64,000 nucleotides of DNA from Desulfuribacillus stibiiarsenatis (lineage in GTDB: Bacteria; Bacillota; Bacilli; Desulfuribacillales; Desulfuribacillaceae), in NCBI RefSeq assembly GCF_001742305.1, contig NZ_MJAT01000033.1:1-64000 (forward strand), in the 5' to 3' direction. The notes under the pieces were generated by a model. It did no database searches and was not told the DNA's origin. It saw only the letters and a list, made by a program, of their open reading frames with translations. The position numbers were made by a program, and so were the translations under genes. Of this stretch, positions 1-64,000 are shown piece after piece. Every line of letters begins with the position of its first letter. Positions within the stretch are counted from its first letter, which is position 1.

Positions 1-150
1 ATAATTTATGCCGCGAAAGCCTGTTTATATGGGATAGTACCCTCTGGTAAAATACTGACGGCGGAAGCCAATAATGATCTAGTATCACTTCCGCCCAAGA
101 AACGGGAGTCCAGAGGGTACAAGGGCCCCATGTCAACAGGACCGTGGAAT
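1..150 (+). ncRNA. Structured RNA-like element, class unknown
   Basis: There is no convincing ORF here, but the sequence folds into a chain of nested stems: 11-15 with 143-147 (one G-U), 20-25 with 135-140, 29-33 with 127-131, a perfect 11-bp stem 37-47 with 110-120, and a perfect 8-bp stem 60-67 with 88-95. So many co-linear stems in 137 bases is unlikely by chance. I do not recognise it as a standard riboswitch, 6S RNA or SRP RNA. It could be the non-coding end of an IS110/IS1111-type element whose transposase lies left of the window. The strand is uncertain because perfect stems fold on both strands. Confidence 0.35.
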
Positions 151-169
151 AAATGGATTGAAGAGCATG

Positions 170-200
170 AAAAAACGTCAACCATAACTAATGATTGACG
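170..200 (-). terminator. Intrinsic terminator of the 273-3706 operon
   Basis: Arms 176-185 and 191-200 pair at nine of ten positions around a 5-base loop. On the minus strand the stem is followed by six T (complement of 170-175). It lies about 70 bases past the stop of the last gene of the minus-strand operon. Confidence 0.6.
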
Positions 201-272
201 CCATAATACTTTTGTTTTTTCTACTGTCTACTTGACAGGGGCATGTTCACATTGGCGTATGCCTTAGTTGCT

Positions 273-737
273 TTACTTCTTCATAGAAGATTCTGTAGGA
301 ACTATTACACCTTCAGGTTTTAACACGTTCGGCACTGTAATTGACCCACTTTTGTCAAATTCAAATACAATGGTGAAAACATCAGGTAATTGTCGGAAGG
401 ATGGCATATTAAACATCATAATATGGTATCCACCCTTCTTAAACTCTATTTCTCCGTTCGGTATATTCACATGTTCAATCTGATACATACTCCCGTCTTT
501 GACATTGTGCAATTCAAATGTTGCTTCAGGGAACTCAGGAATCATAAAACCTGTAAAAGTGTCTTCGCCACCATTATTCCTTATTGTAAAATAGCCAGAG
601 TAAACTCCTTCGCCTTTCATTGAAGAAGGGGCAATCGAAATATTCTCGATTACTATATCAGGCGCCTTGTCACTACTACATCCAGTAGTAAAGATAAACA
701 TTGATAATAGTACCGCCATTATTAAAATTTTTCTCAC
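273..737 (-). CDS. PCu(A)C-like copper-binding lipoprotein
   Basis: Small exported lipoprotein of about 154 residues. The GTG start at 737 follows a GGGAGGG ribosome binding site; upstream in-frame starts have none. The N-terminus is a signal peptide ending in the lipobox FTTGC. The body reads as the PCu(A)C (DUF461) fold: an ELHN segment, a Met-rich middle and GYHIMMFN near the C-terminus, giving His and Met copper ligands. Family members carry Cu(I) outside the membrane and help load copper into cytochrome oxidase and similar sites. It is last in an operon with an ABC transporter, 17 bases after the ATPase. Copper delivery is inferred; the family call is fairly firm. Confidence 0.75.
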   Translation of the reverse strand: MRKILIMAVLLSMFIFTTGCSSDKAPDIVIENISIAPSSMKGEGVYSGYFTIRNNGGEDTFTGFMIPEFPEATFELHNVKDGSMYQIEHVNIPNGEIEFKKGGYHIMMFNMPSFRQLPDVFTIVFEFDKSGSITVPNVLKPEGVIVPTESSMKK

Positions 738-754
738 TAAATACCCTCCCATTG

Positions 755-1438
755 TTACAAACATGCTATTTCCCGTACATCGCCATCAATCAAGTGAAAT
801 CTACGGTTCGCTGCCTCTGCCCATTGTGGGTGATGAGTGACCATAACAACAGCCTTCCCGTTCTTCACCTGATCCTTCAATAACTTCATCACTTCTTCTG
901 CCCAATGTATGTCTAAATCGTTCGTTGGTTCATCTGCAATCACCAAAGATACGTCATTCACAAGTGCTCTTGCAACAGCTACTCGACGTCGTTGTCCAAC
1001 ACTCAGTTGATGCGGTAGAAAACGTAAACGTTCTCCTAACCCAAGCTTTCCTAAAAGCTCTATCGCCCTTTCACGTTGCGCCTTACTAGAAGATTTCCTC
1101 GTCTGTAAATATGTAGAGAAGAGTACGTTCTCAAGCACCGTTAATGTAGGAAATACGTTCGCCTCTTGAAATATAAACCCTACTTGGTTCGCTCTGATGG
1201 TTGTTAACTGAGCGTCCGTTAGGTTCGATATATCTTTTCCTTGAATCGATACAGAACCAGTTGTCGGGCGAAGCAATCCACCCATCACATATAAAAGTGT
1301 GCTTTTCCCTGTGCCAGATGGGCCTTCAATGGTAACGAATTCCCCAGCCTTAATGTCCAACGACACTTCCTTTATCGGACACACTTTTTCCCCAGCATCA
1401 TATTCTTTCGTCACTTTCTGCAATCGACATATATCCAC
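755..1438 (-). CDS. ABC transporter ATPase, LolD/MacB type
   Basis: ATP-binding subunit of about 227 residues. The Walker A reads GPSGTGKST near residue 40, the signature LSVGQRRRVAVARA near 140 and the Walker B LVIADEPTNDLD near 165. The start is GTG at 1438, preceded by GGGGTGA. Size and motifs match LolD/MacB-class ATPases, which drive type VII (mechanotransmission) ABC systems acting on extracytoplasmic substrates rather than channel transport. It lies 12 bases after the FtsX-type permease, its obvious partner, and 17 bases before the PCu(A)C lipoprotein. The substrate is unknown; handling of a metal or lipoprotein outside the membrane fits the neighbours. Confidence 0.9.
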   Translation of the reverse strand: MDICRLQKVTKEYDAGEKVCPIKEVSLDIKAGEFVTIEGPSGTGKSTLLYVMGGLLRPTTGSVSIQGKDISNLTDAQLTTIRANQVGFIFQEANVFPTLTVLENVLFSTYLQTRKSSSKAQRERAIELLGKLGLGERLRFLPHQLSVGQRRRVAVARALVNDVSLVIADEPTNDLDIHWAEEVMKLLKDQVKNGKAVVMVTHHPQWAEAANRRFHLIDGDVREIACL

Positions 1439-1450
1439 CGGTTCACCCCA

Positions 1451-2647
1451 TTATAAATTGCTTCGCGAAATCGCTTCTTGTGGATCTAATCTTGAGCTGC
1501 TCCAAGCAGGGTAAAAAGCTGCGAACAATCCTAGTAAGATAGCAACCCCTAGACTTACACTGCCTGTCAAAAACACATCTGTAGGCGTGATGTTCCAAGG
1601 CGGCATCACAAGAATTCCTTTTAGCCATTGCATGACATGAACAGAGCCATAACTACCTACAAGAATTCCTATACACCATCCGACAAGTACTGTAAACATT
1701 ACTTCAATCATGACCATTAGAAAGGCATCAAGTCTTCTGCCACCTAGTGCACGCATGACCCCAATTTCCCTTCTCCGCTCACGCGCTAATGATAAGAATC
1801 TACCGAATAAAGCTAAGGCAGAAGTAATGGCAAGGATAATCCACAGCCATAATAGAATTTGGTTCACTGCTTGCATTTGTCCCTTCATTTCCCCTATGAT
1901 TTCGCCCGAAGTAATTGCTTGTACCGGTAGTCCCATTTGGTTAATCTGGCGAGCAATAAGTTGAGGGGGATACCCTTCATCTGCTTGAATCATGATGACG
2001 GATATCAGGTCTTCTGGATTTTGTGACAGCCAATACCCTTGTAGCCCTGGGCTTTCTGCAGCCAATTCGCGAGCAACAGCAATATCCATAAAGATTGTCT
2101 CATCCATACCCGTTCCTGTTTGTTTCAATTGACCTGCAACTACGAATATTTCATCAAGAATGATTGCATGATCTCCGAAAAATGGCTTCACGATTCCACC
2201 AATTAAGATTTGCTCTGGGTCTAATGGAATCGAGATTTCCGTTTCTAACCATGGCGCAATGAGAAAGTCTGTGCTTGCATCATATCCAATTAATCTCTTT
2301 GCCTCTTTTAAATTACAACAACTCTCATCTAAAGACTGTGTGAAAAATTGCGGAGTAGCCTTAGCGATACCTTCAATTTCTAGTATTCTATCAAAATACT
2401 GTGATGGCATATACGCATTCACAGGTTCTGCAGTAAACAAGGTTTGTTGTGCGTTCACACCTACAACTTGAGGCAATACCACAACGTCTGCACCTAATCT
2501 CTCTGAGGATAACTGTATACTCCCTTGTAACATTGCTAGAATCATATGAGCAATCACAAACGTAGCAATCGCAATTGCTACTAAGAGAATCGTTAACAGC
2601 GATTGATGCATACGCCTTGTAACATTTCGCCAAGCCAAATGGAACAT
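1451..2647 (-). CDS. ABC transporter permease, FtsX/MacB family
   Basis: A 398-residue membrane protein with the MacB/LolE layout: one N-terminal helix (about residues 17-40), a large extracytoplasmic domain (about 45-265), then three helices in the C-terminal FtsX domain with the usual LARERRREIGVMRALG coupling segment. It starts 12 bases after the beta-propeller lipoprotein stop and ends 12 bases before the ATPase, so the genes are co-transcribed and the pair makes one transporter. The cargo is not evident. The extracytoplasmic domain holds paired Cys (ESCCNLKE), possibly metal- or disulfide-related. Confidence 0.88.
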   Translation of the reverse strand: MFHLAWRNVTRRMHQSLLTILLVAIAIATFVIAHMILAMLQGSIQLSSERLGADVVVLPQVVGVNAQQTLFTAEPVNAYMPSQYFDRILEIEGIAKATPQFFTQSLDESCCNLKEAKRLIGYDASTDFLIAPWLETEISIPLDPEQILIGGIVKPFFGDHAIILDEIFVVAGQLKQTGTGMDETIFMDIAVARELAAESPGLQGYWLSQNPEDLISVIMIQADEGYPPQLIARQINQMGLPVQAITSGEIIGEMKGQMQAVNQILLWLWIILAITSALALFGRFLSLARERRREIGVMRALGGRRLDAFLMVMIEVMFTVLVGWCIGILVGSYGSVHVMQWLKGILVMPPWNITPTDVFLTGSVSLGVAILLGLFAAFYPAWSSSRLDPQEAISRSNL

Positions 2648-2659
2648 GTAGACACTTCC

Positions 2660-3706
2660 TTACTTCTTAAAATAAGCTAATCCTACTGGACCACCTGTAA
2701 TTGCAATATTACTAATTTCGTTCTGTTTCTTGACATCAAAAATCTGTATAGAATTAGAATCCATATTAGTAACTGCTACCTTCGTAAATTCCCCTACAGT
2801 TGTGAGAGCAAAAGGATATTCACCCGTAGCAAAACGCGCTACTTCCGTATTATCCTTTTTCACATCTATCGCTACTATTTCCTTTGTTTCATGAAGAAGG
2901 ATATAAAGATAAGGATCTGCTAATTCAAGTGCTGCCGGCATATCTGATGTTGGAATTACACCAAGCTTTTCTTTGTTGGTTAAATCAAAGATAAAAACTT
3001 CATCGGCATCATCTTGCACTCCATGCCCACCACTATAGATTCTATCTGATTGAATATCGTAAGCGAGCCCTGAACTCTTAGGTACAGTTTCAAAAGTGTC
3101 TAGTATTTGTAGTGTGGTTAAGTCTATTATTACTAGAGTTCCTGCATCATGATTTGTTACTGCTAGCCTATTATTTGGTAGAATTTCTAAATTATAAGGG
3201 GACTTCCCTGTAACGATCTCGCCAATTACTTCTCTAGAAGTTAAATCTATAATAGAAACAGTATCTGCCCCTGAGTTGCTCACATACGCTCTATTCTGTG
3301 CTTCTTCTGTAATAATTAAAGCTGGGATACGTCCCACGGTCACTTTATGTAAAATATCAAATGTATCTAAGTCCAAAAACCATACTTCATTACTTAAAGC
3401 ACAAGCAATTAACAATTGGTTTCTATCCTTATCGACTGCAATCCCATATGGCTTCTTCCCAACTCTTTGTTCAGACGTAACTTTCCCTGTTGCAAGGTCA
3501 ATAGCAACTACCTTATCCTCGTTCATAGCCGTGACATAAAGTCGTTCATTATAAGTAATCGGCGTTGGATTTAACGGAGCCCACTCTTCTTGTTGCGGAT
3601 TGTTGGTAGTGCTTTTAGCAGTATCCTTAGTACCGCAAGCAGTTCCAATGAAAAGCAGAGAAATAACTAACATTACAATCAATAGTTTTTTTCTAATATC
3701 GCACAT
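2660..3706 (-). CDS. YVTN-type beta-propeller lipoprotein
   Basis: First gene of the minus-strand operon, 348 residues. A signal peptide ends in the lipobox IGTAC, followed by a Thr/Asn-rich linker and about seven repeats of the YVTN/YncE style, for example AYVSNSGADTVSIIDL and LAVTNHDAGTLVIIDL. These form an extracytoplasmic seven-bladed propeller tethered to the membrane. Propellers of this family bind partners or metals; some sit beside copper and denitrification genes. Co-transcription with an FtsX-type ABC transporter and a PCu(A)C lipoprotein suggests a role in assembling or monitoring an exported metalloprotein, which is inference. Confidence 0.8.
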   Translation of the reverse strand: MCDIRKKLLIVMLVISLLFIGTACGTKDTAKSTTNNPQQEEWAPLNPTPITYNERLYVTAMNEDKVVAIDLATGKVTSEQRVGKKPYGIAVDKDRNQLLIACALSNEVWFLDLDTFDILHKVTVGRIPALIITEEAQNRAYVSNSGADTVSIIDLTSREVIGEIVTGKSPYNLEILPNNRLAVTNHDAGTLVIIDLTTLQILDTFETVPKSSGLAYDIQSDRIYSGGHGVQDDADEVFIFDLTNKEKLGVIPTSDMPAALELADPYLYILLHETKEIVAIDVKKDNTEVARFATGEYPFALTTVGEFTKVAVTNMDSNSIQIFDVKKQNEISNIAITGGPVGLAYFKK

Positions 3707-3868
3707 GATGTTTCCCTTCTTTACCAGTCTGTAATTGATTTTAAACTTATACTAGATTAGAATCATTATAATTTATATTCTATTTTACTAACCCAATTTT
3801 TACAACATATATTTATTAAAAACTTTGTGCCATTTTCTCTTTTTACAACCTTTGTTTCTAGATATAAA

Positions 3869-4100
3869 GAAAACTTGGCATTCGCCAAGCCTTATGGCGA
3901 AGCACACAAGCGCATAAGGCTCGCTATTTGCTTCGCATAGTCTCGCTTTAAGAATGTCTTAGTTGCACTGACGCATAAACACAGCAGTTTCTGCTGATGT
4001 GTTGCTAATGCACAGCTATACTATTAACACTAAATTTATAAATTCTGATAGTGTAAAAAAGCTGACTAAGACCTATATAAGGCTCAATCAGCTTTTTGGT
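3869..4100 (+). repeat. Dispersed intergenic repeat, copy A
   Basis: This fills the 430-base gap between two minus-strand genes. It starts with a cttggcat/gccaag hairpin, runs through TGTCTTAGTTGC (3953-3965 region), a palindromic ACTATT...GATAGT block around AAATTTATAAATT (4020-4053), and ends in an AGCTGA/TCAGCT hairpin. The same modules in the same order recur in inverted orientation at 30033-30178. Copy A carries extra hairpin sequence in the middle (about 3890-4010). No ORF is present. It could be a MITE-like element or a repeated RNA module. Confidence 0.55.
4055..4097 (-). terminator. Terminator after the chemoreceptor gene
   Basis: AAAAAGCTGA and TCAGCTTTTT flank a loop that itself holds a small CCT/AGG stem. 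T-runs lie on both strands, so it can act in both directions. It is 40 bases past the stop of the minus-strand chemoreceptor gene and is also the end module of repeat copy A. Confidence 0.65.
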
Positions 4101-4138
4101 AACTACAGATGCTATTATCTAATATTGGTATACTACAT

Positions 4139-6199
4139 TTATACTTTAAATTTTGAAATCATTGCATTCAATTTATTCGTGTTATCTTTCATTACTATCA
4201 TTTGCTCAACAATTTCCTCAGTTCTCACTGAGAATACCCCGGCATTTTCAGCGATTGCAGATATTCCACTTGCTCCTTCGTTTGCAGACAATGTAACTTC
4301 ATGAATCACACGCATCATACTTTGGATAGAGTCTAGCATTTGTTCAGAAATATCTTTGAATTCTACCATAATTTCCTCTACATATTTTGCATCTTTACTA
4401 TAAACTTCACCGGTATTTACCATAACCTCGTAATCTTTCACGACTTGATTCTCTACAAAGGTTAACATGTCCTCTGAGCTTTTTACTAAGTTATCTACAG
4501 AAGAGAATACCGTACTCGTCACTTCTTGAATCTTATTTACGGTATCTTTAGAGTCCTCCGCTAGTTTGCGAATTTCGTCAGCTACTACAGCAAATCCTCT
4601 TCCAGCCTCGCCAACTCTTGCTGCTTCAATTGCTGCATTTAATGCTAATAGATTCGTTTGAGCAGTAATTTCTAAGATTGCTTGTGACAATACTTGTATT
4701 TTATCAATTGCTTTCGATTCTTTAATTGCCGCACGTAATTTCGTGTTTGAGTCCTCATACACTCGTGTAGCATTTGCCCTAGAAGACACCGCACTATCTT
4801 TTAAGTTTATAGCTCGTTGATTAATTTCTTTTGCAGAATTGCTGCCTTCACGGGCTTTATCCGCAATTCTCTCCATTGCTAACTCAATTTCCACAGAAGA
4901 TGCATTCATCTCTTGCATGGATGCTGCGGTTTCTTCCATACCTGCAGATATTTGTTGCGTAGTAGCAGATACCTCTTCAACGTTAGCATTAAACTCTACT
5001 AAATTTTTCTCTGTCTTCTCTACTAAATCGAATATATCATGGGTAACATCTGTTACTTCATGAATTACTTTCTGTTGCGATGAAATCATCTGGTTAAATC
5101 CGTTGGAAAGTAGCCCTAATTCGTCATTCGTCTTGGATGTAACTCTTGCCGTTAAATCTCCATTGGAAGCTTGATTAAATGCTAGTAATAATGGAGGTAT
5201 CTGTTTCAGTATGCTCCCTGTCGAAACAAATAATATAATAGATAATATGATTACCGCCAGCAACAGCGCTATAGTAAATATATAGCGAAATGCAGCCAAT
5301 TGTTCTTCTGCTTCTTCTATCGGAACTACCAACGCTACTACCCATTTACTGATATCTACTGGTGCATATGCGATGTAATTCTCTTGTTCATTAAATTTTA
5401 CTGTTTCAATTTCCGCTTTTCCACTCAATAGCCCGCCGCTAATACTCTTCCATTCTTCTATTTCCGCTACTGTTTTGTCTAATATCAAATCAGCGTTTTT
5501 ATGATAGATAAACTTTCCTACCGTATCTATCAAAACAGCATGTCCACTGTCTTTATAGGAAAAGCTCCCCATTATCTCAGATATTCGATCTAAAGAAATA
5601 TCCATTCCGGCTACACCTAATAGGTCTCCATTTTCCTCATAGATAGGTGTACAAACTGTAATTACAATCGATTGCGTAGAAACATCAACATATGGTTCTG
5701 TAATTGTCAGCCCTTTGTTTGCAATAGCAGCCTTGTACCATCCTCGTTGACTCATGTCAAATTCAGGAGGTAATACAAACTCATCGTGAATAATTAAATA
5801 GTTAATCGCGTCAATTCCTACATAGATATTCAACATATTCTCATTTTTCTCGCGAATTAAATTTAGTGTCTTAATGAGTTCCCGATAACCTGCTGTAGTG
5901 CGTACATTATTCTTGTCTGTAGCCCTTTTCACAAATTCCCGTACATAGTGATTTTCGTTTAATTGCTCTACATCTTGTCCTGCATCAAGCAATACCTTTT
6001 CTACATCATTCGATACTTTGTCTTTATAGGATGTCAATTGTTCTTGGACACCATTATGAATAATGTCTTTTGCTTTCATATAAATGACTCCTGAAAGCGA
6101 TCCCAAAATAAGCATCGTAGAAAGAATGACCGCGACAAACATTTTAATACGGATTCCTGTTACAAATTTTCTCTCCATAAAAGTGTGTTGCTCCTCCAT
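4139..6199 (-). CDS. Methyl-accepting chemotaxis protein with dCache sensor
   Basis: Transmembrane chemoreceptor of up to 686 residues. Helix 1 is at about 18-38; a double-Cache extracellular domain (about 40-300) contains the typical [11 protein letters not shown] and [17 protein letters not shown] stretches. Helix 2 is at about 305-330, a HAMP domain to about 385, then a cytoplasmic signalling domain with the conserved hairpin around [19 protein letters not shown]. It would relay ligand binding to CheA/CheW, none of which are in the window. The start may be the Met at 6178, which has GGAGGAG upstream at slightly long spacing; the Met at 6199 has only a weak site. The ligand is unknown. Confidence 0.92.
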
Positions 6200-6408
6200 T
6201 TTTTTCTCTTTTTTGTTTTTTCCCTTTTTACTATTCTCTCTTTTTAGTTTTCTTCTTTGTATAGTTCACCTTTTTATTCTATTAAGCTTATTCTATGTAC
6301 AAGATTACCGCGTATCAATCCAAGGTTTATTCCATTATTAGAAAATTAAGTATGTTTATTCATCTTCTTGTATATTCCATAAGCACTTATACGATTATAC
6401 GTAATTAA

Positions 6409-6438
6409 TTGACATAGTCAAGAATAATATTCTATGAT
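6409..6438 (+). promoter_or_regulatory. Probable sigma-A promoter of sodB
   Basis: TTGACA at 6409-6414 and TATGAT at 6433-6438 are separated by 18 bases, leaving about 65 bases of leader before the sodB start. A short palindrome, AGAATAATATTCT (6421-6433), lies in the spacer and could bind a Fur/PerR-type repressor, which is unproven. The rest of the 6200-6513 gap shows nothing recognisable. Confidence 0.5.
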
Positions 6439-6513
6439 TAGTTTAAACTTGCATATAACTACATAAGATTTATTCTACTGTAATTTTATTGAAAAATAGA
6501 AAGGGGTTTTATT

Positions 6514-7095
6514 ATGAGTCACGAACTACCGCAACTTCCGTATGACAAGAACGCTTTAGAGCCACACATTTCTTCCGAAACATTAGAATTTCATCACGGA
6601 AAGCACCATCAGGCATATGTTACGAATTTAAACAACTTAATTCCTGGAACTGAGTTTGAGAATATGCCCTTAGATGAAATCGTTAAGAAGTCTTCAGGTG
6701 GGGTTTTCAACAATGCCGCTCAAGTCTGGAATCATACCTTCTTCTGGAACTGCATGAGTCCGAACGGTGGCGGAGAGCCTACTGGAGAAATAGCTGATGC
6801 TATCAATGCAACTTTCGGTTCTTTCGATAGTTTCAAAGAGCAATTTACCAAGACAGCTGTTGGCACGTTTGGCTCTGGCTGGGCATGGTTAGTAAAGAAC
6901 TCCGACGGTTCCCTAGCTCTAGTTAGTACCAGCAATGCTCAAACACCTTTAACTACAGATCAAAAACCACTTTTGACTTGTGATGTCTGGGAGCATGCGT
7001 ACTATATCGATTATCGCAATGCACGCCCTAAATTTGTGGAGGCGTTCTGGAATTTAGTGAATTGGGATTTTGTCGCGAAGAACTTCGCTGAATAA
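6514..7095 (+). CDS. sodB: Superoxide dismutase, Fe type
   Basis: Cytoplasmic superoxide dismutase of 193 residues, converting superoxide to oxygen and hydrogen peroxide. All four metal ligands are visible: His27 in EFHHGKHH, the His in VWNHTFFW (about 74), and the Asp and His of DVWEHAYY (about 157 and 161). The stretch [16 protein letters not shown] and the GGGEPTG loop are those of the Escherichia coli SodB-like iron group rather than the manganese SODs usual in Bacillota. The start follows AAAGGGG. The gene stands alone on the plus strand with its own promoter and terminator. Iron rather than manganese is inferred from the motif. Confidence 0.95.
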
Positions 7096-7100
7096 TGGTA

Positions 7101-7133
7101 AAGGACCTGTCGATTGTTCAATCACAGGTCCTT
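7101..7133 (+). terminator. Terminator of sodB overlapping the topB end
   Basis: AAGGACCTGT and ACAGGTCCTT form a strong hairpin followed by TTTTGTT, 5 bases past the sodB stop. The distal arm doubles as the last codons of the convergent topB gene. Confidence 0.75.
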
Positions 7134-8944
7134 TTGTTACTCTTCTTTTCCCCTATATATTGACTCTTTTTCGCCTCTTGGATGAGATAGTGGGCGAATC
7201 GATGAATACTCTGCATAAAGCGCTCCTGTGAGAAATCACCTTTTGCCATACGATTTAAGGCCCTTTCCCATTTGCCAGTTGTTTCTGGTGACTTCAATTC
7301 ATTCGGTATAATGCTAATAATCTTAATCCCTTTTTCCGTTGGAATAAGGTTCTTCTTTTCGCGCTTAATATATTCGACTTGGATTAACCGTTCAATGATG
7401 GCTGCTCGCGTAGCTGGTGTACCTAATCCACTATCTTTCAGTTGCTCTCGTAGTTCTTCATCTTCTACAAAGCGTCCTGCATTTTCCATCGCACTGAGCA
7501 ATGTGTTTTCGTTGTATGGTTTTGGCGGCTGTGTTTGTTTCTTAACCATCTCAGCATTGACGAAAGGAACGGAATCCCCAACCTTCAGTACTGGTAGCAC
7601 CTGCTCATCCTTATTGTTATCATCGCTGCTATTGCTGTTCTTATAAAGAGCTTTCCAGCCCCATTTTAGCACAGTCGTTCCCTTCGAAAGGAAACATTCC
7701 TCCACGGACTCTATGACAATTTGCGTAGATTCGTATTCATACGCTGGATAAAAAACTGCTATAAACCTACGCACGATTAAATCATAAATATTCCGCTCTT
7801 GCTGGGAAAGCTTGTCTAGATTCGGCACCTTCGGCGTTGCGATAATCGCATGATGGTCTGTAACTTTGCTATTGTTGATGATACGGTTGTTAAACTTGAT
7901 TGGTTGTTTAATCCCCTCAATGTAAGGACGATACTCTGCAACACTAATGCGCTTTAATGTTTCGCTAATTGTAGATTTCATGTCATCCGATAGATAACGA
8001 CTATCCGTCCTTGGATACGTGATTAACTTATGTTTCTCGTATAGGCTTTGGGCGATATCTAAGGTCTGTTTTGCTGTATACGCAAAGGATTTGTTCGCGT
8101 CCTTCTGAAGCTCTGTTAAGTTATATAGTAACGGTGCCGTTAACTTTTTATGCTCTTTCTTAACATCTTTAACATTGCCGATAGTACCGATTACTTTATT
8201 TACGATTGTAAGGGCTTGACTTTCTGTCGTAATCCTAGAAGTATTCTCTTTTACATCTGTCCATGTTCCAGAGAAATCTCCATAATCGCTTTTAATTTCC
8301 CAGTAATCTTGCGGTGTAAAATTGGTGATATCATGGTGCCTTTGGACGATCATTGCTAAGGTTGGAGTCTGAACGCGACCGACGCTATATACCATATTAT
8401 TGCGAACAGAATACACTCGCGTACCGTTAATCCCTATTAACCAATCTGCTTCGCTGCGGCATTTGGCTGAGGCATATAAATTGTCGTATTCGCGATTATC
8501 TTTCAATTGTTTGAAACCTTCTTGAATCGCCTCTTCCGTCATAGAGCTAATCCATAGCCTCTTACAAGGTTTGGTGCAACCCACTAAATCATAAATATAA
8601 CGAAAAATCAACTCCCCTTCACGCCCACTGTCAGTCGCACAAATAATGTCATCGATGTCTGTACGATTCATCAGGAACTCTAGGGTTTTGTACTGTTTTA
8701 GGGTTCCAGAGAGCGGCTTTAGTTTCATCTGTTCTGGTATAATCGGTAAGGTTTGAACATCCCACTTCTTATAGCGTTCGTTATAATCCTCCGGTTCACA
8801 TAATGTTACAAGGTGACCCACAGCCCAAGAGATAAGGTATTGCTGTCCTTCTAAGTAACCGTTTTTCTTCGATGATGCTCCAATCACTTTTCCAATATCT
8901 GTGGCAACCGAAGGTTTCTCTGTAATAATTAGTGTTTTTCCCAT
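7118..8944 (-). CDS. topB: DNA topoisomerase III
   Basis: Type IA topoisomerase of 608 residues that passes single strands through a transient nick and unlinks replication or recombination intermediates. The Toprim domain is at the N-terminus (TLIITEKPSVA; acidic CATDSGREGELIFRYI near 105). The active-site Tyr lies in ITYPRTDSRYL near residue 310, and the GRVQTPTLAM motif is present. It is shorter than typical Bacillota TopB (about 700 or more) and stops soon after the catalytic core, lacking a Cys-rich tail. It overlaps recD2 by 16 bases and follows it on the same strand, so the two are probably translated together. Confidence 0.93.
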   Translation of the reverse strand: MGKTLIITEKPSVATDIGKVIGASSKKNGYLEGQQYLISWAVGHLVTLCEPEDYNERYKKWDVQTLPIIPEQMKLKPLSGTLKQYKTLEFLMNRTDIDDIICATDSGREGELIFRYIYDLVGCTKPCKRLWISSMTEEAIQEGFKQLKDNREYDNLYASAKCRSEADWLIGINGTRVYSVRNNMVYSVGRVQTPTLAMIVQRHHDITNFTPQDYWEIKSDYGDFSGTWTDVKENTSRITTESQALTIVNKVIGTIGNVKDVKKEHKKLTAPLLYNLTELQKDANKSFAYTAKQTLDIAQSLYEKHKLITYPRTDSRYLSDDMKSTISETLKRISVAEYRPYIEGIKQPIKFNNRIINNSKVTDHHAIIATPKVPNLDKLSQQERNIYDLIVRRFIAVFYPAYEYESTQIVIESVEECFLSKGTTVLKWGWKALYKNSNSSDDNNKDEQVLPVLKVGDSVPFVNAEMVKKQTQPPKPYNENTLLSAMENAGRFVEDEELREQLKDSGLGTPATRAAIIERLIQVEYIKREKKNLIPTEKGIKIISIIPNELKSPETTGKWERALNRMAKGDFSQERFMQSIHRFAHYLIQEAKKSQYIGEKKSNKRTCD

Positions 8945-11079
8945 TCCAATCTCCTTAGACGATTTGCAAGCAATGTATTTCTTTGTGTGATTTTATGATT
9001 CCGAACGGCCATTGCAATCGCTTGCTTCGTGCCGACTAGTACCATTACTTTTTTGGCTCTGGTGACGCAAGTGTATAATAAGTTTCTCTGTAGCATCATG
9101 AAATGCTGCATAGTAAATGGAGCCACAACCACCTTATACTCGCTGCCCTGGCTTTTGTGTACAGTTGTGGCGTACGCTAGCATGATTTCATCAAGCTCTG
9201 TCACATCGTATTCAACATCGATTCCGTCGAAGGTGATGATGAGTGTGCGCTCTTCCGTATCAATGGCGGTTATTTTACCAATATCACCATTAAAGACATT
9301 TTTATCGTAGTTGTTCTTGATTTGCATAACCTTGTCATGTAAGCGATAGCTTGTACCGCCGAATTTCATTACAATGTCGCACGGATTCAATGCCTCTTGT
9401 AAAATCTGATTCAAATTCATCGCACCTGATTCCCCGCGCTGCATCGGGCATAGTACCTGTATATCATTGACTGCATCTATGTTGTAATAGTTGGGAAGGC
9501 GCTTGGTGCATAAATCTCGTATTGTGCTAGCTACTAATTCAGGGTGTTCTTGTTCGATAAAGAAAAAGTCTCGATCACGACTCCCTGATAATTCTGGAAA
9601 CTCACCCTTATTGATGCGATGAGCATTGGTAATGATCGCACTCCCTTGGGCTTGTCGGAAGATTCTTGTCAGCTTGACCACATTTACAATACTAGAATCT
9701 ATGATATCCTGCAGTACATTTCCAGCACTAACAGAAGGTAACTGATCAATATCCCCCACTAAAATGACTACTGTTTTGTTATCGACTGCTTTTAACAAGT
9801 TGTACATTAGTACGATGTCCACCATGGATACTTCATCAATAATTAAGACATCGCAGACGAGAGGGTCTTCCTCGTTTTTCTTATACCCTTCGGTAGGCTT
9901 GAATTCTAATAACCGATGAATTGTCTTTGCCTCTTTACCAGTAGCTTCTGACATTCTCTTGGCGGCTCGTCCCGTTGGTGCAGCCAACAAAACAGTCGCC
10001 CCTAGATGTTCGAATACTTGGATGATTGCAAGGGTTGTCGTTGTCTTCCCAGTGCCTGGTCCACCTGTTAAAACCATAAATTTTGATTGCACAGCCGTTT
10101 GAATTGCTTGCTTCTGGATATCGTCGTACGCGATCTCCTGTTCTTTTTCAATCAAGCCGATTGTATCTGCCGCATTCACAGTCTGGAACTGACTATTGGT
10201 CGCGATAATCTCTTGGATTCGCTTTGCCGTTCCAACCTCACTATAGTAAAATGATGGTAGAAAAATAGAATCCTCTTCGTCCATGATTACTGTTTGATTG
10301 AGTAGAATGTTCCCTAATGTCTCTTCTATAATAGGTCTGCTAATTTCTAAAATTTCCTCAGTCTTCTCAATAAGCTGCTCTCTAGTTGCAAAACAGTGTC
10401 CCTCATTTGACAATTCGTTTAGCATGAATACGATACCGGCACTGCAACGTTCAAAAGACTCCTTGCCAATCCCCATCTGCAGGGCTATTTTATCTGCTGT
10501 ACGAAAACCGATTCCCCAGATATCTTCTGCAAGTCGATATGGATTCTCTTGCACAATGTCGATACTTTTCTCGCCGTAGGTCTTATATATTTTCACTGCA
10601 TATGCTGTAGAAACTCCATTGGATTGCAAGAACAGCATGACATTTTTAATTTCTTTCTGTTCCTGCCACGCCTTTTTAATGATTGTCACTCGTTTACTGC
10701 CGATGCCCTCTACTTCAATCAATCGGTCCGGACTATCTTCGATGATGTGTAGCGTGTTTTCTTTGAACTTGCGCACAATCTTTTTTGCGTATACGGGACC
10801 TATCCCTTTGATTAGGCCACTGCCTAGATACTTTTCAATTCCTGCTACGGTTGCAGGCACTTCCTCACGATAGTCCTGTACTGAAAATTGCTTGCCAAAT
10901 TTACTATCCATTCGCCAGTCGCCTTTTAGACGGATAACAGCACCCACGTTCACAGCAGCAAGATTTCCCACAATCGTCACTAAGTCTGGATGGCCTTTGG
11001 AACGAATTTTGATGACACAAAAACCATTCTCTTCATTTTGATATGTGATTCTCTCAACGATTCCACTCAAGTTCTCCAT
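8929..11079 (-). CDS. recD2: ATP-dependent RecD2 helicase
   Basis: SF1B 5'-3' helicase of about 716 residues. An N-terminal OB-like domain (about 1-80) and helix-hairpin-helix repeats (GSGLIKGIGPVYAKKI, VEGIGSKRV, IWGIGFRTA) precede the motor. Walker A is GGPGTGKTTTT near 340, Walker B LIIDEVSMVD, and the C-terminal motif VI area reads TTVHKSQGSEY. The long HhH N-terminus is diagnostic of RecD2 rather than RecBCD RecD. In Bacillota it acts in replication-fork maintenance and repair. The start at 11079 follows AGGGTGG; a GTG nine bases earlier overlaps that site. It forms an operon with topB. Confidence 0.93.
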   Translation of the reverse strand: MENLSGIVERITYQNEENGFCVIKIRSKGHPDLVTIVGNLAAVNVGAVIRLKGDWRMDSKFGKQFSVQDYREEVPATVAGIEKYLGSGLIKGIGPVYAKKIVRKFKENTLHIIEDSPDRLIEVEGIGSKRVTIIKKAWQEQKEIKNVMLFLQSNGVSTAYAVKIYKTYGEKSIDIVQENPYRLAEDIWGIGFRTADKIALQMGIGKESFERCSAGIVFMLNELSNEGHCFATREQLIEKTEEILEISRPIIEETLGNILLNQTVIMDEEDSIFLPSFYYSEVGTAKRIQEIIATNSQFQTVNAADTIGLIEKEQEIAYDDIQKQAIQTAVQSKFMVLTGGPGTGKTTTTLAIIQVFEHLGATVLLAAPTGRAAKRMSEATGKEAKTIHRLLEFKPTEGYKKNEEDPLVCDVLIIDEVSMVDIVLMYNLLKAVDNKTVVILVGDIDQLPSVSAGNVLQDIIDSSIVNVVKLTRIFRQAQGSAIITNAHRINKGEFPELSGSRDRDFFFIEQEHPELVASTIRDLCTKRLPNYYNIDAVNDIQVLCPMQRGESGAMNLNQILQEALNPCDIVMKFGGTSYRLHDKVMQIKNNYDKNVFNGDIGKITAIDTEERTLIITFDGIDVEYDVTELDEIMLAYATTVHKSQGSEYKVVVAPFTMQHFMMLQRNLLYTCVTRAKKVMVLVGTKQAIAMAVRNHKITQRNTLLANRLRRLEWEKH

Positions 11080-11269
11080 GAAAACCACCCTGCTAATCTG
11101 CCAATATTCTTGTTTCTTTCTTAATCATATAACAGGTATTCTCGTTTGTCATAAGAAATCCCTTCCATCATTTCACGTTTCATTGTATTGTTACTATAAT
11201 ATTGATAGAATAATGGTTGGTAAAACGCGTTTCAAAGCGAAACGATTTCGGAAAGAAAGGAATACACAA

Positions 11270-12901
11270 GTGGACAATCAAATAGCAGAAGATTTACGAA
11301 CAAAAATAAATAATAGACGCACCTTCGCAATCATCTCTCACCCCGATGCGGGGAAAACTACATTAACAGAAAAGTTATTACTGTTTGGTGGTGCGATTCG
11401 TCTTGCTGGCACTGTAAAAGGACGGAAAGCCAGTAAGCATGCAACTTCAGACTGGATGGAAATTGAGAAACAGCGTGGAATTTCCGTAACATCTAGCGTA
11501 ATGCAATTTTCTTACGGTGGTCATGAAATCAACATCTTAGATACACCAGGTCACCAAGATTTTAGTGAAGATACGTATCGTACATTAACAGCAGCGGACT
11601 GTGCTGTGATGTTGCTCGACTCTGCCAAAGGTGTCGAGGCCCAAACGATTAAACTTTTCCAAGTGTGCCGAATGCAGAACATTCCTATTTTCACTTTCAT
11701 CAATAAGATGGACCGTGAAGGTAAAGAGCCTTTAGCTTTACTTGAAGAGTTAGAAAATGTTCTAGGAATTCGTTCTTGTCCTATGAACTGGCCGATTGGA
11801 ATGGGTTCAGACTTTCTAGGGATTTACGATCGAATTAACGAGCGATTTGACTTATTTCGCGAACAAGAACAACGTGAGCTATTTGAGTTGAAAGATAACG
11901 ATCTAGGTTCGCAAGAAGTAAAGGAACTACTAGGTGAAAGTCGTAGCCAGCAGCTTCAAGATGATATCGAATTATTAGACATCGCTGGTGACCCATTTGA
12001 TATCGATAAAATCAATGAAGGAAAGCTCACTCCCGTATTTTTCGGAAGTGCTTTAACGAACTTTGGAGTCCAGACATTCTTAGATGAGTTCGTCAAATTA
12101 TCACCACCTCCTAGCGCCAGAAAAAGTACGATTGGCATGATTGACCCTGTGGAGAATAAATTCTCGGGATTTATTTTCAAAATCCAAGCCAACATGAATC
12201 CAGCTCACCGCGACAGAATCGCTTTCTTACGAATTTGCTCTGGACGATTTGAACGAAATCTTAGCGTCAATCACGTGCGCCTAGGAAAACAGATTAAATT
12301 ATCACAGCCTCAACAGTTTCTTGCGCAAGACCGTCATATTATCGATGAAGCTTTTGCAGGGGATATTATTGGATTATTTGATCCAGGGATATTCCAAATT
12401 GGAGATACCTTAACTGTCGAGGGAAATTTCCAATTTGATAAGCTGCCACAATTTACACCAGAACATTTCGCAAAGGTGTATACGAAAGACGCCTTGAAAC
12501 ATAAGCAATTCCAAAAAGGGTTGTATCAGTTAGCGGAAGAAGGGGCCGTTCAGATTTATAAAACGTTTATCAATCACACAGAAGATATGATTCTTGGAGT
12601 GGTTGGTGAATTACAGTTCGAAGTATTCCAACACCGTTTAAAATCTGAATACGGTGTCGACGTATACTTCCAAAGATTGAATCATCAATTTGCCCGTTGG
12701 TTAAAGAGTGAAACAAAGATTGACCCATTTAGTCTCGGCAGTTCTAATTGTCTGCTTGTGAAAGATCATTACGATAACTTAGTCGCACTGTTTGAAAGCG
12801 AATTTTCCCTCCGTTGGATGATGGAGAAGTATCCGAATTTCCGCTTCCAGACCATTAATAATGAAGATGCAAACGTTGATGTCACATACTTTAAACGCTA
12901 G
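11270..12901 (+). CDS. prfC: Peptide chain release factor 3
   Basis: Translational GTPase of about 543 residues that removes RF1/RF2 from ribosomes after termination. G motifs are clear: SHPDAGKTTLTE (P-loop), DTPGHQDFSEDTYR (switch II) and NKMD. The IAEDLRTKINNRRTFAIIS lead-in is typical of RF3 and separates it from EF-G. The GTG at 11270, nine bases after GAAAGG, gives the usual family length; an in-frame ATG at 11213 lacks a binding site. It is divergent from recD2 and convergent with the histidine kinase. Confidence 0.95.
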   Translation: MDNQIAEDLRTKINNRRTFAIISHPDAGKTTLTEKLLLFGGAIRLAGTVKGRKASKHATSDWMEIEKQRGISVTSSVMQFSYGGHEINILDTPGHQDFSEDTYRTLTAADCAVMLLDSAKGVEAQTIKLFQVCRMQNIPIFTFINKMDREGKEPLALLEELENVLGIRSCPMNWPIGMGSDFLGIYDRINERFDLFREQEQRELFELKDNDLGSQEVKELLGESRSQQLQDDIELLDIAGDPFDIDKINEGKLTPVFFGSALTNFGVQTFLDEFVKLSPPPSARKSTIGMIDPVENKFSGFIFKIQANMNPAHRDRIAFLRICSGRFERNLSVNHVRLGKQIKLSQPQQFLAQDRHIIDEAFAGDIIGLFDPGIFQIGDTLTVEGNFQFDKLPQFTPEHFAKVYTKDALKHKQFQKGLYQLAEEGAVQIYKTFINHTEDMILGVVGELQFEVFQHRLKSEYGVDVYFQRLNHQFARWLKSETKIDPFSLGSSNCLLVKDHYDNLVALFESEFSLRWMMEKYPNFRFQTINNEDANVDVTYFKR

Positions 12902-12950
12902 TTGACCAAATGAAGCAAGCCCCATACATACTGGGCATGCTCTATGCGAA

Positions 12951-12974
12951 AGAGCCGCGAAAATCGCGGCTCTT
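12951..12974. terminator. Bidirectional terminator between prfC and kinase
   Basis: AGAGCCGCGA and TCGCGGCTCT form a perfect 10-bp stem with an AAA loop, with TTTCT following on the plus strand and weaker T content on the minus. It serves the two convergent genes. Confidence 0.75.
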
Positions 12975-13008
12975 TCTATCTTTAATTTAAAGTGTATAAT
13001 GTGCTTTC

Positions 13009-14772
13009 TTAAGTGTATAATGTACTTTCTTTCCCTAAGATCACTGTAAACGTAAAAGTTGAGCCCTTTCCATCCTCGCTCGTTACCATAATATTCCCAC
13101 CCATGATTTCAACTATGCGCTTGCATATCGTTAATCCAAGACCAGTTCCACCGTATTTACGTGTTAATGAATTGTCAGCCTGGGTAAATGGCTTAAAAAT
13201 TTGTTGCATAGATTCTACAGACATTCCGATTCCTGTGTCTTGAATAGAAAACTCAAGCTCTATCGTTGAATCTGTATAATCAATCACTGACACTTTTGCA
13301 TGAATACTACCTTGGTCAGTAAACTTAATCGCATTATTCACTAAATTACTAATCACTTGACGCAGTCTTAATGGGTCACCAACTGCTACCTCTGGTAAAT
13401 CCGTAACATACTGAATGCTAAGTCCAACCCCTTTTTCCTTGGCTTTTGCGCTAAATGGTGTGATCGACGCCTCGACAGTGTCTTTAATATCAAAAGGAAT
13501 TTCTTCTAGCTGCATGTTACCAGACTCGACTTTAGAAATATCTAATATGTCATTGATGATTGCCAGCAAGCTTTCTGATGATTGATTGATATGGCTGATA
13601 TATTCCAGTTGTTCTTCTGTTAGGTCTGTGAATTCTAATAGATTCACAAATCCGATAATGCCGTTCATTGGAGTGCGAATCTCATGACTCATATTTGCTA
13701 AGAACTGGCTCTTTGCTATATTTGCAGCTTCAGCGTCATCCTTCGCTTTAACAAGCATTTGCTCATACTCCTTTTTATCTGTGATATCCACAATACTGAT
13801 AATCCAAGCATCAGAAAGTCGTATATCTTTAATCATGTATAACCTAACCATATACCATTCGCTATTTTTCATCTGAACTTCAAAGGATGTCTCTTGATTG
13901 TTTTCTACATAGCTTCGGATTTTATGGAAAAATTGAGAATGCGTTTTTGTCACATTGTCTTCTTGCACATTCTTGACTTGCATAATATCTCTTGCCGACA
14001 TGTTCATGCTCAACACATGCAGCTTAGGATCAATGACTATGATCCCTTCCCGAATATAGTCATGCACATTTTCGTTAATTGCCAGTTGTTCTTGTAGGAA
14101 CCCATTAATCAATGACCAGGCAAAGCAGATGAACATCAACGAGAACGATGCTGGTGTAAAGTCGACTAAGGTAAATCTCGCTAGGTATAAGCTATTACTT
14201 GCTAACGGAGTAATGATACCAATAATCACAATAAAATGTTCGCCCAAGATATTCCGCTTCAACATGGTAGCAATAATATGACCAAGCCCTACCAATATCA
14301 GTGTGTAACTATAGATCGTATTGACAATAAACCATAAGCCGCGTTCATAATGTAATACTATATGGTTACCAACTTCGCTTTCAATATATATACTCGACCA
14401 CATCAGTCCATGTAGATCATTGGTCATCGCAATAAAAAACGTTGAAAATGGAATCATCCAAAAGAATGCTCGGGTTTGGATGTTTTTCAAATATTCCATG
14501 TCGCCCCTACCAGAAAACTCAATAGAGAAAAACAATAGCAATACTGGAGACGTAACGATTCCCATATAAGAAAGCTGCGAAAATAGAATTTTATTCTCTG
14601 GCACTTTAGACACTACTTCAAGCATTGCAAAAAGTGTCCAAAGCATCCCTGCAACCATTAATAACGTAAAATATCTATACTTTCCGTAACGAAGAAATTT
14701 CGTTGATATTTGCCGAATAAGCATAAGCGACATCACAAGACTTATGACTGATAATATGATATAAGACTCCAA
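13009..14772 (-). CDS. Sensor histidine kinase with 7TM N-terminus
   Basis: Kinase of 587 residues. Seven or eight hydrophobic helices fill residues 1-225 (histidine kinase N-terminal 7TM type), followed by a PAS-like domain (about 235-340, [13 protein letters not shown] at its end). The phosphoacceptor H-box is [15 protein letters not shown] near 365, and the ATPase domain has [17 protein letters not shown] and GGTGLGL. There is no receiver domain and no response regulator beside it, so it is an orphan. The TTG start follows GGGGGG. The signal is unknown; a membrane-soluble or membrane-state cue is plausible for this architecture. Confidence 0.9.
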
Positions 14773-14880
14773 AAAAAGCCCCCCAAAGACCCATTTTTTT
14801 CTTATTCATAGTACCTTATAATCATTCAAAACACTAGGGCAAAACGGGAATAGTCTGACAATTATTTTTCTTTACTGAAT

Positions 14881-14990
14881 AAAAGCCTAATCCTGCATTT
14901 ATTGATATGCTCCCCTTGTGGTAGAAAGTTTAAATAATAAAACTGTTTATTTACAAGGAGGAGCATATCATATTGCAAGATTAGGCTTTT
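14881..14990. repeat. Long imperfect inverted repeat
   Basis: Arms 14881-14918 and 14954-14990 pair over most of their length: AAAAGCCTAATC with GATTAGGCTTTT, then TGATATGCTCC with GGAGCATATCA, then CTTG with CAAG. The loop is about 35 AT-rich bases. It lies 55 bases past the stop of the monoheme lipoprotein gene and about 110 bases before the kinase start. It may act as a terminator, since T-runs follow on both strands, or be a small non-autonomous element. Nothing else is seen in 14773-15045. Confidence 0.55.
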
Positions 14991-15045
14991 GCTTTAGTTT
15001 CTATTCGATATTAAAAACTGATACTGTTATTTCTGTTATATTCTA

Positions 15046-15423
15046 TTATTTACTATGGTTTGCTTGTAAAAATTCTGTAACTGCTGCTTTTTCTTCATCC
15101 GTTAACAAACCTTGTTTGTATCCAATCATACGATCAATTACTGATGGCCATTGATCTGCCGCTTGAGGTGTTAATGTTTTGTCCATCAAATGACAACCTA
15201 TGCATTTCGCTTCTATTAGAACTTGCGCATCTAATGTAGCAGGTTCTGGCGCTGGTGCAGGTTGGTCTGCTGGTGCTTGTGCTGGCGGCTCTGGTGCAGG
15301 AGCTGGATCAGCAGCAGGTGCAGGGGCTGGGGCTGGTGTTGAATCGCTACTACTACACCCTACAACAGTGACTAACATCACACTTAGCAGCAAACAAATG
15401 AGTCCTATTTTTTTTGCGTTCAT
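15046..15423 (-). CDS. Monoheme cytochrome c lipoprotein
   Basis: Lipoprotein of 125 residues. The lipobox VVGCSSS is at about residue 22, followed by an Ala/Pro-rich flexible tether (about 28-62), then a compact domain with one heme c site CIGCH (about 75) and a distal Met candidate in DRMIGYKQG. The C-terminal domain closely matches the last 60 residues of the lipoprotein at 18142-18864 (AKCxxCH...QWPxVIDRMxGY...LLTxEE). It is divergent from the three-gene locus at 15670-18864 across a 246-base shared upstream region, so it probably shuttles electrons for that complex at the outer membrane face. The start follows AGGAGAG. Confidence 0.8.
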   Translation of the reverse strand: MNAKKIGLICLLLSVMLVTVVGCSSSDSTPAPAPAPAADPAPAPEPPAQAPADQPAPAPEPATLDAQVLIEAKCIGCHLMDKTLTPQAADQWPSVIDRMIGYKQGLLTDEEKAAVTEFLQANHSK

Positions 15424-15669
15424 TGTAACATCTCTCCTATCAATTTATGAATGTTCTTAGACAAGCCTAAGATATGTGAAATTATATTCTGCAATTGTAT
15501 ATCTGTCACTCTTTTATGTGCAAGTCGAGAATATTGTGATATTTGTATTTGATTCTATTTAGCAATTATTACAAATGTATTACCGCGTATTTTCCCTATA
15601 TGCTTCCGTTTCCTTTTATAGTAAAGTAGTTTTAAATATGAAGAAATTGTAAAGACGAGGAGGCTGTCA

Positions 15670-17037
15670 ATGGAATTCCCTGTGTTTGAACTTCAATATT
15701 TTGGTTCTAATACACTTATTGCTGTAATTGCAATAATTCACGTTATTATCTCCCATGGCTGTGCAGTAGGTGGCTCAATATACTTGGCCTCAACTGAATA
15801 CTTAGCTTATAAGAGAAAAGATGAACAGCTTGACCAATTCGCGCGGAAGTTCTTAAAGGTACTGTTTATTATTACTACAAGTGTCGGTGCTCTAACAGGT
15901 GTGGGTATATGGTTTGCCGTTTCTCTAGGTCAACCAATGGCAATCGCATCATTACTACGAGTATTCTTCTGGGCTTGGTTTGCTGAATGGATCGTATTTA
16001 TGACTGAAATTGCATTACTAGTCATTTACTTTTTTACGTGGAAAACAATTTACGAAAAGGGTAAGGCGCTTCACGTTAAGATTGGAATTGCGTATGCCGT
16101 AGCATCATGGTTTACGATGGTTATTATTACTGGAGTTCTAGCTGCCATGCTAACTCCTGGGGAATGGCTAGTGAGTCGTTCGTTCTGGGATGCATTTATG
16201 AATCCTACTTGGATTCCGTCATTACTTTTTAGAACTTCTGTTGCTGTTTCTTTAATTTCAGGATTTGCGCTACTATACGCGAGTTTAACTATTAAAGATG
16301 CACAATTTAAACAGAAAATCATTTCCTATACTGGAAAATGGCTGCTCGTATCTACTTTAACGATTCCACCAACAGGCATGTTTTATCTGTCTCGCGTTCC
16401 GGAAAGGGCAAAGGATTTACTAGTTTGGGCATCTGGATTCATTAATGAGAACACGTTTGTTTTATTAAACACAGTCGGTGCGCTAGTAATTTTCTTAATT
16501 GCCTTATGGGCAATTTTTCAAGGGAAGCGATTTCCTGCGATTCTTTCTTTAGTTGTGTTAGTATTATCTGTTTTTTACATTGGTGAAATGGAAATGGTCC
16601 GGGAGAAAATTCGTAAGCCTTACATGATTTATGGGTATATGTATGCTAATGGCGTGACGATAGATGATATTGACCATTTAAATACTGTCGGTGTTTTATC
16701 TTCGAGTAAGTGGTCTACTGTAAAAGAGGTCACTGCAACGAATCAACTACAAGCTGGACGTGAAGTGTTTAAGCTACAATGTAGTTCTTGTCACACAATC
16801 AATGGTTGGAATTCACGAAGAGATATCGTACAAATCACCAATGGTTGGCCTGAAGGAGCAATCAACGCCTATATTGCAAATCTGGATTCGTTCCACTATT
16901 TCATGCCTCCATTTTTCGGATTACCTGAAGAACGGGAAGCGTTAAGTAAGTGGATCTACAACTTCCAAACGAATTCATCGAATAGTTCACTCAATACATC
17001 TTTTGTTGGAGAAAGGAAGGTGGCAGTCAATGAATAA
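15670..17037 (+). CDS. CydA-like membrane subunit with C-terminal cytochrome c domain
   Basis: Membrane protein of 455 residues with about nine helices, then a heme c domain (CSSCH near 378). Helices 1-5 follow CydA order: HVIISHG (heme ligand region), ALTGVGIWF, FFWAWFAEWIVFMTE (acidic residues of the oxygen-reducing helix) and the segment before FRTSVAV. The heme b558 His found in CydA (VHTVAS) is replaced here by Arg (FRTSVA). There is no long Q-loop. EMVREKIRKPY resembles the ExxRxPW-like end of CydA. I infer a bd-superfamily quinol oxidoreductase passing electrons to c hemes instead of, or as well as, oxygen. First of a three-gene operon; start after GAGGAGG. Confidence 0.72.
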   Translation: MEFPVFELQYFGSNTLIAVIAIIHVIISHGCAVGGSIYLASTEYLAYKRKDEQLDQFARKFLKVLFIITTSVGALTGVGIWFAVSLGQPMAIASLLRVFFWAWFAEWIVFMTEIALLVIYFFTWKTIYEKGKALHVKIGIAYAVASWFTMVIITGVLAAMLTPGEWLVSRSFWDAFMNPTWIPSLLFRTSVAVSLISGFALLYASLTIKDAQFKQKIISYTGKWLLVSTLTIPPTGMFYLSRVPERAKDLLVWASGFINENTFVLLNTVGALVIFLIALWAIFQGKRFPAILSLVVLVLSVFYIGEMEMVREKIRKPYMIYGYMYANGVTIDDIDHLNTVGVLSSSKWSTVKEVTATNQLQAGREVFKLQCSSCHTINGWNSRRDIVQITNGWPEGAINAYIANLDSFHYFMPPFFGLPEEREALSKWIYNFQTNSSNSSLNTSFVGERKVAVNE

Positions 17038-18142
17038 TTTACCGATTCCTACTGAATTAGACCTGCCAATTCCTGGATCTGTTCCTTTTTTTACAGTATT
17101 GCTCGTAATTAGTTTTATACTTCATATTATTTTTGTGAATGTGATGATTGGTGGTACGGTCGTTGCGCTCGTTACAGAGTATCTCGGTATTAAACGTAAT
17201 GATGTTCGGTATGACCGATTAGCCCAGTCTATGATAACTGTAACCTCTGTGAATAAGAGTATCGCAGTCGTACTTGGAGTAGCGCCATTATTATTAATTA
17301 GCGTACTGTATACGAGGTTTATCTATTCTTCCACAGTGCTCATCGGCAAAGCTTGGATTTCAGTAGTACCTCTAGTAATCATCGCTTTCCTGTTCTTGTA
17401 TGCTTACAAATTTTCTTGGGAATCGATGAGAAACTCCAAAGGGATGCATATGCTACTAGGACTTGGTGGTGTAATCCCATTACTGTTTATCCCGTTAATT
17501 TTTTCTACCAACATGGTGTTAATGCTTGTACCTGACCGTTGGTTAAGTACCACTAGTTTCTGGCAAGCAGCAATGCACAGTAGCGTGCTACCAAGATATT
17601 TCCATGTTTTGTTTGCCTCTTTTGCACTCATTGGTATTATGATTGTTTTGATGGGCTATTGGCAAAATCTTAAAGCAACAACTGCTGAGGAGCAATCCTA
17701 TCGCCAATGGACTATGCAATATGGAATATACTGGGCACTTTATGCAATCCTTGGGCAGCTATTTGTTGGTCCAGTCCTTTTATTCTTACAACCCTCGGGA
17801 GTAAGAGCGTCGTTTTTGGGCGGATCAAATACATGGATGATTATAATTGCAGTAATCCTAGTGTGTGGAATTTTAACCACATTATATTTAATGGGTAAAT
17901 CTCTTAACTCTAAAGCGCTCAATACACAATCGATGACAAAAACTGTTAGTGAAACTGCTGCTACTGTAGAACAGGGACTTACTTCTAGGAATAATGACAG
18001 GAAAACATGGGGTATCATCATTGCGTTGTTATGTGTGCTGCTTTTAATGGGTACAATCCGTCATCAAGTAAGAGAAATACACTTAGCACCTTATCAAAAC
18101 CCGTCCTTCGAACAAAACTTGATAAAGGAGGTCTCAAAGTAA
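17030..18142 (+). CDS. Second CydA-like (CydA') membrane subunit
   Basis: Membrane protein of 370 residues with about nine helices. It starts at 17030 inside the end of the previous gene (8-base overlap, GGAAGGTGG upstream). Its first helices repeat the pattern of its partner (FILHIIFVNVMIGG...VTEYLGIKR against IIHVIISHGCAVGG...STEYLAYKR), so the two are paralogues. It keeps a His where the partner has Arg (LPRYFHVLFAS). It has no CydB features and no CxxCH. The natural reading is a CydA' partner forming a heterodimer with the upstream subunit, each supplying some heme ligands. Heme content is inferred. Confidence 0.65.
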   Translation: MNNLPIPTELDLPIPGSVPFFTVLLVISFILHIIFVNVMIGGTVVALVTEYLGIKRNDVRYDRLAQSMITVTSVNKSIAVVLGVAPLLLISVLYTRFIYSSTVLIGKAWISVVPLVIIAFLFLYAYKFSWESMRNSKGMHMLLGLGGVIPLLFIPLIFSTNMVLMLVPDRWLSTTSFWQAAMHSSVLPRYFHVLFASFALIGIMIVLMGYWQNLKATTAEEQSYRQWTMQYGIYWALYAILGQLFVGPVLLFLQPSGVRASFLGGSNTWMIIIAVILVCGILTTLYLMGKSLNSKALNTQSMTKTVSETAATVEQGLTSRNNDRKTWGIIIALLCVLLLMGTIRHQVREIHLAPYQNPSFEQNLIKEVSK

Positions 18143-18864
18143 TGAGAAAACTCCTAAAAAAGCTTTTTCATAGAAAAAGTTTACTAGTTTTGGCAGCTTT
18201 ATCTGTGTTGTTGATTCTAGCAGGCTGTGGCGCTCAAACTACTGATACTAAGAAAGTTCATGATGGGCCACCTAAGATCCCTCATACTACAAATGCAATA
18301 GATAATTGCCTAGTTTGCCATGAGACTGGTCTTATGGGTAAAGCTCCTATAACGCCTCACCCAGAACGTCCAAATTGCCAAATGTGTCATGTTTCTTCTC
18401 AGGAAATGGCTAAAGTACCAGTTCAAGAATCACCTAGTACTCAACCTACAGAACCAATACAACCTCCTGTTGAGGAACCAAAACAACCTGTAGAAGAGCC
18501 AAAACAAGCTGAGCAAGCAACTCCGACTGCACAAGAAAAGCCTGTTGAGCAACAAAAGCCTGTTGAGCAACAAAAGCCTGTCGAGCAACAAAAGCCTGAC
18601 GAGCAACAAAAGCCTACAGAACCAAAATCAACCGAACAACCTAAACCTGCTGAACAACCTAAACCAGTGGTAACGATTGATTTTAATAGTTTGTTAGAAG
18701 CTAAATGCTCTATGTGTCATACGAAAGAACAAGCAGTTACTCCACAACCGACACAGCAATGGCCAACCGTTATCGACCGTATGTTGGGCTACAATGCTAG
18801 TTTACTAACAAGCGAAGAAAGAACTGCATTGATTCAATATTTACAAAATACGTATAGCAAATAA
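18142..18864 (+). CDS. Triheme cytochrome c lipoprotein, NapB-like plus monoheme domain
   Basis: Lipoprotein of 240 residues whose start codon overlaps the upstream stop (TAATG), with AAAGGAGG before it. The lipobox LAGCGAQ is near residue 27. A short diheme segment (CLVCH and CQMCH, with KIPHTT and RPNCQMCHVSS) resembles NapB, the diheme subunit of periplasmic nitrate reductase. Next is a Pro/Gln/Glu/Lys linker with repeated KPVEQQ units, then a C-terminal domain with CSMCH nearly identical in layout to the lipoprotein at 15046-15423. It likely takes electrons from the membrane subunits. No nitrate reductase catalytic gene is present. Confidence 0.78.
   Translation: MRKLLKKLFHRKSLLVLAALSVLLILAGCGAQTTDTKKVHDGPPKIPHTTNAIDNCLVCHETGLMGKAPITPHPERPNCQMCHVSSQEMAKVPVQESPSTQPTEPIQPPVEEPKQPVEEPKQAEQATPTAQEKPVEQQKPVEQQKPVEQQKPDEQQKPTEPKSTEQPKPAEQPKPVVTIDFNSLLEAKCSMCHTKEQAVTPQPTQQWPTVIDRMLGYNASLLTSEERTALIQYLQNTYSK
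18541..18612 (+). repeat. Four 18-bp tandem repeats in the cytochrome linker
   Basis: Four in-frame copies of an 18-base unit (cctgttgagcaacaaaag) encode the PVEQQK hexamer. The first two are identical and the last two differ by one or two bases. They lengthen the linker between the NapB-like and monoheme domains of the lipoprotein and can expand or contract without frameshift. Confidence 0.85.
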
Positions 18865-18873
18865 CCACAAATG

Positions 18874-18909
18874 AAAAGGGAACGCATATCAACTACTGCG
18901 TTCCCTTTT
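18874..18909. terminator. Bidirectional terminator
   Basis: AAAAGGGAACGCA and TGCGTTCCCTTTT form a 13-bp stem with a 10-base loop, placed 10 bases past the cytochrome lipoprotein stop and 30 bases past the stop of the convergent glycosidase gene. T-runs lie on both sides. Confidence 0.8.
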
Positions 18910-18939
18910 CTGTGCACATAAGAATTATTTTATCCTCTA

Positions 18940-21135
18940 CTATTTTACAGTGAGTAAGTACTCTCTAGCATAATTCGCATTGGTGCTATTAGGTTCAATT
19001 TCAATTACTTTTTCATAATATTGCTTTGCTAGTGCAGGTTTGTTGACAGTACTATGTCTATAAGTGATGGCTAATCCATATGCTCCAGCAGAAGAGTTCG
19101 GGTATCGATTCGCATAACTCTGGAAAGCGAGAATTGCGTCATCAAACATGCGAGCATTATATGCGCTCCAACCCCAACTATGGTAAGCAGTGGCTTCTGC
19201 ATTTGGAACCTGTTGGATGTACTCTTTATAAAGAATAGCAGCATTCGCATAATCTTTCTCAATATATGTTTTCTGTGCCTTATTTAAAAGCTCATTCGAT
19301 GTATCTAAGAACTTTCGTGCATAGTCTGCATGGGTTCCATTAGAATCTACTTCTAACACCTTTTGATAATTTTGCTTTGCCATCTCATAATTCCCAACTT
19401 GGCTATGGCTATAAATAACAGCTAATCCATAGTATCCACCTGTTTTGTTCGGAAATTTCTCCGTGTACCCTTGGAATGCTAGGATTGCATCATCAAATAT
19501 TCCAGCATTATAGGCACTCCAACCCCAACTGTTATAAGTGGACTCGTCTACATTTGTCACGCTTGCTACATACTGCTTATACGCAGCGGCTGCAACCCCA
19601 TATTCCTTCGCTTGATATGCAGTCTGTGCTCTATTGAACAAATCCGATATTGTAGAATTTGCTGTCTGATTGGACGCCGAACTTTGAATTGTGACCATGA
19701 ACTCCTTTTGATTCCATGAAACATCATCACCTAACGCCTCAGAAAGAAAGCGTAGCGGAACAAAAACACGGTTCGAGCGGATGGTTGCCGGCATCTCTAA
19801 CGTCTGCGGTGCTCCATTGACAATGGCGACTTTTGAGTCTGTCGTAAGTTCGACTTTCGTGTTACCCCTTACAGCTGTAACCTTTTTCGAACTGGCATCC
19901 CAAGAAATTGTCGCTCCCGTCTTCTCTAGCACTCCTCGTACAGGAATCATTGTCACCCCACGGTTTCGATCACCATTGATAAAATCCATGTACGCGTTAA
20001 CATCAGAATATAACTCTGTCCCATTCACATGTAAACGCGGCATGTTATGTGGGTGTTTAATAATAACCCATGCATTACTCAATTCTCGCCCAGGCTTCGT
20101 CAAGTGCGAACCATTATAATATAATCCCGATGATGCCCCACCATCAAGATTCATTGCTTCTATAAAACCAAGGTCTTTCACCACTGTCGCAAGTTGCTGT
20201 ACTGTTACAGCTGTAACGGTACCAAGCCCTAATGTACCATCACTCTTTACCCCAATAAAACTTCTCATCCCAATATTTGAGGTAATCTTCGGGTCTGGCA
20301 TTTGATCTCTTACAAAATCCACATCTACCTTGCCCTTATGCACTAAAATTGGTCCTGCTCCTAAGGAATGACGAACCGAATCCCAGCTTATATTTTGTGA
20401 AGGTGTCTTCGCTTGAAAATCTACCGTATAATCTACCATATCTCCTACTTTAAAGAAGTTCTGCCACTGTTCCCCTGCGTCTCTCCCGATACGAATGACA
20501 TATCCCGTTTTCGGTATGGTAGTATTCTCGTTCACGATGCGAGTGACTTTCCCGTTATCGACGACCACAGAAAAGGCATGATTCCCGGAAGTAATTCCGC
20601 CCTTATGTTCAGGTGTAAACAGCATAATGGCGTTTGGTGAATTGGATGTCGTATCATGGTTAAACCCCCATGCATGCCAATTATTTGGCCACTCCCATGA
20701 GCCGTTCTTTCCGCCGATGATTTTCGGATTCAGGTTTGCTATCATAAGTCTATTATTTCCATCAAATCCGGATACACTTCCTGAAGAACCACTATGCAAA
20801 ACTACCCCATTTTTCTGGATGACTCCATGCGGTTGTCTGTCATCTGTATACGCATTAAAAAATGTTCCATTGATGGCTGCTATCGCATTGGTCCTCTTGG
20901 CCATGCTCTCCAATGATTCGGTTAATCCTATTTGATCTTTCGCTGTAACTGGTCTTATCTCAATTGAGCGGTCAGATAAGTTAATGTAAACGATTTGCAC
21001 CGTTTTCGCTGCTTGATTGACTGTAACTGTCTTTGTTTCTTTCCAAACACTATTAGCACTAGCATCACTAAAAGAGAGGACTATCGTAAGTATGGCAGCT
21101 GCTATTGATACGAATAAACGCAATTGTTGTGGCAA
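18940..21135 (-). CDS. Exported phosphodiester glycosidase, CuAO-N and TPR protein
   Basis: Secreted protein of about 731 residues. I place the start at the TTG at 21135, nine bases after GAGGAG, which exposes a clean signal peptide (LRLFVSIAAAILTIVLSF, then DASANS). Domain 1 (about 20-310) is a phosphodiester glycosidase (NAGPA/DUF2233) domain with the MNLDGGASSGLYYNG active-site motif. Domain 2 (about 330-450) is the copper amine oxidase N-terminal-like module common in Bacillota surface proteins (MIPVRGVLEKTG...VFVPLRFLSEALG). The rest is two near-duplicate TPR modules, each containing YHSWGWSAYNA or YNSWGWSAYNA followed by FDDAILAFQ. The substrate is probably a cell-surface glycan; it is unknown. 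Confidence 0.85.
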   Translation of the reverse strand: MPQQLRLFVSIAAAILTIVLSFSDASANSVWKETKTVTVNQAAKTVQIVYINLSDRSIEIRPVTAKDQIGLTESLESMAKRTNAIAAINGTFFNAYTDDRQPHGVIQKNGVVLHSGSSGSVSGFDGNNRLMIANLNPKIIGGKNGSWEWPNNWHAWGFNHDTTSNSPNAIMLFTPEHKGGITSGNHAFSVVVDNGKVTRIVNENTTIPKTGYVIRIGRDAGEQWQNFFKVGDMVDYTVDFQAKTPSQNISWDSVRHSLGAGPILVHKGKVDVDFVRDQMPDPKITSNIGMRSFIGVKSDGTLGLGTVTAVTVQQLATVVKDLGFIEAMNLDGGASSGLYYNGSHLTKPGRELSNAWVIIKHPHNMPRLHVNGTELYSDVNAYMDFINGDRNRGVTMIPVRGVLEKTGATISWDASSKKVTAVRGNTKVELTTDSKVAIVNGAPQTLEMPATIRSNRVFVPLRFLSEALGDDVSWNQKEFMVTIQSSASNQTANSTISDLFNRAQTAYQAKEYGVAAAAYKQYVASVTNVDESTYNSWGWSAYNAGIFDDAILAFQGYTEKFPNKTGGYYGLAVIYSHSQVGNYEMAKQNYQKVLEVDSNGTHADYARKFLDTSNELLNKAQKTYIEKDYANAAILYKEYIQQVPNAEATAYHSWGWSAYNARMFDDAILAFQSYANRYPNSSAGAYGLAITYRHSTVNKPALAKQYYEKVIEIEPNSTNANYAREYLLTVK

Positions 21136-21215
21136 AAAGGTCAGCTCCTCACGTGATAATTTCGTATAATAAGTATTTCTATAAACTCCTACGAATTCCT
21201 TTTTTTGCAATAAAA

Positions 21216-21247
21216 AAGGCGGTATACAGCCAAAGCCGTACCGCCTT
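21216..21247 (-). terminator. Terminator after the 38-residue ORF
   Basis: AAGGCGGTA and TACCGCCTT form a GC-rich hairpin followed on the minus strand by six T. It starts 9 bases past the stop of the small ORF at 21256-21372 and separates it from the glycosidase gene. Confidence 0.8.
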
Positions 21248-21255
21248 ACATTTCA

Positions 21256-21372
21256 TTATATAATTGCAATCGATTCTTGGCGCTTTTGTTTTTGGTAGGT
21301 AGCTATTGCCAACAACATTAAGTATCTCTGACGCTTAGACATCGATCTCCATACCTTCACTTTTACATTCAT
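21256..21372 (-). CDS. 38-residue basic peptide, probably LexA-controlled
   Basis: The ORF begins ATG at 21372, six bases after a perfect GGAGGAG, and ends TAA at 21256. It encodes 38 residues rich in Lys and Arg (MNVKVKVWRSMSKRQRY...) with a short hydrophobic middle (LMLLAIATY) and a second basic patch. It has its own promoter carrying a LexA-type box (21444-21498) and its own terminator, so it is a real transcription unit. I do not recognise the family. An SOS-induced division inhibitor or small membrane-active peptide, as in other bacteria, is possible but not shown; a leader peptide is another option. Confidence 0.65.
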   Translation of the reverse strand: MNVKVKVWRSMSKRQRYLMLLAIATYQKQKRQESIAII

Positions 21373-21443
21373 TGCTAACTCCTCCTATACTTGTCCATTT
21401 CGTTTATGTCTCTAATCTATGTACGAATTCTCGAAAAAAGAAT

Positions 21444-21498
21444 CAAACCTATGTTCTATTTGTAATTTAATAATAACCGAACATATGTTTGCTGTCAA
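21444..21498 (-). promoter_or_regulatory. Promoter with two LexA (SOS) boxes
   Basis: Read on the minus strand: TTGACA (21493-21498), a 17-base spacer, then TATTAT (21470-21475). The spacer holds CAAACATATGTTCG (21478-21491), one mismatch from the Bacillota LexA consensus CGAACNNNNGTTCG. A second related box, AGAACATAGGTTTG (21444-21457), lies 34 bases downstream, just past the expected transcription start. Box positions between -35 and -10 and just downstream are ideal for repression. The -35 begins nine bases after the holin stop codon. Confidence 0.7.
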
Positions 21499-21506
21499 CG
21501 ATGAAT

Positions 21507-21851
21507 TTAAATATTTTCCGAGTCATATCCCATTAAGTTTTTTCCATCTGAAAGATAGCGTTTTAGATAATCGACAGCATCCTCAATCATGGAATCAATT
21601 TTCTTTTTCGAGTACAAGAGTCTTAAAATTGGCGGCATTACACCATATAATTTTTCCACAACTAATGCATATTTTAGCTCTCCAGTTTTGCTACCCAGTT
21701 GCTTCTCTGCCTCGACAACTAAAGAAAGAATCATTTTCTTTAATAATTCATGGTTCGAAGTTTTATATAGATATAGTGAAATCCCTGCAAATACAAACAG
21801 CACTATCACATCAATATAATACACAGATATTACATTTATAATTTGCTCCAT
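21507..21851 (-). CDS. Phage holin-like protein, LL-H family type
   Basis: Small protein of 114 residues: one N-terminal hydrophobic helix (about 8-28, YYIDVIVLFVFAGISLYLY) followed by a charged helical tail with VVEAEKQLGSKTGELKYALVVEKLY. This pattern matches LL-H-type phage holins. Its start overlaps the stop of the amidase gene by one base, with AAGGAAG upstream, so the pair is translationally coupled in the usual endolysin-holin arrangement. Holins permeabilise the membrane and let the amidase reach the wall. No other phage genes lie nearby, so this is a remnant or a domesticated unit. Confidence 0.7.
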   Translation of the reverse strand: MEQIINVISVYYIDVIVLFVFAGISLYLYKTSNHELLKKMILSLVVEAEKQLGSKTGELKYALVVEKLYGVMPPILRLLYSKKKIDSMIEDAVDYLKRYLSDGKNLMGYDSENI

Positions 21852-22522
21852 TATGATCTTCCTTTCGTATCTTCATGGATTCGTTTTAATAGTAGCATAG
21901 CTGCCCATGTCGGCATCGGATCATCTAATGTCTGTAACCATTGCTCAGGATTATTGAGTAGCCCTTGCTTTGATAGATAGACCGGTCCTTCTTTTTTCCA
22001 TTCTGGAATATCTGCGAATTGATTTTGGTTCGCGTTTTGAACTTCTTCTTTATGGATTAGTTCTAATTGTTCTTCTACACTAGAAATGAACGTATTCCAT
22101 TTTGGTAATATAAGTCGCGGACAGTCTTTCCCACTCCAATATTTATGAGTCTTTATTCGATCTGTATCCCATTTCCTATCATGCAACATAGTAGCGACTA
22201 GATGCACTGCGTTCTTCCAAACTTTATCCTGGTCCCCACTCTCACATATCTCGATGCCAATGCTTGAGTAATTCCCCTCTCGGTTCCCTGCATGCCATGC
22301 AACTTCATTTAAAGGAATCGCTTCTATTGCTTCTTTCTCATCAATGGCAATGTGCCAGCTAGCTGTACGCGTGTTATATTGATTTAATAACCAACCACGT
22401 TCATTCTTTGCAGTGCTTGTTGGGTTCGCCGTATTATGAATTGTAATCGATGTCATGGTTGTCTGTATTCCAGGTCTACGATTTTGCGATTTCGGAATAT
22501 GGTCTGAGCTATAGTGATACAT
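21851..22522 (-). CDS. N-acetylmuramoyl-L-alanine amidase, Amidase_2 family
   Basis: Amidase of 223 residues with no signal peptide. Zinc ligands of the Amidase_2 (PGRP-like) fold are visible: His in ITIHNTANPTS (about 29), His in VAWHAGN region, a later His in IKTHKYWSGKDCPRLI and its Cys. Such enzymes cleave the bond between N-acetylmuramic acid and L-alanine in peptidoglycan. The C-terminal 60 residues (PVYLSKQGLLNNPEQW) look like a small wall- or partner-binding tail. Lack of a signal peptide and coupling to a holin gene fit an endolysin. The start follows GGAGGTG. Confidence 0.88.
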   Translation of the reverse strand: MYHYSSDHIPKSQNRRPGIQTTMTSITIHNTANPTSTAKNERGWLLNQYNTRTASWHIAIDEKEAIEAIPLNEVAWHAGNREGNYSSIGIEICESGDQDKVWKNAVHLVATMLHDRKWDTDRIKTHKYWSGKDCPRLILPKWNTFISSVEEQLELIHKEEVQNANQNQFADIPEWKKEGPVYLSKQGLLNNPEQWLQTLDDPMPTWAAMLLLKRIHEDTKGRS

Positions 22523-22665
22523 AAAGACACCTCCAAATTAATCTCAGCGTCGTTACGAATACTCCCACTTCTAAGAATGGTCTTCTATTTTTAAAATAGT
22601 TAGAACCATTACGTACCCTTAGGTGATAGTGAGAGATAAGTGCCGCCAAGCTTCGAAATAAGTGC

Positions 22666-22713
22666 AACTAGAGTTCATGTGGAGTAAAAACTACATCTGA
22701 ACTCTAGTTTTCT
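22666..22713 (+). terminator. Plus-strand terminator-like hairpin without a known gene
   Basis: AACTAGAGTTCA and TGAACTCTAGTT form a 12-bp stem extended by a TGTGGAGT/ACTACA pairing, followed by TTTTCTTT on the plus strand only. No plus-strand gene precedes it. Another stem at 22576-22610 (AATGGT/ACCATT with an inner AT palindrome) lies upstream. Together they could mark a small RNA in 22540-22715; no ORF is seen in this 328-base gap. Confidence 0.45.
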
Positions 22714-22780
22714 TTATTCTCTATATGTCTTTATATGCCAGATATATGATTTCGATTGACGAATTAGCCTAAAAAAAATA

Positions 22781-22803
22781 AAACTGCTGAGTTTTCAGCA
22801 GTT
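22781..22803. terminator. Terminator of the copper/iron-sulfur operon
   Basis: AAACTGCTGA and TCAGCAGTTT form a 10-bp stem with a tiny loop; A-rich sequence on one side gives a T-run on the minus strand. It lies about 45 bases after the stop of the minus-strand cupredoxin gene. Confidence 0.7.
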
Positions 22804-22849
22804 TTATAAGATTCATTATTACATGTAAGATGTAAGCTCTAGAATACAA

Positions 22850-23230
22850 TTATTGTACAATTAATGTTCCCCTGATTTTTGCATGTAACGGACTGCATAT
22901 TATATTACATACATAACCATATTCTCCAGGTCCTTCAGCAATAAATTCTATAACTTTAATCTCTCCTGGCTTGATTCTTCCGGAATCAACACCTAATTCC
23001 CCGATAGAAAACCCATGAGATACATCTTCACTAATCAACCGCAATTTCACAAGTTGACCTTCCTGAACAACGATTCTACTAGGAGAGAATCCACCTTTTT
23101 CGTGAGCTCGCAAATAAACATCAATTACATCTGGATCTTTCGTAGCATTATCCCCTAAGATTGCTCCCACAGGAACAACCAGTATGATAAAAACCGCAAA
23201 GGCCCCAGCTAAAAATTCCTTCATACGCAT
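22850..23230 (-). CDS. CuA-like cupredoxin, membrane-anchored
   Basis: Protein of about 126 residues: one N-terminal helix or signal anchor (MKEFLAGAFAVFIILVVPVG), then a cupredoxin fold. His in VSHGFSI and the loop CNIICSPLHAKI follow the CuA spacing C-x3-C-x3-H-x2-M, except that the final Met is Ile. It may bind CuA with an altered axial ligand or a mononuclear copper. The start at 23230 has GGGAGGG before it. It is 24 bases after the CuA-polyferredoxin gene, whose own cupredoxin domain it resembles (VTHGLFI against VSHGFSI), suggesting duplication and a joint electron-transfer role. Confidence 0.8.
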   Translation of the reverse strand: MRMKEFLAGAFAVFIILVVPVGAILGDNATKDPDVIDVYLRAHEKGGFSPSRIVVQEGQLVKLRLISEDVSHGFSIGELGVDSGRIKPGEIKVIEFIAEGPGEYGYVCNIICSPLHAKIRGTLIVQ

Positions 23231-23254
23231 GTATATCCCTCCCATCAAGGTTTC

Positions 23255-25222
23255 TTAGATATATAACCATAAGAATAAAGCTGTAATTGCCATTAAAAAC
23301 ACTGTAATTGGTAATAGCAATCTAAACTTCTGGCCTTTATCTAATGGATACTTTGCAATGATTTTTGCTCCAATCCAATTGGAATAAATAAGACCAAAGA
23401 ACAAGATGAAAGCTTGAATATATGGATATACTCCAGTTCCTACTGGTTTCCACTCTAATCCTTTTGTTCCAAACAAGTTCCAACCCCACCCAAATGGATC
23501 AGATATTACATGTAAAATATAGACAATATTGATAAACAGGAAGGATACGCTAAACGCCATCCAGCATGCTAATCCCATCGGCACTAATACATACGACAAA
23601 TCAATGAATAGTTTCTTAAATGACTCACTAGGATTCGCTGATTTTTCTGCTGTAGCCGCTGCTTCTGCTTGCGCACTACTTGGAACAAACATACTCTTTG
23701 TCGATTTTAACATGTCTACAATTGGCGTGAAAATATGCCCTATTTTAGAGAAGTCTTTAAATGCTAGCCCTTTACCAATCCAAACAAATAACGCGAACAG
23801 AAGTGGTACGATCAATAAGTTTAAGACTAGGAATCCACCTGCGTAAATGAAGAACCCAGGCATACTCATGTTCGCCCAAGTCTTGAAGATTCCCCATGGA
23901 CCTTGGAAGATTACCGAATATGCTAATGCGCAAGTCAACATAATGAAAGCCTTGTAAGCTTCATCTAACTTCTTGCCTTTTTCCACTAATAAGTCTGCAC
24001 CAAAGCTTTGCCAGTTTAGGGCAATATTCTTCTGTGAACAACTCTTGAAACATTCTAAACAAAGTCCACAGTAAGCGTTTCTTTCCATCGTCCAAGGAGT
24101 TTCCATCCATGGACAACCATATGCCTTTTCATTTCCAACAATACACTCTTTATCCTTGTGAGCACGGCATGTTCCTTTGTCACGGACACGGACCCCAAGT
24201 GGTGCAAGTAATGAGTATAATCCGATAAAGCCCCCTACTGGGCACATATAACGGCAGAAAATACGTTTTCCGTAAATCACTGTAGTAATAATTGCTAACA
24301 CTATAAAGAAACTTAAAACAATAGAAGTAGCCAATGGACGCGTAAGAATGATTCCACTAAATAAAGCAACTAATAAAAATGACCAGTTTTGTAGCCAGAT
24401 ATTCTTAAGTCCCTTCGGCCACCCTTTAATTGCTACAGATGGAGCCTTTTCACAGCCTTTATCTATAAATGCTCTTCTGTCAATCCATTCCCCAGGAGCA
24501 GGTATAGGACAAATCGTACACCATAATCGTCCCCCGATTGGTAGTAGTATGATGATCAGTAGTGCCCACCATAAAATCCAAACAAATATCAATGAGAAAT
24601 TCGCGTTCCCAACGTTAGTACCTGCAAATCCTGCAAAGATTACTATCGCAAAAAAGAAAGTATTTACGATAAATATTAGATATATAATCCATCGTTGATT
24701 TAAGATATATTCTAACCACGGATATTTTTTGTTTAAATCAATGCCTTCTTTTGGTGCTTGGACGTTTTTAACAAGCTCATCACTTCTTCTATAAACATAG
24801 AATAGACTTGTCATTCCAATGCCAATTGTTAAAAATAAAGCGATTGGGAACGTGGGATTCGGATCTACCACTAAAGTTCCAATCATAAAAGGATGCATAG
24901 GCCCACACACAATCGGACAACGGAACGTAAAGTTTCCCGTCTTGTCAGCAACAAATTCAATAATGCCAACTTCTGGATCTTTTGGTTGATCGTATGCTTT
25001 TATATCATATCCATCAATAAATAGCCCGTGTGTTACATCATCAGCAATCAATGTGATTTTCACACGATCACCTTGTTTGACATTAATTTTATTTGGTACA
25101 AATTCATATTGTTTCGCATGAACAGTAATTTTAACAACTTGATCTGCACTTGCTTGCGGTAGAGGAATAATGAACTGTACTACAAGCAAAATCAGAAATA
25201 AATATGCAATTTTACGTTTCAT
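23255..25222 (-). CDS. CuA cupredoxin fused to NosR/NapH-type polyferredoxin
   Basis: Membrane protein of 655 residues. A signal peptide is followed by a cupredoxin domain (about 27-120) with a complete CuA motif, CPIVCGPMHPFM, and an upstream His in VTHGLFI. Then come about ten helices with cytoplasmic Fe-S motifs like those of NosR, NapH and CcoG: CTICPIPAPGEW (about 235), CRYMCPVGG (about 325) and CGLCLECFKSC (about 390), plus extra Cys at CRAHKDKEC. This layout could pass electrons across the membrane between Fe-S clusters and an outside copper centre. Whether it serves N2O reduction, the peroxidase upstream or something else is unknown; no nosZ is in the window. Confidence 0.75.
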   Translation of the reverse strand: MKRKIAYLFLILLVVQFIIPLPQASADQVVKITVHAKQYEFVPNKINVKQGDRVKITLIADDVTHGLFIDGYDIKAYDQPKDPEVGIIEFVADKTGNFTFRCPIVCGPMHPFMIGTLVVDPNPTFPIALFLTIGIGMTSLFYVYRRSDELVKNVQAPKEGIDLNKKYPWLEYILNQRWIIYLIFIVNTFFFAIVIFAGFAGTNVGNANFSLIFVWILWWALLIIILLPIGGRLWCTICPIPAPGEWIDRRAFIDKGCEKAPSVAIKGWPKGLKNIWLQNWSFLLVALFSGIILTRPLATSIVLSFFIVLAIITTVIYGKRIFCRYMCPVGGFIGLYSLLAPLGVRVRDKGTCRAHKDKECIVGNEKAYGCPWMETPWTMERNAYCGLCLECFKSCSQKNIALNWQSFGADLLVEKGKKLDEAYKAFIMLTCALAYSVIFQGPWGIFKTWANMSMPGFFIYAGGFLVLNLLIVPLLFALFVWIGKGLAFKDFSKIGHIFTPIVDMLKSTKSMFVPSSAQAEAAATAEKSANPSESFKKLFIDLSYVLVPMGLACWMAFSVSFLFINIVYILHVISDPFGWGWNLFGTKGLEWKPVGTGVYPYIQAFILFFGLIYSNWIGAKIIAKYPLDKGQKFRLLLPITVFLMAITALFLWLYI

Positions 25223-25247
25223 TCGTTCACCCGCCTTTTTTTTTAAA

Positions 25248-25275
25248 AAAAGCCACCTCTAAGCAAGGTGGCTTT
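25248..25275 (-). terminator. Terminator after the diheme peroxidase gene
   Basis: AAAAGCCACCT and AGGTGGCTTTT form an 11-bp stem; the minus strand continues with a run of T. It lies 18 bases past the peroxidase stop and just before the polyferredoxin start, so readthrough into the downstream pair would be limited. Confidence 0.75.
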
Positions 25276-25292
25276 TCTATTATTTAGTAAAA

Positions 25293-26330
25293 TTAAGGAA
25301 GTGTTGGCTCATCAACGATTGGAAGTGTGCCATTTAATGACTTCAAGAATGCTACTAAGTTTGCTTTTTCAGCATCACTTAAGTTAAGTGGTTTGATTAG
25401 AACACTCTTGTTCGTGTGGTTGTCTCCACCTTTATTGAAGTATTCTACAACGTCCTCTAATGTAGCAACTGTACCATTATGCATGTAAGGAGCTGTATGA
25501 CCAATTCCTCTTAATGCAGGTGTCTTGTACTTACCAGAATCTTCTGGGTTCTTAGTGAAGTTTGCTCTTCCTAAATTGTCATTCTCAATTCCAACATTGT
25601 GGAAGTTGTTATCTGTTAAGCTAGCGCCATTATGGCATTGGATACAGTTCGCTTTACCAACGAACAACTTCATACCTTCTTTTGCTTCCGCAGATAGTGC
25701 TGATTCATCACCAGCTAACCACTTGTCGAACTCAGAGTCATTGATTACGATTGTTCTTTCAAATGCAGCGATAGCTTTCGCTACACCATCTGTAGTAATT
25801 TCACTATTGAATACTTTTTGGAATCTTTCAACATACTCAGGTACTGCATTTAACTTTACTAATAACTCATCTAAAGATAAGTTCATTTCACCTTTATCTT
25901 GAATAGGACCTAATGCTTGCTCTTCTAAAGTCTTCATTCTTCCATCCCAGAACTGTAAGCTGTAATGTCCAGAGTTAATGATTGATGGTGAGTTACGCAC
26001 ACCTACGTTACCTTGGAACCCTAAGAAAGTCTTACGGTTGTCGCTCCAACCTTTTGCAGGCTCGTGACAGCTAGCACAGCTAATTGTGTCATCACCAGAT
26101 AATCTCTTGTCGAAGTATAACATCTTTCCTAATTCGATTTTCTCGTCAGTCATTGGGTTGTCTTCAGGAATCGGCATTGCTCCTAATGGCGCAAATACCG
26201 TTCTAGGATCAACTGCAGGTGCTTCAGGCGCAGCAGCAGGTGTTGATGTAGTTGTGCCGCCACAAGCAGTTAGCGTCGCAATGCTAAACACTGCAACTAA
26301 AGCAAGTAATAATAAAGTCCGTTTTTTCAT
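25293..26330 (-). CDS. Diheme cytochrome c peroxidase / MauG-family lipoprotein
   Basis: Lipoprotein of 345 residues with lipobox LTACGG near residue 23 and an Ala/Pro linker. The CCP/MauG catalytic region follows: first heme CASCH (about 85, in DTISCASCHEPAKGWSD), second heme CIQCH (about 232), and a Met-containing motif TAPYMHNGT near 283. Family members reduce hydrogen peroxide with electrons from small cytochromes or cupredoxins, or oxidise protein side chains. It lies between a blue-copper-like lipoprotein upstream and the CuA polyferredoxin downstream, which may supply electrons. As a lipoprotein it works at the outer face of the cytoplasmic membrane. Confidence 0.9.
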   Translation of the reverse strand: MKKRTLLLLALVAVFSIATLTACGGTTTSTPAAAPEAPAVDPRTVFAPLGAMPIPEDNPMTDEKIELGKMLYFDKRLSGDDTISCASCHEPAKGWSDNRKTFLGFQGNVGVRNSPSIINSGHYSLQFWDGRMKTLEEQALGPIQDKGEMNLSLDELLVKLNAVPEYVERFQKVFNSEITTDGVAKAIAAFERTIVINDSEFDKWLAGDESALSAEAKEGMKLFVGKANCIQCHNGASLTDNNFHNVGIENDNLGRANFTKNPEDSGKYKTPALRGIGHTAPYMHNGTVATLEDVVEYFNKGGDNHTNKSVLIKPLNLSDAEKANLVAFLKSLNGTLPIVDEPTLP

Positions 26331-26369
26331 GTTTTGCTTCTCCCCTTATAATTTTTATAAATAAATTAG

Positions 26370-26412
26370 TTGAGCCAAGCTCTAGACACTTTTTGCCATG
26401 AAATTGGCTCAA
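26370..26412 (-). terminator. Hairpin between cupredoxin and peroxidase genes
   Basis: TTGAGCCAA and TTGGCTCAA form a perfect 9-bp stem with a 25-base loop. No strong T-run follows on the minus strand, so it is a weak terminator, a processing site or an operator rather than a clear end of transcript. Confidence 0.35.
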
Positions 26413-26447
26413 ATAATTACTTACCAAAAACACTTCCGTACTAAAAA

Positions 26448-26861
26448 TTATTCTTCAACAACAAATGTCATTTTGATCCAAGGGTGAATTGTGCATAATG
26501 GCTCGTATGTACCTGGCTTATTTGGAACTTCCCAACCACTTCTTACCGTTTGACCACCATCAACAAGAATCTCTGGTAAGCCAATCTCTTTACTTAAAAA
26601 GTTATGTTCTCCGTCTGGATCTGTATTTACAATTTCAAATACAACCTTTTCCCCAGCTTTTAACGTAATAGAGTTCGGTACAATTGTTTGTGGTGTAAAG
26701 TCTAAATTGATAATGCGTGCATCTTCATATCCTGCTGGAATCGGTGGAATTTCATTGGTTACTGGTGCTGGAGTTGGGCTACTAGCCGCGTCATTCCCCC
26801 CGCAAGCTACTAAAGATAGTGATAATACCGTTACTAATGCAATACCTAATAATTTTTTCAT
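26448..26861 (-). CDS. Cupredoxin-domain lipoprotein
   Basis: Lipoprotein of 137 residues with lipobox LVACGG near residue 20. The cupredoxin domain shows a His in DGEHNFLS and the C-terminal loop CTIHPWIKM, i.e. Cys, His and Met ligands of a mononuclear (type 1-like) copper site. It is probably an electron carrier on the outside of the membrane. It precedes the diheme peroxidase gene on the same strand by 117 bases and is a likely donor for it. The start follows AGGAGG. The 323 bases upstream are AT-rich and hold promoter-like sequence and the speD terminator, but no ORF. Confidence 0.85.
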   Translation of the reverse strand: MKKLLGIALVTVLSLSLVACGGNDAASSPTPAPVTNEIPPIPAGYEDARIINLDFTPQTIVPNSITLKAGEKVVFEIVNTDPDGEHNFLSKEIGLPEILVDGGQTVRSGWEVPNKPGTYEPLCTIHPWIKMTFVVEE

Positions 26862-27117
26862 GATTTACCTCCTATTTTAACTACATGAGTTTTTTTACTC
26901 CTTTTCGTAAGAAAACTATTCCTTCACCTCCATTATATTCATTCATTTTAGAATTATTATAATTTAAACCTTTATATTTGTATTCTAATAGTATTGTTTA
27001 AAATATTCAATATGTTTTCACAATATTATATAAATTTTTTTTATATTTTAGAGAAGCAATAGGACTACTGTATAATTCACAACTTTTTTATTGGAGAATG
27101 GAAGAACACAAAAAAAA

Positions 27118-27150
27118 CGCTTTTATCAAATAGTAACATTGATAAAAGCG
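27118..27150 (-). terminator. Terminator of speD
   Basis: CGCTTTTATCAA and TTGATAAAAGCG form a perfect 12-bp stem with a 9-base loop; the minus strand then runs into a stretch of T (complement of 27110-27117). It lies 35 bases past the speD stop. Confidence 0.85.
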
Positions 27151-27184
27151 CTTCATCCCGGCGTTTTGCGGTATATAATGATTG

Positions 27185-28024
27185 TTAAACCTTGTCTATA
27201 TTTCGACCGTAGTAAATCTCAAGCATTTCCTTTTTAATTCTTTGTTTGATTTTTCCTCTTTCTCTTGGTAGCAAGTCCTTCTTATCTGTGCCAAACAAAT
27301 AGTGATTTAAATCAAACTCTCTTAGTAACATTTTCGTATGAAAAATGTTTTCTTGATATACGTTTACATCAATCATGTCATACATTTCACGGGTTTTGCT
27401 ATTCATGAAATTTTGAATAGAATTTATTTTGTGGTCAATATAAAACTTATTCCCATTGACGTCACGAGTAAATCCGCGTACGCGATAATCAATATAGCAG
27501 ATATCCGGTTCAAAACTTGTCATTAAATAATTCAGAGCTTTCAATGGCGATATTTCACCACAGGTAGATACGTCAATATCTGCTCGGAACGTGCTAATCC
27601 CTTTATCAGGGTGGTTCTCTGGATACGTATGTACCGTAATATGACTCTTGTCCAAATGACCAACAACCGAATCCTTTTCAATCTTATCCTTATCAGGACC
27701 AGGCCCTTCTGAAGCTGCCATGTTGATTGGTGGATCGGTTTCATTCACAACTTCATTCTCCGCTACTAGCATTGTTACGCTAGCACCTTGTGGGTCATAG
27801 TCTTGATTGGCAATGTTCAGAATATTAGCTCCAATAATATTCGCTACTTCAGACAAAATATGAACCAAACGCTTTGCATTATATTCTTCATCGATGTATT
27901 CAATGTACTTTTGTCTTTGTTCGATATCTTTTGCATAACAAATATCATAAAAGTTAAAGCTTAATGTCTTTGTAAGGTTATTAAATCCATACAATTTAAG
28001 CTTTTCCACTGGCTTAATTTTCAT
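27185..28024 (-). CDS. speD: S-adenosylmethionine decarboxylase proenzyme
   Basis: Enzyme of 279 residues making decarboxylated S-adenosylmethionine, the aminopropyl donor for spermidine. Length and sequence are of the long Escherichia coli class, not the short 125-residue SpeH usual in Bacillus. The self-cleavage Ser that becomes the pyruvoyl group lies in [17 protein letters not shown] near residue 123, and the family stretch [20 protein letters not shown] follows. The start has GGAGGGG upstream. It stands alone with its own terminator; no spermidine synthase gene is in the window. Confidence 0.95.
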
Positions 28025-28283
28025 TGTATCCCCTCCAGATTTCTATGTTTATTGTTTGTAAACCATTTATCTCCTATACATGAATCCACCGTAGTTTGTA
28101 TCAGAAATTCATTCCTTAATGATTATACATTATCTGCTATTAAATTCACAGGAGCTATTTTATAAATTAGAAAAAACTTGAGTGTAAAGAAATATTGGTA
28201 TTCCTTGCATTTAGTACTATTATAATTTGCAACATTAAAACAGAAAATATAAATAGCTCTCAATAAAAAGGAGGTGTTGATTC

Positions 28284-28631
28284 ATGCGTAATCTGTGGTT
28301 AACCATTGCCGTAACATTAGTATGTACATTAATCATTGGTGGATTACCTGCTTTAGCAGCTGAAGTAAATGCGGAGCAACCAGAGAAGACTGTTCAGTTT
28401 ACCGATCAACAGAAAAAAGAGCTAGCATCGATTCATAAAGACATCATTGCTAAGAAAAAACTTTTAATGTCTAAGTATGTTGAGTATGGTGTTTTATCAA
28501 AAGAGAAAGCTGATAAGATTAACTCCCGTATGGATAAGTATTATGAAAAAATGGAGAAGAGCGGCTTTGCTCCAAAGTGGGATAAAAAAGGTAAGAAAAA
28601 AGAAAAGCCTTGTTGCCATAAAATTTCCTAA
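28284..28631 (+). CDS. DUF2680 (YckD-like) secreted protein
   Basis: Protein of 115 residues with an N-terminal signal peptide (LTIAVTLVCTLIIGGLPALAA) and a charged helical domain of the DUF2680 type: FTDQQKKELASIHKDII, then KYVEYGVLSKEKADKINSRMDKYY. Its basic tail ends in a CC pair (EKPCCHK). The function of the family is unknown. It is preceded by AAGGAGGTG and is a single-gene unit with a hairpin after it. Confidence 0.8.
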   Translation: MRNLWLTIAVTLVCTLIIGGLPALAAEVNAEQPEKTVQFTDQQKKELASIHKDIIAKKKLLMSKYVEYGVLSKEKADKINSRMDKYYEKMEKSGFAPKWDKKGKKKEKPCCHKIS

Positions 28632-28639
28632 TCATCACA

Positions 28640-28669
28640 AAGAGACTCAGCTATGTCGTTGAGTCTCTT
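28640..28669. terminator. Hairpin between convergent genes
   Basis: AAGAGACTCA and TGAGTCTCTT form a 10-bp stem just after the DUF2680 stop and before the end of the convergent aminotransferase gene. T-runs are short, but the position fits a shared terminator. Confidence 0.6.
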
Positions 28670-28699
28670 CATCTTATCGTCTTCATATTTAGTATTTGT

Positions 28700-29869
28700 T
28701 TATTTCAATATTTCCTTCATCTGTGTTAGGCCCTGCTCTATCATGGATTTAGGACATGCAATATTCATTCGAATAAATCCTTCTCCCCCTGATCCAAAGG
28801 TTTTACCCATATGTAGGGCAACCTTTGCTTCTTGAACTAACCTTTTTTGTAACGAAACTCCGTCGATTCCTAACGCACTTACATCTAGCCATACAAGATA
28901 TGTTCCTTCTAGTGGAATTACTTTCACTTTAGGCCAATGTTCTTCTGCGAATGCCTCTATTAATTGTAAGTTACCTTCCAAGTAAGCAAGTAGTTCGTCT
29001 AGCCACTCCTCACCTGACGTATAGGCATTCTCTAATGCTGTCAGACCAAAAACGTTATTATCATTTAGAGCTGCTTTCCGAATTTCAAAATCAATTACTT
29101 TCTTAAACGCTTGATTAGGGATGATCATATTCGATATATGTAACCCTGCCATATTAAAGGTTTTCGTTGGCGCAGTGGAAGTAAACGTCCTCTGAGCTAT
29201 TTCCTCGCTAATAGAAGCCATCGGAATGTGCTTGTGTCCTCTCAATACTATGTCCCAGTGAATCTCATCGGAAATTATCAGTACATTATGTCTTATACAT
29301 AACTCTCCAACTCGCTTTAATTCTTCATGGGTCCAAACTCGTCCCACTGGATTATGTGGACTGCACAGTAGAAATAGCTTGGCTTTCGGGTGTTTTAACT
29401 TTTCTTCTAAATCGTCGAAATCCATTTCATAACGACCCTCATGATAAACTAATTCATTATGTACAATTTCCCGATCGTTATCTTGAATAATCCTTGCAAA
29501 AGGATGGTAAACAGGCGGTTGAATCACAATATGGTCTCCTGGCTCAGAAAAGGACCGCATAATCAAAGTAATCCCATACAAAACCGTTGGCACCGTAGCA
29601 ATCCAGCCTTTGTCTATGTGCCAATCATGCCTTCTAGAAACCCAATTAAGAATCGAATTCATATAAGACTCGCTATGCGCAGTATAACCGTAAATTCCAT
29701 GCTCTGCCCTATGCTTAAGAGCTTGAACAACAGGTTCAGGACTTGGGAAATCCATATCGGCAACCCAAAACGGTAGCACGTCATCCTCACCACAGAACGC
29801 CCTGTTTTGATCCCATTTGACGGCGTTTGTATTTTTCCTATCAATATTATGGTCGAAAATATGTTTCAT
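28700..29869 (-). CDS. MalY/PatB-type cystathionine beta-lyase (PLP)
   Basis: Fold-type I PLP enzyme of 389 residues. The first residues (DRKNTNAVKWD) and FWVADMDFPSPEPV are hallmarks of the MalY/PatB group; the PLP Lys is in TAPTKTFNMAGLHISN near 236, and SPHNPVGRVW and the Asp of ISDEIHWDIV are present. The group cleaves C-S bonds of cystathionine or cysteine conjugates, and some members also regulate transcription. The start at 29869 follows GGAGTG; the longer reading frame upstream has no binding site. It is monocistronic by position. Confidence 0.9.
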   Translation of the reverse strand: MKHIFDHNIDRKNTNAVKWDQNRAFCGEDDVLPFWVADMDFPSPEPVVQALKHRAEHGIYGYTAHSESYMNSILNWVSRRHDWHIDKGWIATVPTVLYGITLIMRSFSEPGDHIVIQPPVYHPFARIIQDNDREIVHNELVYHEGRYEMDFDDLEEKLKHPKAKLFLLCSPHNPVGRVWTHEELKRVGELCIRHNVLIISDEIHWDIVLRGHKHIPMASISEEIAQRTFTSTAPTKTFNMAGLHISNMIIPNQAFKKVIDFEIRKAALNDNNVFGLTALENAYTSGEEWLDELLAYLEGNLQLIEAFAEEHWPKVKVIPLEGTYLVWLDVSALGIDGVSLQKRLVQEAKVALHMGKTFGSGGEGFIRMNIACPKSMIEQGLTQMKEILK

Positions 29870-30032
29870 CCAATCACTCCTCAGTAAATTAAATATACAT
29901 ACATCCATATATGATTACTAGTAAATCTTTAGCTTATTTTCTAAAGTTTAACGCAACCAAGCAATTATGTCTATTTTAGCTATTCTTTCACGATTACTAA
30001 TCTTTACCAATAGAATAGTCCATCATATATAG

Positions 30033-30178
30033 AAAAAAGCTGATTCAAACGGTCAACACCTCGACCATTGAATCAGCCTTTATTTATACTATCTGAATTT
30101 ATAAATTTAATGTTGATAGTATAACGGCAACTAAGGCATTCACCTGCATCTTAAGGACTTGGTGTATGCCAAGTTTTG
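30033..30178 (-). repeat. Dispersed intergenic repeat, copy B
   Basis: The reverse complement of this stretch follows the same module order as 3869-4100: a cttggcat hairpin, ATGCCTTAGTTGC, the palindromic TACTATC...GATAGTA block around AATTTATAAATT, and an AGCTGATTC hairpin with T-run. Copy B is shorter, lacking the central insert. Relative to the flanking gene it is opposite to copy A, so it is not simply a conserved 3' end. It occupies most of the 329-base gap 29870-30198. Confidence 0.55.
30039..30077 (-). terminator. Terminator after the Cys-tailed repeat protein
   Basis: GCTGATTC and GAATCAGC form the outer stem and GGTC/GACC the inner stem; the minus strand continues into TTTTTT. It forms the end module of repeat copy B. 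Confidence 0.65.
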
Positions 30179-30198
30179 TTTATAGCATACCTTTATCC

Positions 30199-31137
30199 TT
30201 ATCCACAGGCCGTGCAATTTGAACAGCTACTGCATAACTTTTTATTTACAGTGAAAGATGTAACTTCTATATTAGTATCGTTCACATCAAAGATTGATTC
30301 CCCATTCACACGAACATATTCATTATCAAATTCGATACGTAACGGATTGATATCCATTTGTTCTGGATTGAATAAATTCGGCGTTAATGAAGGCTCAAAG
30401 ATTGTTAAGTTCCCTTGCTTATCGGTAATTTCAATTCGATGAAGTGAAGTTGTTAGAGCTTTCAACCGTCCGTCTTCATGGAATACCAACGAATTTACGT
30501 CAGCATTAATGCCGTGGGCATTCGAATCAAATGCTTGAATTGGGCCAATTGGCGTCATAATTGTTGTAGGTACTGCAGGCTCAACAGTTTTTAAGCTTCC
30601 ATCGGGATATACTGATAAACCGTAGCGGACTCTAATCAACCCTACCGGTGTCAATACTTCAAACCTTTGCTTGGGCCAAAACGTTAAACTCTTGACATCT
30701 CCACCATCATAGAAATATATTCCAATGATTTTGCCTGATATTTTCCCAAACGGAAAATCAAAGCTCAGCTCTTCCGCCAATTCGTATTCATCATCTTCCG
30801 TCCAATAGCCTGTAATCTTTCCATTCAAAGGGAACACGCGCTTAACATTTCCGCTAGAGTAAAAGATAATGTGTTCCACAGGTAAAATCCCTACAGAAGT
30901 TTGGATTACCTGTTTCTGCTGCAGAACAATACTCTTCACCGACCCGTCTTCGTAAAAAGATACAGATCTTGTGTATTTTCTTCTAACACCGTCATCAATA
31001 TATTGTGGTACAAATTTTCCATCCCCAATTGTAATGACATTTTTTTCTGCCAGAGTACAGTCCTCAACCGCTCCGTTAGGATAGCGATGTACTAAGCTAA
31101 CACCCCGGAGATTGCCGTATTTCGTGTCTAATTGCAT
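30199..31137 (-). CDS. MORN-like repeat protein with C-terminal Cys cluster
   Basis: Protein of 312 residues without signal peptide or helices. It contains at least five degenerate repeats of the form (F/Y)xxDGxVKSL, e.g. SVSFYEDGSVKSIVL, IYFYDGGDVKSLTF, LSVYPDGSLKTVEP and LVFHEDGRLKALTT, related in look to MORN/YwqK-type beta-hairpin repeats. The last eleven residues are CSSCSNCTACG, four Cys at three-residue spacing, suited to a metal or Fe-S cluster. I do not recognise a named family. The start follows GGGGCGG. Its relation to the neighbouring flavodoxin gene, 110 bases upstream on the same strand, is unproven but fits a redox role. Confidence 0.6.
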   Translation of the reverse strand: MQLDTKYGNLRGVSLVHRYPNGAVEDCTLAEKNVITIGDGKFVPQYIDDGVRRKYTRSVSFYEDGSVKSIVLQQKQVIQTSVGILPVEHIIFYSSGNVKRVFPLNGKITGYWTEDDEYELAEELSFDFPFGKISGKIIGIYFYDGGDVKSLTFWPKQRFEVLTPVGLIRVRYGLSVYPDGSLKTVEPAVPTTIMTPIGPIQAFDSNAHGINADVNSLVFHEDGRLKALTTSLHRIEITDKQGNLTIFEPSLTPNLFNPEQMDINPLRIEFDNEYVRVNGESIFDVNDTNIEVTSFTVNKKLCSSCSNCTACG

Positions 31138-31246
31138 ATTAACACCGCCCCAATAGTTTTCATGTATGAGCAGCGACTAGTAGGAGATCTAAAAAACATT
31201 TACGAGAAAGTACATGATACATATTATAACATAACCGCGGTATATT

Positions 31247-31786
31247 TTAAGTATTTATAGAGATTTTTATTATATTATTTACAAATTTATTGATTTTTTC
31301 ACTAGATATCGTGGAAATATCCTGACTTGTGTTAGCTTTCTTGACATCACCGTTATTTTTAGATGCCAATTTCACGGCAATTTTTTCAAGGAAATTCATT
31401 TTCTGAAATTGGAATTCGCCACCAAGAACTTCCTTGGCTGTTGCATGTCTAACTAATTCTTCTGGGAATCCTGTCTGCAATTGCATTTCTGCACGCTCTT
31501 CATCGAACATACAGCAAATGAACAATCCAATTTGTTTTTGTAAAAGTATTGGTAAATTTGTTCTGCAAAATTCTTTCACTTCTTTTTGTGTTTGACCCAC
31601 ATAGATAGAGCTGCCAATAATAATTCGGTCATACAAAGCAAAATCGCAACCCGCCTGCCCTTGTTTGCTTTTCACGTTTATTATATCAACAGAATCTTGA
31701 CTATGTTTGCGTAAATTCTCTGCAATGATATTGGCACATTTCTCTGTGCTACCATGCTTCGATGCGTATACAATTAATGTATTCAT
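31247..31786 (-). CDS. Flavodoxin-domain protein
   Basis: Protein of 179 residues beginning MNTLIVYASKHGSTEKCA, the phosphate-binding loop of flavodoxins, followed by IIGSSIYVGQTQKEVKEF, the second FMN loop of the HemG/flavodoxin group. HemG-like members are protoporphyrinogen oxidases; others are electron carriers. The C-terminus (LEKIAVKLASKNNGDV) is longer than in small flavodoxins. It lies 14 bases after the DUF6544-like gene on the same strand, so they are co-transcribed. The substrate is not evident. Confidence 0.82.
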   Translation of the reverse strand: MNTLIVYASKHGSTEKCANIIAENLRKHSQDSVDIINVKSKQGQAGCDFALYDRIIIGSSIYVGQTQKEVKEFCRTNLPILLQKQIGLFICCMFDEERAEMQLQTGFPEELVRHATAKEVLGGEFQFQKMNFLEKIAVKLASKNNGDVKKANTSQDISTISSEKINKFVNNIIKISINT

Positions 31787-31800
31787 CAGTGTACTCCTTT

Positions 31801-32661
31801 CTAGTATGCATGTGGTACATTAAATTCAATATCTTTAAGTTCAAAATGATACCAGCTAAAATCTCCCTCCGGCAGCTTCCAAATAACTTCTCCTTTTGTT
31901 GGTACTCGGTATCCATGAAACTCCTTGGTATCGCTCAGTTGAATGACCCACTTTTCTAAGCGGTATTCACCACCGAAGTCGCCATACCGCATGGCCTCAA
32001 ATAAAGTGACTTCACCTAGCTCGTTAAATGTAAATATACCTTCTGCCCTTACGCCCATATACGTCATAGAAGCCTTAGCAGATCGATCGTCAACAGTTTC
32101 CCAGGTGATAAGATCACTTAGTGCCATTGTCGGAAACCACACCATTTCTGCTAAATATCGCACCAAAGAGCCCTGGTCAACTTCAGCACCTTTTCCGTCA
32201 GCAACAGTAAATAGTGAAAGAACCTTAATCAGCATATTCCCGTTCCCTTCAAGATACATGTCGCGACCTACAATATGAAGAAGAGGAGCAGCTTCGATAC
32301 GCGCTTTCCATATAAAAGCAGGCTTATCTACGGTGAAATATTGTTCTGATGTTGAACTCATCCATTTTTGATCGGGTTTTAATCTAAGTTTTGCTGTTTG
32401 TTTAGAGCGCACACTGGAGATGTATTCCTTTTCAATAATTTGAGATTGCTTTAACCATTGTTGTACAATCAGTGGCAGCCTTTGTAAATCTACAATCCTA
32501 ACACTAGTGTCTTGAATTTGCCCTATATTCTTATCGAACATTTCTTGAACTTCTAGATTTACTTGCTTATGAAATAAACGGTTGGCAATCTTCGAGCTAA
32601 TCACCAACACGGAAACTATAAGAATCAAAAACACAAAAATGCCAATTAAATATTTGTACAT
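31801..32661 (-). CDS. Membrane-anchored DUF6544-type protein
   Basis: Protein of 286 residues with one N-terminal helix (YLIGIFVFLILIVSVLVISS), then a soluble domain. The segments LPLIVQQWLKQSQ, LRLKPDQKWM, SEQYFTVDKPAFIWKA and LVRYLAEMVWFPTMAL fit DUF6544 (formerly DUF6920), as I recall the family. Its function is unknown. It is divergent from the ABC exporter at 32783 and upstream of the flavodoxin gene by 14 bases. The start follows GGGAGGG. Confidence 0.7.
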   Translation of the reverse strand: MYKYLIGIFVFLILIVSVLVISSKIANRLFHKQVNLEVQEMFDKNIGQIQDTSVRIVDLQRLPLIVQQWLKQSQIIEKEYISSVRSKQTAKLRLKPDQKWMSSTSEQYFTVDKPAFIWKARIEAAPLLHIVGRDMYLEGNGNMLIKVLSLFTVADGKGAEVDQGSLVRYLAEMVWFPTMALSDLITWETVDDRSAKASMTYMGVRAEGIFTFNELGEVTLFEAMRYGDFGGEYRLEKWVIQLSDTKEFHGYRVPTKGEVIWKLPEGDFSWYHFELKDIEFNVPHAY

Positions 32662-32782
32662 AATATCCCCTCCCTAGTGTATTCCATAATGTTCCATGAA
32701 ATTTGATTATATTCTTACTTTTACTTATATTCAAGGATATTTTAGAAATACTACCAATTATCATACTTTTGGAGTGAACGCA

Positions 32783-33664
32783 ATGATTGAAGTACACGCA
32801 TTAACGAAAGCCTACGGGAATAACAAAGGAATCTTTGATCTTTCCTTTCGTGTAAACCAGAACGAGATCTTTGGCTATCTTGGGCCAAATGGCGCTGGAA
32901 AGACAACTACAATACGGCATTTACTAGGCTTTATTAAGGCCGATAATGGGACTTGCTCTGTCATCGGTTACGATTGTTGGAAGGACGCAGCGGAGGTTCA
33001 ATACTCTCTTGGCTATCTTCCTGGTGAGATTTCGTTTTTTGACCATATGAGTGGCAAAGAGTTCCTCGCGTTCATGACAGCAATGCGTGGGATGAAAAAT
33101 ACAAAACGTCAAACAGAACTTATCGATCGGTTTAATCTCGATGTTCGGACGAATATTCGAAAAATGTCGAAAGGAATGAAGCAGAAATTAGGCATCATTA
33201 CCGCCTTTATGCACGATCCTACGGTATATATTTTAGATGAGCCAACTAGTGGTTTAGACCCCCTGATGCAAACTACCTTTGTGGAATTGATTCTAGAAGA
33301 AAAAGCACGGGGAAAAACAATTCTAATGTCATCCCATAGTTTTGAGGAAATTGATCGCACTTGTGACCGAGTAGGGATTATACGAGAAGGGAAAGTAGTA
33401 GCTATAGAGGATATCCATTCATTGAAGGCCGCTCAGCGAAAAGCCTTCGTGATAACAGTAGAATCCCAAGCAGATATTGACTGGATTAGAGAAAGTAAAT
33501 TAGAAATTTCAAACTCCTCTGGAAACCGTGTAGAGGTTGTTGTTAGCGGAGATTTCCAACATTTGTTTCATACCCTTGCCAAATGCAAAGTAACAGGATT
33601 TGATCACCGTACGCAAAATCTCGAGCAGTTATTTATGAAATATTACGGATCGAAAGGACAGTAA
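32783..33664 (+). CDS. ABC exporter ATP-binding subunit
   Basis: ATPase of 293 residues starting at 32783 after GGAGTG. Walker A is GPNGAGKTT near 40, signature MSKGMKQKLG near 135, Walker B VYILDEPTSGLDP. The C-terminal extension of about 80 residues is typical of ABC-2 exporter ATPases of the DrrA/CcmA type. It precedes the permease gene by two bases. The substrate is unknown; drug or peptide export is usual for the class. Confidence 0.92.
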   Translation: MIEVHALTKAYGNNKGIFDLSFRVNQNEIFGYLGPNGAGKTTTIRHLLGFIKADNGTCSVIGYDCWKDAAEVQYSLGYLPGEISFFDHMSGKEFLAFMTAMRGMKNTKRQTELIDRFNLDVRTNIRKMSKGMKQKLGIITAFMHDPTVYILDEPTSGLDPLMQTTFVELILEEKARGKTILMSSHSFEEIDRTCDRVGIIREGKVVAIEDIHSLKAAQRKAFVITVESQADIDWIRESKLEISNSSGNRVEVVVSGDFQHLFHTLAKCKVTGFDHRTQNLEQLFMKYYGSKGQ

Positions 33665-33666
33665 CT

Positions 33667-34464
33667 ATGAGTTATCCACTACTAAAAAGTACAATCAAGT
33701 CAAATTGGGTGATAGGAATCATAATTTTAGCAGTGATGTTTATGTATTTGGCTATCATCTTATCGATGTATGATCCAGAAGGTAATGAAGCTCTAAACGC
33801 ATTACTCGCTACCCTACCGCAAGAGCTCGTGAAAGCTATGGGCTATGACACTATAGAAACTAACTTAATCGGGTTTGTTAGCAGTTACTACTACGGCTTT
33901 ATCGTGATTCTTTTTCCGATGATTTACTCGATTATTGTTGCGAATCGCCTGATAGCAAAGCACGTAGATAGTGGTTCAATGGCATATCTTCTATCTACTC
34001 CCAATACACGTTTCACTATCGTTACTACTCAAGCAATCTATCTACTAATGAGTATTGCTGTTATATTCACGTTCATCACTATATTGGGCATAACAATCGC
34101 CCAGTGGTTATTTGCCGGGGAGCTACACGTGCGCGCTTTTATTCAAATGAACGTCTCAGCCATGCTATTATTCTTTGCAATTAGTGGAATATGTTTCTTC
34201 TTCTCCTGCCTATTTAATGACACAAAAAATTCCCTTGCCTTTGGCGCAGGAATTCCAGTTGCATTTTTCATAATCAATTTATTAGCCAATGTGAGCCCTA
34301 CACTTGATTGGCTGCAATACCTAACGATTTTCACACTATTCCAGCCGAGTACTATTATTGGAGACACGTTCCCCATTATGCCGAACATCATCTTGATAGT
34401 GATTGCATGCGCTTGTTACGCTGGTGGTATCTTACTATTTCGAAGTCGCGACTTGCCGTTATAG
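33667..34464 (+). CDS. ABC-2 type permease
   Basis: Membrane protein of 265 residues with six helices and the ABC-2 pattern: helix 1 (WVIGIIILAVMFMYLAI), a periplasmic loop, LFPMIYSIIVANRLIAKHVDSGSMAYLLSTP coupling region, and four further helices. Partner of the ATPase immediately upstream. It is convergent with the DUF2812 gene, from which only one base separates it. Confidence 0.9.
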   Translation: MSYPLLKSTIKSNWVIGIIILAVMFMYLAIILSMYDPEGNEALNALLATLPQELVKAMGYDTIETNLIGFVSSYYYGFIVILFPMIYSIIVANRLIAKHVDSGSMAYLLSTPNTRFTIVTTQAIYLLMSIAVIFTFITILGITIAQWLFAGELHVRAFIQMNVSAMLLFFAISGICFFFSCLFNDTKNSLAFGAGIPVAFFIINLLANVSPTLDWLQYLTIFTLFQPSTIIGDTFPIMPNIILIVIACACYAGGILLFRSRDLPL

Positions 34465-34465
34465 C

Positions 34466-35014
34466 TTATTCATACAGTTGCTTTTCCCGTTTTAAATGTC
34501 GTATCGTTCGAATAAATGAATATATCATCGGAGCTAACAATACGACAATTAACCAGTTTAATGATGTAAGAGCGAGGAGCACTACACCGTTCCCTTCGCC
34601 TATGGACCCTAAGGCTACGTGGGTGTTTGATAGGGCGACGAAAAGATTAAGGAAGCCTGCTATAGCGGTGAATGTTGCCACTTTTTTGTAATGCTTGATT
34701 TTTGAATCATAGTCAGAATATAAATCAAAAGGTCCTTCCTTTGAAGACTTTCGGAAATAAACCCACCGAAAATACGTTGCAACACATTCTACTCCTGCTG
34801 ACTCCATAAATTCTAAATATGCTCTACTCTCAACACTTGATGGAAGTTGATCTAATAATTCTATGCGATAACTGTATTCGCCCGGTAGCCCCTTATCAAA
34901 GACGTAGCGCCCGAACGAGTAGTCAATTAGAAATAGTCCTTTAGCTGCCATTTGATTTAACCACTTTTCTTCTTTTTCAAAATTGATAAATAGTTTTCTT
35001 ACTATTAATTTCAA
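34466..35014 (-). CDS. DUF2812 membrane protein
   Basis: Protein of 182 residues. The N-terminus (FEKEEKWLNQMAAKGLFLIDY and YSYRIELLDQLPSS) is the DUF2812 signature; two helices lie at about 112-130 and 140-163. DUF2812 genes very often follow a PadR regulator, as here: its start overlaps the padR-like stop by four bases. The protein probably answers to, or modulates, that regulator; the function is unknown. Confidence 0.85.
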   Translation of the reverse strand: MKLIVRKLFINFEKEEKWLNQMAAKGLFLIDYSFGRYVFDKGLPGEYSYRIELLDQLPSSVESRAYLEFMESAGVECVATYFRWVYFRKSSKEGPFDLYSDYDSKIKHYKKVATFTAIAGFLNLFVALSNTHVALGSIGEGNGVVLLALTSLNWLIVVLLAPMIYSFIRTIRHLKREKQLYE

Positions 35015-35346
35015 GATTTCTCACCCCGAATTATCATTTTCCCGTTATCCAGTAATTCTTGCAATCGATTAATCTCATCAAGGATGACCTGTTTACCGAG
35101 GTCTGTGATTTGATATTCCTTCTTTCGACTGTCCATATCAGAAGCTAATGCTTGTATCCAGCGCTTCTCAAGCATTGTGTTGATTGCGCCATATAATGTA
35201 CCCGGCCCCAAATTCACTCGTTCACGACTCAAATCTTTGACATATTGCATAATTCCATACCCATGTCTAGGTGTGTGTAATGCAAGTAAAATATAATAAA
35301 CAGCTTCCGTTAGTGCTGCACGATCACGATCCGTACGTTCTGGCAT
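35011..35346 (-). CDS. PadR-family transcriptional regulator
   Basis: Short winged-helix regulator of 111 residues, starting at 35346 after AGGAGG. It has the PadR core: YYILLALHTPRHGYGIMQYV, LGPGTLYGAINTMLEKRWI and KKEYQITDLGKQVI. PadR proteins repress neighbouring membrane or efflux genes and often their own. Two palindromes at 35407-35434 are candidate operators. Confidence 0.9.
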   Translation of the reverse strand: MPERTDRDRAALTEAVYYILLALHTPRHGYGIMQYVKDLSRERVNLGPGTLYGAINTMLEKRWIQALASDMDSRKKEYQITDLGKQVILDEINRLQELLDNGKMIIRGEKS

Positions 35347-35406
35347 ATCATACCTCCTAAAATTGAACATACCACCATAATGGCCTTGATAACGTTACAT
35401 CGTCAG

Positions 35407-35434
35407 ACGATATATCGTATTCCGATTATATCGG
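35407..35434 (-). promoter_or_regulatory. Candidate PadR operator, two palindromes
   Basis: ACGATATATCGT (35407-35418) and CCGATTATATCGG (35422-35434) stand side by side about 60-90 bases ahead of the padR-like start, with a further TGATATAATTGTC beyond. Repeated ATATCG halves at the promoter position suggest autoregulation. No other feature is seen in 35347-35550. Confidence 0.45.
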
Positions 35435-35550
35435 CAACTGATATAATTGTCAATAGTAACAACTTCACAATCAACACAAAAATACATGAAAATCCAAAAT
35501 TAAGCCTCAAATCTAGAGATGATTTCCTTCCTAAATCTGAAGCTTGCTTA

Positions 35551-36345
35551 TTACACTCGTATAATTGACATTTTTCTAAAATAGATAAAAGTAATAATCA
35601 AAAAAACTATTGAAACACTGAGGTACAAAAACATTTCCCTATAGTCAGGAACTTGCAGATACAGCGGCTTTAACATCACTCCAATGGCAACGGATAACAG
35701 CAATGTAAAACCTTTTATAAATAATGTTGGTAATAATAGGAGGCCTATGTTCATATTTTTATACGCCATATACGCTATTACGAAAAACAACGGCAGGATA
35801 AAGACCATATCTAAGATAAATACCGAGTAGGCAAATTCAATCTTTTCCCCAGTTGAAAGGAGTGGCAGTAATAGCGAAACCCACATTGGATAAAACAAAA
35901 TTGGTATAAATAAGGCGAATCCTATCGACACATTCTTGATTCCCTTCGTTACCTTTACCAACGGAACGTCCTTATTCAGTAAGCATATAACCGCATAAAT
36001 GATAGAATAAAATGCAAGTCCAAATATCCCCATATATAAGAAATATAACGGGTTATAGAACCGCTCCATCACATAAATCCCGTAAGCATAAAATATATAC
36101 CCTAGTAAACCTAGAACAGTAATCTGCTGTTTGACATTTTCTTCTCTTAAGCGAATCGTCAATATCAAAATCGATACTGCCGATAGAATCGTCACAATAT
36201 CCTGTGACATTACTCCTGGCATAAATTCCTCGCTACATACTTTGCTGTAAATACTAGGTAATATGACACCAATGATTGCCGCAATCAAAGCCATACTTGC
36301 AACGATAATCCATAGTAGTCTATTTCTATTAACATGCATTAGCAT
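35551..36345 (-). CDS. Hypothetical eight-helix membrane protein
   Basis: Protein of 264 residues, nearly all hydrophobic, with about eight helices and no recognisable motif. It follows the MarR-type regulator by 88 bases on the same strand and has GGAGGAG at its start, so it may be a target of that regulator. I cannot assign a family; general membrane integrity or small-molecule sensing roles are only guesses. Confidence 0.65.
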   Translation of the reverse strand: MLMHVNRNRLLWIIVASMALIAAIIGVILPSIYSKVCSEEFMPGVMSQDIVTILSAVSILILTIRLREENVKQQITVLGLLGYIFYAYGIYVMERFYNPLYFLYMGIFGLAFYSIIYAVICLLNKDVPLVKVTKGIKNVSIGFALFIPILFYPMWVSLLLPLLSTGEKIEFAYSVFILDMVFILPLFFVIAYMAYKNMNIGLLLLPTLFIKGFTLLLSVAIGVMLKPLYLQVPDYREMFLYLSVSIVFLIITFIYFRKMSIIRV

Positions 36346-36433
36346 ATCTATACTCCTCCTCTTGAATCTAATCAGTCTTTATCTCAACGGCATTACCTAC
36401 TCTATTTCTATAAATGAGAGCTTCCTTCTTTAA

Positions 36434-36868
36434 CTAGTTTGAAAGTTTAAGAAGAGAGTGATATAAATCTGTTAGCTCCTTGTCAGTAAATCCTTGAAAA
36501 AAACTATTGAAAAATATATCTGTTTCCGCACCCCTCTGCTCTGCCATCATTACGCTTTTGTCCGTCATTACGATTCGTATTGTTCTACGATCTTCTGAGT
36601 CTTTCTCCATCCTCAAGAAACCTTTTCCCTGAAGCTTTAAGGCAATTTGCTTAACATTTTGGTGAGAACTCCCCATACGATTTGCCAATTCCCCAAGCGT
36701 TGGTGATGTCTGGAAAAACTCCTCCATTACAGCTAACAAGTACCATTGTTGTGTCGTCAAATCATAGGGTGCTAACGTTTGATCCATAATAACTTGTAAT
36801 TTGTTCCGCAAATAGAATAAGTTTCCGAAGATATGCTTCTGCATATGTAAAATGTCCGTGTTCTCCAT
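36434..36868 (-). CDS. MarR-family transcriptional regulator
   Basis: Winged-helix protein of 144 residues with the MarR order: an N-terminal dimer helix, LTTQQWYLLAVMEE, recognition helix SPTLGELANRMGSSHQNVKQIALKL and the wing KDSEDRRTIRIVMTD. The DxRxxR wing motif is intact. It usually represses itself and neighbouring genes. A 43-base perfect palindrome lies about 50 bases upstream. The likely target is the membrane protein gene downstream. Confidence 0.9.
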   Translation of the reverse strand: MENTDILHMQKHIFGNLFYLRNKLQVIMDQTLAPYDLTTQQWYLLAVMEEFFQTSPTLGELANRMGSSHQNVKQIALKLQGKGFLRMEKDSEDRRTIRIVMTDKSVMMAEQRGAETDIFFNSFFQGFTDKELTDLYHSLLKLSN

Positions 36869-36916
36869 TTTCGTTGATTCCTCCTCTTTACATTAGCGCT
36901 TGCCTTAGCAAAACTA

Positions 36917-36959
36917 AAAATGTAATACATTACACAATGTATGTAATGTATTACATTTT
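36917..36959 (-). promoter_or_regulatory. Large palindromic operator upstream of the MarR gene
   Basis: Two 18-base arms, AAAATGTAATACATTACA and its exact reverse complement, flank a 7-base centre. Each arm itself contains TGTAATACATTACA, a near-palindrome, giving two binding sites. The position, 49 bases before the MarR start, fits a promoter-covering operator for autoregulation. Confidence 0.7.
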
Positions 36960-37063
36960 GTCAACTACTATTATTCATTGCAAACCACTTAAAACTAAAA
37001 ATTTAAACATACTGATGATTGTGCAACCTGAGAAGAAATCGTATATTTATATTACGAACGATC

Positions 37064-37444
37064 CTACGAATGGATTCCTGCATGGATTGAAATGATTTTT
37101 GCAATTTCACCAAACTCATTCTTCCTATTAAGTAGGTCCATTGGCATATCCTTAGAAAAATCTCCCGATGCAATTTGACCAATTTGCGCGTTCAATCGGC
37201 GAATAATTTTAACTGTCTCCTTTGAAATTTGATATAACACCGTTCCAACTACCAAGAATACTCCTAAGCCTAGTATTGCGACAATCAAAACATTATTTTG
37301 AACAGCTTGATAAACCCTCTCCATAGAAAGGCCAATAATAAGAATTGTATCCGTGGTGCCATTCAATGTTATAGGCGAAATCACTTCAATACCATCATGA
37401 TACCATTCATCAAAGAGTGTTTTTCCAGATAATCCGACTCCCAT
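37064..37444 (-). pseudogene. Chemoreceptor remnant (sensor end, TM2 and HAMP only)
   Basis: An ORF of 126 residues resembling the middle of a methyl-accepting protein: the end of a Cache-type sensor (LFDEWYHDGIEVISPI, with TILIIGLSMERVYQAV), a transmembrane helix (VLIVAILGLGVFLVVGTVLY) and most of a HAMP domain (RRLNAQIGQIASGDFSKDM). The first helix and the whole signalling domain are missing; the frame stops shortly after NEFGEIAKI. It cannot signal as a receptor. Flanked by 33 bases from the GntR-ABC unit upstream, it is best read as a decayed gene. Confidence 0.65.
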
Positions 37445-37476
37445 ATATTGGATGACCCTAATTTAGATTGTTGTAT

Positions 37477-38181
37477 TTAATTGATATACAATACGTTATC
37501 TACAAATCCGCTTAATTCCATAGTAGGTGGTATACGCAAATATAACAACATCGGACCAGACATATGGCTGAAGCCTCTTGTATGATCACGATATACAGTC
37601 TCTTGGAATTGTGTAACTGTAAAGTCCTTTTTGAAAGCTGCAAATTCCATTTTTACTCGTTCAAACGAGATGATTATCTGCTGACTTTTCAAATCTATCA
37701 TAGGCGGTATGATTTTATCTGTAATATCGACCGTTCCTACCATGTGAGGTGTTTTGTAGCTCTTCACTTCTATTTTTCCCTCTAGTTCCTGGGTTCTCTC
37801 TGCAATTACCAGCGCATGGTAATAATTTCCGTCGTGTGTTAGAATTTCTAGCTTATCCCCAGATATATCGAAACTCCATTCCCCTTGCAAAAATACATCA
37901 TTCGTTTCATTCAATACATCCCGTTTGGCTAAATCGTAGTAATCAGGATATGCAGGATAACCAATCATATCTCCCGTAAGCTTATCAAGGACGCTATCCT
38001 CTGAAAAATGGTCAGCAGGCAAGAAATAAAACACACCCACCGATAGTATTAATACTCCCAGATATATACTAAGTACCCATCGCATCCTAGGATACTTGAT
38101 ATGTTTTGAAACGAAAGATACACCACTTCGAATCAGTATTGCCATTAATATTATAAACGCGATACTTAAAACAGTTGACAT
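37477..38181 (-). CDS. Hypothetical membrane-anchored protein of the GntR-ABC operon
   Basis: Protein of 234 residues with two N-terminal helices (about 3-20 and 33-54) and an extracytoplasmic domain of beta-rich look. Its start overlaps the permease stop by one base, so it belongs to the ABC operon. No family is recognised. It may be an accessory subunit, as YtrF-like or unnamed proteins are in YtrABCDEF-type systems. Confidence 0.65.
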   Translation of the reverse strand: MSTVLSIAFIILMAILIRSGVSFVSKHIKYPRMRWVLSIYLGVLILSVGVFYFLPADHFSEDSVLDKLTGDMIGYPAYPDYYDLAKRDVLNETNDVFLQGEWSFDISGDKLEILTHDGNYYHALVIAERTQELEGKIEVKSYKTPHMVGTVDITDKIIPPMIDLKSQQIIISFERVKMEFAAFKKDFTVTQFQETVYRDHTRGFSHMSGPMLLYLRIPPTMELSGFVDNVLYIN

Positions 38182-38945
38182 TATCTACGCACCTCCAGAC
38201 GTTTCGATAGGATAATCGTAGTGAAAAATAGAATACTCGCGGTCACAATCACCTTGAGCGCAAAAACTGCTATAGAGCTTTCATAAATAAAAAACTCTAT
38301 TACCTTATACGTCAAACTATGGCTGCCACCTTGACGAGCTTCTAGTATTAACATACCAATCACAAACGTTGGTAAAAGCACTATAAAAATCTTATTCCAC
38401 TGCACAAGCATTCCAAAAAAGTACCCTATAGCAGCTACTAATATAACGTATAGAGTGTTCGACAACGCACTCATTAAAAGCTCCTGTGGCGATAAATAGA
38501 AATATTGATAAGACATGGCATCCGCACCTAAATAGAAGAAAGAAATCACTCGTAGTAAAATACCAAGCAGAGAAGTAGTAATACCTGTTACAACTCCAAT
38601 AGTAACTAAAACCGCAATACTAGAGATTGTGCTGGTCGTACGATTCGATACGAACGCAAAATCAACATCACGATACATTTTCGTCGAGAATTTTATCGCA
38701 ATACTAAACATCCATATCATTGCGAAGACAATAATGATTTCATTAGAAATGGTTCGAATTTGAAACGTTAGGTTAGCAAAGGAACTGCTCATACTCCCCA
38801 CCCCGTTAAAAGAAAATAATACTCCAATCAACTGCACAATCATTAAACTTATAAATATATCAAAATAAGACCTTAGTTTATATTGAAATTGTTTACTAGC
38901 TATATCTAGCATGGATTGCTCTCTACTTGGTGTTAAAAACATCAT
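38181..38945 (-). CDS. ABC-2-like permease of the GntR operon
   Basis: Membrane protein of 254 residues with six helices, overlapping the ATPase stop by 23 bases and the next gene by one. It has no sharp motif, but helix layout and context make it the membrane partner of the ATPase at 38923-39825. The start follows GGGAGGAATCG. Confidence 0.75.
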   Translation of the reverse strand: MMFLTPSREQSMLDIASKQFQYKLRSYFDIFISLMIVQLIGVLFSFNGVGSMSSSFANLTFQIRTISNEIIIVFAMIWMFSIAIKFSTKMYRDVDFAFVSNRTTSTISSIAVLVTIGVVTGITTSLLGILLRVISFFYLGADAMSYQYFYLSPQELLMSALSNTLYVILVAAIGYFFGMLVQWNKIFIVLLPTFVIGMLILEARQGGSHSLTYKVIEFFIYESSIAVFALKVIVTASILFFTTIILSKRLEVRR

Positions 38946-39825
38946 CGATTCCTCCCTTGGTCTTACTCGTCAAATATACACAAATATCATTAGTACTTAC
39001 TGACTTAATCTCAATTCCTGCCGCTAGTATTTTCGCTCGATCTGCATCATTTAAGTCATTGCGAATTACGATATAGCTTGTATTGATTCCGACAGATTCT
39101 CGATAAAATAGCTCCTTATCTATGACCAACGGCTCTATGGCTTCCATTTTCCCTAGCAACCCAACTGCATACTCTTTAAGGTCTAACACTGGCATGTGCA
39201 GTCGTATTGTACCCTCTCTTAATAACAATACATCCTCTAGCAAATCTTCTATTTCGTTCAATAAATGACTCGATAGAATAATAGTCCGTGGATGATCGAT
39301 GTAATCCTTTAATAAGGCTCTGTAAAAATCCTTACGTACAGCTGCATCCATACCCGTTGTTGGTTCATCAAAAATTGTTAATGGACATCGGGAGGCCAGC
39401 CCTATAATCATATTAAAAGTACTTTTCATACCTTTTGATAAGTCGTTATGATATTGATTTTTGTGGAAAGAAAAATATTCGAACAATCCCTTTGCGATTT
39501 TCATGTTCCAATGATTATAAAAAGTGCTTGCACACTCTAATATCTCTACCAACGGTAGCGCGTTAGGGAATATCATTTGATCATCAATAAAAATCATATT
39601 CGATGAAACCTTCAAGCTATTAAATGGTTCCTCGCCAAATACTTTAATATCACCAGAGCTTCTCTCGTAAAATCCTGCAAGGGTCTTTAATAGCGTTGTT
39701 TTCCCAGCACCGTTTCTACCAATTAAACCAGTAATCTTATTCTCTTCTATGGTAAAAGATAAGTCTTTAATAGCCTTAGTATTACGATAGCTCTTCGTTA
39801 ATCCTGCACATTCAATGACATTCAT
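38923..39825 (-). CDS. ABC transporter ATPase, YtrB-like
   Basis: ATPase of about 300 residues starting at 39825 after AAGGAGG. Walker A GRNGAGKTT near 40, signature LSKGMKSTFNM (a variant of LSGGQ) near 135, Walker B LTIFDEPTTGMD near 160. This match and the GntR partner resemble YtrB of Bacillus subtilis, induced by cell-wall-active antibiotics through YtrA. Its substrate is unknown. Confidence 0.88.
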   Translation of the reverse strand: MNVIECAGLTKSYRNTKAIKDLSFTIEENKITGLIGRNGAGKTTLLKTLAGFYERSSGDIKVFGEEPFNSLKVSSNMIFIDDQMIFPNALPLVEILECASTFYNHWNMKIAKGLFEYFSFHKNQYHNDLSKGMKSTFNMIIGLASRCPLTIFDEPTTGMDAAVRKDFYRALLKDYIDHPRTIILSSHLLNEIEDLLEDVLLLREGTIRLHMPVLDLKEYAVGLLGKMEAIEPLVIDKELFYRESVGINTSYIVIRNDLNDADRAKILAAGIEIKSVSTNDICVYLTSKTKGGIDDVFNTK

Positions 39826-39929
39826 TATATTACCTCCTTGATTGTAATCATAATATCTATTTTTGATAACCGACATTATTTATTATTTGTTGTTTCTTAT
39901 TGTTGTTTCCTGGATTTTTTTATGTTTAA

Positions 39930-40307
39930 TTATGATGTGCCTCTGCTATTAACAGACTTAATCATTCCTAATAATTCATCTTCCGTGACACCCAGCCGTC
40001 TCGCTTCCACAACTAATTCAACAATCAATTGTTGCAAGGTTTGGCTCTTTCTCTTTTTCAGAATCTGGTCCTTGGCATCCATAGTCACAAACATACCTAA
40101 TCCTCGCTTTTTATATAAAATCCCTTCATCAGCCAGAATATTAATACCTTTTGCTGCTGTCGCTGGGTTAATATTAAACATGTCAGCAAGCTGATATTGC
40201 GAGTACATCTTCTCATTATCCTTAATATTTCCCGATAATATTTCACCTTCAAGCCACTTGGCAAGCTGTACATAGATCGGCTCCGCACTTTCCGTCTTTA
40301 GAAACAA
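39930..40307 (-). CDS. GntR-family (YtrA-like) transcriptional regulator
   Basis: Regulator of about 125 residues. I take the TTG at 40307, five bases after AAGGAGGTGG, as the start. The N-terminal winged helix reads AEPIYVQLAKWLEGEILSG, YSQYQLADMFNINPATAAKGINILADEGILYKKRGLGMFV; the short C-terminus (about 45 residues) with VVEARRLGVTEDELLGMI is YtrA subfamily. First gene of the operon, 104 bases ahead of the ATPase. It likely represses the operon through the palindrome at 40377-40402. Confidence 0.9.
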   Translation of the reverse strand: MFLKTESAEPIYVQLAKWLEGEILSGNIKDNEKMYSQYQLADMFNINPATAAKGINILADEGILYKKRGLGMFVTMDAKDQILKKRKSQTLQQLIVELVVEARRLGVTEDELLGMIKSVNSRGTS

Positions 40308-40376
40308 TTCGACCACCTCCTTAATAACACAATAATAGAACCGTGAAATCAACAATAAACATTACAATCGCTAGTA

Positions 40377-40402
40377 TAGTGCATTACTGTTGTAATGTAC
40401 TA
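40377..40402 (-). promoter_or_regulatory. Candidate operator of the GntR regulator
   Basis: TAGTGCATTAC and GTAATGTACTA pair at ten of eleven positions around TGTT. The site is 70 bases upstream of the regulator start, next to TATATATTATA on the same stretch, a position for promoter control. YtrA-type repressors bind GT...AC palindromes of this kind. Confidence 0.55.
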
Positions 40403-40440
40403 TATATTATACCTTCTATATTTGTCAACGTTACTTTGCA

Positions 40441-40469
40441 AAAAATAAAAGGCCCCTTTTACAGAGGCC
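40441..40469 (-). terminator. Terminator of the cobalt transporter operon
   Basis: GGCCCCT and AGAGGCC pair (one mismatch) around TTTAC; the minus strand continues with TTTTATTTTTT. It lies 20 bases past the cbiO stop. Confidence 0.6.
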
Positions 40470-40489
40470 CGCTGAATTCGCATATTAAA

Positions 40490-41323
40490 CTACTTCGCAA
40501 TTTCCAGTATTTCGAATAGCTCTTCTTTCGTTTTCGGATACTTTTGAGTGACTACATCTGTTCCGTGAAATCTTTCATATACTTCCATAATCCAAGGCTT
40601 TTGCAAATGGCTTTTTGCAAGAATTTCAGTGTTTCTAAATACATCAACTACTGATCCTTGTGCAAGCAAATGTCCATCAAATAAAATTATGACTTCATCC
40701 GCCCACTCATAGACTAAGTCTACATTATGTGTAGACAATATTATTGTCCGATTAGGGTGATGCATGACCTTTAGTAAAGCCATTATTTTTTTTGAATAGT
40801 AAGGGTCAAGTCCCGCTGTCGGTTCATCAAGCACCATTAACTTTGGATCCATAGCAACGATCCCAGCAATTGCTACTCTCTTCTTTTGCCCGATACTTAA
40901 AAAATGAGGAGGGGTATCTTTCAGCAACTCTGTTTCCGTTACAATCATGACTTCATTTACCCGTCTTTCTATTTCAGCTGATGATAACTGCAAATTCTTT
41001 GGACCAAATTTAATATCATCATACACGTTAGACGAAAACAGTTGGGTTTCAGGGTTTTGAAATACAATGCCAACTTGTTGCCTAAGCTCTTTCATCTCTT
41101 TTCGACTATAGGTTAACTTTTTCCCGTCAAATAAAATACTACCACTTGTCGGCTTTAGAATACCGTTCAGCAGGAGAAATAGTGTCGATTTCCCAGCCCC
41201 ATTATTACCAATGATGGCAATCTTCTTCCCTATTTCAATCGTCAAATTTACTCGATCCAACGCTAAAGTTCCATCTGCATATTGATAAGAAACTTGTTCA
41301 AACGTTACAATCGGTTCGTTCAC
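40490..41323 (-). CDS. cbiO: Cobalt ECF transporter ATPase CbiO
   Basis: ATPase of 277 residues: Walker A GNNGAGKST near 40, Q-loop FQNPETQLF, signature LSIGQKKRVAIAG, Walker B LMVLDEPTAGLDP. The KxxxRQxVGIVFQNP stretch is typical of CbiO/EcfA energy-coupling ATPases. It is last in cbiMNQO, 31 bases after cbiQ, and as the only ATPase probably works as a homodimer. The C-terminal 60 residues (SVVDVFRNTEILAKSHL) are normal for the family. It powers Co2+ import. Confidence 0.94.
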   Translation of the reverse strand: MNEPIVTFEQVSYQYADGTLALDRVNLTIEIGKKIAIIGNNGAGKSTLFLLLNGILKPTSGSILFDGKKLTYSRKEMKELRQQVGIVFQNPETQLFSSNVYDDIKFGPKNLQLSSAEIERRVNEVMIVTETELLKDTPPHFLSIGQKKRVAIAGIVAMDPKLMVLDEPTAGLDPYYSKKIMALLKVMHHPNRTIILSTHNVDLVYEWADEVIILFDGHLLAQGSVVDVFRNTEILAKSHLQKPWIMEVYERFHGTDVVTQKYPKTKEELFEILEIAK

Positions 41324-41354
41324 TTACACACATCCTTTCAAAAGACAGTCAACG

Positions 41355-42134
41355 TTACGTAATTATAGATATCCATAAAAGTAAGACAAAAGAAATAGCA
41401 ATAATGATAAAGTGTTTCCAACTATAACCCATGCGTAGTTCTACGTCATACAAGAGCTCATCTCCACCACGACTATCAATTGAGATTTGCAGTTCTTTAG
41501 CAGATTGTATTGATTTAATAAAAAGACAGACAATAAGCTGTGAAAGGCCCTCCAACCAGCTACTTTTATTATTTTGGTATCCAAGTCTGCTAGATTGGGC
41601 GATAAAAATTTCATGCGTCTTTTCCAATAAAATATAGATAAATCGATACGTAATCCCGATTAATTCTATAAAAACGGATGGAAGCCTTGCTATCTTTAAG
41701 ACCCACATAATTTGCTGGAGTGGCGTTGATAGAATAAGAAAATATAAACAACTTACACTCGCCATAACAGTTGCTGTTAATTGATAGGATTGTTGGATAC
41801 TGTATGGACTAATATAAATCTGCCACGAACCAACGGAAGCTAGCCAAACCGTTTCTACATGCTCTGGTAAAATAGGTGTAATAGAAAAGAAAATAGCAAT
41901 TACACTTGTTATTAAGAAAGCAAACGGAACGAGAAGAAGTTTCAAATATACATGAAACGGAATGTTGGACTTGAACAACACCCCGAGACTCATCACAGTA
42001 AACGTCAAACAGGCTACTAATATATTTCTTGTTAAAGTTGTAAGAAGGAGAAAGGTCAGCACAAAACTGACCTTCTCAACAGGATGAACATCTTTTAAGC
42101 CGCTCGTATACGCATAGTCATCAATTTTAATCAT
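41355..42134 (-). CDS. cbiQ: Cobalt ECF transporter transmembrane subunit CbiQ
   Basis: Membrane protein of 259 residues with about five helices and the two short coupling motifs of the T component: the last, KSIQSAKELQISIDSRGG, has the expected Ser-Arg-Gly. It links the substrate-binding CbiM/CbiN to CbiO. Eighteen bases after cbiN. Confidence 0.92.
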   Translation of the reverse strand: MIKIDDYAYTSGLKDVHPVEKVSFVLTFLLLTTLTRNILVACLTFTVMSLGVLFKSNIPFHVYLKLLLVPFAFLITSVIAIFFSITPILPEHVETVWLASVGSWQIYISPYSIQQSYQLTATVMASVSCLYFLILSTPLQQIMWVLKIARLPSVFIELIGITYRFIYILLEKTHEIFIAQSSRLGYQNNKSSWLEGLSQLIVCLFIKSIQSAKELQISIDSRGGDELLYDVELRMGYSWKHFIIIAISFVLLLWISIIT

Positions 42135-42152
42135 TGCATTCCCTTCATTCCG

Positions 42153-42434
42153 CTATTGATTGGAGGAAGTATACTTTTTCTTGGCCTTCCCATATCCAAA
42201 TATGTAACCAATGATAATAGCACCAATAGCTGCTTGTAAGGAGAACAGTAAACTTTCAATCTCTCCACTTGGTGGTTCCCATATCGCATCAAACCATGGC
42301 TCGTAGTTCGATGCAACTTCCATAATCGCTTGCTCTGCTTGCTCGTCAGCCCCACTGAATTCAGCATCACTTTGGAAGATTACAGGAATAACGGCTAATA
42401 GAATAACCAAAAGTAGTAATACTCCATTTTTCAT
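42153..42434 (-). CDS. cbiN: Cobalt transport protein CbiN
   Basis: Small subunit of 93 residues with two helices flanking an extracytoplasmic loop that includes the family's EFSGADEQAEQAI and YEPWFDAIWEPPSGEIESLLF. It helps load Co2+ into CbiM. One base separates it from cbiM. Confidence 0.95.
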   Translation of the reverse strand: MKNGVLLLLVILLAVIPVIFQSDAEFSGADEQAEQAIMEVASNYEPWFDAIWEPPSGEIESLLFSLQAAIGAIIIGYIFGYGKAKKKYTSSNQ

Positions 42435-42435
42435 G

Positions 42436-43194
42436 TTATCTTATCCCCTTCATCATCGGTAAGATATTCAGTTCTGTCATATTATATTTTTGAAGTAAGT
42501 TTATCACAATAACAGTAAGTAAGCCTTCACTAATCGCTATTGGCACTTGTGTTAGACCAAAGATGGCGGTAAACTTAGCCATTGATGCAGTAACTCCACC
42601 CACTTCAGCTGGGAATGCTAGAGCTAATTGAACCGATGTCACTAAATATGTCCCTAAATCCCCTAGCATGGCTGCTAGAAAAACCGCCACAGTCAGTGAT
42701 GCATTCAATTTTTTCGCGAGCTTAAAAACTCCATATGTTAACATCGGTCCCACGACGGCCATCGAGAAGGCATTCGCCCCTAACGTAGTAATCCCACCAT
42801 GCGCTAACAATAGGGATTGAAACAAAAGAACAATCGTCCCCAACACACTCATTGTTGTTGGACCAAGTAAAATTGTTCCTAACCCTACACCTGTTGGATG
42901 GGAACTACTACCTGTTACTGAAGGAATTTTCAACGCAGATAAAACGAATGCAAAAGCACCAGAAAGACCTAGCATCGTTTTTAGTTCAGGGTTTTCTTTT
43001 AAATTTTTCGTGATTGTTCGTACTCCAACGGCAATAAATGGGATTGTAGCTGCCCACCAAAAGATAGCCCAGCCAATTGGTAGAAATCCTTCCATAATGT
43101 GCATCGCATAAACTGGACGATGAGAATTCGCCCAAAAATAGCCCGTTAATCCTAACAGAGCAACGATTGAAACCCATAATGATCTTTTTTTCAC
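42436..43194 (-). CDS. cbiM: Cobalt ECF transporter substrate subunit CbiM
   Basis: Membrane protein of 252 residues. After a leader that looks like a signal peptide (about 1-29) comes [12 protein letters not shown], the conserved N-terminus whose Met-His chelate cobalt, then [16 protein letters not shown] and [19 protein letters not shown], both CbiM hallmarks. The order M-N-Q-O and the cobalamin riboswitch upstream identify cobalt rather than nickel. First gene of the operon. Confidence 0.96.
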
Positions 43195-43224
43195 TTTTTA
43201 TCAGCCCCCATCTCCATTAAAAAA

Positions 43225-43255
43225 GAGCATCTAAACCGTATAGGCTTAAATGCTC
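43225..43255 (-). terminator. Riboswitch-controlled terminator before cbiM
   Basis: GAGCATCTAAACC and GGCTTAAATGCTC form a stem; the minus strand then has TTTTTT. It stands between the cobalamin aptamer and cbiM, about 30 bases before the start, as an attenuator would. Confidence 0.75.
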
Positions 43256-43350
43256 ACAAAAAAACAACCGTACATATTGTTAATTAAACATACAATACTT
43301 TGTCTCCCGCAAACACCTCCCTATATCCCCGTAGGTCACTTCGTGTCCTC

Positions 43351-43521
43351 TAAACAGGCAGGTCTCCTGACTTACCATCAATGCTCCTTGCGTCTTCCCA
43401 CTTTTTAGATAAAGCAGTGACTGCTTGCAAGTTGCTCCGGATTACAGTGGCGGGAACCGTGCCGGACTTTCACCGAGCTTCCCTTTTAAGCTTAGCATGC
43501 TTTATGCATAGCACCTGTTTA
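43351..43521 (-). promoter_or_regulatory. Cobalamin riboswitch aptamer
   Basis: On the minus strand the aptamer opens with TAAACAGGTGC and closes with GCCTGTTTA (43351-43358 with 43514-43521, P1 stem). Inside are the B12-box region (GCCACTGTAATCCGG), the AAAGTCCGGCACGG element, and GGGAAGACGCAAGGAGC, all standard cobalamin-aptamer landmarks. With the terminator at 43225-43255 it should switch off cbiMNQO when coenzyme B12 is plentiful. Confidence 0.96.
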
Positions 43522-43595
43522 GAACTTGTATATAATTTTAATTCATATTACATCATCACTAGCTTATTGTCTAACAATACATCTCCCAGGATTCG

Positions 43596-44441
43596 TTATA
43601 TATACAATAAATCTTGATTAAATCCAGGAATTAAAAGTTCATCTACTGCCCTTCGTAGTAATGTCTTAACGGCAGCAAAGCCTTCTTCTCCAAGGTTGAA
43701 TGAGAATGAATTGACATATAATTCAATGTGCGCCTTCGCAACATCGTAGGACATCTCTTGGGCATGTTGTAAAATGTATTCCCTCGAAACATCAGGGTTC
43801 TTCCATGCATATTCAAGGGATGAGCGAATCCATTGAGTAATACTCGAAATATCTAGTCCCCGCTTTGCAACGATCGCTCCTAATGGTATCGGCAGTCCAG
43901 TATCACTTTCCCACCATCGCCCTAGATCCGCTACTAGTTGAAGACCGTAGTCCTGATAGGTAAATCGAGCTTCATGAATCACAAGACCAGCATCGATGAT
44001 TCCGTCTCGAACGGCAGGCATGATTTTTTCAAAGGGCATGATTTGAATATCTATGGCCCCTTTCACCTGTTGAGATGCCCATAAGCGAAATAGCAAGTAA
44101 GCAGTAGAACGATCACTCGGAATCGCAACTCTTTTTCCTATCAAGGAGCTTGGGTCCCTAGAATCACCGTTTGCCTGCTTCGTCAACACTAAAGGGCCAC
44201 AACCGCGTCCTAAAGCGCCGCCACAGGGTAGTAAAGTATATTTCTCTAATACCCAAGGTAATGCCGCATAGGAGATTTTGATAATATCAAAATCATTGGT
44301 ATTTGCAGCTAAGTCGTTGGTAATATTGATATCTGCATACGTTATGTCTAAAGGGGGTGCATCAGGAACGAGACCGTGTGCCCAAGCGTGATATATAAAT
44401 GTGTCGTTCGGACACGGAGAATAAGCAATCTTCAATACCAA
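43596..44441 (-). CDS. mqnD: 1,4-dihydroxy-6-naphthoate synthase
   Basis: Enzyme of 281 residues of the futalosine route to menaquinone, acting on cyclic dehypoxanthine futalosine. The substrate-binding-protein-like fold begins KIAYSPCPNDTFIYHAWAHG, an MqnD hallmark; HEARFTYQDYGLQLVADLG and the C-terminal catalytic part follow. The start is TTG after GAGGT. It follows mqnB by 97 bases on the same strand. The other mqn genes are not in the window. Menaquinone would serve the respiratory complexes in this region. Confidence 0.95.
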   Translation of the reverse strand: MVLKIAYSPCPNDTFIYHAWAHGLVPDAPPLDITYADINITNDLAANTNDFDIIKISYAALPWVLEKYTLLPCGGALGRGCGPLVLTKQANGDSRDPSSLIGKRVAIPSDRSTAYLLFRLWASQQVKGAIDIQIMPFEKIMPAVRDGIIDAGLVIHEARFTYQDYGLQLVADLGRWWESDTGLPIPLGAIVAKRGLDISSITQWIRSSLEYAWKNPDVSREYILQHAQEMSYDVAKAHIELYVNSFSFNLGEEGFAAVKTLLRRAVDELLIPGFNQDLLYI

Positions 44442-44490
44442 TACTATTACCTCACTTCTTAGGTCTTATTTATATTAACGGAACTATCAA

Positions 44491-44527
44491 TACATCTATA
44501 TATCTATACATCTATGCATCTATACAT
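44491..44527. repeat. Short ATCTATAC-type tandem repeat
   Basis: Degenerate copies of an 8-base unit (tacatcta, tatatcta, tacatcta, tgcatcta, tacat) lie in the gap between mqnB and mqnD, just upstream of the mqnD leader. They are probably slippage products; no function is evident. Confidence 0.6.
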
Positions 44528-44538
44528 ATTCGCCTGAT

Positions 44539-45177
44539 TTATAGTACTTCTGATAAAACGGCACTGACGTCCTTAAGTCGTGCTAGTGCTTCTTTGATTT
44601 TCCAGCTGGACCTGTCACGTGGTCCAATGGCATTGGAGATAGATCGAATCTCAACAACTGGAATTCTTAATTGGTTTGCTGAATACGCTACGCCATAACC
44701 CTCCATCGCCTCGGCAACAGCGTTAGGGAACCTTTTTAATAATTCTTCAGTTGTCTCAGCAGTACCTGTCACCGTAGACAGGGTTAATACAGTTCCGTGG
44801 TAAGTAGGAATCCCATGGCTTTGCAATGCAGTTAGGATACGTCGACCTAATGTTAAGTCACAGGTAATTTCCGATTTTCCTAATTGCAGTTGCTCAAGAT
44901 TCCGAAATCCTTCAGCCGTCTCAGCCCCTAAATCGGCTGCAATTATTGTATCTGCGACCACTACCGAACAAACTTCAGCTTTTCCGACAAAACCGCCACC
45001 AATACCAAGATTTAGAACTAAGTCATACGATTTCCCTGTTAGCGCCTTCATCGTATTTGCTGCCGATGCGACCGGACCTACTCCTGCAGCAATAACCGTA
45101 AACCTAGTATCACCATCTAGTCCATTGATAATTGCCTGTTTCTCAGGTTCTACAGAGGTGACAATCAATATCTGCAA
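44539..45177 (-). CDS. mqnB: Futalosine hydrolase
   Basis: Nucleosidase of 212 residues that removes hypoxanthine from futalosine in menaquinone biosynthesis. The phosphorylase fold shows ILIVTSVEPEKQAI, LVLNLGIGGGF and VAEAMEGYGVAYSANQL, with the catalytic SNxxGPRDR (ISNAIGPRDRSSW) near 190. TTG start after AGGGGG. Pairs with mqnD downstream. Confidence 0.93.
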   Translation of the reverse strand: MQILIVTSVEPEKQAIINGLDGDTRFTVIAAGVGPVASAANTMKALTGKSYDLVLNLGIGGGFVGKAEVCSVVVADTIIAADLGAETAEGFRNLEQLQLGKSEITCDLTLGRRILTALQSHGIPTYHGTVLTLSTVTGTAETTEELLKRFPNAVAEAMEGYGVAYSANQLRIPVVEIRSISNAIGPRDRSSWKIKEALARLKDVSAVLSEVL

Positions 45178-45242
45178 AATCAGTTCCCCCTATTGTTTCA
45201 CTTATGATAACTTGTCCATATTATACATATAATAAACTTTCT

Positions 45243-46349
45243 CTAGCCAAAGCTAACACCTACAGCTTCTGCTGCACGAACAAGTTCTCCATGTGGATCT
45301 ACTTGTTTCAATTGGCTTATTGCGGAATCTAAGGTAACTTCTTGAACCTCTGCTCCTTTAAGGGCAACCATGTGACCATATTTGCCATCTACTAATAATT
45401 CAACAGCTTTCACGCCAAAACGCGTTCCTAAGATTCGATCATATGCCGTTGGGGATCCCCCACGCTGTAAGTGACCTAGTACCGTCACTCTTGTCTCCAT
45501 CCCTGTACAACGCTCAATATCTTCTCCTATACGATTCCCTATACCACCTAAACGAACTGGATCATGGCTTTCATGCACCATGCGCTGGACGACCATTTCG
45601 CCACTTTCTAATTTCGCTCCTTCAGCAACCACAACAATACTGAACTTCTTGCCCATATTCGATCTTTCTTGAATCTTGGCGCAGATCCGTTCGATGGTAA
45701 ACGGTTTCTCTGGTAGCAAGATTACATCCGCACCACCTGCAATACCTGCATGCAGCGCAATCCAACCCGCATATCGTCCCATCACCTCTAGAATCATCAC
45801 ACGGTGGTGTGACTCTGCTGTCGTATGTAGCTTATCAATAGCTTCCGACGCAGTAGTTAAAGCCGTATCAAACCCAAACGTCACATCCGTTGCAGATAGG
45901 TCATTGTCAATTGTCTTTGGTATACCTACGACAGGGATTCCTTTTTTATAAAACTCGTATGCAATTGCTAGACTACCGTCTCCCCCAATAATTGCGAGTG
46001 CATCAATACCTAGGTCTTTTAAGTTCTCAATGGCTTGGTCGGATACATCTTGAAATGTTTTCTCACCGTTAATTTCTACGGCATAGCGGAATGGATTATC
46101 TCGATTAGTAGTCCCCAAGATTGTCCCACCTCGTGGAAGAATACCGGACACATTAGCCTCCGTCAGTTCTCTATAATCTTTATGAATAATTCCTGAGAAT
46201 CCATTGATAAAGCCCACAACTTCCAGACCATATTGGCGAATTGCACTTTTCACAACTGCTCGAATTACAGCATTTAGTCCCGGTGCATCACCACCGCCTG
46301 TGAGTACTCCAATTTTTTTAATGTTCGAATTTATTTTATTTAGACTCAT
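45243..46349 (-). CDS. pfkA: 6-phosphofructokinase, mixed ATP/PPi-group sequence
   Basis: Enzyme of 368 residues phosphorylating fructose 6-phosphate. Start at 46349 after GGAGGAG; the gene overlaps the GGDEF-EAL stop by 14 bases. Motifs: GGGDAPGLNAVIR, GGDGS, PKTIDND and MGRYAGWIALHAG. Gly in GGDGS with Lys in PKTIDND is the combination seen in group III (mixed-substrate) kinases, in which Lys favours pyrophosphate use while Gly favours ATP. The phosphate donor therefore cannot be fixed from sequence. Co-transcription with a c-di-GMP enzyme is unusual. Confidence 0.92.
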   Translation of the reverse strand: MSLNKINSNIKKIGVLTGGGDAPGLNAVIRAVVKSAIRQYGLEVVGFINGFSGIIHKDYRELTEANVSGILPRGGTILGTTNRDNPFRYAVEINGEKTFQDVSDQAIENLKDLGIDALAIIGGDGSLAIAYEFYKKGIPVVGIPKTIDNDLSATDVTFGFDTALTTASEAIDKLHTTAESHHRVMILEVMGRYAGWIALHAGIAGGADVILLPEKPFTIERICAKIQERSNMGKKFSIVVVAEGAKLESGEMVVQRMVHESHDPVRLGGIGNRIGEDIERCTGMETRVTVLGHLQRGGSPTAYDRILGTRFGVKAVELLVDGKYGHMVALKGAEVQEVTLDSAISQLKQVDPHGELVRAAEAVGVSFG

Positions 46350-48708
46350 AGTTCGCTCCTCCAATTGTTATCCCATTTTCTAACAGGCGCTCTACCTCTT
46401 CATTAGGCAGTGGTCTACTCATTAAGAAACCTTGTCCAGCCATACAACCACATTGTCTTAAGAATTCTAACTGTTGTTCTGTTTCTATTCCTTCCGCTAC
46501 GACCTTATATTCCAAGTCCTTCGCTAAAGCAATAATCGACTGAATAATCTTCGTGTCTTTATCACTGTTTTCAATACTCTTAATGAAGCTACGATCAAGC
46601 TTTATTATATGGATTGGTAGCGTTTTTAAATGGTTTAAAGACGAAAAGCCAGTACCGAAATCATCTAGTGCAATTTTGAATCCTATTTGCCTTAGTTTAT
46701 TTAACCGCCTGACTACCAATTCTACGTTCGTCAAAACTGCAGTCTCTGTAATCTCCAATGTAATCGATTGAAAATCTACGTCAAAAAGGCGAACCATCTG
46801 TTCAATTTCATTAAAATTTATATCACTCGTCAAAGTTTTACTGGAAAGGTTAATGGATATAGATAAGTCTGGTCGTCCTGCCTCTTCAAACACTTTCTTT
46901 TGCTGGATAGCATTGATCAATACCCATTTTTCTATCTCAAAGATTTGTCCTGTCTCTTCAGCAACTGGAATAAAATCTGCTGGCGATATGAATCCTTTTT
47001 CTGGGTGTTTCCAACGTATCAATGCTTCAAAGCCTTCCACTACTCCATCGGAAAGATTTACTTGTGGTTGATAATATAGCTCAAATTGCTCATTCACAAT
47101 GGCACTTTGAATGTTTTTCGCCATTTGTATATTCTCGTTATTATCTACTAAGATATCTTCTGTATAGAAAATAAATTTGTTCTTTCCTTCCTTTTTCGCT
47201 CTATACATGGCTATATCAGCATTCTTAAACAGTGTGGCACAATCTCTTCCATGCTTAGGGAAAGTTACAATGCCTATACTACAGGAAATAAAGAATTCAT
47301 AGTGATTGAATTCCCATATATGTTGAATGCCTTTCACGAATTGATTGATTTCCAGTCTTATTTCTTCTTCATCACTAAGGTCTTTAAATAAAAGGACAAA
47401 CTCATCCCCACCTTGGCGTGCAATTAGGCAGTTTGATTTCACTGATTTTTTGAAAATATTCGCCATATAAATGAGGAATTGATCTCCCGCTTGATGCCCC
47501 AATGAATCGTTGATAAATTTAAAATTATCAATGTCTAAATACGCAATTGTAAAAGGTGTATTGGCATTAACCAGCTTTTCAATTTTCGATTCAATCATCT
47601 TGCGGTTTGGTAATCCAGTCAACGAATCAAAGTACACCATTTTATGTATTCTCGTGTCTTTTTCTTTAAGCTTTAATAACATATCGTTAAATTGTTTAAT
47701 AATATTCTCAAACTCACGATACCCTGAGTATTCTACGAGAGATATTTTATTATCGAGTATTAATTCTCCAAATTTATCATGGATTCGATGTACTGGCTCC
47801 AAAATTTTTCTGGTGCTTATGATAGTCAATAAGACAATGATTAGCATAGCAATACTAAACACAACAACTATAGCATTACGAATATCTGTTGATAATTGCT
47901 TTACCGTATCCCCTGAATGTGCCACTACAAGTAGCCAATTCGTCTTTGGTACATTGTTTATGTAGATATGGGAAGGAATCCCCAAATAATCGTGCGCAAC
48001 AAATTTTTGTCCATTACGATAATAATTTAATAACGTTGAATAATCTGGGTGATAGGCCCTTTGTTCTGTAAGCAGTATATTATTATCGGTAATATAAATA
48101 CCTTTATCATCAAGTATAGAAATATTTAACTGTTCGTTATCAAGTTGACTACCAATTAAATTAATATTCGACAAATCTAAATATCCAACGAGATATCGAT
48201 TATCCTCCAAATCAATCACATGCGCGAGGGTCACTTTTTTACTATAAAGAGAAGTGATGGTAGAAGTCCACCCCTCTCTTTTAGGACCCGTCGAATCGCT
48301 AACTAACAATTTCTCATTAATATCTTTGCTACGATCTAGCCCAATAAAAATTTCGTTATAAGGGCTGACATGATTAACCTTAAAGGAATCATCAAGGATT
48401 TCAAAAGCTTCGAATAAAAATTGATTCTTGTGAATTTGATTTAGCATAAATTGTAAGTTCTGATCATCATTAGTATTCGATTCTATAATTGAATTTTTTA
48501 CATAATACAGGAATTCTGATGATTGCGTAAAATACTCACCAGTATGATGCTCCACTACCTCCGCTACAGATTCAATGCTGTTTTCTATGCCTGAGTGCAA
48601 ATAAGTAACTGCTATCTGGTTCACCGCAACTCCAATGATAAATAGGATAACGGATGTTATTATGATATAGTATGCTAATAAAGATTGTCGAAGAGAAAAA
48701 TTCCACAT
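46336..48708 (-). CDS. Membrane GGDEF-EAL c-di-GMP enzyme with Cache sensor
   Basis: Protein of 790 residues. Two helices (about 12-34 and 280-302) enclose a Cache-type extracellular domain, followed by a HAMP-like linker (RIHDKFGELI). The GGDEF domain has an intact RQGGDEFVLLF (about 430), and the EAL domain has intact FEALIRWKHP (about 560), DDFGTGFSSLNHLK and KLDRSFI. Both cyclase and phosphodiesterase activities are possible on sequence grounds. It lies 23 bases after a periplasmic binding protein gene and overlaps pfkA, so its output may be tied to an extracellular solute. Confidence 0.9.
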   Translation of the reverse strand: MWNFSLRQSLLAYYIIITSVILFIIGVAVNQIAVTYLHSGIENSIESVAEVVEHHTGEYFTQSSEFLYYVKNSIIESNTNDDQNLQFMLNQIHKNQFLFEAFEILDDSFKVNHVSPYNEIFIGLDRSKDINEKLLVSDSTGPKREGWTSTITSLYSKKVTLAHVIDLEDNRYLVGYLDLSNINLIGSQLDNEQLNISILDDKGIYITDNNILLTEQRAYHPDYSTLLNYYRNGQKFVAHDYLGIPSHIYINNVPKTNWLLVVAHSGDTVKQLSTDIRNAIVVVFSIAMLIIVLLTIISTRKILEPVHRIHDKFGELILDNKISLVEYSGYREFENIIKQFNDMLLKLKEKDTRIHKMVYFDSLTGLPNRKMIESKIEKLVNANTPFTIAYLDIDNFKFINDSLGHQAGDQFLIYMANIFKKSVKSNCLIARQGGDEFVLLFKDLSDEEEIRLEINQFVKGIQHIWEFNHYEFFISCSIGIVTFPKHGRDCATLFKNADIAMYRAKKEGKNKFIFYTEDILVDNNENIQMAKNIQSAIVNEQFELYYQPQVNLSDGVVEGFEALIRWKHPEKGFISPADFIPVAEETGQIFEIEKWVLINAIQQKKVFEEAGRPDLSISINLSSKTLTSDINFNEIEQMVRLFDVDFQSITLEITETAVLTNVELVVRRLNKLRQIGFKIALDDFGTGFSSLNHLKTLPIHIIKLDRSFIKSIENSDKDTKIIQSIIALAKDLEYKVVAEGIETEQQLEFLRQCGCMAGQGFLMSRPLPNEEVERLLENGITIGGANYESK

Positions 48709-48731
48709 AGGTACGCCCCGTTTTCAATAGT

Positions 48732-49862
48732 TTATGGTAACGATACTGTTTCCCCATCTTTGATATGAATCATGAATATTTCTCTAGAAGCAACCCCTAA
48801 CGCATGCATTTCATAATCGCTGTTTATCCCTTTAAATGCTTTTATCGACAGTATCGCTTGTTTAACTTCTGCAGGATCCGTTGATTCTGCGTGAGCGATT
48901 GCTTCTGCTAGCAGTCTCACGGCATCATATGTATAAACAGCCGCAAAATTAGGTTCCATTTGGTATTTCTCATAATATTTATTCTTAAAATCTATATATT
49001 TCGAATAGGTACTGTTGGGGTCAATTGCATATACACCATATACATTCTCCATACTCTCACCATAACCATGAATAACCTCTGACGCCATACCCCACATTGT
49101 TGTATGTATCGTTATATTGGGGGTGACTTTTTTTACTTGATTCGTAGTTATAATTAAATCTGAGACGCTTTGAATCAAGATTATATTGGTAGGATTGTCT
49201 TGTAGTAGATCGCTAATAATCTGAGGAATTTCCGTAATAGATTGGAAGGACTGAACCGATAGAATCTCTATGTTTTTCTCTTTTAATAGAGTAGCACATT
49301 TTTCATAGATACTTTGCGCAAAGAATGGGTTGTTCTGGTCGTAGAGCACAACAATTCTTGGTGTTGGATTCGTAGATACAATGTGTTGAACAATCAAATC
49401 TCCCTGTTCTGATGCCGGAACATTGATAGACATGAAATTATCATCATGATAAAGGTATCCGTCATGACTAATAGTAGGAGATATCAATAACGCATTCTCC
49501 TTATTTATAAGAGGGATTACATCCGTTGCTGAATTCGAAGTAATGTGTCCAAGTAGTAAGTTAATTCCTTGAGCAAGGAGAGATTTTGTATGATCTAGTG
49601 CAACGCCAGCCTTCCCTTGGTCATCTAAGAGCGTTACTTCAAAGTTTCTACCGTTAACCCCACCCGCAAGATTTATCTCCTCCACTGCTAATAGCAGCCC
49701 GTTACGACTGGCAAAACCCAAATTAGAAGATTCTCCCGTCAATGCAGTAGTAAGCCCGATTCTAATAGACGATGTATTGGTTTGAAATTTCAAAAAAACG
49801 GAGAAAGCACTAGCAATTATAACGATTAAAAGAACGTATAAAATGATTTTATATTTCCCCAT
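48732..49862 (-). CDS. Leu/Ile/Val-type periplasmic binding protein, possibly sensory
   Basis: Protein of 376 residues starting at 49862 after GGAAAGG. A signal anchor (YKIILYVLLIVIIASAFSVFL) without lipobox Cys is followed by a type 1 binding fold: IRIGLTTALTGESSNLG, GVNGRNFEVTLLDDQGKAGVA, and AAVYTYDAVRLLAEAIAHA. The usual partners livHMGF are absent. Instead it heads an operon with a membrane GGDEF-EAL protein and pfkA, so it may present ligand to that sensor rather than to a transporter. The ligand is unknown. Confidence 0.85.
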   Translation of the reverse strand: MGKYKIILYVLLIVIIASAFSVFLKFQTNTSSIRIGLTTALTGESSNLGFASRNGLLLAVEEINLAGGVNGRNFEVTLLDDQGKAGVALDHTKSLLAQGINLLLGHITSNSATDVIPLINKENALLISPTISHDGYLYHDDNFMSINVPASEQGDLIVQHIVSTNPTPRIVVLYDQNNPFFAQSIYEKCATLLKEKNIEILSVQSFQSITEIPQIISDLLQDNPTNIILIQSVSDLIITTNQVKKVTPNITIHTTMWGMASEVIHGYGESMENVYGVYAIDPNSTYSKYIDFKNKYYEKYQMEPNFAAVYTYDAVRLLAEAIAHAESTDPAEVKQAILSIKAFKGINSDYEMHALGVASREIFMIHIKDGETVSLP

Positions 49863-49968
49863 TGTTAATGTTCCTTTCCGCTCTATTATTGATAAGGCCA
49901 TTCTATCATAATATAGATAGTAATACTAATTATTACTAGATGATAACTAGTGAACAACCTATAAAAAA

Positions 49969-49996
49969 CCCTATCAAATGGTTCCATTTGATAGGG
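49969..49996 (-). terminator. Terminator of glnN
   Basis: CCCTATCAAATGG and CCATTTGATAGGG form a perfect 13-bp stem; the minus strand continues with TTTTTT. It lies 33 bases past the glnN stop. Confidence 0.88.
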
Positions 49997-50028
49997 CGAT
50001 ATTTCTACTATTTTGTTAAATACAAGCT

Positions 50029-52134
50029 TTACACGTTGAAAAGTAATTCACTGTAAGTTGGGAACGGCCATAGAGTTGCGTCTACTTTCGTTTCTACTTC
50101 ATCAGCAACTGCACGAAGTGCGTTCATTGCAGCGAATACTTCATCCTTATATGCTAATGCTTGATTGTATGTGTCACCATGCATATCGGCAGCTTTCGCT
50201 ACTGCAGCTTGTAATGTCGCAATGCTCTTATTCATAGTAGCAAGTAAACTAGACACTACTACCAATAAATCTTCTTGAGCACTTAAATCAGCATTTACCC
50301 CAGTTGACTTAATCGCATTGATAGAATTCGCTAAGCTCGTTGTGAAGTTAATTACTGATGGTACAATTTGGCGACTTGCCATTTCAATCATAGTAAGCGC
50401 TTCGATGTTAATTTGCTTAATGTATTGCTCAAGTAGAATTTCATATCTTGATTCAAGTTCTACTTTACTTAATACCTTATGCTTTTCGAATACTTCAATT
50501 GCTTTCTCTGTAATTAGAGCAGGAACCGCTTCTACGTTTGAACGAATATTAGATAGTCCGCGCTTTTCAGCTTCTACAACCCATTCATCGGAATATCCGT
50601 TGCCGTTAAAGATAATACGTTCATGCTTATTGACAATACCTCTTAGAATTTCTTCCACTTTCGCATTGAAGTCTGTAGCTTTCTCTAGCTCATCAGCAAT
50701 CTGTGATAGAATTTCAGCTGTAATTGTATTTAATACTACGTTTGGCCCAGCAATAGAAAGAGAAGAAGCAACCATACGGAATTCAAACTTATTACCAGTG
50801 AACGCAAACGGTGAAGTTCTGTTACGGTCCGTATTATCCTTCGGTAAAGCCGGTAATGAAGATACGCCAGCTAATAATTGGCCACCTTGTTTAGAGCTCT
50901 TTAATCCGCCATTCTTCAATTGCTCAAGAATATCTGTTAATTGATCTCCTAAGAAAATTGAAATAATTGCTGGTGGAGCTTCGTTTGCACCCAGACGGTG
51001 ATCATTTCCTGCATTTGATGCAGAGACACGCATTAGATCTTGGTATTCGTCTACAGCTTTAATTACAGCACATAAGAATACTAAGAATTGAATATTTTCA
51101 TGAGGGTTTGTTCCTGGCTCTAACAGGTTCTGCCCTTCGTCTGTGCTTAACGACCAGTTATTGTGCTTTCCTGAACCGTTAACACCAGCAAACGGTTTCT
51201 CATGAAGTAAGCACGTTAACCCGTGACGATTTGCAATCTTTTGAAGCATTTCCATTACTAATTGGTTGTGGTCAGTTGCTACGTTTGTTGTTCCAAAGAT
51301 AGGAGCTAGCTCATGTTGTGCTGGAGCTACTTCATTATGCTTCGTCTTAGCAGTAACACCTAGTTTCCAAAGCTCTTTGTCTAATTCTTTCATGAACCCA
51401 GCGATGCGCTCTTTGATTGTACCGAAATAATGATCTTCTAATTCCTGACCTTTAGCAGGCATAGCACCAAATAATGTGCGTCCCGTTAAAACTAAATCTT
51501 TACGTTGCTTGAATAAGTTCCTATCAACTAAGAAATATTCCTGCTCAGGTCCCACCGTAGTAATTACCTTTGAAGCCGAGCTGCCAAAAGTCTTAAGTAC
51601 GCGCAGCGCTTGCTTATTAATAGCTTCCATTGATCTTAGAAGCGGAGTCTTCTTATCTAATGCTTCCCCAGTATAAGAAACGAAAGCAGTTGGAATACAT
51701 AATGTTACACCAGCCGTATCTTCTTTTAAGAATGCAGGCGATGTGCAATCCCACGCTGTATATCCTCTTGCTTCAAAAGTTGCACGTAAACCACCAGAAG
51801 GGAATGAAGATGCATCCGGTTCACCTTTAATCAATTCTTTTCCAGAAAACTCAACAATTGCAGTGCCATCAGCCTTTGGAGAAAGGAATGAATCATGCTT
51901 TTCAGCAGTAATACCTGTCATCGGTTGGAACCAATGCGTGTAGTGAGTTGCCCCTTTTTCTACTGCCCAATCTTTCATAGCATTCGCTACAACGTCCGCT
52001 ACTGTCTCCTCAAGAGGAAGGCCTTCGTTAATAGTCTTCTTTAAAGCCTTGAATACATTTTTTGGTAATCTTTCTTTCATCACAGCTTCATTAAACACGT
52101 TAGACCCGAATTGCTCAATTGGATTTGCACACAT
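50029..52134 (-). CDS. glnN: Glutamine synthetase type III
   Basis: Enzyme of about 701 residues making glutamine from glutamate and ammonia. The start at 52134 has GGAGAG nearby; an ATG 27 bases upstream lacks one. Type III marks are clear: long length, [16 protein letters not shown] near 82, [48 protein letters not shown], and a C-terminal helical part. It stands alone. A GlnR/TnrA-like site upstream suggests nitrogen control. Confidence 0.96.
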
Positions 52135-52203
52135 TTTTCTTCTCTCCTTTATACTTTTCATACTCTTATTGGTAGTGTAATATTATGCTTGAATTAATAT
52201 ATA

Positions 52204-52220
52204 TGTTAATTTATTTAACG
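52204..52220 (-). promoter_or_regulatory. Possible GlnR/TnrA site upstream of glnN
   Basis: On the minus strand CGTTAAATAAATTAACA differs from the TGTNAN7TNACA consensus only at the first base. It is about 70 bases ahead of the glnN start, where an operator would lie. AT-rich sequence makes chance matches possible. Confidence 0.35.
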
Positions 52221-52278
52221 TCAAATGTAAAGAACATTCCGCAAAATTTTTTTCAAAAAAATACACTAAAAAAATTAC

Positions 52279-52315
52279 GTGGCTTGAATTACTATTTTCA
52301 GTAATTACAAACCAC
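52279..52315 (-). terminator. Terminator of the DUF1624-type gene
   Basis: GTGG, TTG and AATTACT pair with AGTAATT, CAA and CCAC around a 6-base loop, with small bulges. On the minus strand a TTTTTTT tract follows after four bases. It lies 38 bases past the gene's stop. Confidence 0.65.
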
Positions 52316-52352
52316 CTACTACTCCTATTTGTACTCTAATTGAATCGTTCAT

Positions 52353-53078
52353 TTATACCTTGCTCATGATAAACATATTAAAAAGTAAGTCGAAAAATAA
52401 AATCACCCCTATGATAATGGGTTGGTGAACGATATAAATCAACAAGGAATGTTTACTTATTTTTTGAACGAAAGGATTTGAGTAGCTGTAGGAGAACAAA
52501 CTTTTTTTCTTATAATAATATAGTTTATAGCTAATGACGCCACATATATAGACGGAGAGATATGGAAATAAAGGATAAAAATCTACTGAACGAAACCCAG
52601 CATAAGCAATACCTATTGGAAGGAACCAAAATGTGTCTACTAACATTTCACGAAATGCTAAAAACATAACAAAAATCACTATTGCAATTACCGTTAGACC
52701 CCATACATCAAATCTTTTGAGTAACGGAAATAGCACCATGCATGTTCCCAAGAAATGAAGTATGCCATATCTTATATATTCGTCTCCTAAGACAAGATAA
52801 GTGACAACAGTAATGACCATAGCAAATATAAGGATTTTGAGTCCAGTATACACAATATTACGACTCGATAACCCACTGCTAATACCTGATACAAATATAA
52901 ATATTAAAGCGGCTATCTTTCCTTCCCAAAACCAGAACGTTGATGTGTAATCAATTGCAACGTTAACAAATACATTCAAATCATAGACGGTGTGATAAAT
53001 AACCATAAGACATATCGCAAGCGCTCTAAGAACATCTATTTCCCATATTCTGTTTAATTCTCGTTGTAACTGCTCCAT
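52353..53078 (-). CDS. DUF1624 membrane acyltransferase-like protein
   Basis: Membrane protein of 241 residues starting at 53078 after GAGGTG. RIWEIDVLRALAICLMVIYHTVYDLN matches DUF1624/heparan-alpha-glucosaminide N-acetyltransferase-like proteins, with the His in IYHTVYD. Seven or eight helices follow and YIVHQPIIIGVILF ends the last. Its substrate is unknown; some relatives modify surface sugars. Confidence 0.8.
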   Translation of the reverse strand: MEQLQRELNRIWEIDVLRALAICLMVIYHTVYDLNVFVNVAIDYTSTFWFWEGKIAALIFIFVSGISSGLSSRNIVYTGLKILIFAMVITVVTYLVLGDEYIRYGILHFLGTCMVLFPLLKRFDVWGLTVIAIVIFVMFLAFREMLVDTFWFLPIGIAYAGFRSVDFYPLFPYLSVYICGVISYKLYYYKKKSLFSYSYSNPFVQKISKHSLLIYIVHQPIIIGVILFFDLLFNMFIMSKV

Positions 53079-53159
53079 CACACACCTCATCATCGCTATC
53101 AAATGAAATTGCTTATTGTGTATATTTCTGCACATTTGTGAAAATTCCTTCGGTTTACA

Positions 53160-54113
53160 TTAAATTACCAAATCGTTATGTTGAATGTTATCTGTTTCTA
53201 TTTGAATTGTCACATGATCAATTTTGAATCTTTGCTCTATGGTATGTATCGCTTTTTGAAGAATATCTTGGCAATCTAAACCTACTTGAATTCTAATATG
53301 ACAGCTTAGTGCTGGGAACCCGGAAGTAATCGTCCATACATGTAGGTCATGTACATCTAACACCCCATCAATATACTCTAATGCTTCAACGATCTCAGTA
53401 TGTGAGATATTAGATGGTGCACTCTCCATTAAAATGTTCACTGAATGTACAATGATAGACCAGGCACTTTTGATGATTAAAAGGGCTACAACTACCGAAA
53501 TGATAGGATCTGCAAGATACCACGAAAATGCAATCATTAAAAATCCGGCTATGATAGCACCTACTGAACCAAGGGCATCACCTAAAATATGCAAATAAGC
53601 ACTTCGCATATTGATATTATGCTTCACATCACCTTTTCTCATAAGTACCCAAGCACTGAGTAAATTTGCAAGTAATCCAATAAAAGCAATCAGCATCATC
53701 ACACCGCCAGCAACTGTAGGCGGTTCAAGAATCCTTTGATAAGCTTCATGGATAATAAATCCAGCTATGACAAATAAAGTTATGCCATTAAACAGTGCAG
53801 CTAATATTTCAAAACGGTAAAACCCATAGGTTTTATTCGGCGTTGCTGGTCTTGAGGCAAACCAAATGGCAACAAAACTAAGTAGTAGAGCACTTGAATC
53901 ACTAAGCATGTGACCTGCATCTGATAATAGTGCTAGGCTATTCGTGTATAACCCTCCGAAAAACTCTAAAAACATAATACTTGCTGTGATGATGATTGCT
54001 ATAATAAGTCCTTTTTTATTCCCTTCTCTTACATCATGAAAGTGGTGATGCCCATGTCCACATTGGTGTTGATCTTGATGTTCTTGATGGTTGTGATGAT
54101 CATGATTCCCCAT
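53160..54113 (-). CDS. czcD: Cation diffusion facilitator, zinc/cobalt exporter
   Basis: Exporter of 317 residues: a His-rich cytoplasmic N-terminus (HDHHNHQEHQDQHQCGHGHHHFH), six helices, HMLSDSSALLLSF in helix 2 and HILGDALGSVGAI in helix 5 with the metal-binding His/Asp pairs, and a C-terminal ferredoxin-like domain (VLDVHDLHVWTITSG). Zn2+ is the usual substrate, with Co2+ or Cd2+ possible. It follows the ArsR-type regulator by 16 bases, which presumably controls it. Confidence 0.94.
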   Translation of the reverse strand: MGNHDHHNHQEHQDQHQCGHGHHHFHDVREGNKKGLIIAIIITASIMFLEFFGGLYTNSLALLSDAGHMLSDSSALLLSFVAIWFASRPATPNKTYGFYRFEILAALFNGITLFVIAGFIIHEAYQRILEPPTVAGGVMMLIAFIGLLANLLSAWVLMRKGDVKHNINMRSAYLHILGDALGSVGAIIAGFLMIAFSWYLADPIISVVVALLIIKSAWSIIVHSVNILMESAPSNISHTEIVEALEYIDGVLDVHDLHVWTITSGFPALSCHIRIQVGLDCQDILQKAIHTIEQRFKIDHVTIQIETDNIQHNDLVI

Positions 54114-54129
54114 ATATCAATTCTCTCCC

Positions 54130-54438
54130 TTACGAATGTTCGACGTGCGTAATAACTTGATTCAAAATCTCAATTACGTGCTCATCATCATAGGTGTAAT
54201 ATAAAGTGTTCCCAGCGCGCGTAAACTTCACGAGCTTTTGTTTTCTTAGTAAGCTCAATTGATGCGATACTGCTGATTGACTAAGACGTAAAACCTCAGC
54301 TATGTGATTGACAGAGCACTCCTCTTGTGAAAGCAAGTACATAATTCTGAGTCTTGTTGGATCTGCTAGCGCCTTAAAAATCAAAGATGCTTTTTCAATT
54401 GTTCTTCCTTCCAGGAACGAATGTTCACTTTCTTTCAC
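54130..54438 (-). CDS. ArsR/SmtB-family metal-sensing repressor
   Basis: Winged-helix protein of 102 residues: LIFKALADPTRLRIMYLLSQEECSVNHIAEVL and LSQSAVSHQLSLLRKQKLV (recognition helix). The C-terminal helix has D, H and E/H residues (DDEHVIEILNQVITHVEHS), matching the alpha-5 zinc site of CzrA/SmtB; there is no alpha-3 Cys pair. It should release DNA on binding zinc and derepress the exporter. Confidence 0.92.
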   Translation of the reverse strand: MKESEHSFLEGRTIEKASLIFKALADPTRLRIMYLLSQEECSVNHIAEVLRLSQSAVSHQLSLLRKQKLVKFTRAGNTLYYTYDDEHVIEILNQVITHVEHS

Positions 54439-54531
54439 TCACTAACTCCCTCCTTGCATCTAAACTTCATATCCATTCATTAAATATTTCATTTCTACTA
54501 GACCTGTTTGCATTGCTCTCCAAACACACCT

Positions 54532-54551
54532 ATATGACTATATGTTCATAT
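54532..54551 (-). promoter_or_regulatory. SmtB/CzrA-type operator
   Basis: ATATGA and TCATAT halves with an 8-base centre match the ATATGAACA-type inverted repeat bound by zinc-sensing ArsR proteins. It is about 95 bases before the repressor start, near promoter-like sequence. A second partial copy (TAGGCATATATAGAC) follows. Confidence 0.6.
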
Positions 54552-54983
54552 AGGCATATATAGACTATACATGTTTTGCTTTTCTATCGCAATACTTTTC
54601 GTGAAAATAGTTGCAAAATAGTACTAAAGAAGACGACTCTGAATTCTATCGAATTCAGGTCGTCTTCCATGTGATTCGTCCGCAGGCGTATAACCTTTTT
54701 GTACTTTTATGCTGTGAAACTTTTAAGAAAACTGAGAGTTGATGGATTTCCATTTCCCACCTCTTTTCTTACCAATGATATCTATCACATTAGTCTAACA
54801 CCATCAAATATTATCCTTATCTAGCATGATACAACCTATTATAATATAACGTATCACACCTAGCGTATAAAGAACGCTTATGTCGTTATAAGGATATATT
54901 ATATAAGCTGTTAGAAATACGCAAGGGCATCTTCCTTAATTTGCTATTTTGTTTTGTCTATAGAAACATCTAGGAATCCATGT
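54552..54983. other. Gene-free gap with one strong palindrome
   Basis: No credible ORF was found in this stretch. A hairpin at 54629-54667 (GAAGACGAC with GTCGTCTTC, inner GAATTC pair) is the only strong structure; its T-runs are short, so it may be a weak terminator for an unknown transcript. A GCGT/ACGC mini-hairpin lies near 54858-54872. The rest looks like AT-rich spacer. Confidence 0.5.
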
Positions 54984-55706
54984 CTAAATACGCTTTCTTT
55001 GGCTTGCCAAAATAACTAACAACAAGTAAGTGACGTGTAACCCACCAGAGAGAATAAGCGTCACACTATCAAAGCGATGCAACAATCTAGGAATCCAATA
55101 GAACGGAGTTAGTGTCGCTACAGTATGTAGCCATGGAATCGGAAAAAGATCCGCCAAAGCTAGCACTGTAAAAATACTCATGCCCTTCGCATAGGTAAGT
55201 CCTTGCACTTTATTAGACGCTAATCGATACAGCGCCAACGCTACTAGTATCCCTTCCACCCCTATCAATAGACTGATATAAACTAGTAAAGTGAACGGGA
55301 TTTCATAAATCACCAAAATATAATACGCAATGATAGAATAGCCAAATCCCCCTCCTAAGGGAATAGATAACCTGTTTGCAAGATATCCTGAATAAGAGAC
55401 AGGTGTAATTGCAACGAGTTCATGAATTCTAGCATCTCGCTCATCGATTAACATAAACCCTGACACTGTTCCTAATAACGTTGCTACCATGACCATAATA
55501 AGAGCTAAAACATATCCATAATATTCTTGAAACATAATTCCTGTTGCATCATAGAGAAATTCCATCCCATACATCTGAAATATTTGAAATATGCCAATCA
55601 TTATGAATGGTAGTATTAAGAACATCATAAGCACTGGCTCTCGTATTACCATTTTTATATCATATTGAACATTCGAGTAACTCCTCATCCCCATCACCAT
55701 CCTCAT
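54984..55706 (-). CDS. ABC-2 type permease, second subunit
   Basis: Membrane protein of about 240 residues with six helices. Of several in-frame Met codons I choose 55706, seven bases after AGGAG, which removes the odd overlap with the preceding gene. LIDERDARIHELVAITPVSYSGYLANR resembles the ABC-2 coupling region. It partners the permease at 55717-56400 and the ATPase upstream. Confidence 0.8.
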   Translation of the reverse strand: MRMVMGMRSYSNVQYDIKMVIREPVLMMFLILPFIMIGIFQIFQMYGMEFLYDATGIMFQEYYGYVLALIMVMVATLLGTVSGFMLIDERDARIHELVAITPVSYSGYLANRLSIPLGGGFGYSIIAYYILVIYEIPFTLLVYISLLIGVEGILVALALYRLASNKVQGLTYAKGMSIFTVLALADLFPIPWLHTVATLTPFYWIPRLLHRFDSVTLILSGGLHVTYLLLVILASQRKRI

Positions 55707-55716
55707 ACCTATACTC

Positions 55717-56400
55717 CTAACGAATCCTTTGTTCGAAATCTTTCTCAAGATACCAAAGGAACATCCCATTAATACTAAATAGAAATATGCTATAGAACGC
55801 TAGCGAAGAACTACTAATTCCATGGAATGCCCCATAAACAAGCTTTAGCCCTGTTACACTCGGTATGATGTTAAGAATCCATACCCTAGGGAAAATAAAC
55901 ATCAATATGCATGGCACGATAAGAACGAGTATATACGGGACGACCTTTAAGAAGTAATGATTGATAGATTGACTTTCCACAGCAAGCATGAAACCAAATA
56001 AGGTGAAGAAAATAGACGTTAGCCCGATTCCAAGAGCTAGGACAAACCAATTAAATTTCACAGGACTAGTCAAAAATGCAATAGCAAAGCCAGCAACCTC
56101 CGCCAAAAAAGTGAGCGATATAACCTTAGCCAGTAAATACTCTCTAGCACGTAGTGGGGTAACAGATATATACTGCAATACTCCTTGCAATTTTTCTAGC
56201 ATTACAATCCCTCCGACAAAAAAGAAACCTATCATCGAAGGATCACTGTAAACGACTAGCGGCACAACAAACCGTGCCACTTCTGTAGGAAGTTGGCTGA
56301 TGATTAGAATATATAACAATGTTATAAACACATATACATAATAAAAGCCCTGTCGCCATTGGAAAACTACATCTGCCAATATTGCGTTCCATACTCTCAT
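55717..56400 (-). CDS. ABC-2 type permease, first subunit
   Basis: Membrane protein of 227 residues with six helices, containing EKLQGVLQYISVTPLRAREYLLAK, the intracellular coupling region of ABC-2 permeases. Its start overlaps the ATPase stop by four bases (ATGA), so the genes are coupled. The substrate is unknown. Confidence 0.85.
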   Translation of the reverse strand: MRVWNAILADVVFQWRQGFYYVYVFITLLYILIISQLPTEVARFVVPLVVYSDPSMIGFFFVGGIVMLEKLQGVLQYISVTPLRAREYLLAKVISLTFLAEVAGFAIAFLTSPVKFNWFVLALGIGLTSIFFTLFGFMLAVESQSINHYFLKVVPYILVLIVPCILMFIFPRVWILNIIPSVTGLKLVYGAFHGISSSSLAFYSIFLFSINGMFLWYLEKDFEQRIR

Positions 56401-57257
56401 GTCAGCTCCCTCCCAGTAAGCTTAATAAATATATCTTCCAAGGTAGCTTCTTGACTATGGATGGTCTTAATCTCTTTCGTCTTCAATAGTTGAAATAATT
56501 CCTCGTTGTTCTTGATACTATGCATAGGAAACTCTACAACCTTTTCCTTCATGCCCTCATAATACTCAATTTTCACCCTACGCATCCCATGGTGAACTTT
56601 TAATTCCTTAGGACTATCGATAGCAACAATTTGCCCTTCAACAATAAACGCAACTCGATCACATAACTGTTCTGCCACATTCATGTTATGAGTCGTAAGG
56701 AACACCGTTTTCCCTTGCTCCTTCAATTCCTTAATCATATCCTTTACAATTTTCGCATTGACTGGATCAAGTCCAGATGTAGGCTCATCAAAAAAGAATA
56801 AACTTGGATTATGCAGTAAAGATCGGATAAAGTTAAGACGCATCTTCATTCCCTTAGAAAATCCTTCGACCTTTTGATTACGAGCATCAGATAACCCAAC
56901 TCTCGTGAGCAGCGCATCAATATCGCTTTCCTTTGGTTTTTTCTGATAATACGAACCTATAAGCTGTAAATTTTCAAAGGCAGTGAGCTTTAAATATAGA
57001 TTCGGAAAATCAAAAGCCACCCCAATCTCTTCGAAGAAATCCTTACCCCATTCTCTTCTTTCCTTTCCCATGATTGATACGCTGCCTTCGTAACCCTTTA
57101 ATAATCCAATCAAAATGCGTTGCGTTGTGGTCTTCCCGGCACCACTTGGTCCTAAAAATCCGAGAATCTCACCTTTTTCAATCGAAAAACTAATTTGATC
57201 GATGACCCGCTGATGTGTCTTTTCATAACTATATCTTAGATTTGTTACTTGAATCAT
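56397..57257 (-). CDS. ABC exporter ATP-binding subunit
   Basis: ATPase of about 286 residues starting at 57257 after GAGGAGG. Walker A GPSGAGKTT near 38, signature FSKGMKMRLNF near 130, Walker B FFFDEPTSGLDP. The C-terminal domain is typical of antibiotic or lantibiotic exporters. It follows the TetR gene across a 178-base spacer that carries the decamer repeat, so TetR and repeat length may both affect expression. Confidence 0.9.
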   Translation of the reverse strand: MIQVTNLRYSYEKTHQRVIDQISFSIEKGEILGFLGPSGAGKTTTQRILIGLLKGYEGSVSIMGKERREWGKDFFEEIGVAFDFPNLYLKLTAFENLQLIGSYYQKKPKESDIDALLTRVGLSDARNQKVEGFSKGMKMRLNFIRSLLHNPSLFFFDEPTSGLDPVNAKIVKDMIKELKEQGKTVFLTTHNMNVAEQLCDRVAFIVEGQIVAIDSPKELKVHHGMRRVKIEYYEGMKEKVVEFPMHSIKNNEELFQLLKTKEIKTIHSQEATLEDIFIKLTGRELT

Positions 57258-57370
57258 AAGCACCCTCCTCAAAAACGTTCACACGTTCTTTATTTGTGCA
57301 AAAAAATACACCACGATTTCTCATACCACTTTTACCATTTATCTTATATCTATTACTTTATCTATTATTA

Positions 57371-57440
57371 TTTGTCTCTGTTTATCTCTGTTTATCTATC
57401 TTTATCTATCTTTATCTATCTTTATCTATCTTTATCTATC
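57371..57440 (-). repeat. Decamer tandem repeat between TetR gene and ABC operon
   Basis: Five perfect copies of tttatctatc (57391-57440) are preceded by two variants (tttatctctg at 57381 and tttgtctctg at 57371). The array begins inside the last codons of the TetR gene (its stop is CTA at 57436-57438 on this strand) and ends about 115 bases before the ATPase start. The unit is one DNA turn, so copy-number change would shift promoter or operator spacing without rotating it. Confidence 0.85.
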
Positions 57441-58095
57441 TTTTATTAGCAGCATTATGGAATAGTCCCCATACCCCCATAATATAGAAAAGCATATAAT
57501 CTACAATTAACTTCTTCTTCGTTTCGTAGTCTTCATTTTTTCGAATGACTAAGACAATTCCTGTGAGAAATTGCTCTGCCAAAATCTCTGCAAACTGCTC
57601 TTTCGTTCCTTGGTGTATGAGGGACTGTTCAGGGAGTTTTTCAGGGTAATGCTCGTGAGTATTTCCTGAAAAATGCTCGCAAAAGTGCTCCTTCAAAAGC
57701 TCTAGTAGGTCTACCTTCGCCTTTTCAAATCGGGTACCCTTACTACTTTCTAATAACAATACCAAACGATTCGAGAATAACACCTCAACTCCATTAAGCA
57801 TTTCCATCAATAACGGTCGAAGTTCAAGCGGATTAGCGAAATTCTCCATTGATTGGTTGAAATGATGCATTTGATCGTGATGCTGAAGGAAATATACAAA
57901 TTGTTGATACTCTTCCGCTACTAATGCTTCAAATAGCTTTTCTTTGTTCTCAAAATAATTGTAAAAGTTGCCTAACGTAGTCCCCGCCATTTTTACAATT
58001 TTTCGTAACGATGCATTTTGATAACCATGTACAAAAAACTCTTGTTCCGCTGCATTCATGATAGCGGCCTTTACTTCGTCTTTTTTTACTTGCAA
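57436..58095 (-). CDS. TetR-family transcriptional regulator
   Basis: Regulator of 219 residues with a TTG start after AGGTGA. The N-terminal HTH reads VKAAIMNAAEQEFFVHGYQNASLRKIVKMAGTTLGNFYNYFENKEKLFEALV, followed by a variable ligand domain with one possible membrane-facing helix at the end. It is upstream of, and on the same strand as, the ABC exporter, its presumed target. The 3' end is made by the decamer repeat, so the last residues may vary between strains. Confidence 0.9.
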   Translation of the reverse strand: MQVKKDEVKAAIMNAAEQEFFVHGYQNASLRKIVKMAGTTLGNFYNYFENKEKLFEALVAEEYQQFVYFLQHHDQMHHFNQSMENFANPLELRPLLMEMLNGVEVLFSNRLVLLLESSKGTRFEKAKVDLLELLKEHFCEHFSGNTHEHYPEKLPEQSLIHQGTKEQFAEILAEQFLTGIVLVIRKNEDYETKKKLIVDYMLFYIMGVWGLFHNAANKR

Positions 58096-58138
58096 TTAAA
58101 ATCACCTGCTTTTTTTAGTTCAACTATAGAGTAAATTA

Positions 58139-58175
58139 AATACCTATCAAAGTCAATACGACTTTGATAGGTATT
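58139..58175 (-). promoter_or_regulatory. Perfect 16-bp inverted repeat ahead of the TetR gene
   Basis: AATACCTATCAAAGTC and its exact reverse complement flank AATAC. It lies 44 bases before the TetR start and 17 bases after the stop of the MerR-type gene. It can serve as TetR operator, as terminator of the MerR gene (weak T content after it), or both. Confidence 0.6.
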
Positions 58176-58191
58176 ATGGTTACTATTATAA

Positions 58192-58950
58192 CTAACTGAT
58201 TAAGATATGAACTGCATCTCGCAGAAACGCTGCACACCCGGACTGTTTTTCATCATAGTATGCTGTGAACCGCTCGTCATCTACATACATTTGGGCAACG
58301 CCAGCGTGGGCTTCCTTACTGTACTGCCCCCAGGCTAGTGATATCCATCGTTTATGCATCTCTGCAATCTCTTGCCCTTTTTCACTTCCTGGCTCAATCC
58401 CTGATTGTACCGCTTCAACAAGTTGTTCGTTAATCTGTGTTCCTAGGGAGGACATTTCATCATACTGTTCTTTACTCAAATTCTTAAAATGTTGATTCGA
58501 CTGATTTACACGATCCTCTCCATATTTTTCTCTAATTTCCTTCCCATATTTTTGCTCATTATCATCTATCAGCTTTTGCTTAAAGCCTTCAAACTTCTCT
58601 TGATCTGACATTTCAGTTCCGCCTTTCTTTGCTTGAATCGTTTTTGATACATTTTCAATTAACGTATCTAATTGTTTTCTTTTCTCTAGGAGTTTCTGAT
58701 GGTGTTCTAGCAGTGCACTCATCTCATCAAAGGAATCAGCTGTGATAATCGCTTTTATATCTTCTAAACCGATACCCATTTCGCGGTAAAAGAGGATTTG
58801 TTGTAATCGATTAATTTCACTATGACCGTATATGCGGTAGCCAGATGAATTGATTCTTGCCGGCTTAAGAATTTCAATTTCATCATAATACCTAAGGGTT
58901 CTGCTACTAATCCCTGCTAATTGAGCTAACCTCTGCACTGTATATTCCAT
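58192..58950 (-). CDS. MerR-family regulator with TipAS domain
   Basis: Regulator of about 252 residues; start at 58950, eight bases after AGGAGG. The MerR HTH reads YTVQRLAQLAGISSRTLRYYDEIEILKP, followed by a dimer coiled coil (about 75-115) and a C-terminal TipAS domain (about 135-252) with HKRWISLAWG and QMYVDDERFTAYYD. TipAS members (TipA, Mta, SkgA) bind hydrophobic drugs or thiopeptides and activate efflux genes. It probably activates its own promoter (58973-59003), which has the unusual 19-base spacer. Confidence 0.93.
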   Translation of the reverse strand: MEYTVQRLAQLAGISSRTLRYYDEIEILKPARINSSGYRIYGHSEINRLQQILFYREMGIGLEDIKAIITADSFDEMSALLEHHQKLLEKRKQLDTLIENVSKTIQAKKGGTEMSDQEKFEGFKQKLIDDNEQKYGKEIREKYGEDRVNQSNQHFKNLSKEQYDEMSSLGTQINEQLVEAVQSGIEPGSEKGQEIAEMHKRWISLAWGQYSKEAHAGVAQMYVDDERFTAYYDEKQSGCAAFLRDAVHILIS

Positions 58951-58972
58951 TTCCATCACCTCCTTATTTCCA

Positions 58973-59003
58973 AGAATACACCTTTACGCAACGTCAATGT
59001 CAA
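58973..59003 (-). promoter_or_regulatory. MerR-type promoter with 19-base spacer
   Basis: On the minus strand: TTGACA (58998-59003), 19 bases, TATTCT (58973-58978). The spacer carries an imperfect dyad around GACGTTGCGT. The overlong spacer with a dyad is the hallmark of promoters that MerR proteins activate by untwisting. The gene starts 23 bases on. Confidence 0.7.
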
Positions 59004-59026
59004 TACCTTTTCAGAAAAGAAAAAAA

Positions 59027-59040
59027 CATCTCAAAAGATG
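59027..59040 (-). terminator. Terminator of the alcohol dehydrogenase gene
   Basis: CATCT and AGATG form a short stem with a 4-base loop, followed on the minus strand by TTTTTTTC. It is 120 bases past the dehydrogenase stop. Nothing else is seen in 58951-59160 apart from the MerR promoter. Confidence 0.5.
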
Positions 59041-59160
59041 CACATTCGTTCCATCACCTGAAATGTTCTATTGGTTTTAAAGGAATCTTCTTTTATTCAA
59101 CGAAACTTCGTTTGTTTTAATGAAACTTCATTTCTTTTCTTATGAATAATGTTTTCCTTC

Positions 59161-60360
59161 CTAATGAACCTTTGTTTGATGCGGTTTCAGGATTACCTTC
59201 ACACAATCATCTTCTCTTCTACCGAAAATCCGATACCCATCCATAGCATCATCCAACGTCATAACATGAGTAATTATGTCGTCTGCACGCAATTTACCCT
59301 CAATCACATATTGCATGAGTTCATCTAAGTAGCTTTGCACGAGTGCTTGTCCTCCCTTAATTGTAATTCCTTTGGCAAAGATATCTCCGATTGGAAAGCT
59401 ATTCATTTTTGCCCCATACACACCAGCTAAACCCAACGTTCCTCCATGTCGAATCGCTTCTACTTCCCAATTGATGGCAGATACAGATGCAACAGCAGGT
59501 TGGTCCTCTGGACGCAAGCCTGGCAATGGAGGGACACCCATGCGCTTCATTAAAATTGTTGCAGAGATTAAAGGATTTGTCGGCTCAGCTTCAAGACCTA
59601 CTGCATCAATCACAACATCCGCCCCACGGCCCTTTGTCATTTCTTGAATCATTTCTCCTGGGTCGTTCTCCAGGAAATTAATCCCTTCTACCCCAGGGTT
59701 TATTTTCTTCGCATATTCTAATCGATACGGCAATTGATCGACTGCGATTACACGCTTAGCCCCTTTGAAAATTGCACAACGTTGTACCATTAACCCCACT
59801 GGTCCGCATCCAAACACTGCTACCGTATCACCCGGCTTCACACCACAAACATCAACAATCCAGTATGCTGTTGGCACCACGTCTGTCAATAATATTGCCT
59901 GTTCGTCTGTCAATTCATCAGGTACTCGAATCGGGCTCACATCTGCATAAGGTACCCTTACATACTCTGCTTGACCACCAGCAAATCCCCCATAGCTTTC
60001 TCCGTGGCCATAAGCAGCACCCATTTCTCCCTTATCGTTCGATCGAATACAGTGTGGCCATAAGCCTGCCTTACACATGTCACATTCACCACAGGAAATT
60101 GGAAATGGGACAAGTACCCTATCTCCTCTTTTCCACTTCTTCACGTCTTTTCCGACTTCTTCTACGATTCCCATAAACTCATGTCCAATGATTGTACCTT
60201 TTGGAACATGCGCAGTTAGACCATGGACAATATGTAAATCAGACCCACAGATACAAGTAGAGGTTACCTTCACTATTATTTCCCTCGGGTCCGTTAACTC
60301 TGGATCAGGTACTTCTGCTAACGTAATTTCATACGGTTTTTCATAAACGACAGCTTTCAT
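59161..60360 (-). CDS. Zinc-dependent alcohol/aldehyde dehydrogenase, long type
   Basis: Medium-chain dehydrogenase of 399 residues, start at 60360 after GAGGGGG. Catalytic zinc ligands are Cys in CICGSDLHIVHG (about 38), His and Glu in GTIIGHEFMGIVEEVG; the structural zinc loop is CGECDMCKAGLWPHC. The NAD motif is VAVFGCGPVGLMVQR. The 50-residue insert before the last third is typical of glutathione-independent formaldehyde dehydrogenase-like enzymes. The substrate cannot be fixed from sequence. Confidence 0.9.
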   Translation of the reverse strand: MKAVVYEKPYEITLAEVPDPELTDPREIIVKVTSTCICGSDLHIVHGLTAHVPKGTIIGHEFMGIVEEVGKDVKKWKRGDRVLVPFPISCGECDMCKAGLWPHCIRSNDKGEMGAAYGHGESYGGFAGGQAEYVRVPYADVSPIRVPDELTDEQAILLTDVVPTAYWIVDVCGVKPGDTVAVFGCGPVGLMVQRCAIFKGAKRVIAVDQLPYRLEYAKKINPGVEGINFLENDPGEMIQEMTKGRGADVVIDAVGLEAEPTNPLISATILMKRMGVPPLPGLRPEDQPAVASVSAINWEVEAIRHGGTLGLAGVYGAKMNSFPIGDIFAKGITIKGGQALVQSYLDELMQYVIEGKLRADDIITHVMTLDDAMDGYRIFGRREDDCVKVILKPHQTKVH

Positions 60361-60604
60361 CACAATCCCCCTCAATAGTAGATTATTCTAACATCTAAAC
60401 ACAAGTTTTCTTTATATCAACGGCGTGCATAACCGTCTGAATACAAGTCTTTCTTAGTATCTAGCTTTAGAGGATTGTTATTTATGTTTAGTCACAAAAA
60501 TAAACAGTAAATTATTGGCAATTTGAGATTATAAAAAAACTTATTTTCAGATTGTACTAGAAAAAATTACAATTCCTAATTTTGCGCTTAAATTTAATGC
60601 TTGT

Positions 60605-61573
60605 TTATGGGTTCACAACATTAACTGGGTTGCCTTTTATGAAAGCATCTACGTTAGCTACCGCAATATCCATTAATCGGCTTCGAGCCTCGATTGGCGC
60701 CCATGCAATATGAGGTGTGATGATGCAATTTTTCGCTGTCAATAATGGATTGTCTGTTTGAATTGGTTCGACAGAAACAACATCAACGGCAGCCGCTCCC
60801 ACCTTGCCAGAATTCAAAGCATCTGCTAAATCTTGTTCTTCGACAAGTGGGCCACGGGCAGTGTTAATAATCATGACACGATCTTTCATCTTAGCTATCG
60901 ACTCTTTGTTAATCATGCCTTGATTTTGTTCTGTAAGAGGGCAATGCAAGCTTATTACGTCTGATTTCGCATAGAGCTCGTCTAAATCAACAAAGCGCAA
61001 GTTGTCACTCTCTAGTTCTTTCTTAGGCGTTCGATTATACGCAAGGATATTCATGCCAAACGCTTGAGCCATTTTCGCAGTTGTTTGCCCTATTCTACCG
61101 AAACCAACAATCCCTAATGTCTTCCCCTCAAGCTCAATTAATGGATAATCCCAAAAGCAAAAATCCTTACTATTCGCCCACCTGCCTGCTTTTACGGCAT
61201 CACTATGATGTCCGACATGATGGCACATCTCTAGTAACAGCGCGATTGTCATCTGGGCGACAGACGCGTTGCCATAGCTTGGCACATTTGCGACAACAAT
61301 GCCTAAGTCCTTGGCAGCTTGTATGTTCACCACATTATAGCCAGTGGCAAGTACTCCTATGTATTTTACTTTTGGCAGCATTTCTAATGTTTCTTTTGTT
61401 AAAGGAGTTTTATTCGTAAAAATAATCTCTGCATCCGCTGCCCTTTCGACAATTTCCTCTTGCGAATTGACGGGCGTGCGGTCATAAACCGTTAAATCCC
61501 CAAAGTTCTGAAGTCCATCCCAAGACAAATCACCTGGATTTAATGTATACCCATCTAAAACAACTAACTTCAT
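60605..61573 (-). CDS. D-2-hydroxyacid dehydrogenase
   Basis: NAD(P)-dependent enzyme of 322 residues. Start at 61573 after GGGGGTTGAG, giving MKLVVLDGYTLNPGDLSW, typical of hydroxypyruvate/glycerate dehydrogenase-like members. Motifs: GKTLGIVGFGRIGQTTAKMA (Rossmann), NTARGPLVEEQDL (Arg), and VSVEPIQTDNPLL (Glu) with TPHIAWAP (His). Probable substrate glyoxylate or hydroxypyruvate; inferred. Confidence 0.92.
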   Translation of the reverse strand: MKLVVLDGYTLNPGDLSWDGLQNFGDLTVYDRTPVNSQEEIVERAADAEIIFTNKTPLTKETLEMLPKVKYIGVLATGYNVVNIQAAKDLGIVVANVPSYGNASVAQMTIALLLEMCHHVGHHSDAVKAGRWANSKDFCFWDYPLIELEGKTLGIVGFGRIGQTTAKMAQAFGMNILAYNRTPKKELESDNLRFVDLDELYAKSDVISLHCPLTEQNQGMINKESIAKMKDRVMIINTARGPLVEEQDLADALNSGKVGAAAVDVVSVEPIQTDNPLLTAKNCIITPHIAWAPIEARSRLMDIAVANVDAFIKGNPVNVVNP

Positions 61574-61790
61574 AATTCTCAACCCCCATATGTATTTCTT
61601 ACTTGTTCTTTGATTGTTTAATTGCTTTTTCATTCTTATTTCTTCTTTTTCCTTCTTAACCTGTTTATTGCTTTATTCATACTTTTATATTACTTGTTTT
61701 TACATACTTGTGTTTCTATCATTTCTTCTTATATAACTTCCATATCACTTATCGTTTTCCTTCAAATTACGTATTATTGTAATCGGTCGG

Positions 61791-61991
61791 TTACTTCTTT
61801 ATTACCAGACAATCTCCCGTTGGTAGATAAATAATATCAGCGAAGAAACCTCTTGAAATCGATAACGCAATATCCTTGAGTTCAGTTTCATCATTTGCTA
61901 GTAAGCAAAGTGGCGCTCCACTTAAATGACGGTTTTTATCTGTCGTGATATACGCGATAATACCTTTGATTTGCCCTGCATCACTTCCCAT
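61791..61991 (-). CDS. Capping complex subunit for YIEGIA
   Basis: Small protein of 66 residues (MGSDAGQIKGIIAYITTD...) starting inside the last codons of the YIEGIA gene (11-base overlap) after GGGGAGG. It matches the partner family that accompanies YIEGIA proteins. The function of the pair is unknown. Confidence 0.8.
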   Translation of the reverse strand: MGSDAGQIKGIIAYITTDKNRHLSGAPLCLLANDETELKDIALSISRGFFADIIYLPTGDCLVIKK

Positions 61992-62910
61992 AACGAACCT
62001 CCCCTGGTGTTTTTCCGAGTAATTCTGGGGTCTTTTTTACTGTTTCTAAGATTGGCGTCAATAGAATCGTTTCTTTGAATAGATTGAAATTCTGAATGAT
62101 TGGTATTAACGCTATGACCACTTTGCCTTCCCCTGGGTTTTGGAAGCTATATCTTCTTTGCCCTAATCTCCTTGTCGTTTCGAACAAGATTGCTTGACGT
62201 TGTCCAGGATTCTCTAACGGAATCCGAAAATGTTCCTTCTTGGGATGGATCACAGCAGCTACACCTTCCCCAGCCATCCATTGCTGTGCTTCCTCTTCCC
62301 CAAGTACATTGGTAATAAAAATATTATCTACATACATTTCCGAGCCTTTGATTTCAATTTTCCCTTCCGTAACTGTTGCAATATCTTGAATCTTTAAACG
62401 TTTCGTAAAATACTTAAGCAAAAAGTAGACAATCAATCCAATCATCGATCCTGCTATCACTTTTATTTGCGGTGTCACATCTGCATAGCTTTCAAGCATT
62501 TGAATCGTAAATGCTGTTGTAAAAGCTACCAATAAGGCAACATAATTCCGCGACTCAAAAATCTTCGCAATTCCATCAATGTACGCATCTCCACGTTTCG
62601 TATACTCATGCCCCTCCAAATCTAGCAAGCTTTTTCTTTCAATTTTTCGAACCTCGCGAAACTGTTGAATGGCAAGAGCCAAGAAGGTAACGGCTGTGAA
62701 GTTTTTAGTCATTAACGTTGGAATTATAAAAGCCCCAAGAGCAGCAGCAACAACACCTGTAACAACATGTATCAAATATCCGTTTGGATAATTCGGATAC
62801 TGACGATAGTCCATCTTAATCGATAAGACTCTAGCTAGTGTTCCGATTATGGTTGCGGTAACAATTAGTAGTAAGAATTCAGGTGATATGATATCTTTCC
62901 CGTTTTCCAT
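61981..62910 (-). CDS. YIEGIA-family membrane protein
   Basis: Protein of 309 residues with about five helices in the first 165 residues and a soluble C-terminal domain. The segment RGDAYIDGIAKIFESRNYVALLV contains the variant of the YIEGIA signature (Ile-Asp for Ile-Glu), preceded by REVRKIERKSLLDLEGHEY. The tail EEEAQQWMAGEGVAAVIHPKKEHFRIPLE is family-like. The family is found in spore-forming Bacillota as I recall; its role is unknown. It is co-transcribed with the small capping subunit. Confidence 0.82.
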   Translation of the reverse strand: MENGKDIISPEFLLLIVTATIIGTLARVLSIKMDYRQYPNYPNGYLIHVVTGVVAAALGAFIIPTLMTKNFTAVTFLALAIQQFREVRKIERKSLLDLEGHEYTKRGDAYIDGIAKIFESRNYVALLVAFTTAFTIQMLESYADVTPQIKVIAGSMIGLIVYFLLKYFTKRLKIQDIATVTEGKIEIKGSEMYVDNIFITNVLGEEEAQQWMAGEGVAAVIHPKKEHFRIPLENPGQRQAILFETTRRLGQRRYSFQNPGEGKVVIALIPIIQNFNLFKETILLTPILETVKKTPELLGKTPGEVRYGK

Positions 62911-63090
62911 GTCATTTCAACCCCCTTACAATTTTAAGAAACAGCACAAAATCTCAACCCGCCTTATTAGTTTCTAATAGATTTTGTTGTTTTGTATTTT
63001 GTTATACCAAGGAATCTCCGTAATATGGAATTTTTGCGGAATTGTTTGCCAATACTATAAGAATTAAAAGGAACAAATGAGGTGTTAACC

Positions 63091-64000
63091 ATGGTCCTTC
63101 GAGACGAGGAAACTTCCGAAAAAACAATTCAAAAAAGCATCTTCCGGAAAGAAGCGCAACAGAAGGTAACTGGTGTAGCTAAATATACAGATGATTTGCC
63201 TACCACAGGGATGCTCCACGTCCATTTAGTGACTAGCCCGTACGCACATGCAAAAATTGTATCGATCGACACAAGCAAGGCTGCACGATCACCCGGCGTT
63301 CGTGCAATTGTACTGGGACAGGCATACCCCCTAACTGGGGAAGAAATTCAAGATCGGCCTATCATTGCTTTTGATAGAGTTCGGTATCACGGCGAGCCAG
63401 TTGCTGCTATAGTAGCAGACCGCATAGTCAATGCGAAGAAAGCCGCAGTATTGATTGAAGTATCTTATGAACTTCTATCTGTTGTGAATTCACCGCGGGA
63501 TGGGCTGAAAGGGGATGCCCCACTTATACATCCACAGCTAGATTTATATCAAAAGATTCAACACGTATATCCAGAGCCTTACACGAACATTGCCAATCGT
63601 TCGAAGATTCGCAAAGGGGACATGCAGAAAGGGTGGAAAGAGAGCGATGTCGTTATAGAATCGAGATACACATTCTCCCCATCCGATCACATGGCAATTG
63701 AAACACGGTGCGTAACTGCTGAGATTCGGCCAGATGGTGTTGTTATGTTGAATTCAGCAACACAAGCGCCCTATATGATAAAAAAACTCATGAGCCAATA
63801 TTTAAAAATCGATTCTGGAAAAATCATTGTCAATACTCCTTTTGTTGGCGGAGGCTACGGAGGTAAGGTAGCTGTTCAACTTGAATTAATTGCTTATCTA
63901 GCTTCAAAAGCAGTTGGCGGTCGACCAGTCAAGCTATGGAATTCCCGTGAGCAAGATATGATTACATCTCCTGTACATATTGGTTTGGATGCAAAAATCA
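63091..64000 (+). CDS. Xanthine dehydrogenase-type molybdenum subunit, N-terminal part
   Basis: The gene runs off the window, so only about 303 residues are seen. Start at 63091 after GAGGTG. KVTGVAKYTDDL, the N-terminal a/b hammerhead, is followed by MLHVHLVTSPYAHAKI, FDRVRYHGEPVAAIVAD and VGGGYGGK, the molybdopterin-contact motif of xanthine dehydrogenase/aldehyde oxidase family large subunits. The substrate (purine or other hydroxylation target) depends on the unseen part. The YIEGIA genes are divergent from it. Confidence 0.93.
   Translation, partial: MVLRDEETSEKTIQKSIFRKEAQQKVTGVAKYTDDLPTTGMLHVHLVTSPYAHAKIVSIDTSKAARSPGVRAIVLGQAYPLTGEEIQDRPIIAFDRVRYHGEPVAAIVADRIVNAKKAAVLIEVSYELLSVVNSPRDGLKGDAPLIHPQLDLYQKIQHVYPEPYTNIANRSKIRKGDMQKGWKESDVVIESRYTFSPSDHMAIETRCVTAEIRPDGVVMLNSATQAPYMIKKLMSQYLKIDSGKIIVNTPFVGGGYGGKVAVQLELIAYLASKAVGGRPVKLWNSREQDMITSPVHIGLDAKI

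Follow-up and report, generated by a model that had tools for sequence, protein, structure and literature searches.

The locus analysed here raises the question of what two adjacent CydA-type membrane genes do in a bacterium when no CydB gene accompanies them and the first of the two ends in a heme c domain. It lies in the window, i.e., the 64,000-nucleotide stretch of a Desulfuribacillus stibiiarsenatis contig that was analysed, and comprises four genes. Gene A (15670–17037, + strand, 455 aa) encodes a CydA-type membrane subunit with a C-terminal heme c domain, as recognized by HHalign, fold and Pfam, and gene B (17030–18142, + strand, 370 aa) a CydA' paralogue. Gene 3 (18142–18864, + strand, 240 aa) encodes a lipoprotein with three CxxCH motifs and is a proposed electron donor, and gene 4 (15046–15423, − strand, 125 aa) a divergently oriented monoheme c-type lipoprotein. 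Genes A and B overlap by 8 nt and the start of gene 3 overlaps the stop of gene B by 1 nt (TAATG), and this head-to-tail arrangement makes it very likely that the three form a single operon; no terminator-like site was found 3' of gene 3. In the intergenic region that separates gene 4 from the oppositely oriented gene A (15424–15669, no strand assigned), a scan returned four sigma-70-like sites against 1.7 expected, and one 11/12 site lies on the − strand at 15509–15481. CRP/FNR-like sites were not more frequent than expected by chance, though one single-mismatch match (15367–15382) falls within the 5' part of gene 4.

Both membrane proteins display the CydA fold and the sequence homology that define the cytochrome bd superfamily. 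Gene B matches the Pfam family Cyt_bd_oxida_I (PF01654) over the cut-off at 5e-11; gene A stays below the Pfam CydA cut-off, although Pfam sees its heme c domain. In a sequence search of solved structures, Geobacillus CydA (5doq_A) was the top match of both (1e-6 for gene A, 7e-6 for gene B), and HHalign against 24 canonical CydAs yielded E values of 9e-17 for gene A (307 columns) and 3e-14 for gene B, with the two genes aligning to each other at 2e-20. The AlphaFold models (pLDDT 71 for gene A, with its heme c domain at low confidence, and 79 for gene B) superpose on CydA chains 7oy2_C and 5doq_A at Z 26.1 for gene A (5doq_A: 310 residues, 3.6 Å) and on chain 7ose_A at Z 27.2 for gene B (315 residues, 3.7 Å). 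The kinship of both genes with CydA is not a matter of chance. An identity as alternative complex III or NrfD-type proteins (ActC/ActF, PsrC) was considered and rejected, as alternative complex III chains scored Z 16–19, below the 23–27 of CydA chains. A preliminary description of this DNA had read the genes as two CydA relatives side by side, open to a profile search for bd-superfamily membership, and had noted the lack of CydB at the locus; all of this holds. None of gene B, gene 3 and gene 4 is CydB-like, and the host's cydB adjoins its canonical cydA on another contig (C36), where two cydDC-type ABC-exporter genes come next. The partner gene, which is CydB in canonical CydAB (qOR), is here a CydA paralogue, and this combination of a catalytic subunit with a CydA paralogue and no CydB is shared with the archaeal CydAA' of Caldivirga. 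The archaeal enzyme oxidizes quinol and contains b hemes only, whereas in genes A and B the quinol loop is absent and gene A carries its heme c domain.

Residues known from the oxygen-reducing site of CydA are kept in gene A with little variation across 21 homologues from Bacillota, Pseudomonadota, Planctomycetota, Omnitrophota, Verrucomicrobiota and Deinococcota. His24 (15739–15741, + strand) aligns with the CydA His that serves as active-site heme ligand (H19), and Glu106 and Glu113 (15985–16008, + strand) are the equivalents of E99 and E107; the motif E308-xx-R311-E312-xx-R315-K-P317 (16591–16620, + strand) is the counterpart of CydA [TA]ExGRQPW, aligned with TELGRQPW, and its E312 coincides with the active-site Glu ligand E445. 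H24, E106, E308, R311, E312, R315 and P317 were each found in 21/21 sequences, and position 113 is Glu in 20 and D in one. The residues by which an O2-reducing CydA is recognized (H19, E99, E107 and E445 in E. coli numbering) thus all have a counterpart in gene A. The alignment with the host's own canonical CydA likewise shows the O2-site set in gene A: the His of helix I, both Glu residues of helix III and the Glu within the GRQPW motif. The C-terminal domain (16726–16965, + strand), correctly seen as heme c-binding in the preliminary description, contains CSSCH at residues 371–375 and the axial Met412 in an MP motif; C371, C374, H375 and M412 are present in all 21 homologues, and the heme c family PF13442 matches gene A at 1.5e-4 and the gene A homologue L003 over the cut-off. 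As the domain directly follows the GRQPW-like motif, it would be expected at the outer face and near the hemes of the active site.

What separates gene A from canonical CydAB, with which it shares the active-site His and Glu residues and the fold (Z 26), is, besides the missing CydB, the loss of the quinol module. The Q-loop with its quinol-binding residues, a mark of qOR, spans ~80 residues in canonical CydA and is skipped in the alignment with gene A, which has ~25 residues there; at its place the models of both genes show short interhelix loops only. Neither b558 ligand of a qOR catalytic subunit is retained, since H186 corresponds to F187 in an ungapped alignment and M393 to Thr. The b558 His was earlier thought to be Arg in the first subunit; it is indeed missing, but the aligned residue is Phe and the invariant Arg is its neighbor R188. 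With the O2-site residues and heme c ligands retained in gene A and the Q-loop gone, genes A and B probably constitute a heterodimeric cytochrome c:O2 reductase within the bd superfamily, in which the heme c domain replaces the quinol/b558 input module.

The preliminary description had proposed the reverse, namely that quinol is oxidized and electrons are exported, which fits poorly with a subunit lacking Q-loop and b558 ligands, keeping its O2 site and bearing heme c where electrons are expected to enter. Stated in full, such a quinol:cytochrome c oxidoreductase would pass electrons from menaquinol via heme b of gene B to heme c and on to the lipoproteins, in place of the missing bc complex. 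The adjoining lipoprotein genes are in its favor, as is the alternative complex III-like role once floated for bd-like proteins of Nitrospina (PMC3578206), and the pair could bind quinol at a non-canonical site. However, the loss of the Q-loop in gene A and the short loops of the gene B model weigh against this route, which also leaves the invariance of the O2-site Glu residues without reason, and we regard it as quite unlikely. Gene B bears on it in two ways. Across 20 gene B sequences, the helix-I H32 and R189 are invariant (20/20 each) and H192, a b558-type His in an RYxH motif, occurs in 17; that this His is kept in the second subunit only, as stated earlier, would suit a heme b en route from quinol. 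In the three divergent gene B lineages L019, L025 and L026, by contrast, H192 is lost, and a heme b in gene B is therefore not universal.

Gene B has no Glu equivalents of CydA E99 and E107, and this loss of active-site residues, along with the rarity of the pair in Bacillota (6/398 genomes with gene A, the window genome included), could indicate a degenerate, non-catalytic CydA pair that merely anchors a cytochrome c in the membrane. Such a role is highly improbable, given that the catalytic residues are conserved almost without exception between phyla and that the two genes co-diverge strongly. Gene B lies directly downstream of gene A on the same strand at 21/21 loci, which span six phyla or more. 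The distance matrices of the two genes correlate with r 0.94, a value matched by 0 of 2000 permutations (19 pairs). Relatives were recovered at nine loci in one search and on four plasmids in another, and in 6/60 related genomes besides the window genome; a search of viral contigs yielded none. Due to this occurrence in many unrelated bacteria, the pair represents a known but uncharacterised kind of enzyme rather than a new machine. In Cerasibacillus, the gene B homologue (L005:9344–10393) is split into two open frames by a frameshift, either natural or from assembly. The idea of a conserved four-gene unit had to be abandoned: synteny over relatives, which the preliminary description had itself named as a possible refutation, shows that only genes A and B travel together across the loci examined.

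Fusions and neighboring genes tie the pair to cytochromes of the c type and to aerobic redox regulation. In Omnitrophota (L009, confirmed by PF00034) and Planctomycetota (L007, where the end of the contig truncates it), gene B has a CxxCH domain fused to its C-terminus. Methylosinus has a cytochrome c gene immediately after gene B, and at L019 gene A is preceded by a gene whose diheme cytochrome product includes a SoxA/TsdA cytochrome domain; at most Bacilli loci no cytochrome c gene adjoins the pair, which counts against such a link. At L008, L010, L024 and L025, genes for a kinase and a regulator of RegB/RegA-like type stand next to the pair, with E values of 1e-53 to 1e-67 for the kinases, below equivalog cut-offs, and a different kinase and regulator are found near the pair at L037. 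Together, the cytochrome c fusions and neighbors and the RegB/RegA-type genes speak for the cytochrome c:O2 reductase. At the Methylosinus locus (L025:13208–17305), the pair and the redox regulators adjoin methanobactin biosynthesis genes, downstream of feoB.

The same regulators invite another interpretation, in which the A/B enzyme removes O2, NO or peroxide without energy gain or senses redox state for regulators of the RegB/RegA type. Such regulator genes stand beside the pair at four loci; the window also contains a superoxide dismutase gene at 6514 (recognized by eye) and, at 25293, one for a MauG-type peroxidase, and the host already possesses a canonical cydAB. At the Bacilli loci that were read, however, no RegBA-type genes were seen, the active-site set of gene A is that of a turnover enzyme, and unrelated genes separate the peroxidase cluster from the pair, so that we consider removal or sensing unlikely. 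The cluster in question (22850–26861, − strand) encodes a cupredoxin, a membrane fusion of cupredoxin and 4Fe-4S (Fer4_5) domains, the MauG/CCP di-heme peroxidase and a second cupredoxin, and has the appearance of an independent extracytoplasmic route for electrons to the peroxidase. Elsewhere in the window (273–3706, − strand), a lipoprotein-like protein, an ABC ATPase, an FtsX/MacB-type permease and a YNCE-like beta-propeller lipoprotein are encoded.

For a cytochrome c:O2 reductase formed by genes A and B, genes 3 and 4 are the likely local electron donors; they are not conserved with the pair. Gene 3 consists of a lipobox, two N-terminal CxxCH motifs, a Pro-rich linker and one C-terminal monoheme domain. 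Its earlier designation as a triheme NapB-like lipoprotein stands as to the three CxxCH motifs and the lipobox, but NapB identity has no support from Pfam, which gives no NapB match and weak c7/c3 and SorB-type matches only (SorB-type c 2.4e-5, below cut-off). Gene 4 is a paralogue of the C-terminal domain of gene 3 (44% identity to 18595–18861). Its monoheme domain occurs in one of 60 relatives, the closest relative genome (G001), which has no gene A and in which the monoheme lipoprotein gene lies near an apparent superoxide dismutase gene; a third host copy (L033:9466–10101) is fused behind an extracellular, apparent copper amine oxidase N-terminal-like domain (recognized by eye). This distribution indicates that the domain is not specific to the A/B system. 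The triheme lipoprotein gene is part of the operon at this locus only, among the loci examined.

The respiratory inventory of the host narrows the possible electron routes. Neither COX1 nor a bc-type cytochrome b gave a match in the host genome, which is rated 99.9% complete; consequently, the A/B pair alone stands out as a candidate cytochrome c oxidase. Its cytochrome c would then have to be reduced by a NapC/NrfH-type or other enzyme, a requirement that counts against the reductase. The lack of cytochrome b is also what a quinol-oxidizing A/B pair standing in for the bc complex would explain. Yet the host has NapC/NrfH-type quinol dehydrogenases that could fill this role, two of them over the cut-off, one of which is encoded further along the contig of the window, and a third, weaker match. 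Absence of COX1 and cytochrome b combined with presence of these dehydrogenases supports the cytochrome c:O2 reductase, whose electrons might come from an enzyme of NapC/NrfH type.

The pair is also not without relatives in the literature. The preliminary statement that no described unit with this cytochrome set was known is doubtful, since these proteins seem to belong to OR-C, a family of the cytochrome bd superfamily reportedly classified by Murali, Gennis and Hemp in 2021 (ISME J 15:3534). OR-C is defined by a heme c on a CydA-like subunit without a quinol site, a description that gene A fits with its CxxCH and Met ligands in 21/21 homologues and its missing Q-loop. Since OR-C is the family with an added heme c, we file genes A and B as likely OR-C, and they are probably a member of this published, uncharacterised family. 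Shared features are the CydA-type core without quinol module and the heme c on the CydA-like protein, whereas the triheme lipoprotein gene in the operon sets the present locus apart. The bd superfamily has been split into qOR, OR-C and OR-N (PMC13189123), and the OR-C classification is cited in several papers (PMC10839748, PMC11707229, PMC13189123). For the sister family OR-N, cytochrome c was proposed as donor, O2 as acceptor and CydAA' as an association (PMC10839748). Like genes A and B, OR-N or Nitrospira-type bd-like oxidases are CydA-like and without quinol site. Their Nitrospina representative, however, has 14 helices, three of them in place of the Q-loop (PMC3578206), whereas the gene A model comprises 8 predicted membrane helices plus the heme c domain, which does not correspond to OR-N.

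Overall, the A/B pair appears to be a little-studied variant of the bd-type oxygen reductases that takes electrons from small exported cytochromes instead of quinol. In the proposed mechanism, c-type cytochromes, periplasmic or lipid-anchored and here probably the products of genes 3 and 4, would donate electrons to the heme c at the C-terminus of gene A, from which they would reach a di-heme active site formed by His24, Glu106, Glu113 and Glu312 of gene A. O2 would be reduced at this site, and gene B would serve as a structural partner of CydA' type that may bind one low-spin heme b through His192. In the host, the pair may, as a tentative extension, serve as the only cytochrome c oxidase at the end of a branch from quinol via a multiheme lipoprotein, the dedicated triheme protein bridging from NapC/NrfH-type dehydrogenases; we know of no description of a respiratory branch of this composition. 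The cytochrome c oxidases found in textbooks are, without exception, heme-copper enzymes. A cytochrome c oxidase of the bd superfamily, if true, would represent a second, independent way to oxidize cytochrome c, and the host genome offers a clean test of such an enzyme because no heme-copper oxidase was found there.

What the first reader, a model, noticed from the sequence alone, without database searches (positions are those of the whole stretch)
22850..26861. CuA cupredoxin fused to a NosR/NapH-type polyferredoxin, with a MauG/CCP peroxidase
The 655-residue protein has a full CuA motif (CPIVCGPMHPFM) at its N-terminus and three Fe-S motifs of the NosR/NapH/CcoG kind in its membrane part. 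A second CuA-like protein, a type 1-like copper lipoprotein and a diheme peroxidase lie in the same direction. This looks like a copper/Fe-S bridge across the membrane feeding an outside acceptor. No nosZ or nap catalytic gene is in the window, so its purpose is open.
Basis: partly seen in the sequence, partly recalled or inferred. Interest (0 to 1): 0.76.

Follow-up and report, generated by a model that had tools for sequence, protein, structure and literature searches.

The report
Copper–iron-sulfur relay with swappable end enzymes
A bacterium carries a membrane protein that joins a copper electron carrier on the outside to iron-sulfur centres on the inside, in a small operon with a haem enzyme; close relatives keep the same copper parts but have a dehalogenase in place of the haem enzyme, which suggests a wire that can serve different end enzymes.

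Summary
Window 22850-26861 (minus strand) is a four-gene operon: blue-copper lipoprotein, diheme MauG/CCP-family lipoprotein, 655-aa CuA-polyferredoxin fusion, second CuA-like protein. The same operon (fusion 61% identical) occurs in one other Bacillota genome of a different class (L143). There a beta-propeller, DUF4418, FtsX, ABC block is divergently transcribed beside it; the window has beta-propeller, FtsX, ABC and PCuAC at 273-3706. The nearest sister group, four Chloroflexota loci, keeps blue copper, fusion, FtsX/ABC, propeller and second CuA, but has a reductive dehalogenase (RdhA-RdhB) where the window has the diheme enzyme. The tree supports this clade (99/96). Only these six of 88 loci have the blue-copper gene and a second CuA without its axial Met. 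NosZ is absent from the window genome and adjacent in one relative species. A confident model places CuA outside; charge places the Fe-S loop inside. Best reading: a redox module of the NosR/NapH/RdhC kind, with CuA in place of the flavin domain, passing electrons to exchangeable extracytoplasmic enzymes. Association, ligands and topology are computed; electron direction and substrate are inferred. The diheme enzyme lacks the usual second-haem ligand (Phe), so ordinary H2O2 reduction is not assured.

The parts
26448..26861 (-). Type-1 (blue) copper lipoprotein, 137 aa; ligands H86, C123, H126, M131 (CxxHxxxxM); lipobox around C20
   Evidence: AF2 model with most of residues 49-137 above 90 pLDDT, fold matches cupredoxins Z 12-15
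25293..26330 (-). Diheme CCP/MauG-family lipoprotein, 345 aa; two CXXCH; Phe298 where 1iqc has the second-haem Met
   Evidence: Pfam CCP_MauG 1.1e-58; PDB alignments; L143 orthologue 71% identical; L067 protein has Tyr there
25248..25276 (-). Hairpin followed by a run of T in the gap between diheme enzyme and fusion: possible partial terminator
   Evidence: (listed there on the + strand), sequence
23255..25222 (-). CuA-polyferredoxin fusion, 655 aa: signal peptide, CuA domain about 25-122, about ten TM helices, CX2CP + CX3CP and 4Fe-4S Cys sets, conserved DPFGWGWN 575-582
22850..23230 (-). Second CuA-like protein (CuA2), membrane-anchored; axial Met replaced by Ile (ORF opens at 23248 with TTG)
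22778..22807 (-). Terminator-like hairpin at the end of the operon
2660..3706 (-). Beta-propeller lipoprotein (YncE/lactonase-like); orthologue beside the operon in L143 (42% identity)
1451..2647 (-). FtsX/MacB-type permease; best matches are those of L143, L130, L011 and L015
755..1438 (-). ABC ATPase partner of the permease
273..764 (-). PCu(A)C-type copper chaperone lipoprotein
   Evidence: Pfam PCuAC 3.3e-12; similar to the PCuAC of L015, L130 and L144

Best explanation
The operon encodes a membrane-to-outside electron relay. The fusion's membrane part (same kind of module as NosR, NapH and RdhC/PceC) takes electrons, most likely from menaquinol and possibly with help of its cytoplasmic 4Fe-4S clusters, and passes them to its own CuA centre on the outer face. 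From there they go via CuA2 and/or the blue-copper lipoprotein to an extracytoplasmic redox enzyme: in the window and L143 the diheme CCP/MauG-family protein, in the sister clade a reductive dehalogenase. PCuAC and the FtsX/ABC/propeller block supply or service the copper sites. Shown by computation: gene set, its conservation, exchange of the enzyme at one operon position within one supported clade, copper ligands, predicted topology. Inferred: donor, direction, order of carriers, copper role of the ABC block, H2O2 as substrate.
For: Same four-gene operon in L143. RdhA-RdhB sits between T1Cu and fusion in L011, L015, L130 and L144, where the window has CCP; RdhA over the NCBIfam cut-off in L130 (252.9 and 259.4 against 160.35). 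Clade 99/96, CCP rows 100/100, RdhA rows 99/95. T1Cu within 8 kb in 6 of 88 loci, all in this clade. CuA2 axial Met lost in the same six, Met in 42 other CuA2-type matches. CuA fold matches Cox2 and NosZ CuA domains. Charge puts the Fe-S loop inside. Conserved Cys sets, no conserved membrane His. PceC has an FMN domain outside on a similar membrane module (PMC5928378, passages).
Against: No biochemistry. The partner enzyme's second haem lacks Met or Tyr (Phe298), so it is not a textbook cytochrome c peroxidase. Typical CuA and T1 potentials (recalled, about +0.25 V) suit H2O2 but not the low-potential centres of RdhA (about -350 and -480 mV; PMC10624902, passages), and RdhA of Desulfitobacterium takes electrons straight from menaquinol through RdhB, so one donor role in both branches is questionable. 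Most relatives sit in copper-handling surroundings (PCYCGC near 55 of 88 loci, CopA near 14 of 90 rows). In the window the accessory block is about 19 kb away. Only two CCP-type operons are known.
Confidence: 0.5

Rival explanations
1. Copper handling: the CuA-polyferredoxin unit reduces and loads or detoxifies copper outside the membrane, as CcoG is thought to do for cbb3 oxidase (recalled); the redox enzymes beside it are coincidental customers.
For: In the wide family the neighbours are PCYCGC (55 of 88 loci), DUF1573-like (30 of 90 rows), CopA (14 of 90), YHS and DUF305 proteins; PCuAC and an ABC block in the window's own clade.
Against: The exchange CCP/RdhA happens at one operon position in one clade; neither enzyme is a copper enzyme; no CopA, PCYCGC or DUF1573 within 8 kb of the window or L143 fusion.
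Confidence: 0.2
2. The diheme protein is a MauG/MbnH-like modifying enzyme that oxidises residues of a partner copper protein; the copper relay drains or supplies its electrons during maturation.
For: Best NCBIfam matches are MauG (258.8 bits) and MbnH (239.5); second-haem Met absent.
Against: Both matches are far below their cut-offs (443.85, 362.85); MauG's Tyr ligand (recalled) is Phe here; closest solved structures are classical peroxidases (1iqc 2e-60, MauG about 1e-22); no candidate substrate identified.
Confidence: 0.13
3. Redox-assisted metal uptake of the FtrABCD / P19 type (cupredoxin + polyferredoxin + FtsX-ABC), with the haem protein as oxidant.
For: FtrB is a good fold match of the T1Cu protein (Z 13.6, 1.6 A over 88); FtsX-ABC-DUF4418 block beside the operon in L143. 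The FtrABCD/P19 gene content is recalled, from no call.
Against: No FTR1 permease or P19 protein was recognised among the ORFs of the window, L143 or the RdhA loci; this was by inspection, not by a family search.
Confidence: 0.1
4. A nitrous-oxide (nos) electron-transfer module.
For: NosZ directly downstream of split CuA1, Fe-S, CuA2 in L051/L147; the CuA domain matches the NosZ CuA domain.
Against: No NosZ or L-NosZ in the window genome (best 49.4 bits, these being the CuA domains; a true NosZ gives 209.9 bits with that model); 28 of 40 genomes with the module have no NosZ over the cut-off, and of the 12 that do only one has it next to the module.
Confidence: 0.03

Closest known systems
RdhC / PceC of organohalide-respiring bacteria (PMC5928378, passages read)
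   Same: Membrane module with Cys-Pro motifs and a redox domain on the outer face; in the sister clade it sits beside rdhA-rdhB as rdhC does
   Different: Outer domain is CuA, not covalent FMN; extra 4Fe-4S Cys sets, which RdhC lacks; in the window the partner is a diheme enzyme
NosR (nitrous oxide reduction)
   Same: Outer redox domain plus polyferredoxin membrane part, serving an extracytoplasmic reductase
   Different: No FMN domain found; no NosZ in the genome
NapH / NapGH quinol dehydrogenase
   Same: Fer4_5 / Cys-Pro motifs; weak NapH match to residues 292-401 (29.1 bits)
   Different: Far below the NapH cut-off (213.05); carries CuA instead of handing over to NapG; NapG- and NapH-like genes occur in addition in RdhA loci
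CuA domains of Cox2 and NosZ
   Same: All CuA ligands; Z 13-14 to Cox2-type domains
   Different: Attached to an Fe-S membrane protein instead of an oxidase or NosZ
Bacterial diheme cytochrome c peroxidase / MauG
   Same: Two CXXCH, CCP_MauG domain, conserved QFWDGR...LEEQA segment
   Different: Phe at the second-haem ligand place; genetically tied to a CuA relay
FtrABCD / P19 metal uptake (recalled)
   Same: Cupredoxin and polyferredoxin parts, FtsX-ABC block
   Different: No FTR1 or P19 seen; CuA fused to the polyferredoxin

Membership tests
CuA electron-transfer domain | His, Cys-x3-Cys, His, Met ligands | tested here: met
   H65, C102, C106, H110, M113 in the fusion
CuA electron-transfer domain | Cox2/NosZ CuA fold | tested here: met
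   6ptt Z 13.7, 1.6 A over 94; 1fwx Z 13.2
CuA electron-transfer domain | Mixed-valence dicopper spectrum | not testable with these tools
   needs EPR
NosR / RdhC | FMN-binding domain on the outer face | tested here: not met
   Pfam and NCBIfam scans list no FMN-binding domain; Cupredoxin_1 is there instead
NosR / RdhC | Two CX3CP motifs in the membrane module | tested here: inconclusive
   One CX3CP (C323) and one CX2CP (C235)
NosR / RdhC | Neighbour of nosZ or rdhA | tested here: not met
   Window genome has neither; the sister clade has rdhA
NapH | NCBIfam TIGR02163 cut-off | tested here: not met
   29.1 against 213.05 bits
CcoG cupric reductase | NCBIfam CcoG model match | tested here: not met
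   Not among the matches of P0001 at E 1e-3
Type-1 copper protein (P0004) | His, Cys, His, Met in cupredoxin fold | tested here: met
   H86, C123, H126, M131 invariant in 7 of 7; cupredoxin fold
Bacterial cytochrome c peroxidase (P0003) | Two c-type haem sites, CCP_MauG domain | tested here: met
Bacterial cytochrome c peroxidase (P0003) | Met ligand of the second haem | tested here: not met
   Phe298 aligned to Met of 1iqc and of 3hq8
MauG (P0003) | NCBIfam TTQ_mauG cut-off and Tyr ligand | tested here: not met
   258.8 against 443.85; Phe at the place where L067 has Tyr
NosZ cluster | nosZ present | tested here: not met
Reductive dehalogenase (sister loci) | RDH model cut-off and PceA Tyr246, Asn272, Arg305 | tested here: met
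   L130: 252.9 and 259.4 over 160.35; L011: the three residues aligned and kept (their roles recalled)

The most novel reading that the evidence does not exclude
A quinol-splitting copper system: in the RdhA loci one electron of menaquinol goes to the high-potential copper arm (CuA, CuA2, blue copper, multihaem cytochrome), while the other is thereby pushed to the low-potential NapGH-like/RdhA arm; the Bacillota operon kept only the copper arm and re-used it to feed a diheme enzyme. This would be copper-driven electron bifurcation in organohalide respiration.
Probability: 0.07. Interest if true: 0.93.

Novelty: new variant of a known kind. Interest (0 to 1): 0.7.

Why it matters
How quinol oxidation in the membrane is wired to enzymes outside through NosR/NapH/RdhC-type proteins is unsettled. 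A natural family in which the outer flavin domain is replaced by CuA, and in which the served enzyme is swapped (diheme enzyme, reductive dehalogenase, in one case NosZ), gives a direct comparative test of what the shared membrane module does. Copper proteins in a reductive-dehalogenase operon are unexpected on potential grounds; the paper searches made here (open-licence PMC papers only) listed no paper recognised from its title or abstract as describing it.

Tried and rejected
nos membership: rejected for the window. A split or clade III NosZ made of propeller 2660-3706 plus CuA: the propeller matches L-NosZ only weakly (39.8 bits against 700) and few His are shared with L143 (H186, H228, H272), so no CuZ-like site is claimed. 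Plasmid spread: 7 of 72,556 plasmid records matched, none over 80% of the query. Fusion elsewhere in the same class: 1 of 398 genomes, the window's own; 5 of 398 in a phylum draw, own genome included, one of them 61% identical; class of G483: 1 of 3; Chloroflexota draws: 5 of 396 (cut-off 1e-150) and 1 of 400 (1e-140). Fold search of the membrane part: not tested, because CuA matches filled the lists; no absence is claimed. Promoter scan: 16 hits against 16.8 expected, no information. Paper searches for combinations of CuA, cupredoxin, NosR, reductive dehalogenase, PCYCGC and MauG gave nothing on this system; one search listed only 20 of 213 papers.
Full report
What is there. On the minus strand of 22850-26861 lie a blue-copper lipoprotein (26448-26861), a diheme CCP/MauG-family lipoprotein (25293-26330), the 655-aa fusion (23255-25222) and a small CuA-like protein (22850-23230), with gaps of 117, 70 and 24 bases and a terminator-like hairpin after the last gene. 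A second hairpin with a T-run lies between diheme gene and fusion. Upstream is an adenosylmethionine decarboxylase (27185-28024), unrelated as far as seen.

The fusion. Pfam gives Cupredoxin_1 and Fer4_5; the best solved-structure matches are Cox2 and NosZ CuA domains. AlphaFold2 on 46 sequences gives pLDDT 89.9, pTM 0.89; residues 25-122 match CuA domains with Z 13-14. The rest is about ten membrane helices; the Fe-S loop 318-418 has 16 K+R and 9 D+E, so by the positive-inside rule it is cytoplasmic and CuA, behind a signal peptide, is outside. In an alignment of 90 proteins, one of them a distant paralogue left out of the counts, C235, C238, C323, C327, C360, C370, C385, C388 and C391 are invariant among the rows with a residue there, and C352 and C395 stand in 87 of 89; no membrane His is conserved, which argues against haem b. 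The DPFGWGWN segment (575-582) is almost invariant and predicted to face outside.

Relatives. One scan of 84,980 species genomes kept the best 80 of 204 loci, most of them Chloroflexota with some archaea and others. Most have the CuA domain and the Fe-S membrane protein as separate genes, followed by a second CuA protein, often with a cytochrome c domain. Many contigs are short, so absences near the module are not firm. The fusion in one ORF occurs in 14 of 88. PCYCGC is near 55 of 88; within 8 kb RdhA 4, CCP 3 (one, L067, 5 kb away), NosZ 2 rows, T1Cu 6.

The window's own group. L143, from a genome of the same phylum but another class, has T1Cu, CCP (71% identical), fusion (61%) and CuA2 in the same order, and beside them, on the other strand, beta-propeller, DUF4418, FtsX and ABC genes. 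In the window beta-propeller, FtsX, ABC and PCuAC lie at 273-3706, about 19 kb off and next to the contig's start; the window FtsX matches L011 and L015 at about 1e-50 and the next of the first 80 loci at 1e-10. In L011, L015, L130 and L144 (Chloroflexota by name, or by a draw from the class of L015's genome) T1Cu is followed by RdhA and RdhB and then the fusion, then PCuAC (three of the four; L011 has DUF4418 there), FtsX, ABC and a propeller. RdhA identity: PF13486 1.1e-30 in L011, RDH over its cut-off for two L130 proteins; PceA residues Tyr246, Asn272 and Arg305 aligned and kept in L011 (roles recalled). The window genome has no RdhA, while 10 of the 40 genomes in the same search matched.

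Tree and co-variation. IQ-TREE on 88 rows: window + L143 100/100, four RdhA rows 99/95, the six together 99/96. The tree program flagged an unusual amino-acid make-up for the window row. All six, and no other locus, have a T1Cu gene within 8 kb; all six have V, L or I in place of the axial Met of CuA2, against 42 Met among the other CuA2-type matches, with two further matches N or Q. Thus CCP and RdhA replace each other at one operon place while the copper parts stay. The fusion is in 1 of 398 class members, which suggests horizontal transfer.

Mechanism. Most likely: quinol (or a cytoplasmic donor through the Fe-S clusters) to CuA to CuA2/T1Cu to the diheme protein. Shown by computation: parts, ligands, topology, association. 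Inferred: donor, direction, order, substrate. PceC work proposed the analogous route with FMN (PMC5928378, passages). [quoted passage not shown] NapG- and NapH-like genes are also present in the L011, L130 and L144 loci, and a NapH-like one in L015, so the copper parts may be an additional arm there.

Problems for this reading. The diheme protein has Phe298 where 1iqc and 3hq8 have Met; L143 has Phe too and L067 has Tyr. A CCP-type member without that ligand may differ in potential or in reaction. CuA and T1 potentials look too high for RdhA. The larger family's neighbourhood speaks of copper handling, the strongest rival. Nothing was tested at the bench.

Verdict. Not a nos system and not an ordinary single gene: a conserved copper/Fe-S relay, with a rare operon in two Bacillota genomes and an unexpected dehalogenase-linked sister form. 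Known building blocks, new arrangement. The phylum name Bacillota rests on loci that the tools call same phylum (G627, G461) and that correspond to named Bacillota contigs (L051, L038); the window organism itself is unnamed.

Noticed in passing
L130 1228-19999, L144 3680-19586, L011 2567-17234: Chloroflexota reductive-dehalogenase loci with NapG/NapH-like genes, multihaem cytochrome, blue copper, CuA fusion and (seen at least in part) two-component genes; L130 has three RdhA genes.
   Followed up: partly
L070 8914-15602: Methanoperedens locus: CuA protein, an Fe-S protein, polyferredoxin, CuA2, then proteins with 5 and 8 CXXCH motifs: another possible user of the module.
   Followed up: no
window 15046-18864: Gene with a bd-oxidase-I-like match (17003-18142), a neighbouring membrane protein with a C-terminal CXXCH (15670-17037) and small c-type lipoproteins; perhaps another quinol:cytochrome c system.
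   Followed up: no
L121 6957-8300 (G000 contig C2): Distant paralogue (25%) of the fusion's membrane part without CuA, near a histidine-rich small protein and a two-component system.
   Followed up: no
L051 10237-14201 and L147 6544-10863: Limnochordaceae: split CuA1, Fe-S, CuA2 directly followed by NosZ (Sec-type model, 910 bits); the only nos context found.
   Followed up: partly
L061, L064, L066: Archaeal loci (Archaeoglobi, Thermoplasmatota) with fused CuA-polyferredoxin on a separate, well-supported branch, so the fusion may have arisen more than once.
   Followed up: partly
L079 9944-11950, L090 9893-11845: Fused relatives whose CuA motif ends in Glu instead of Met.
   Followed up: no
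window 43340-43533: Cobalamin riboswitch (Rfam, 116 bits) on the minus strand, upstream of a CbiM-like transporter gene recognised by eye.
   Followed up: no
window 6514-7095: Superoxide-dismutase-like ORF (recognised by eye, no family search), about 16 kb from the operon.
   Followed up: no
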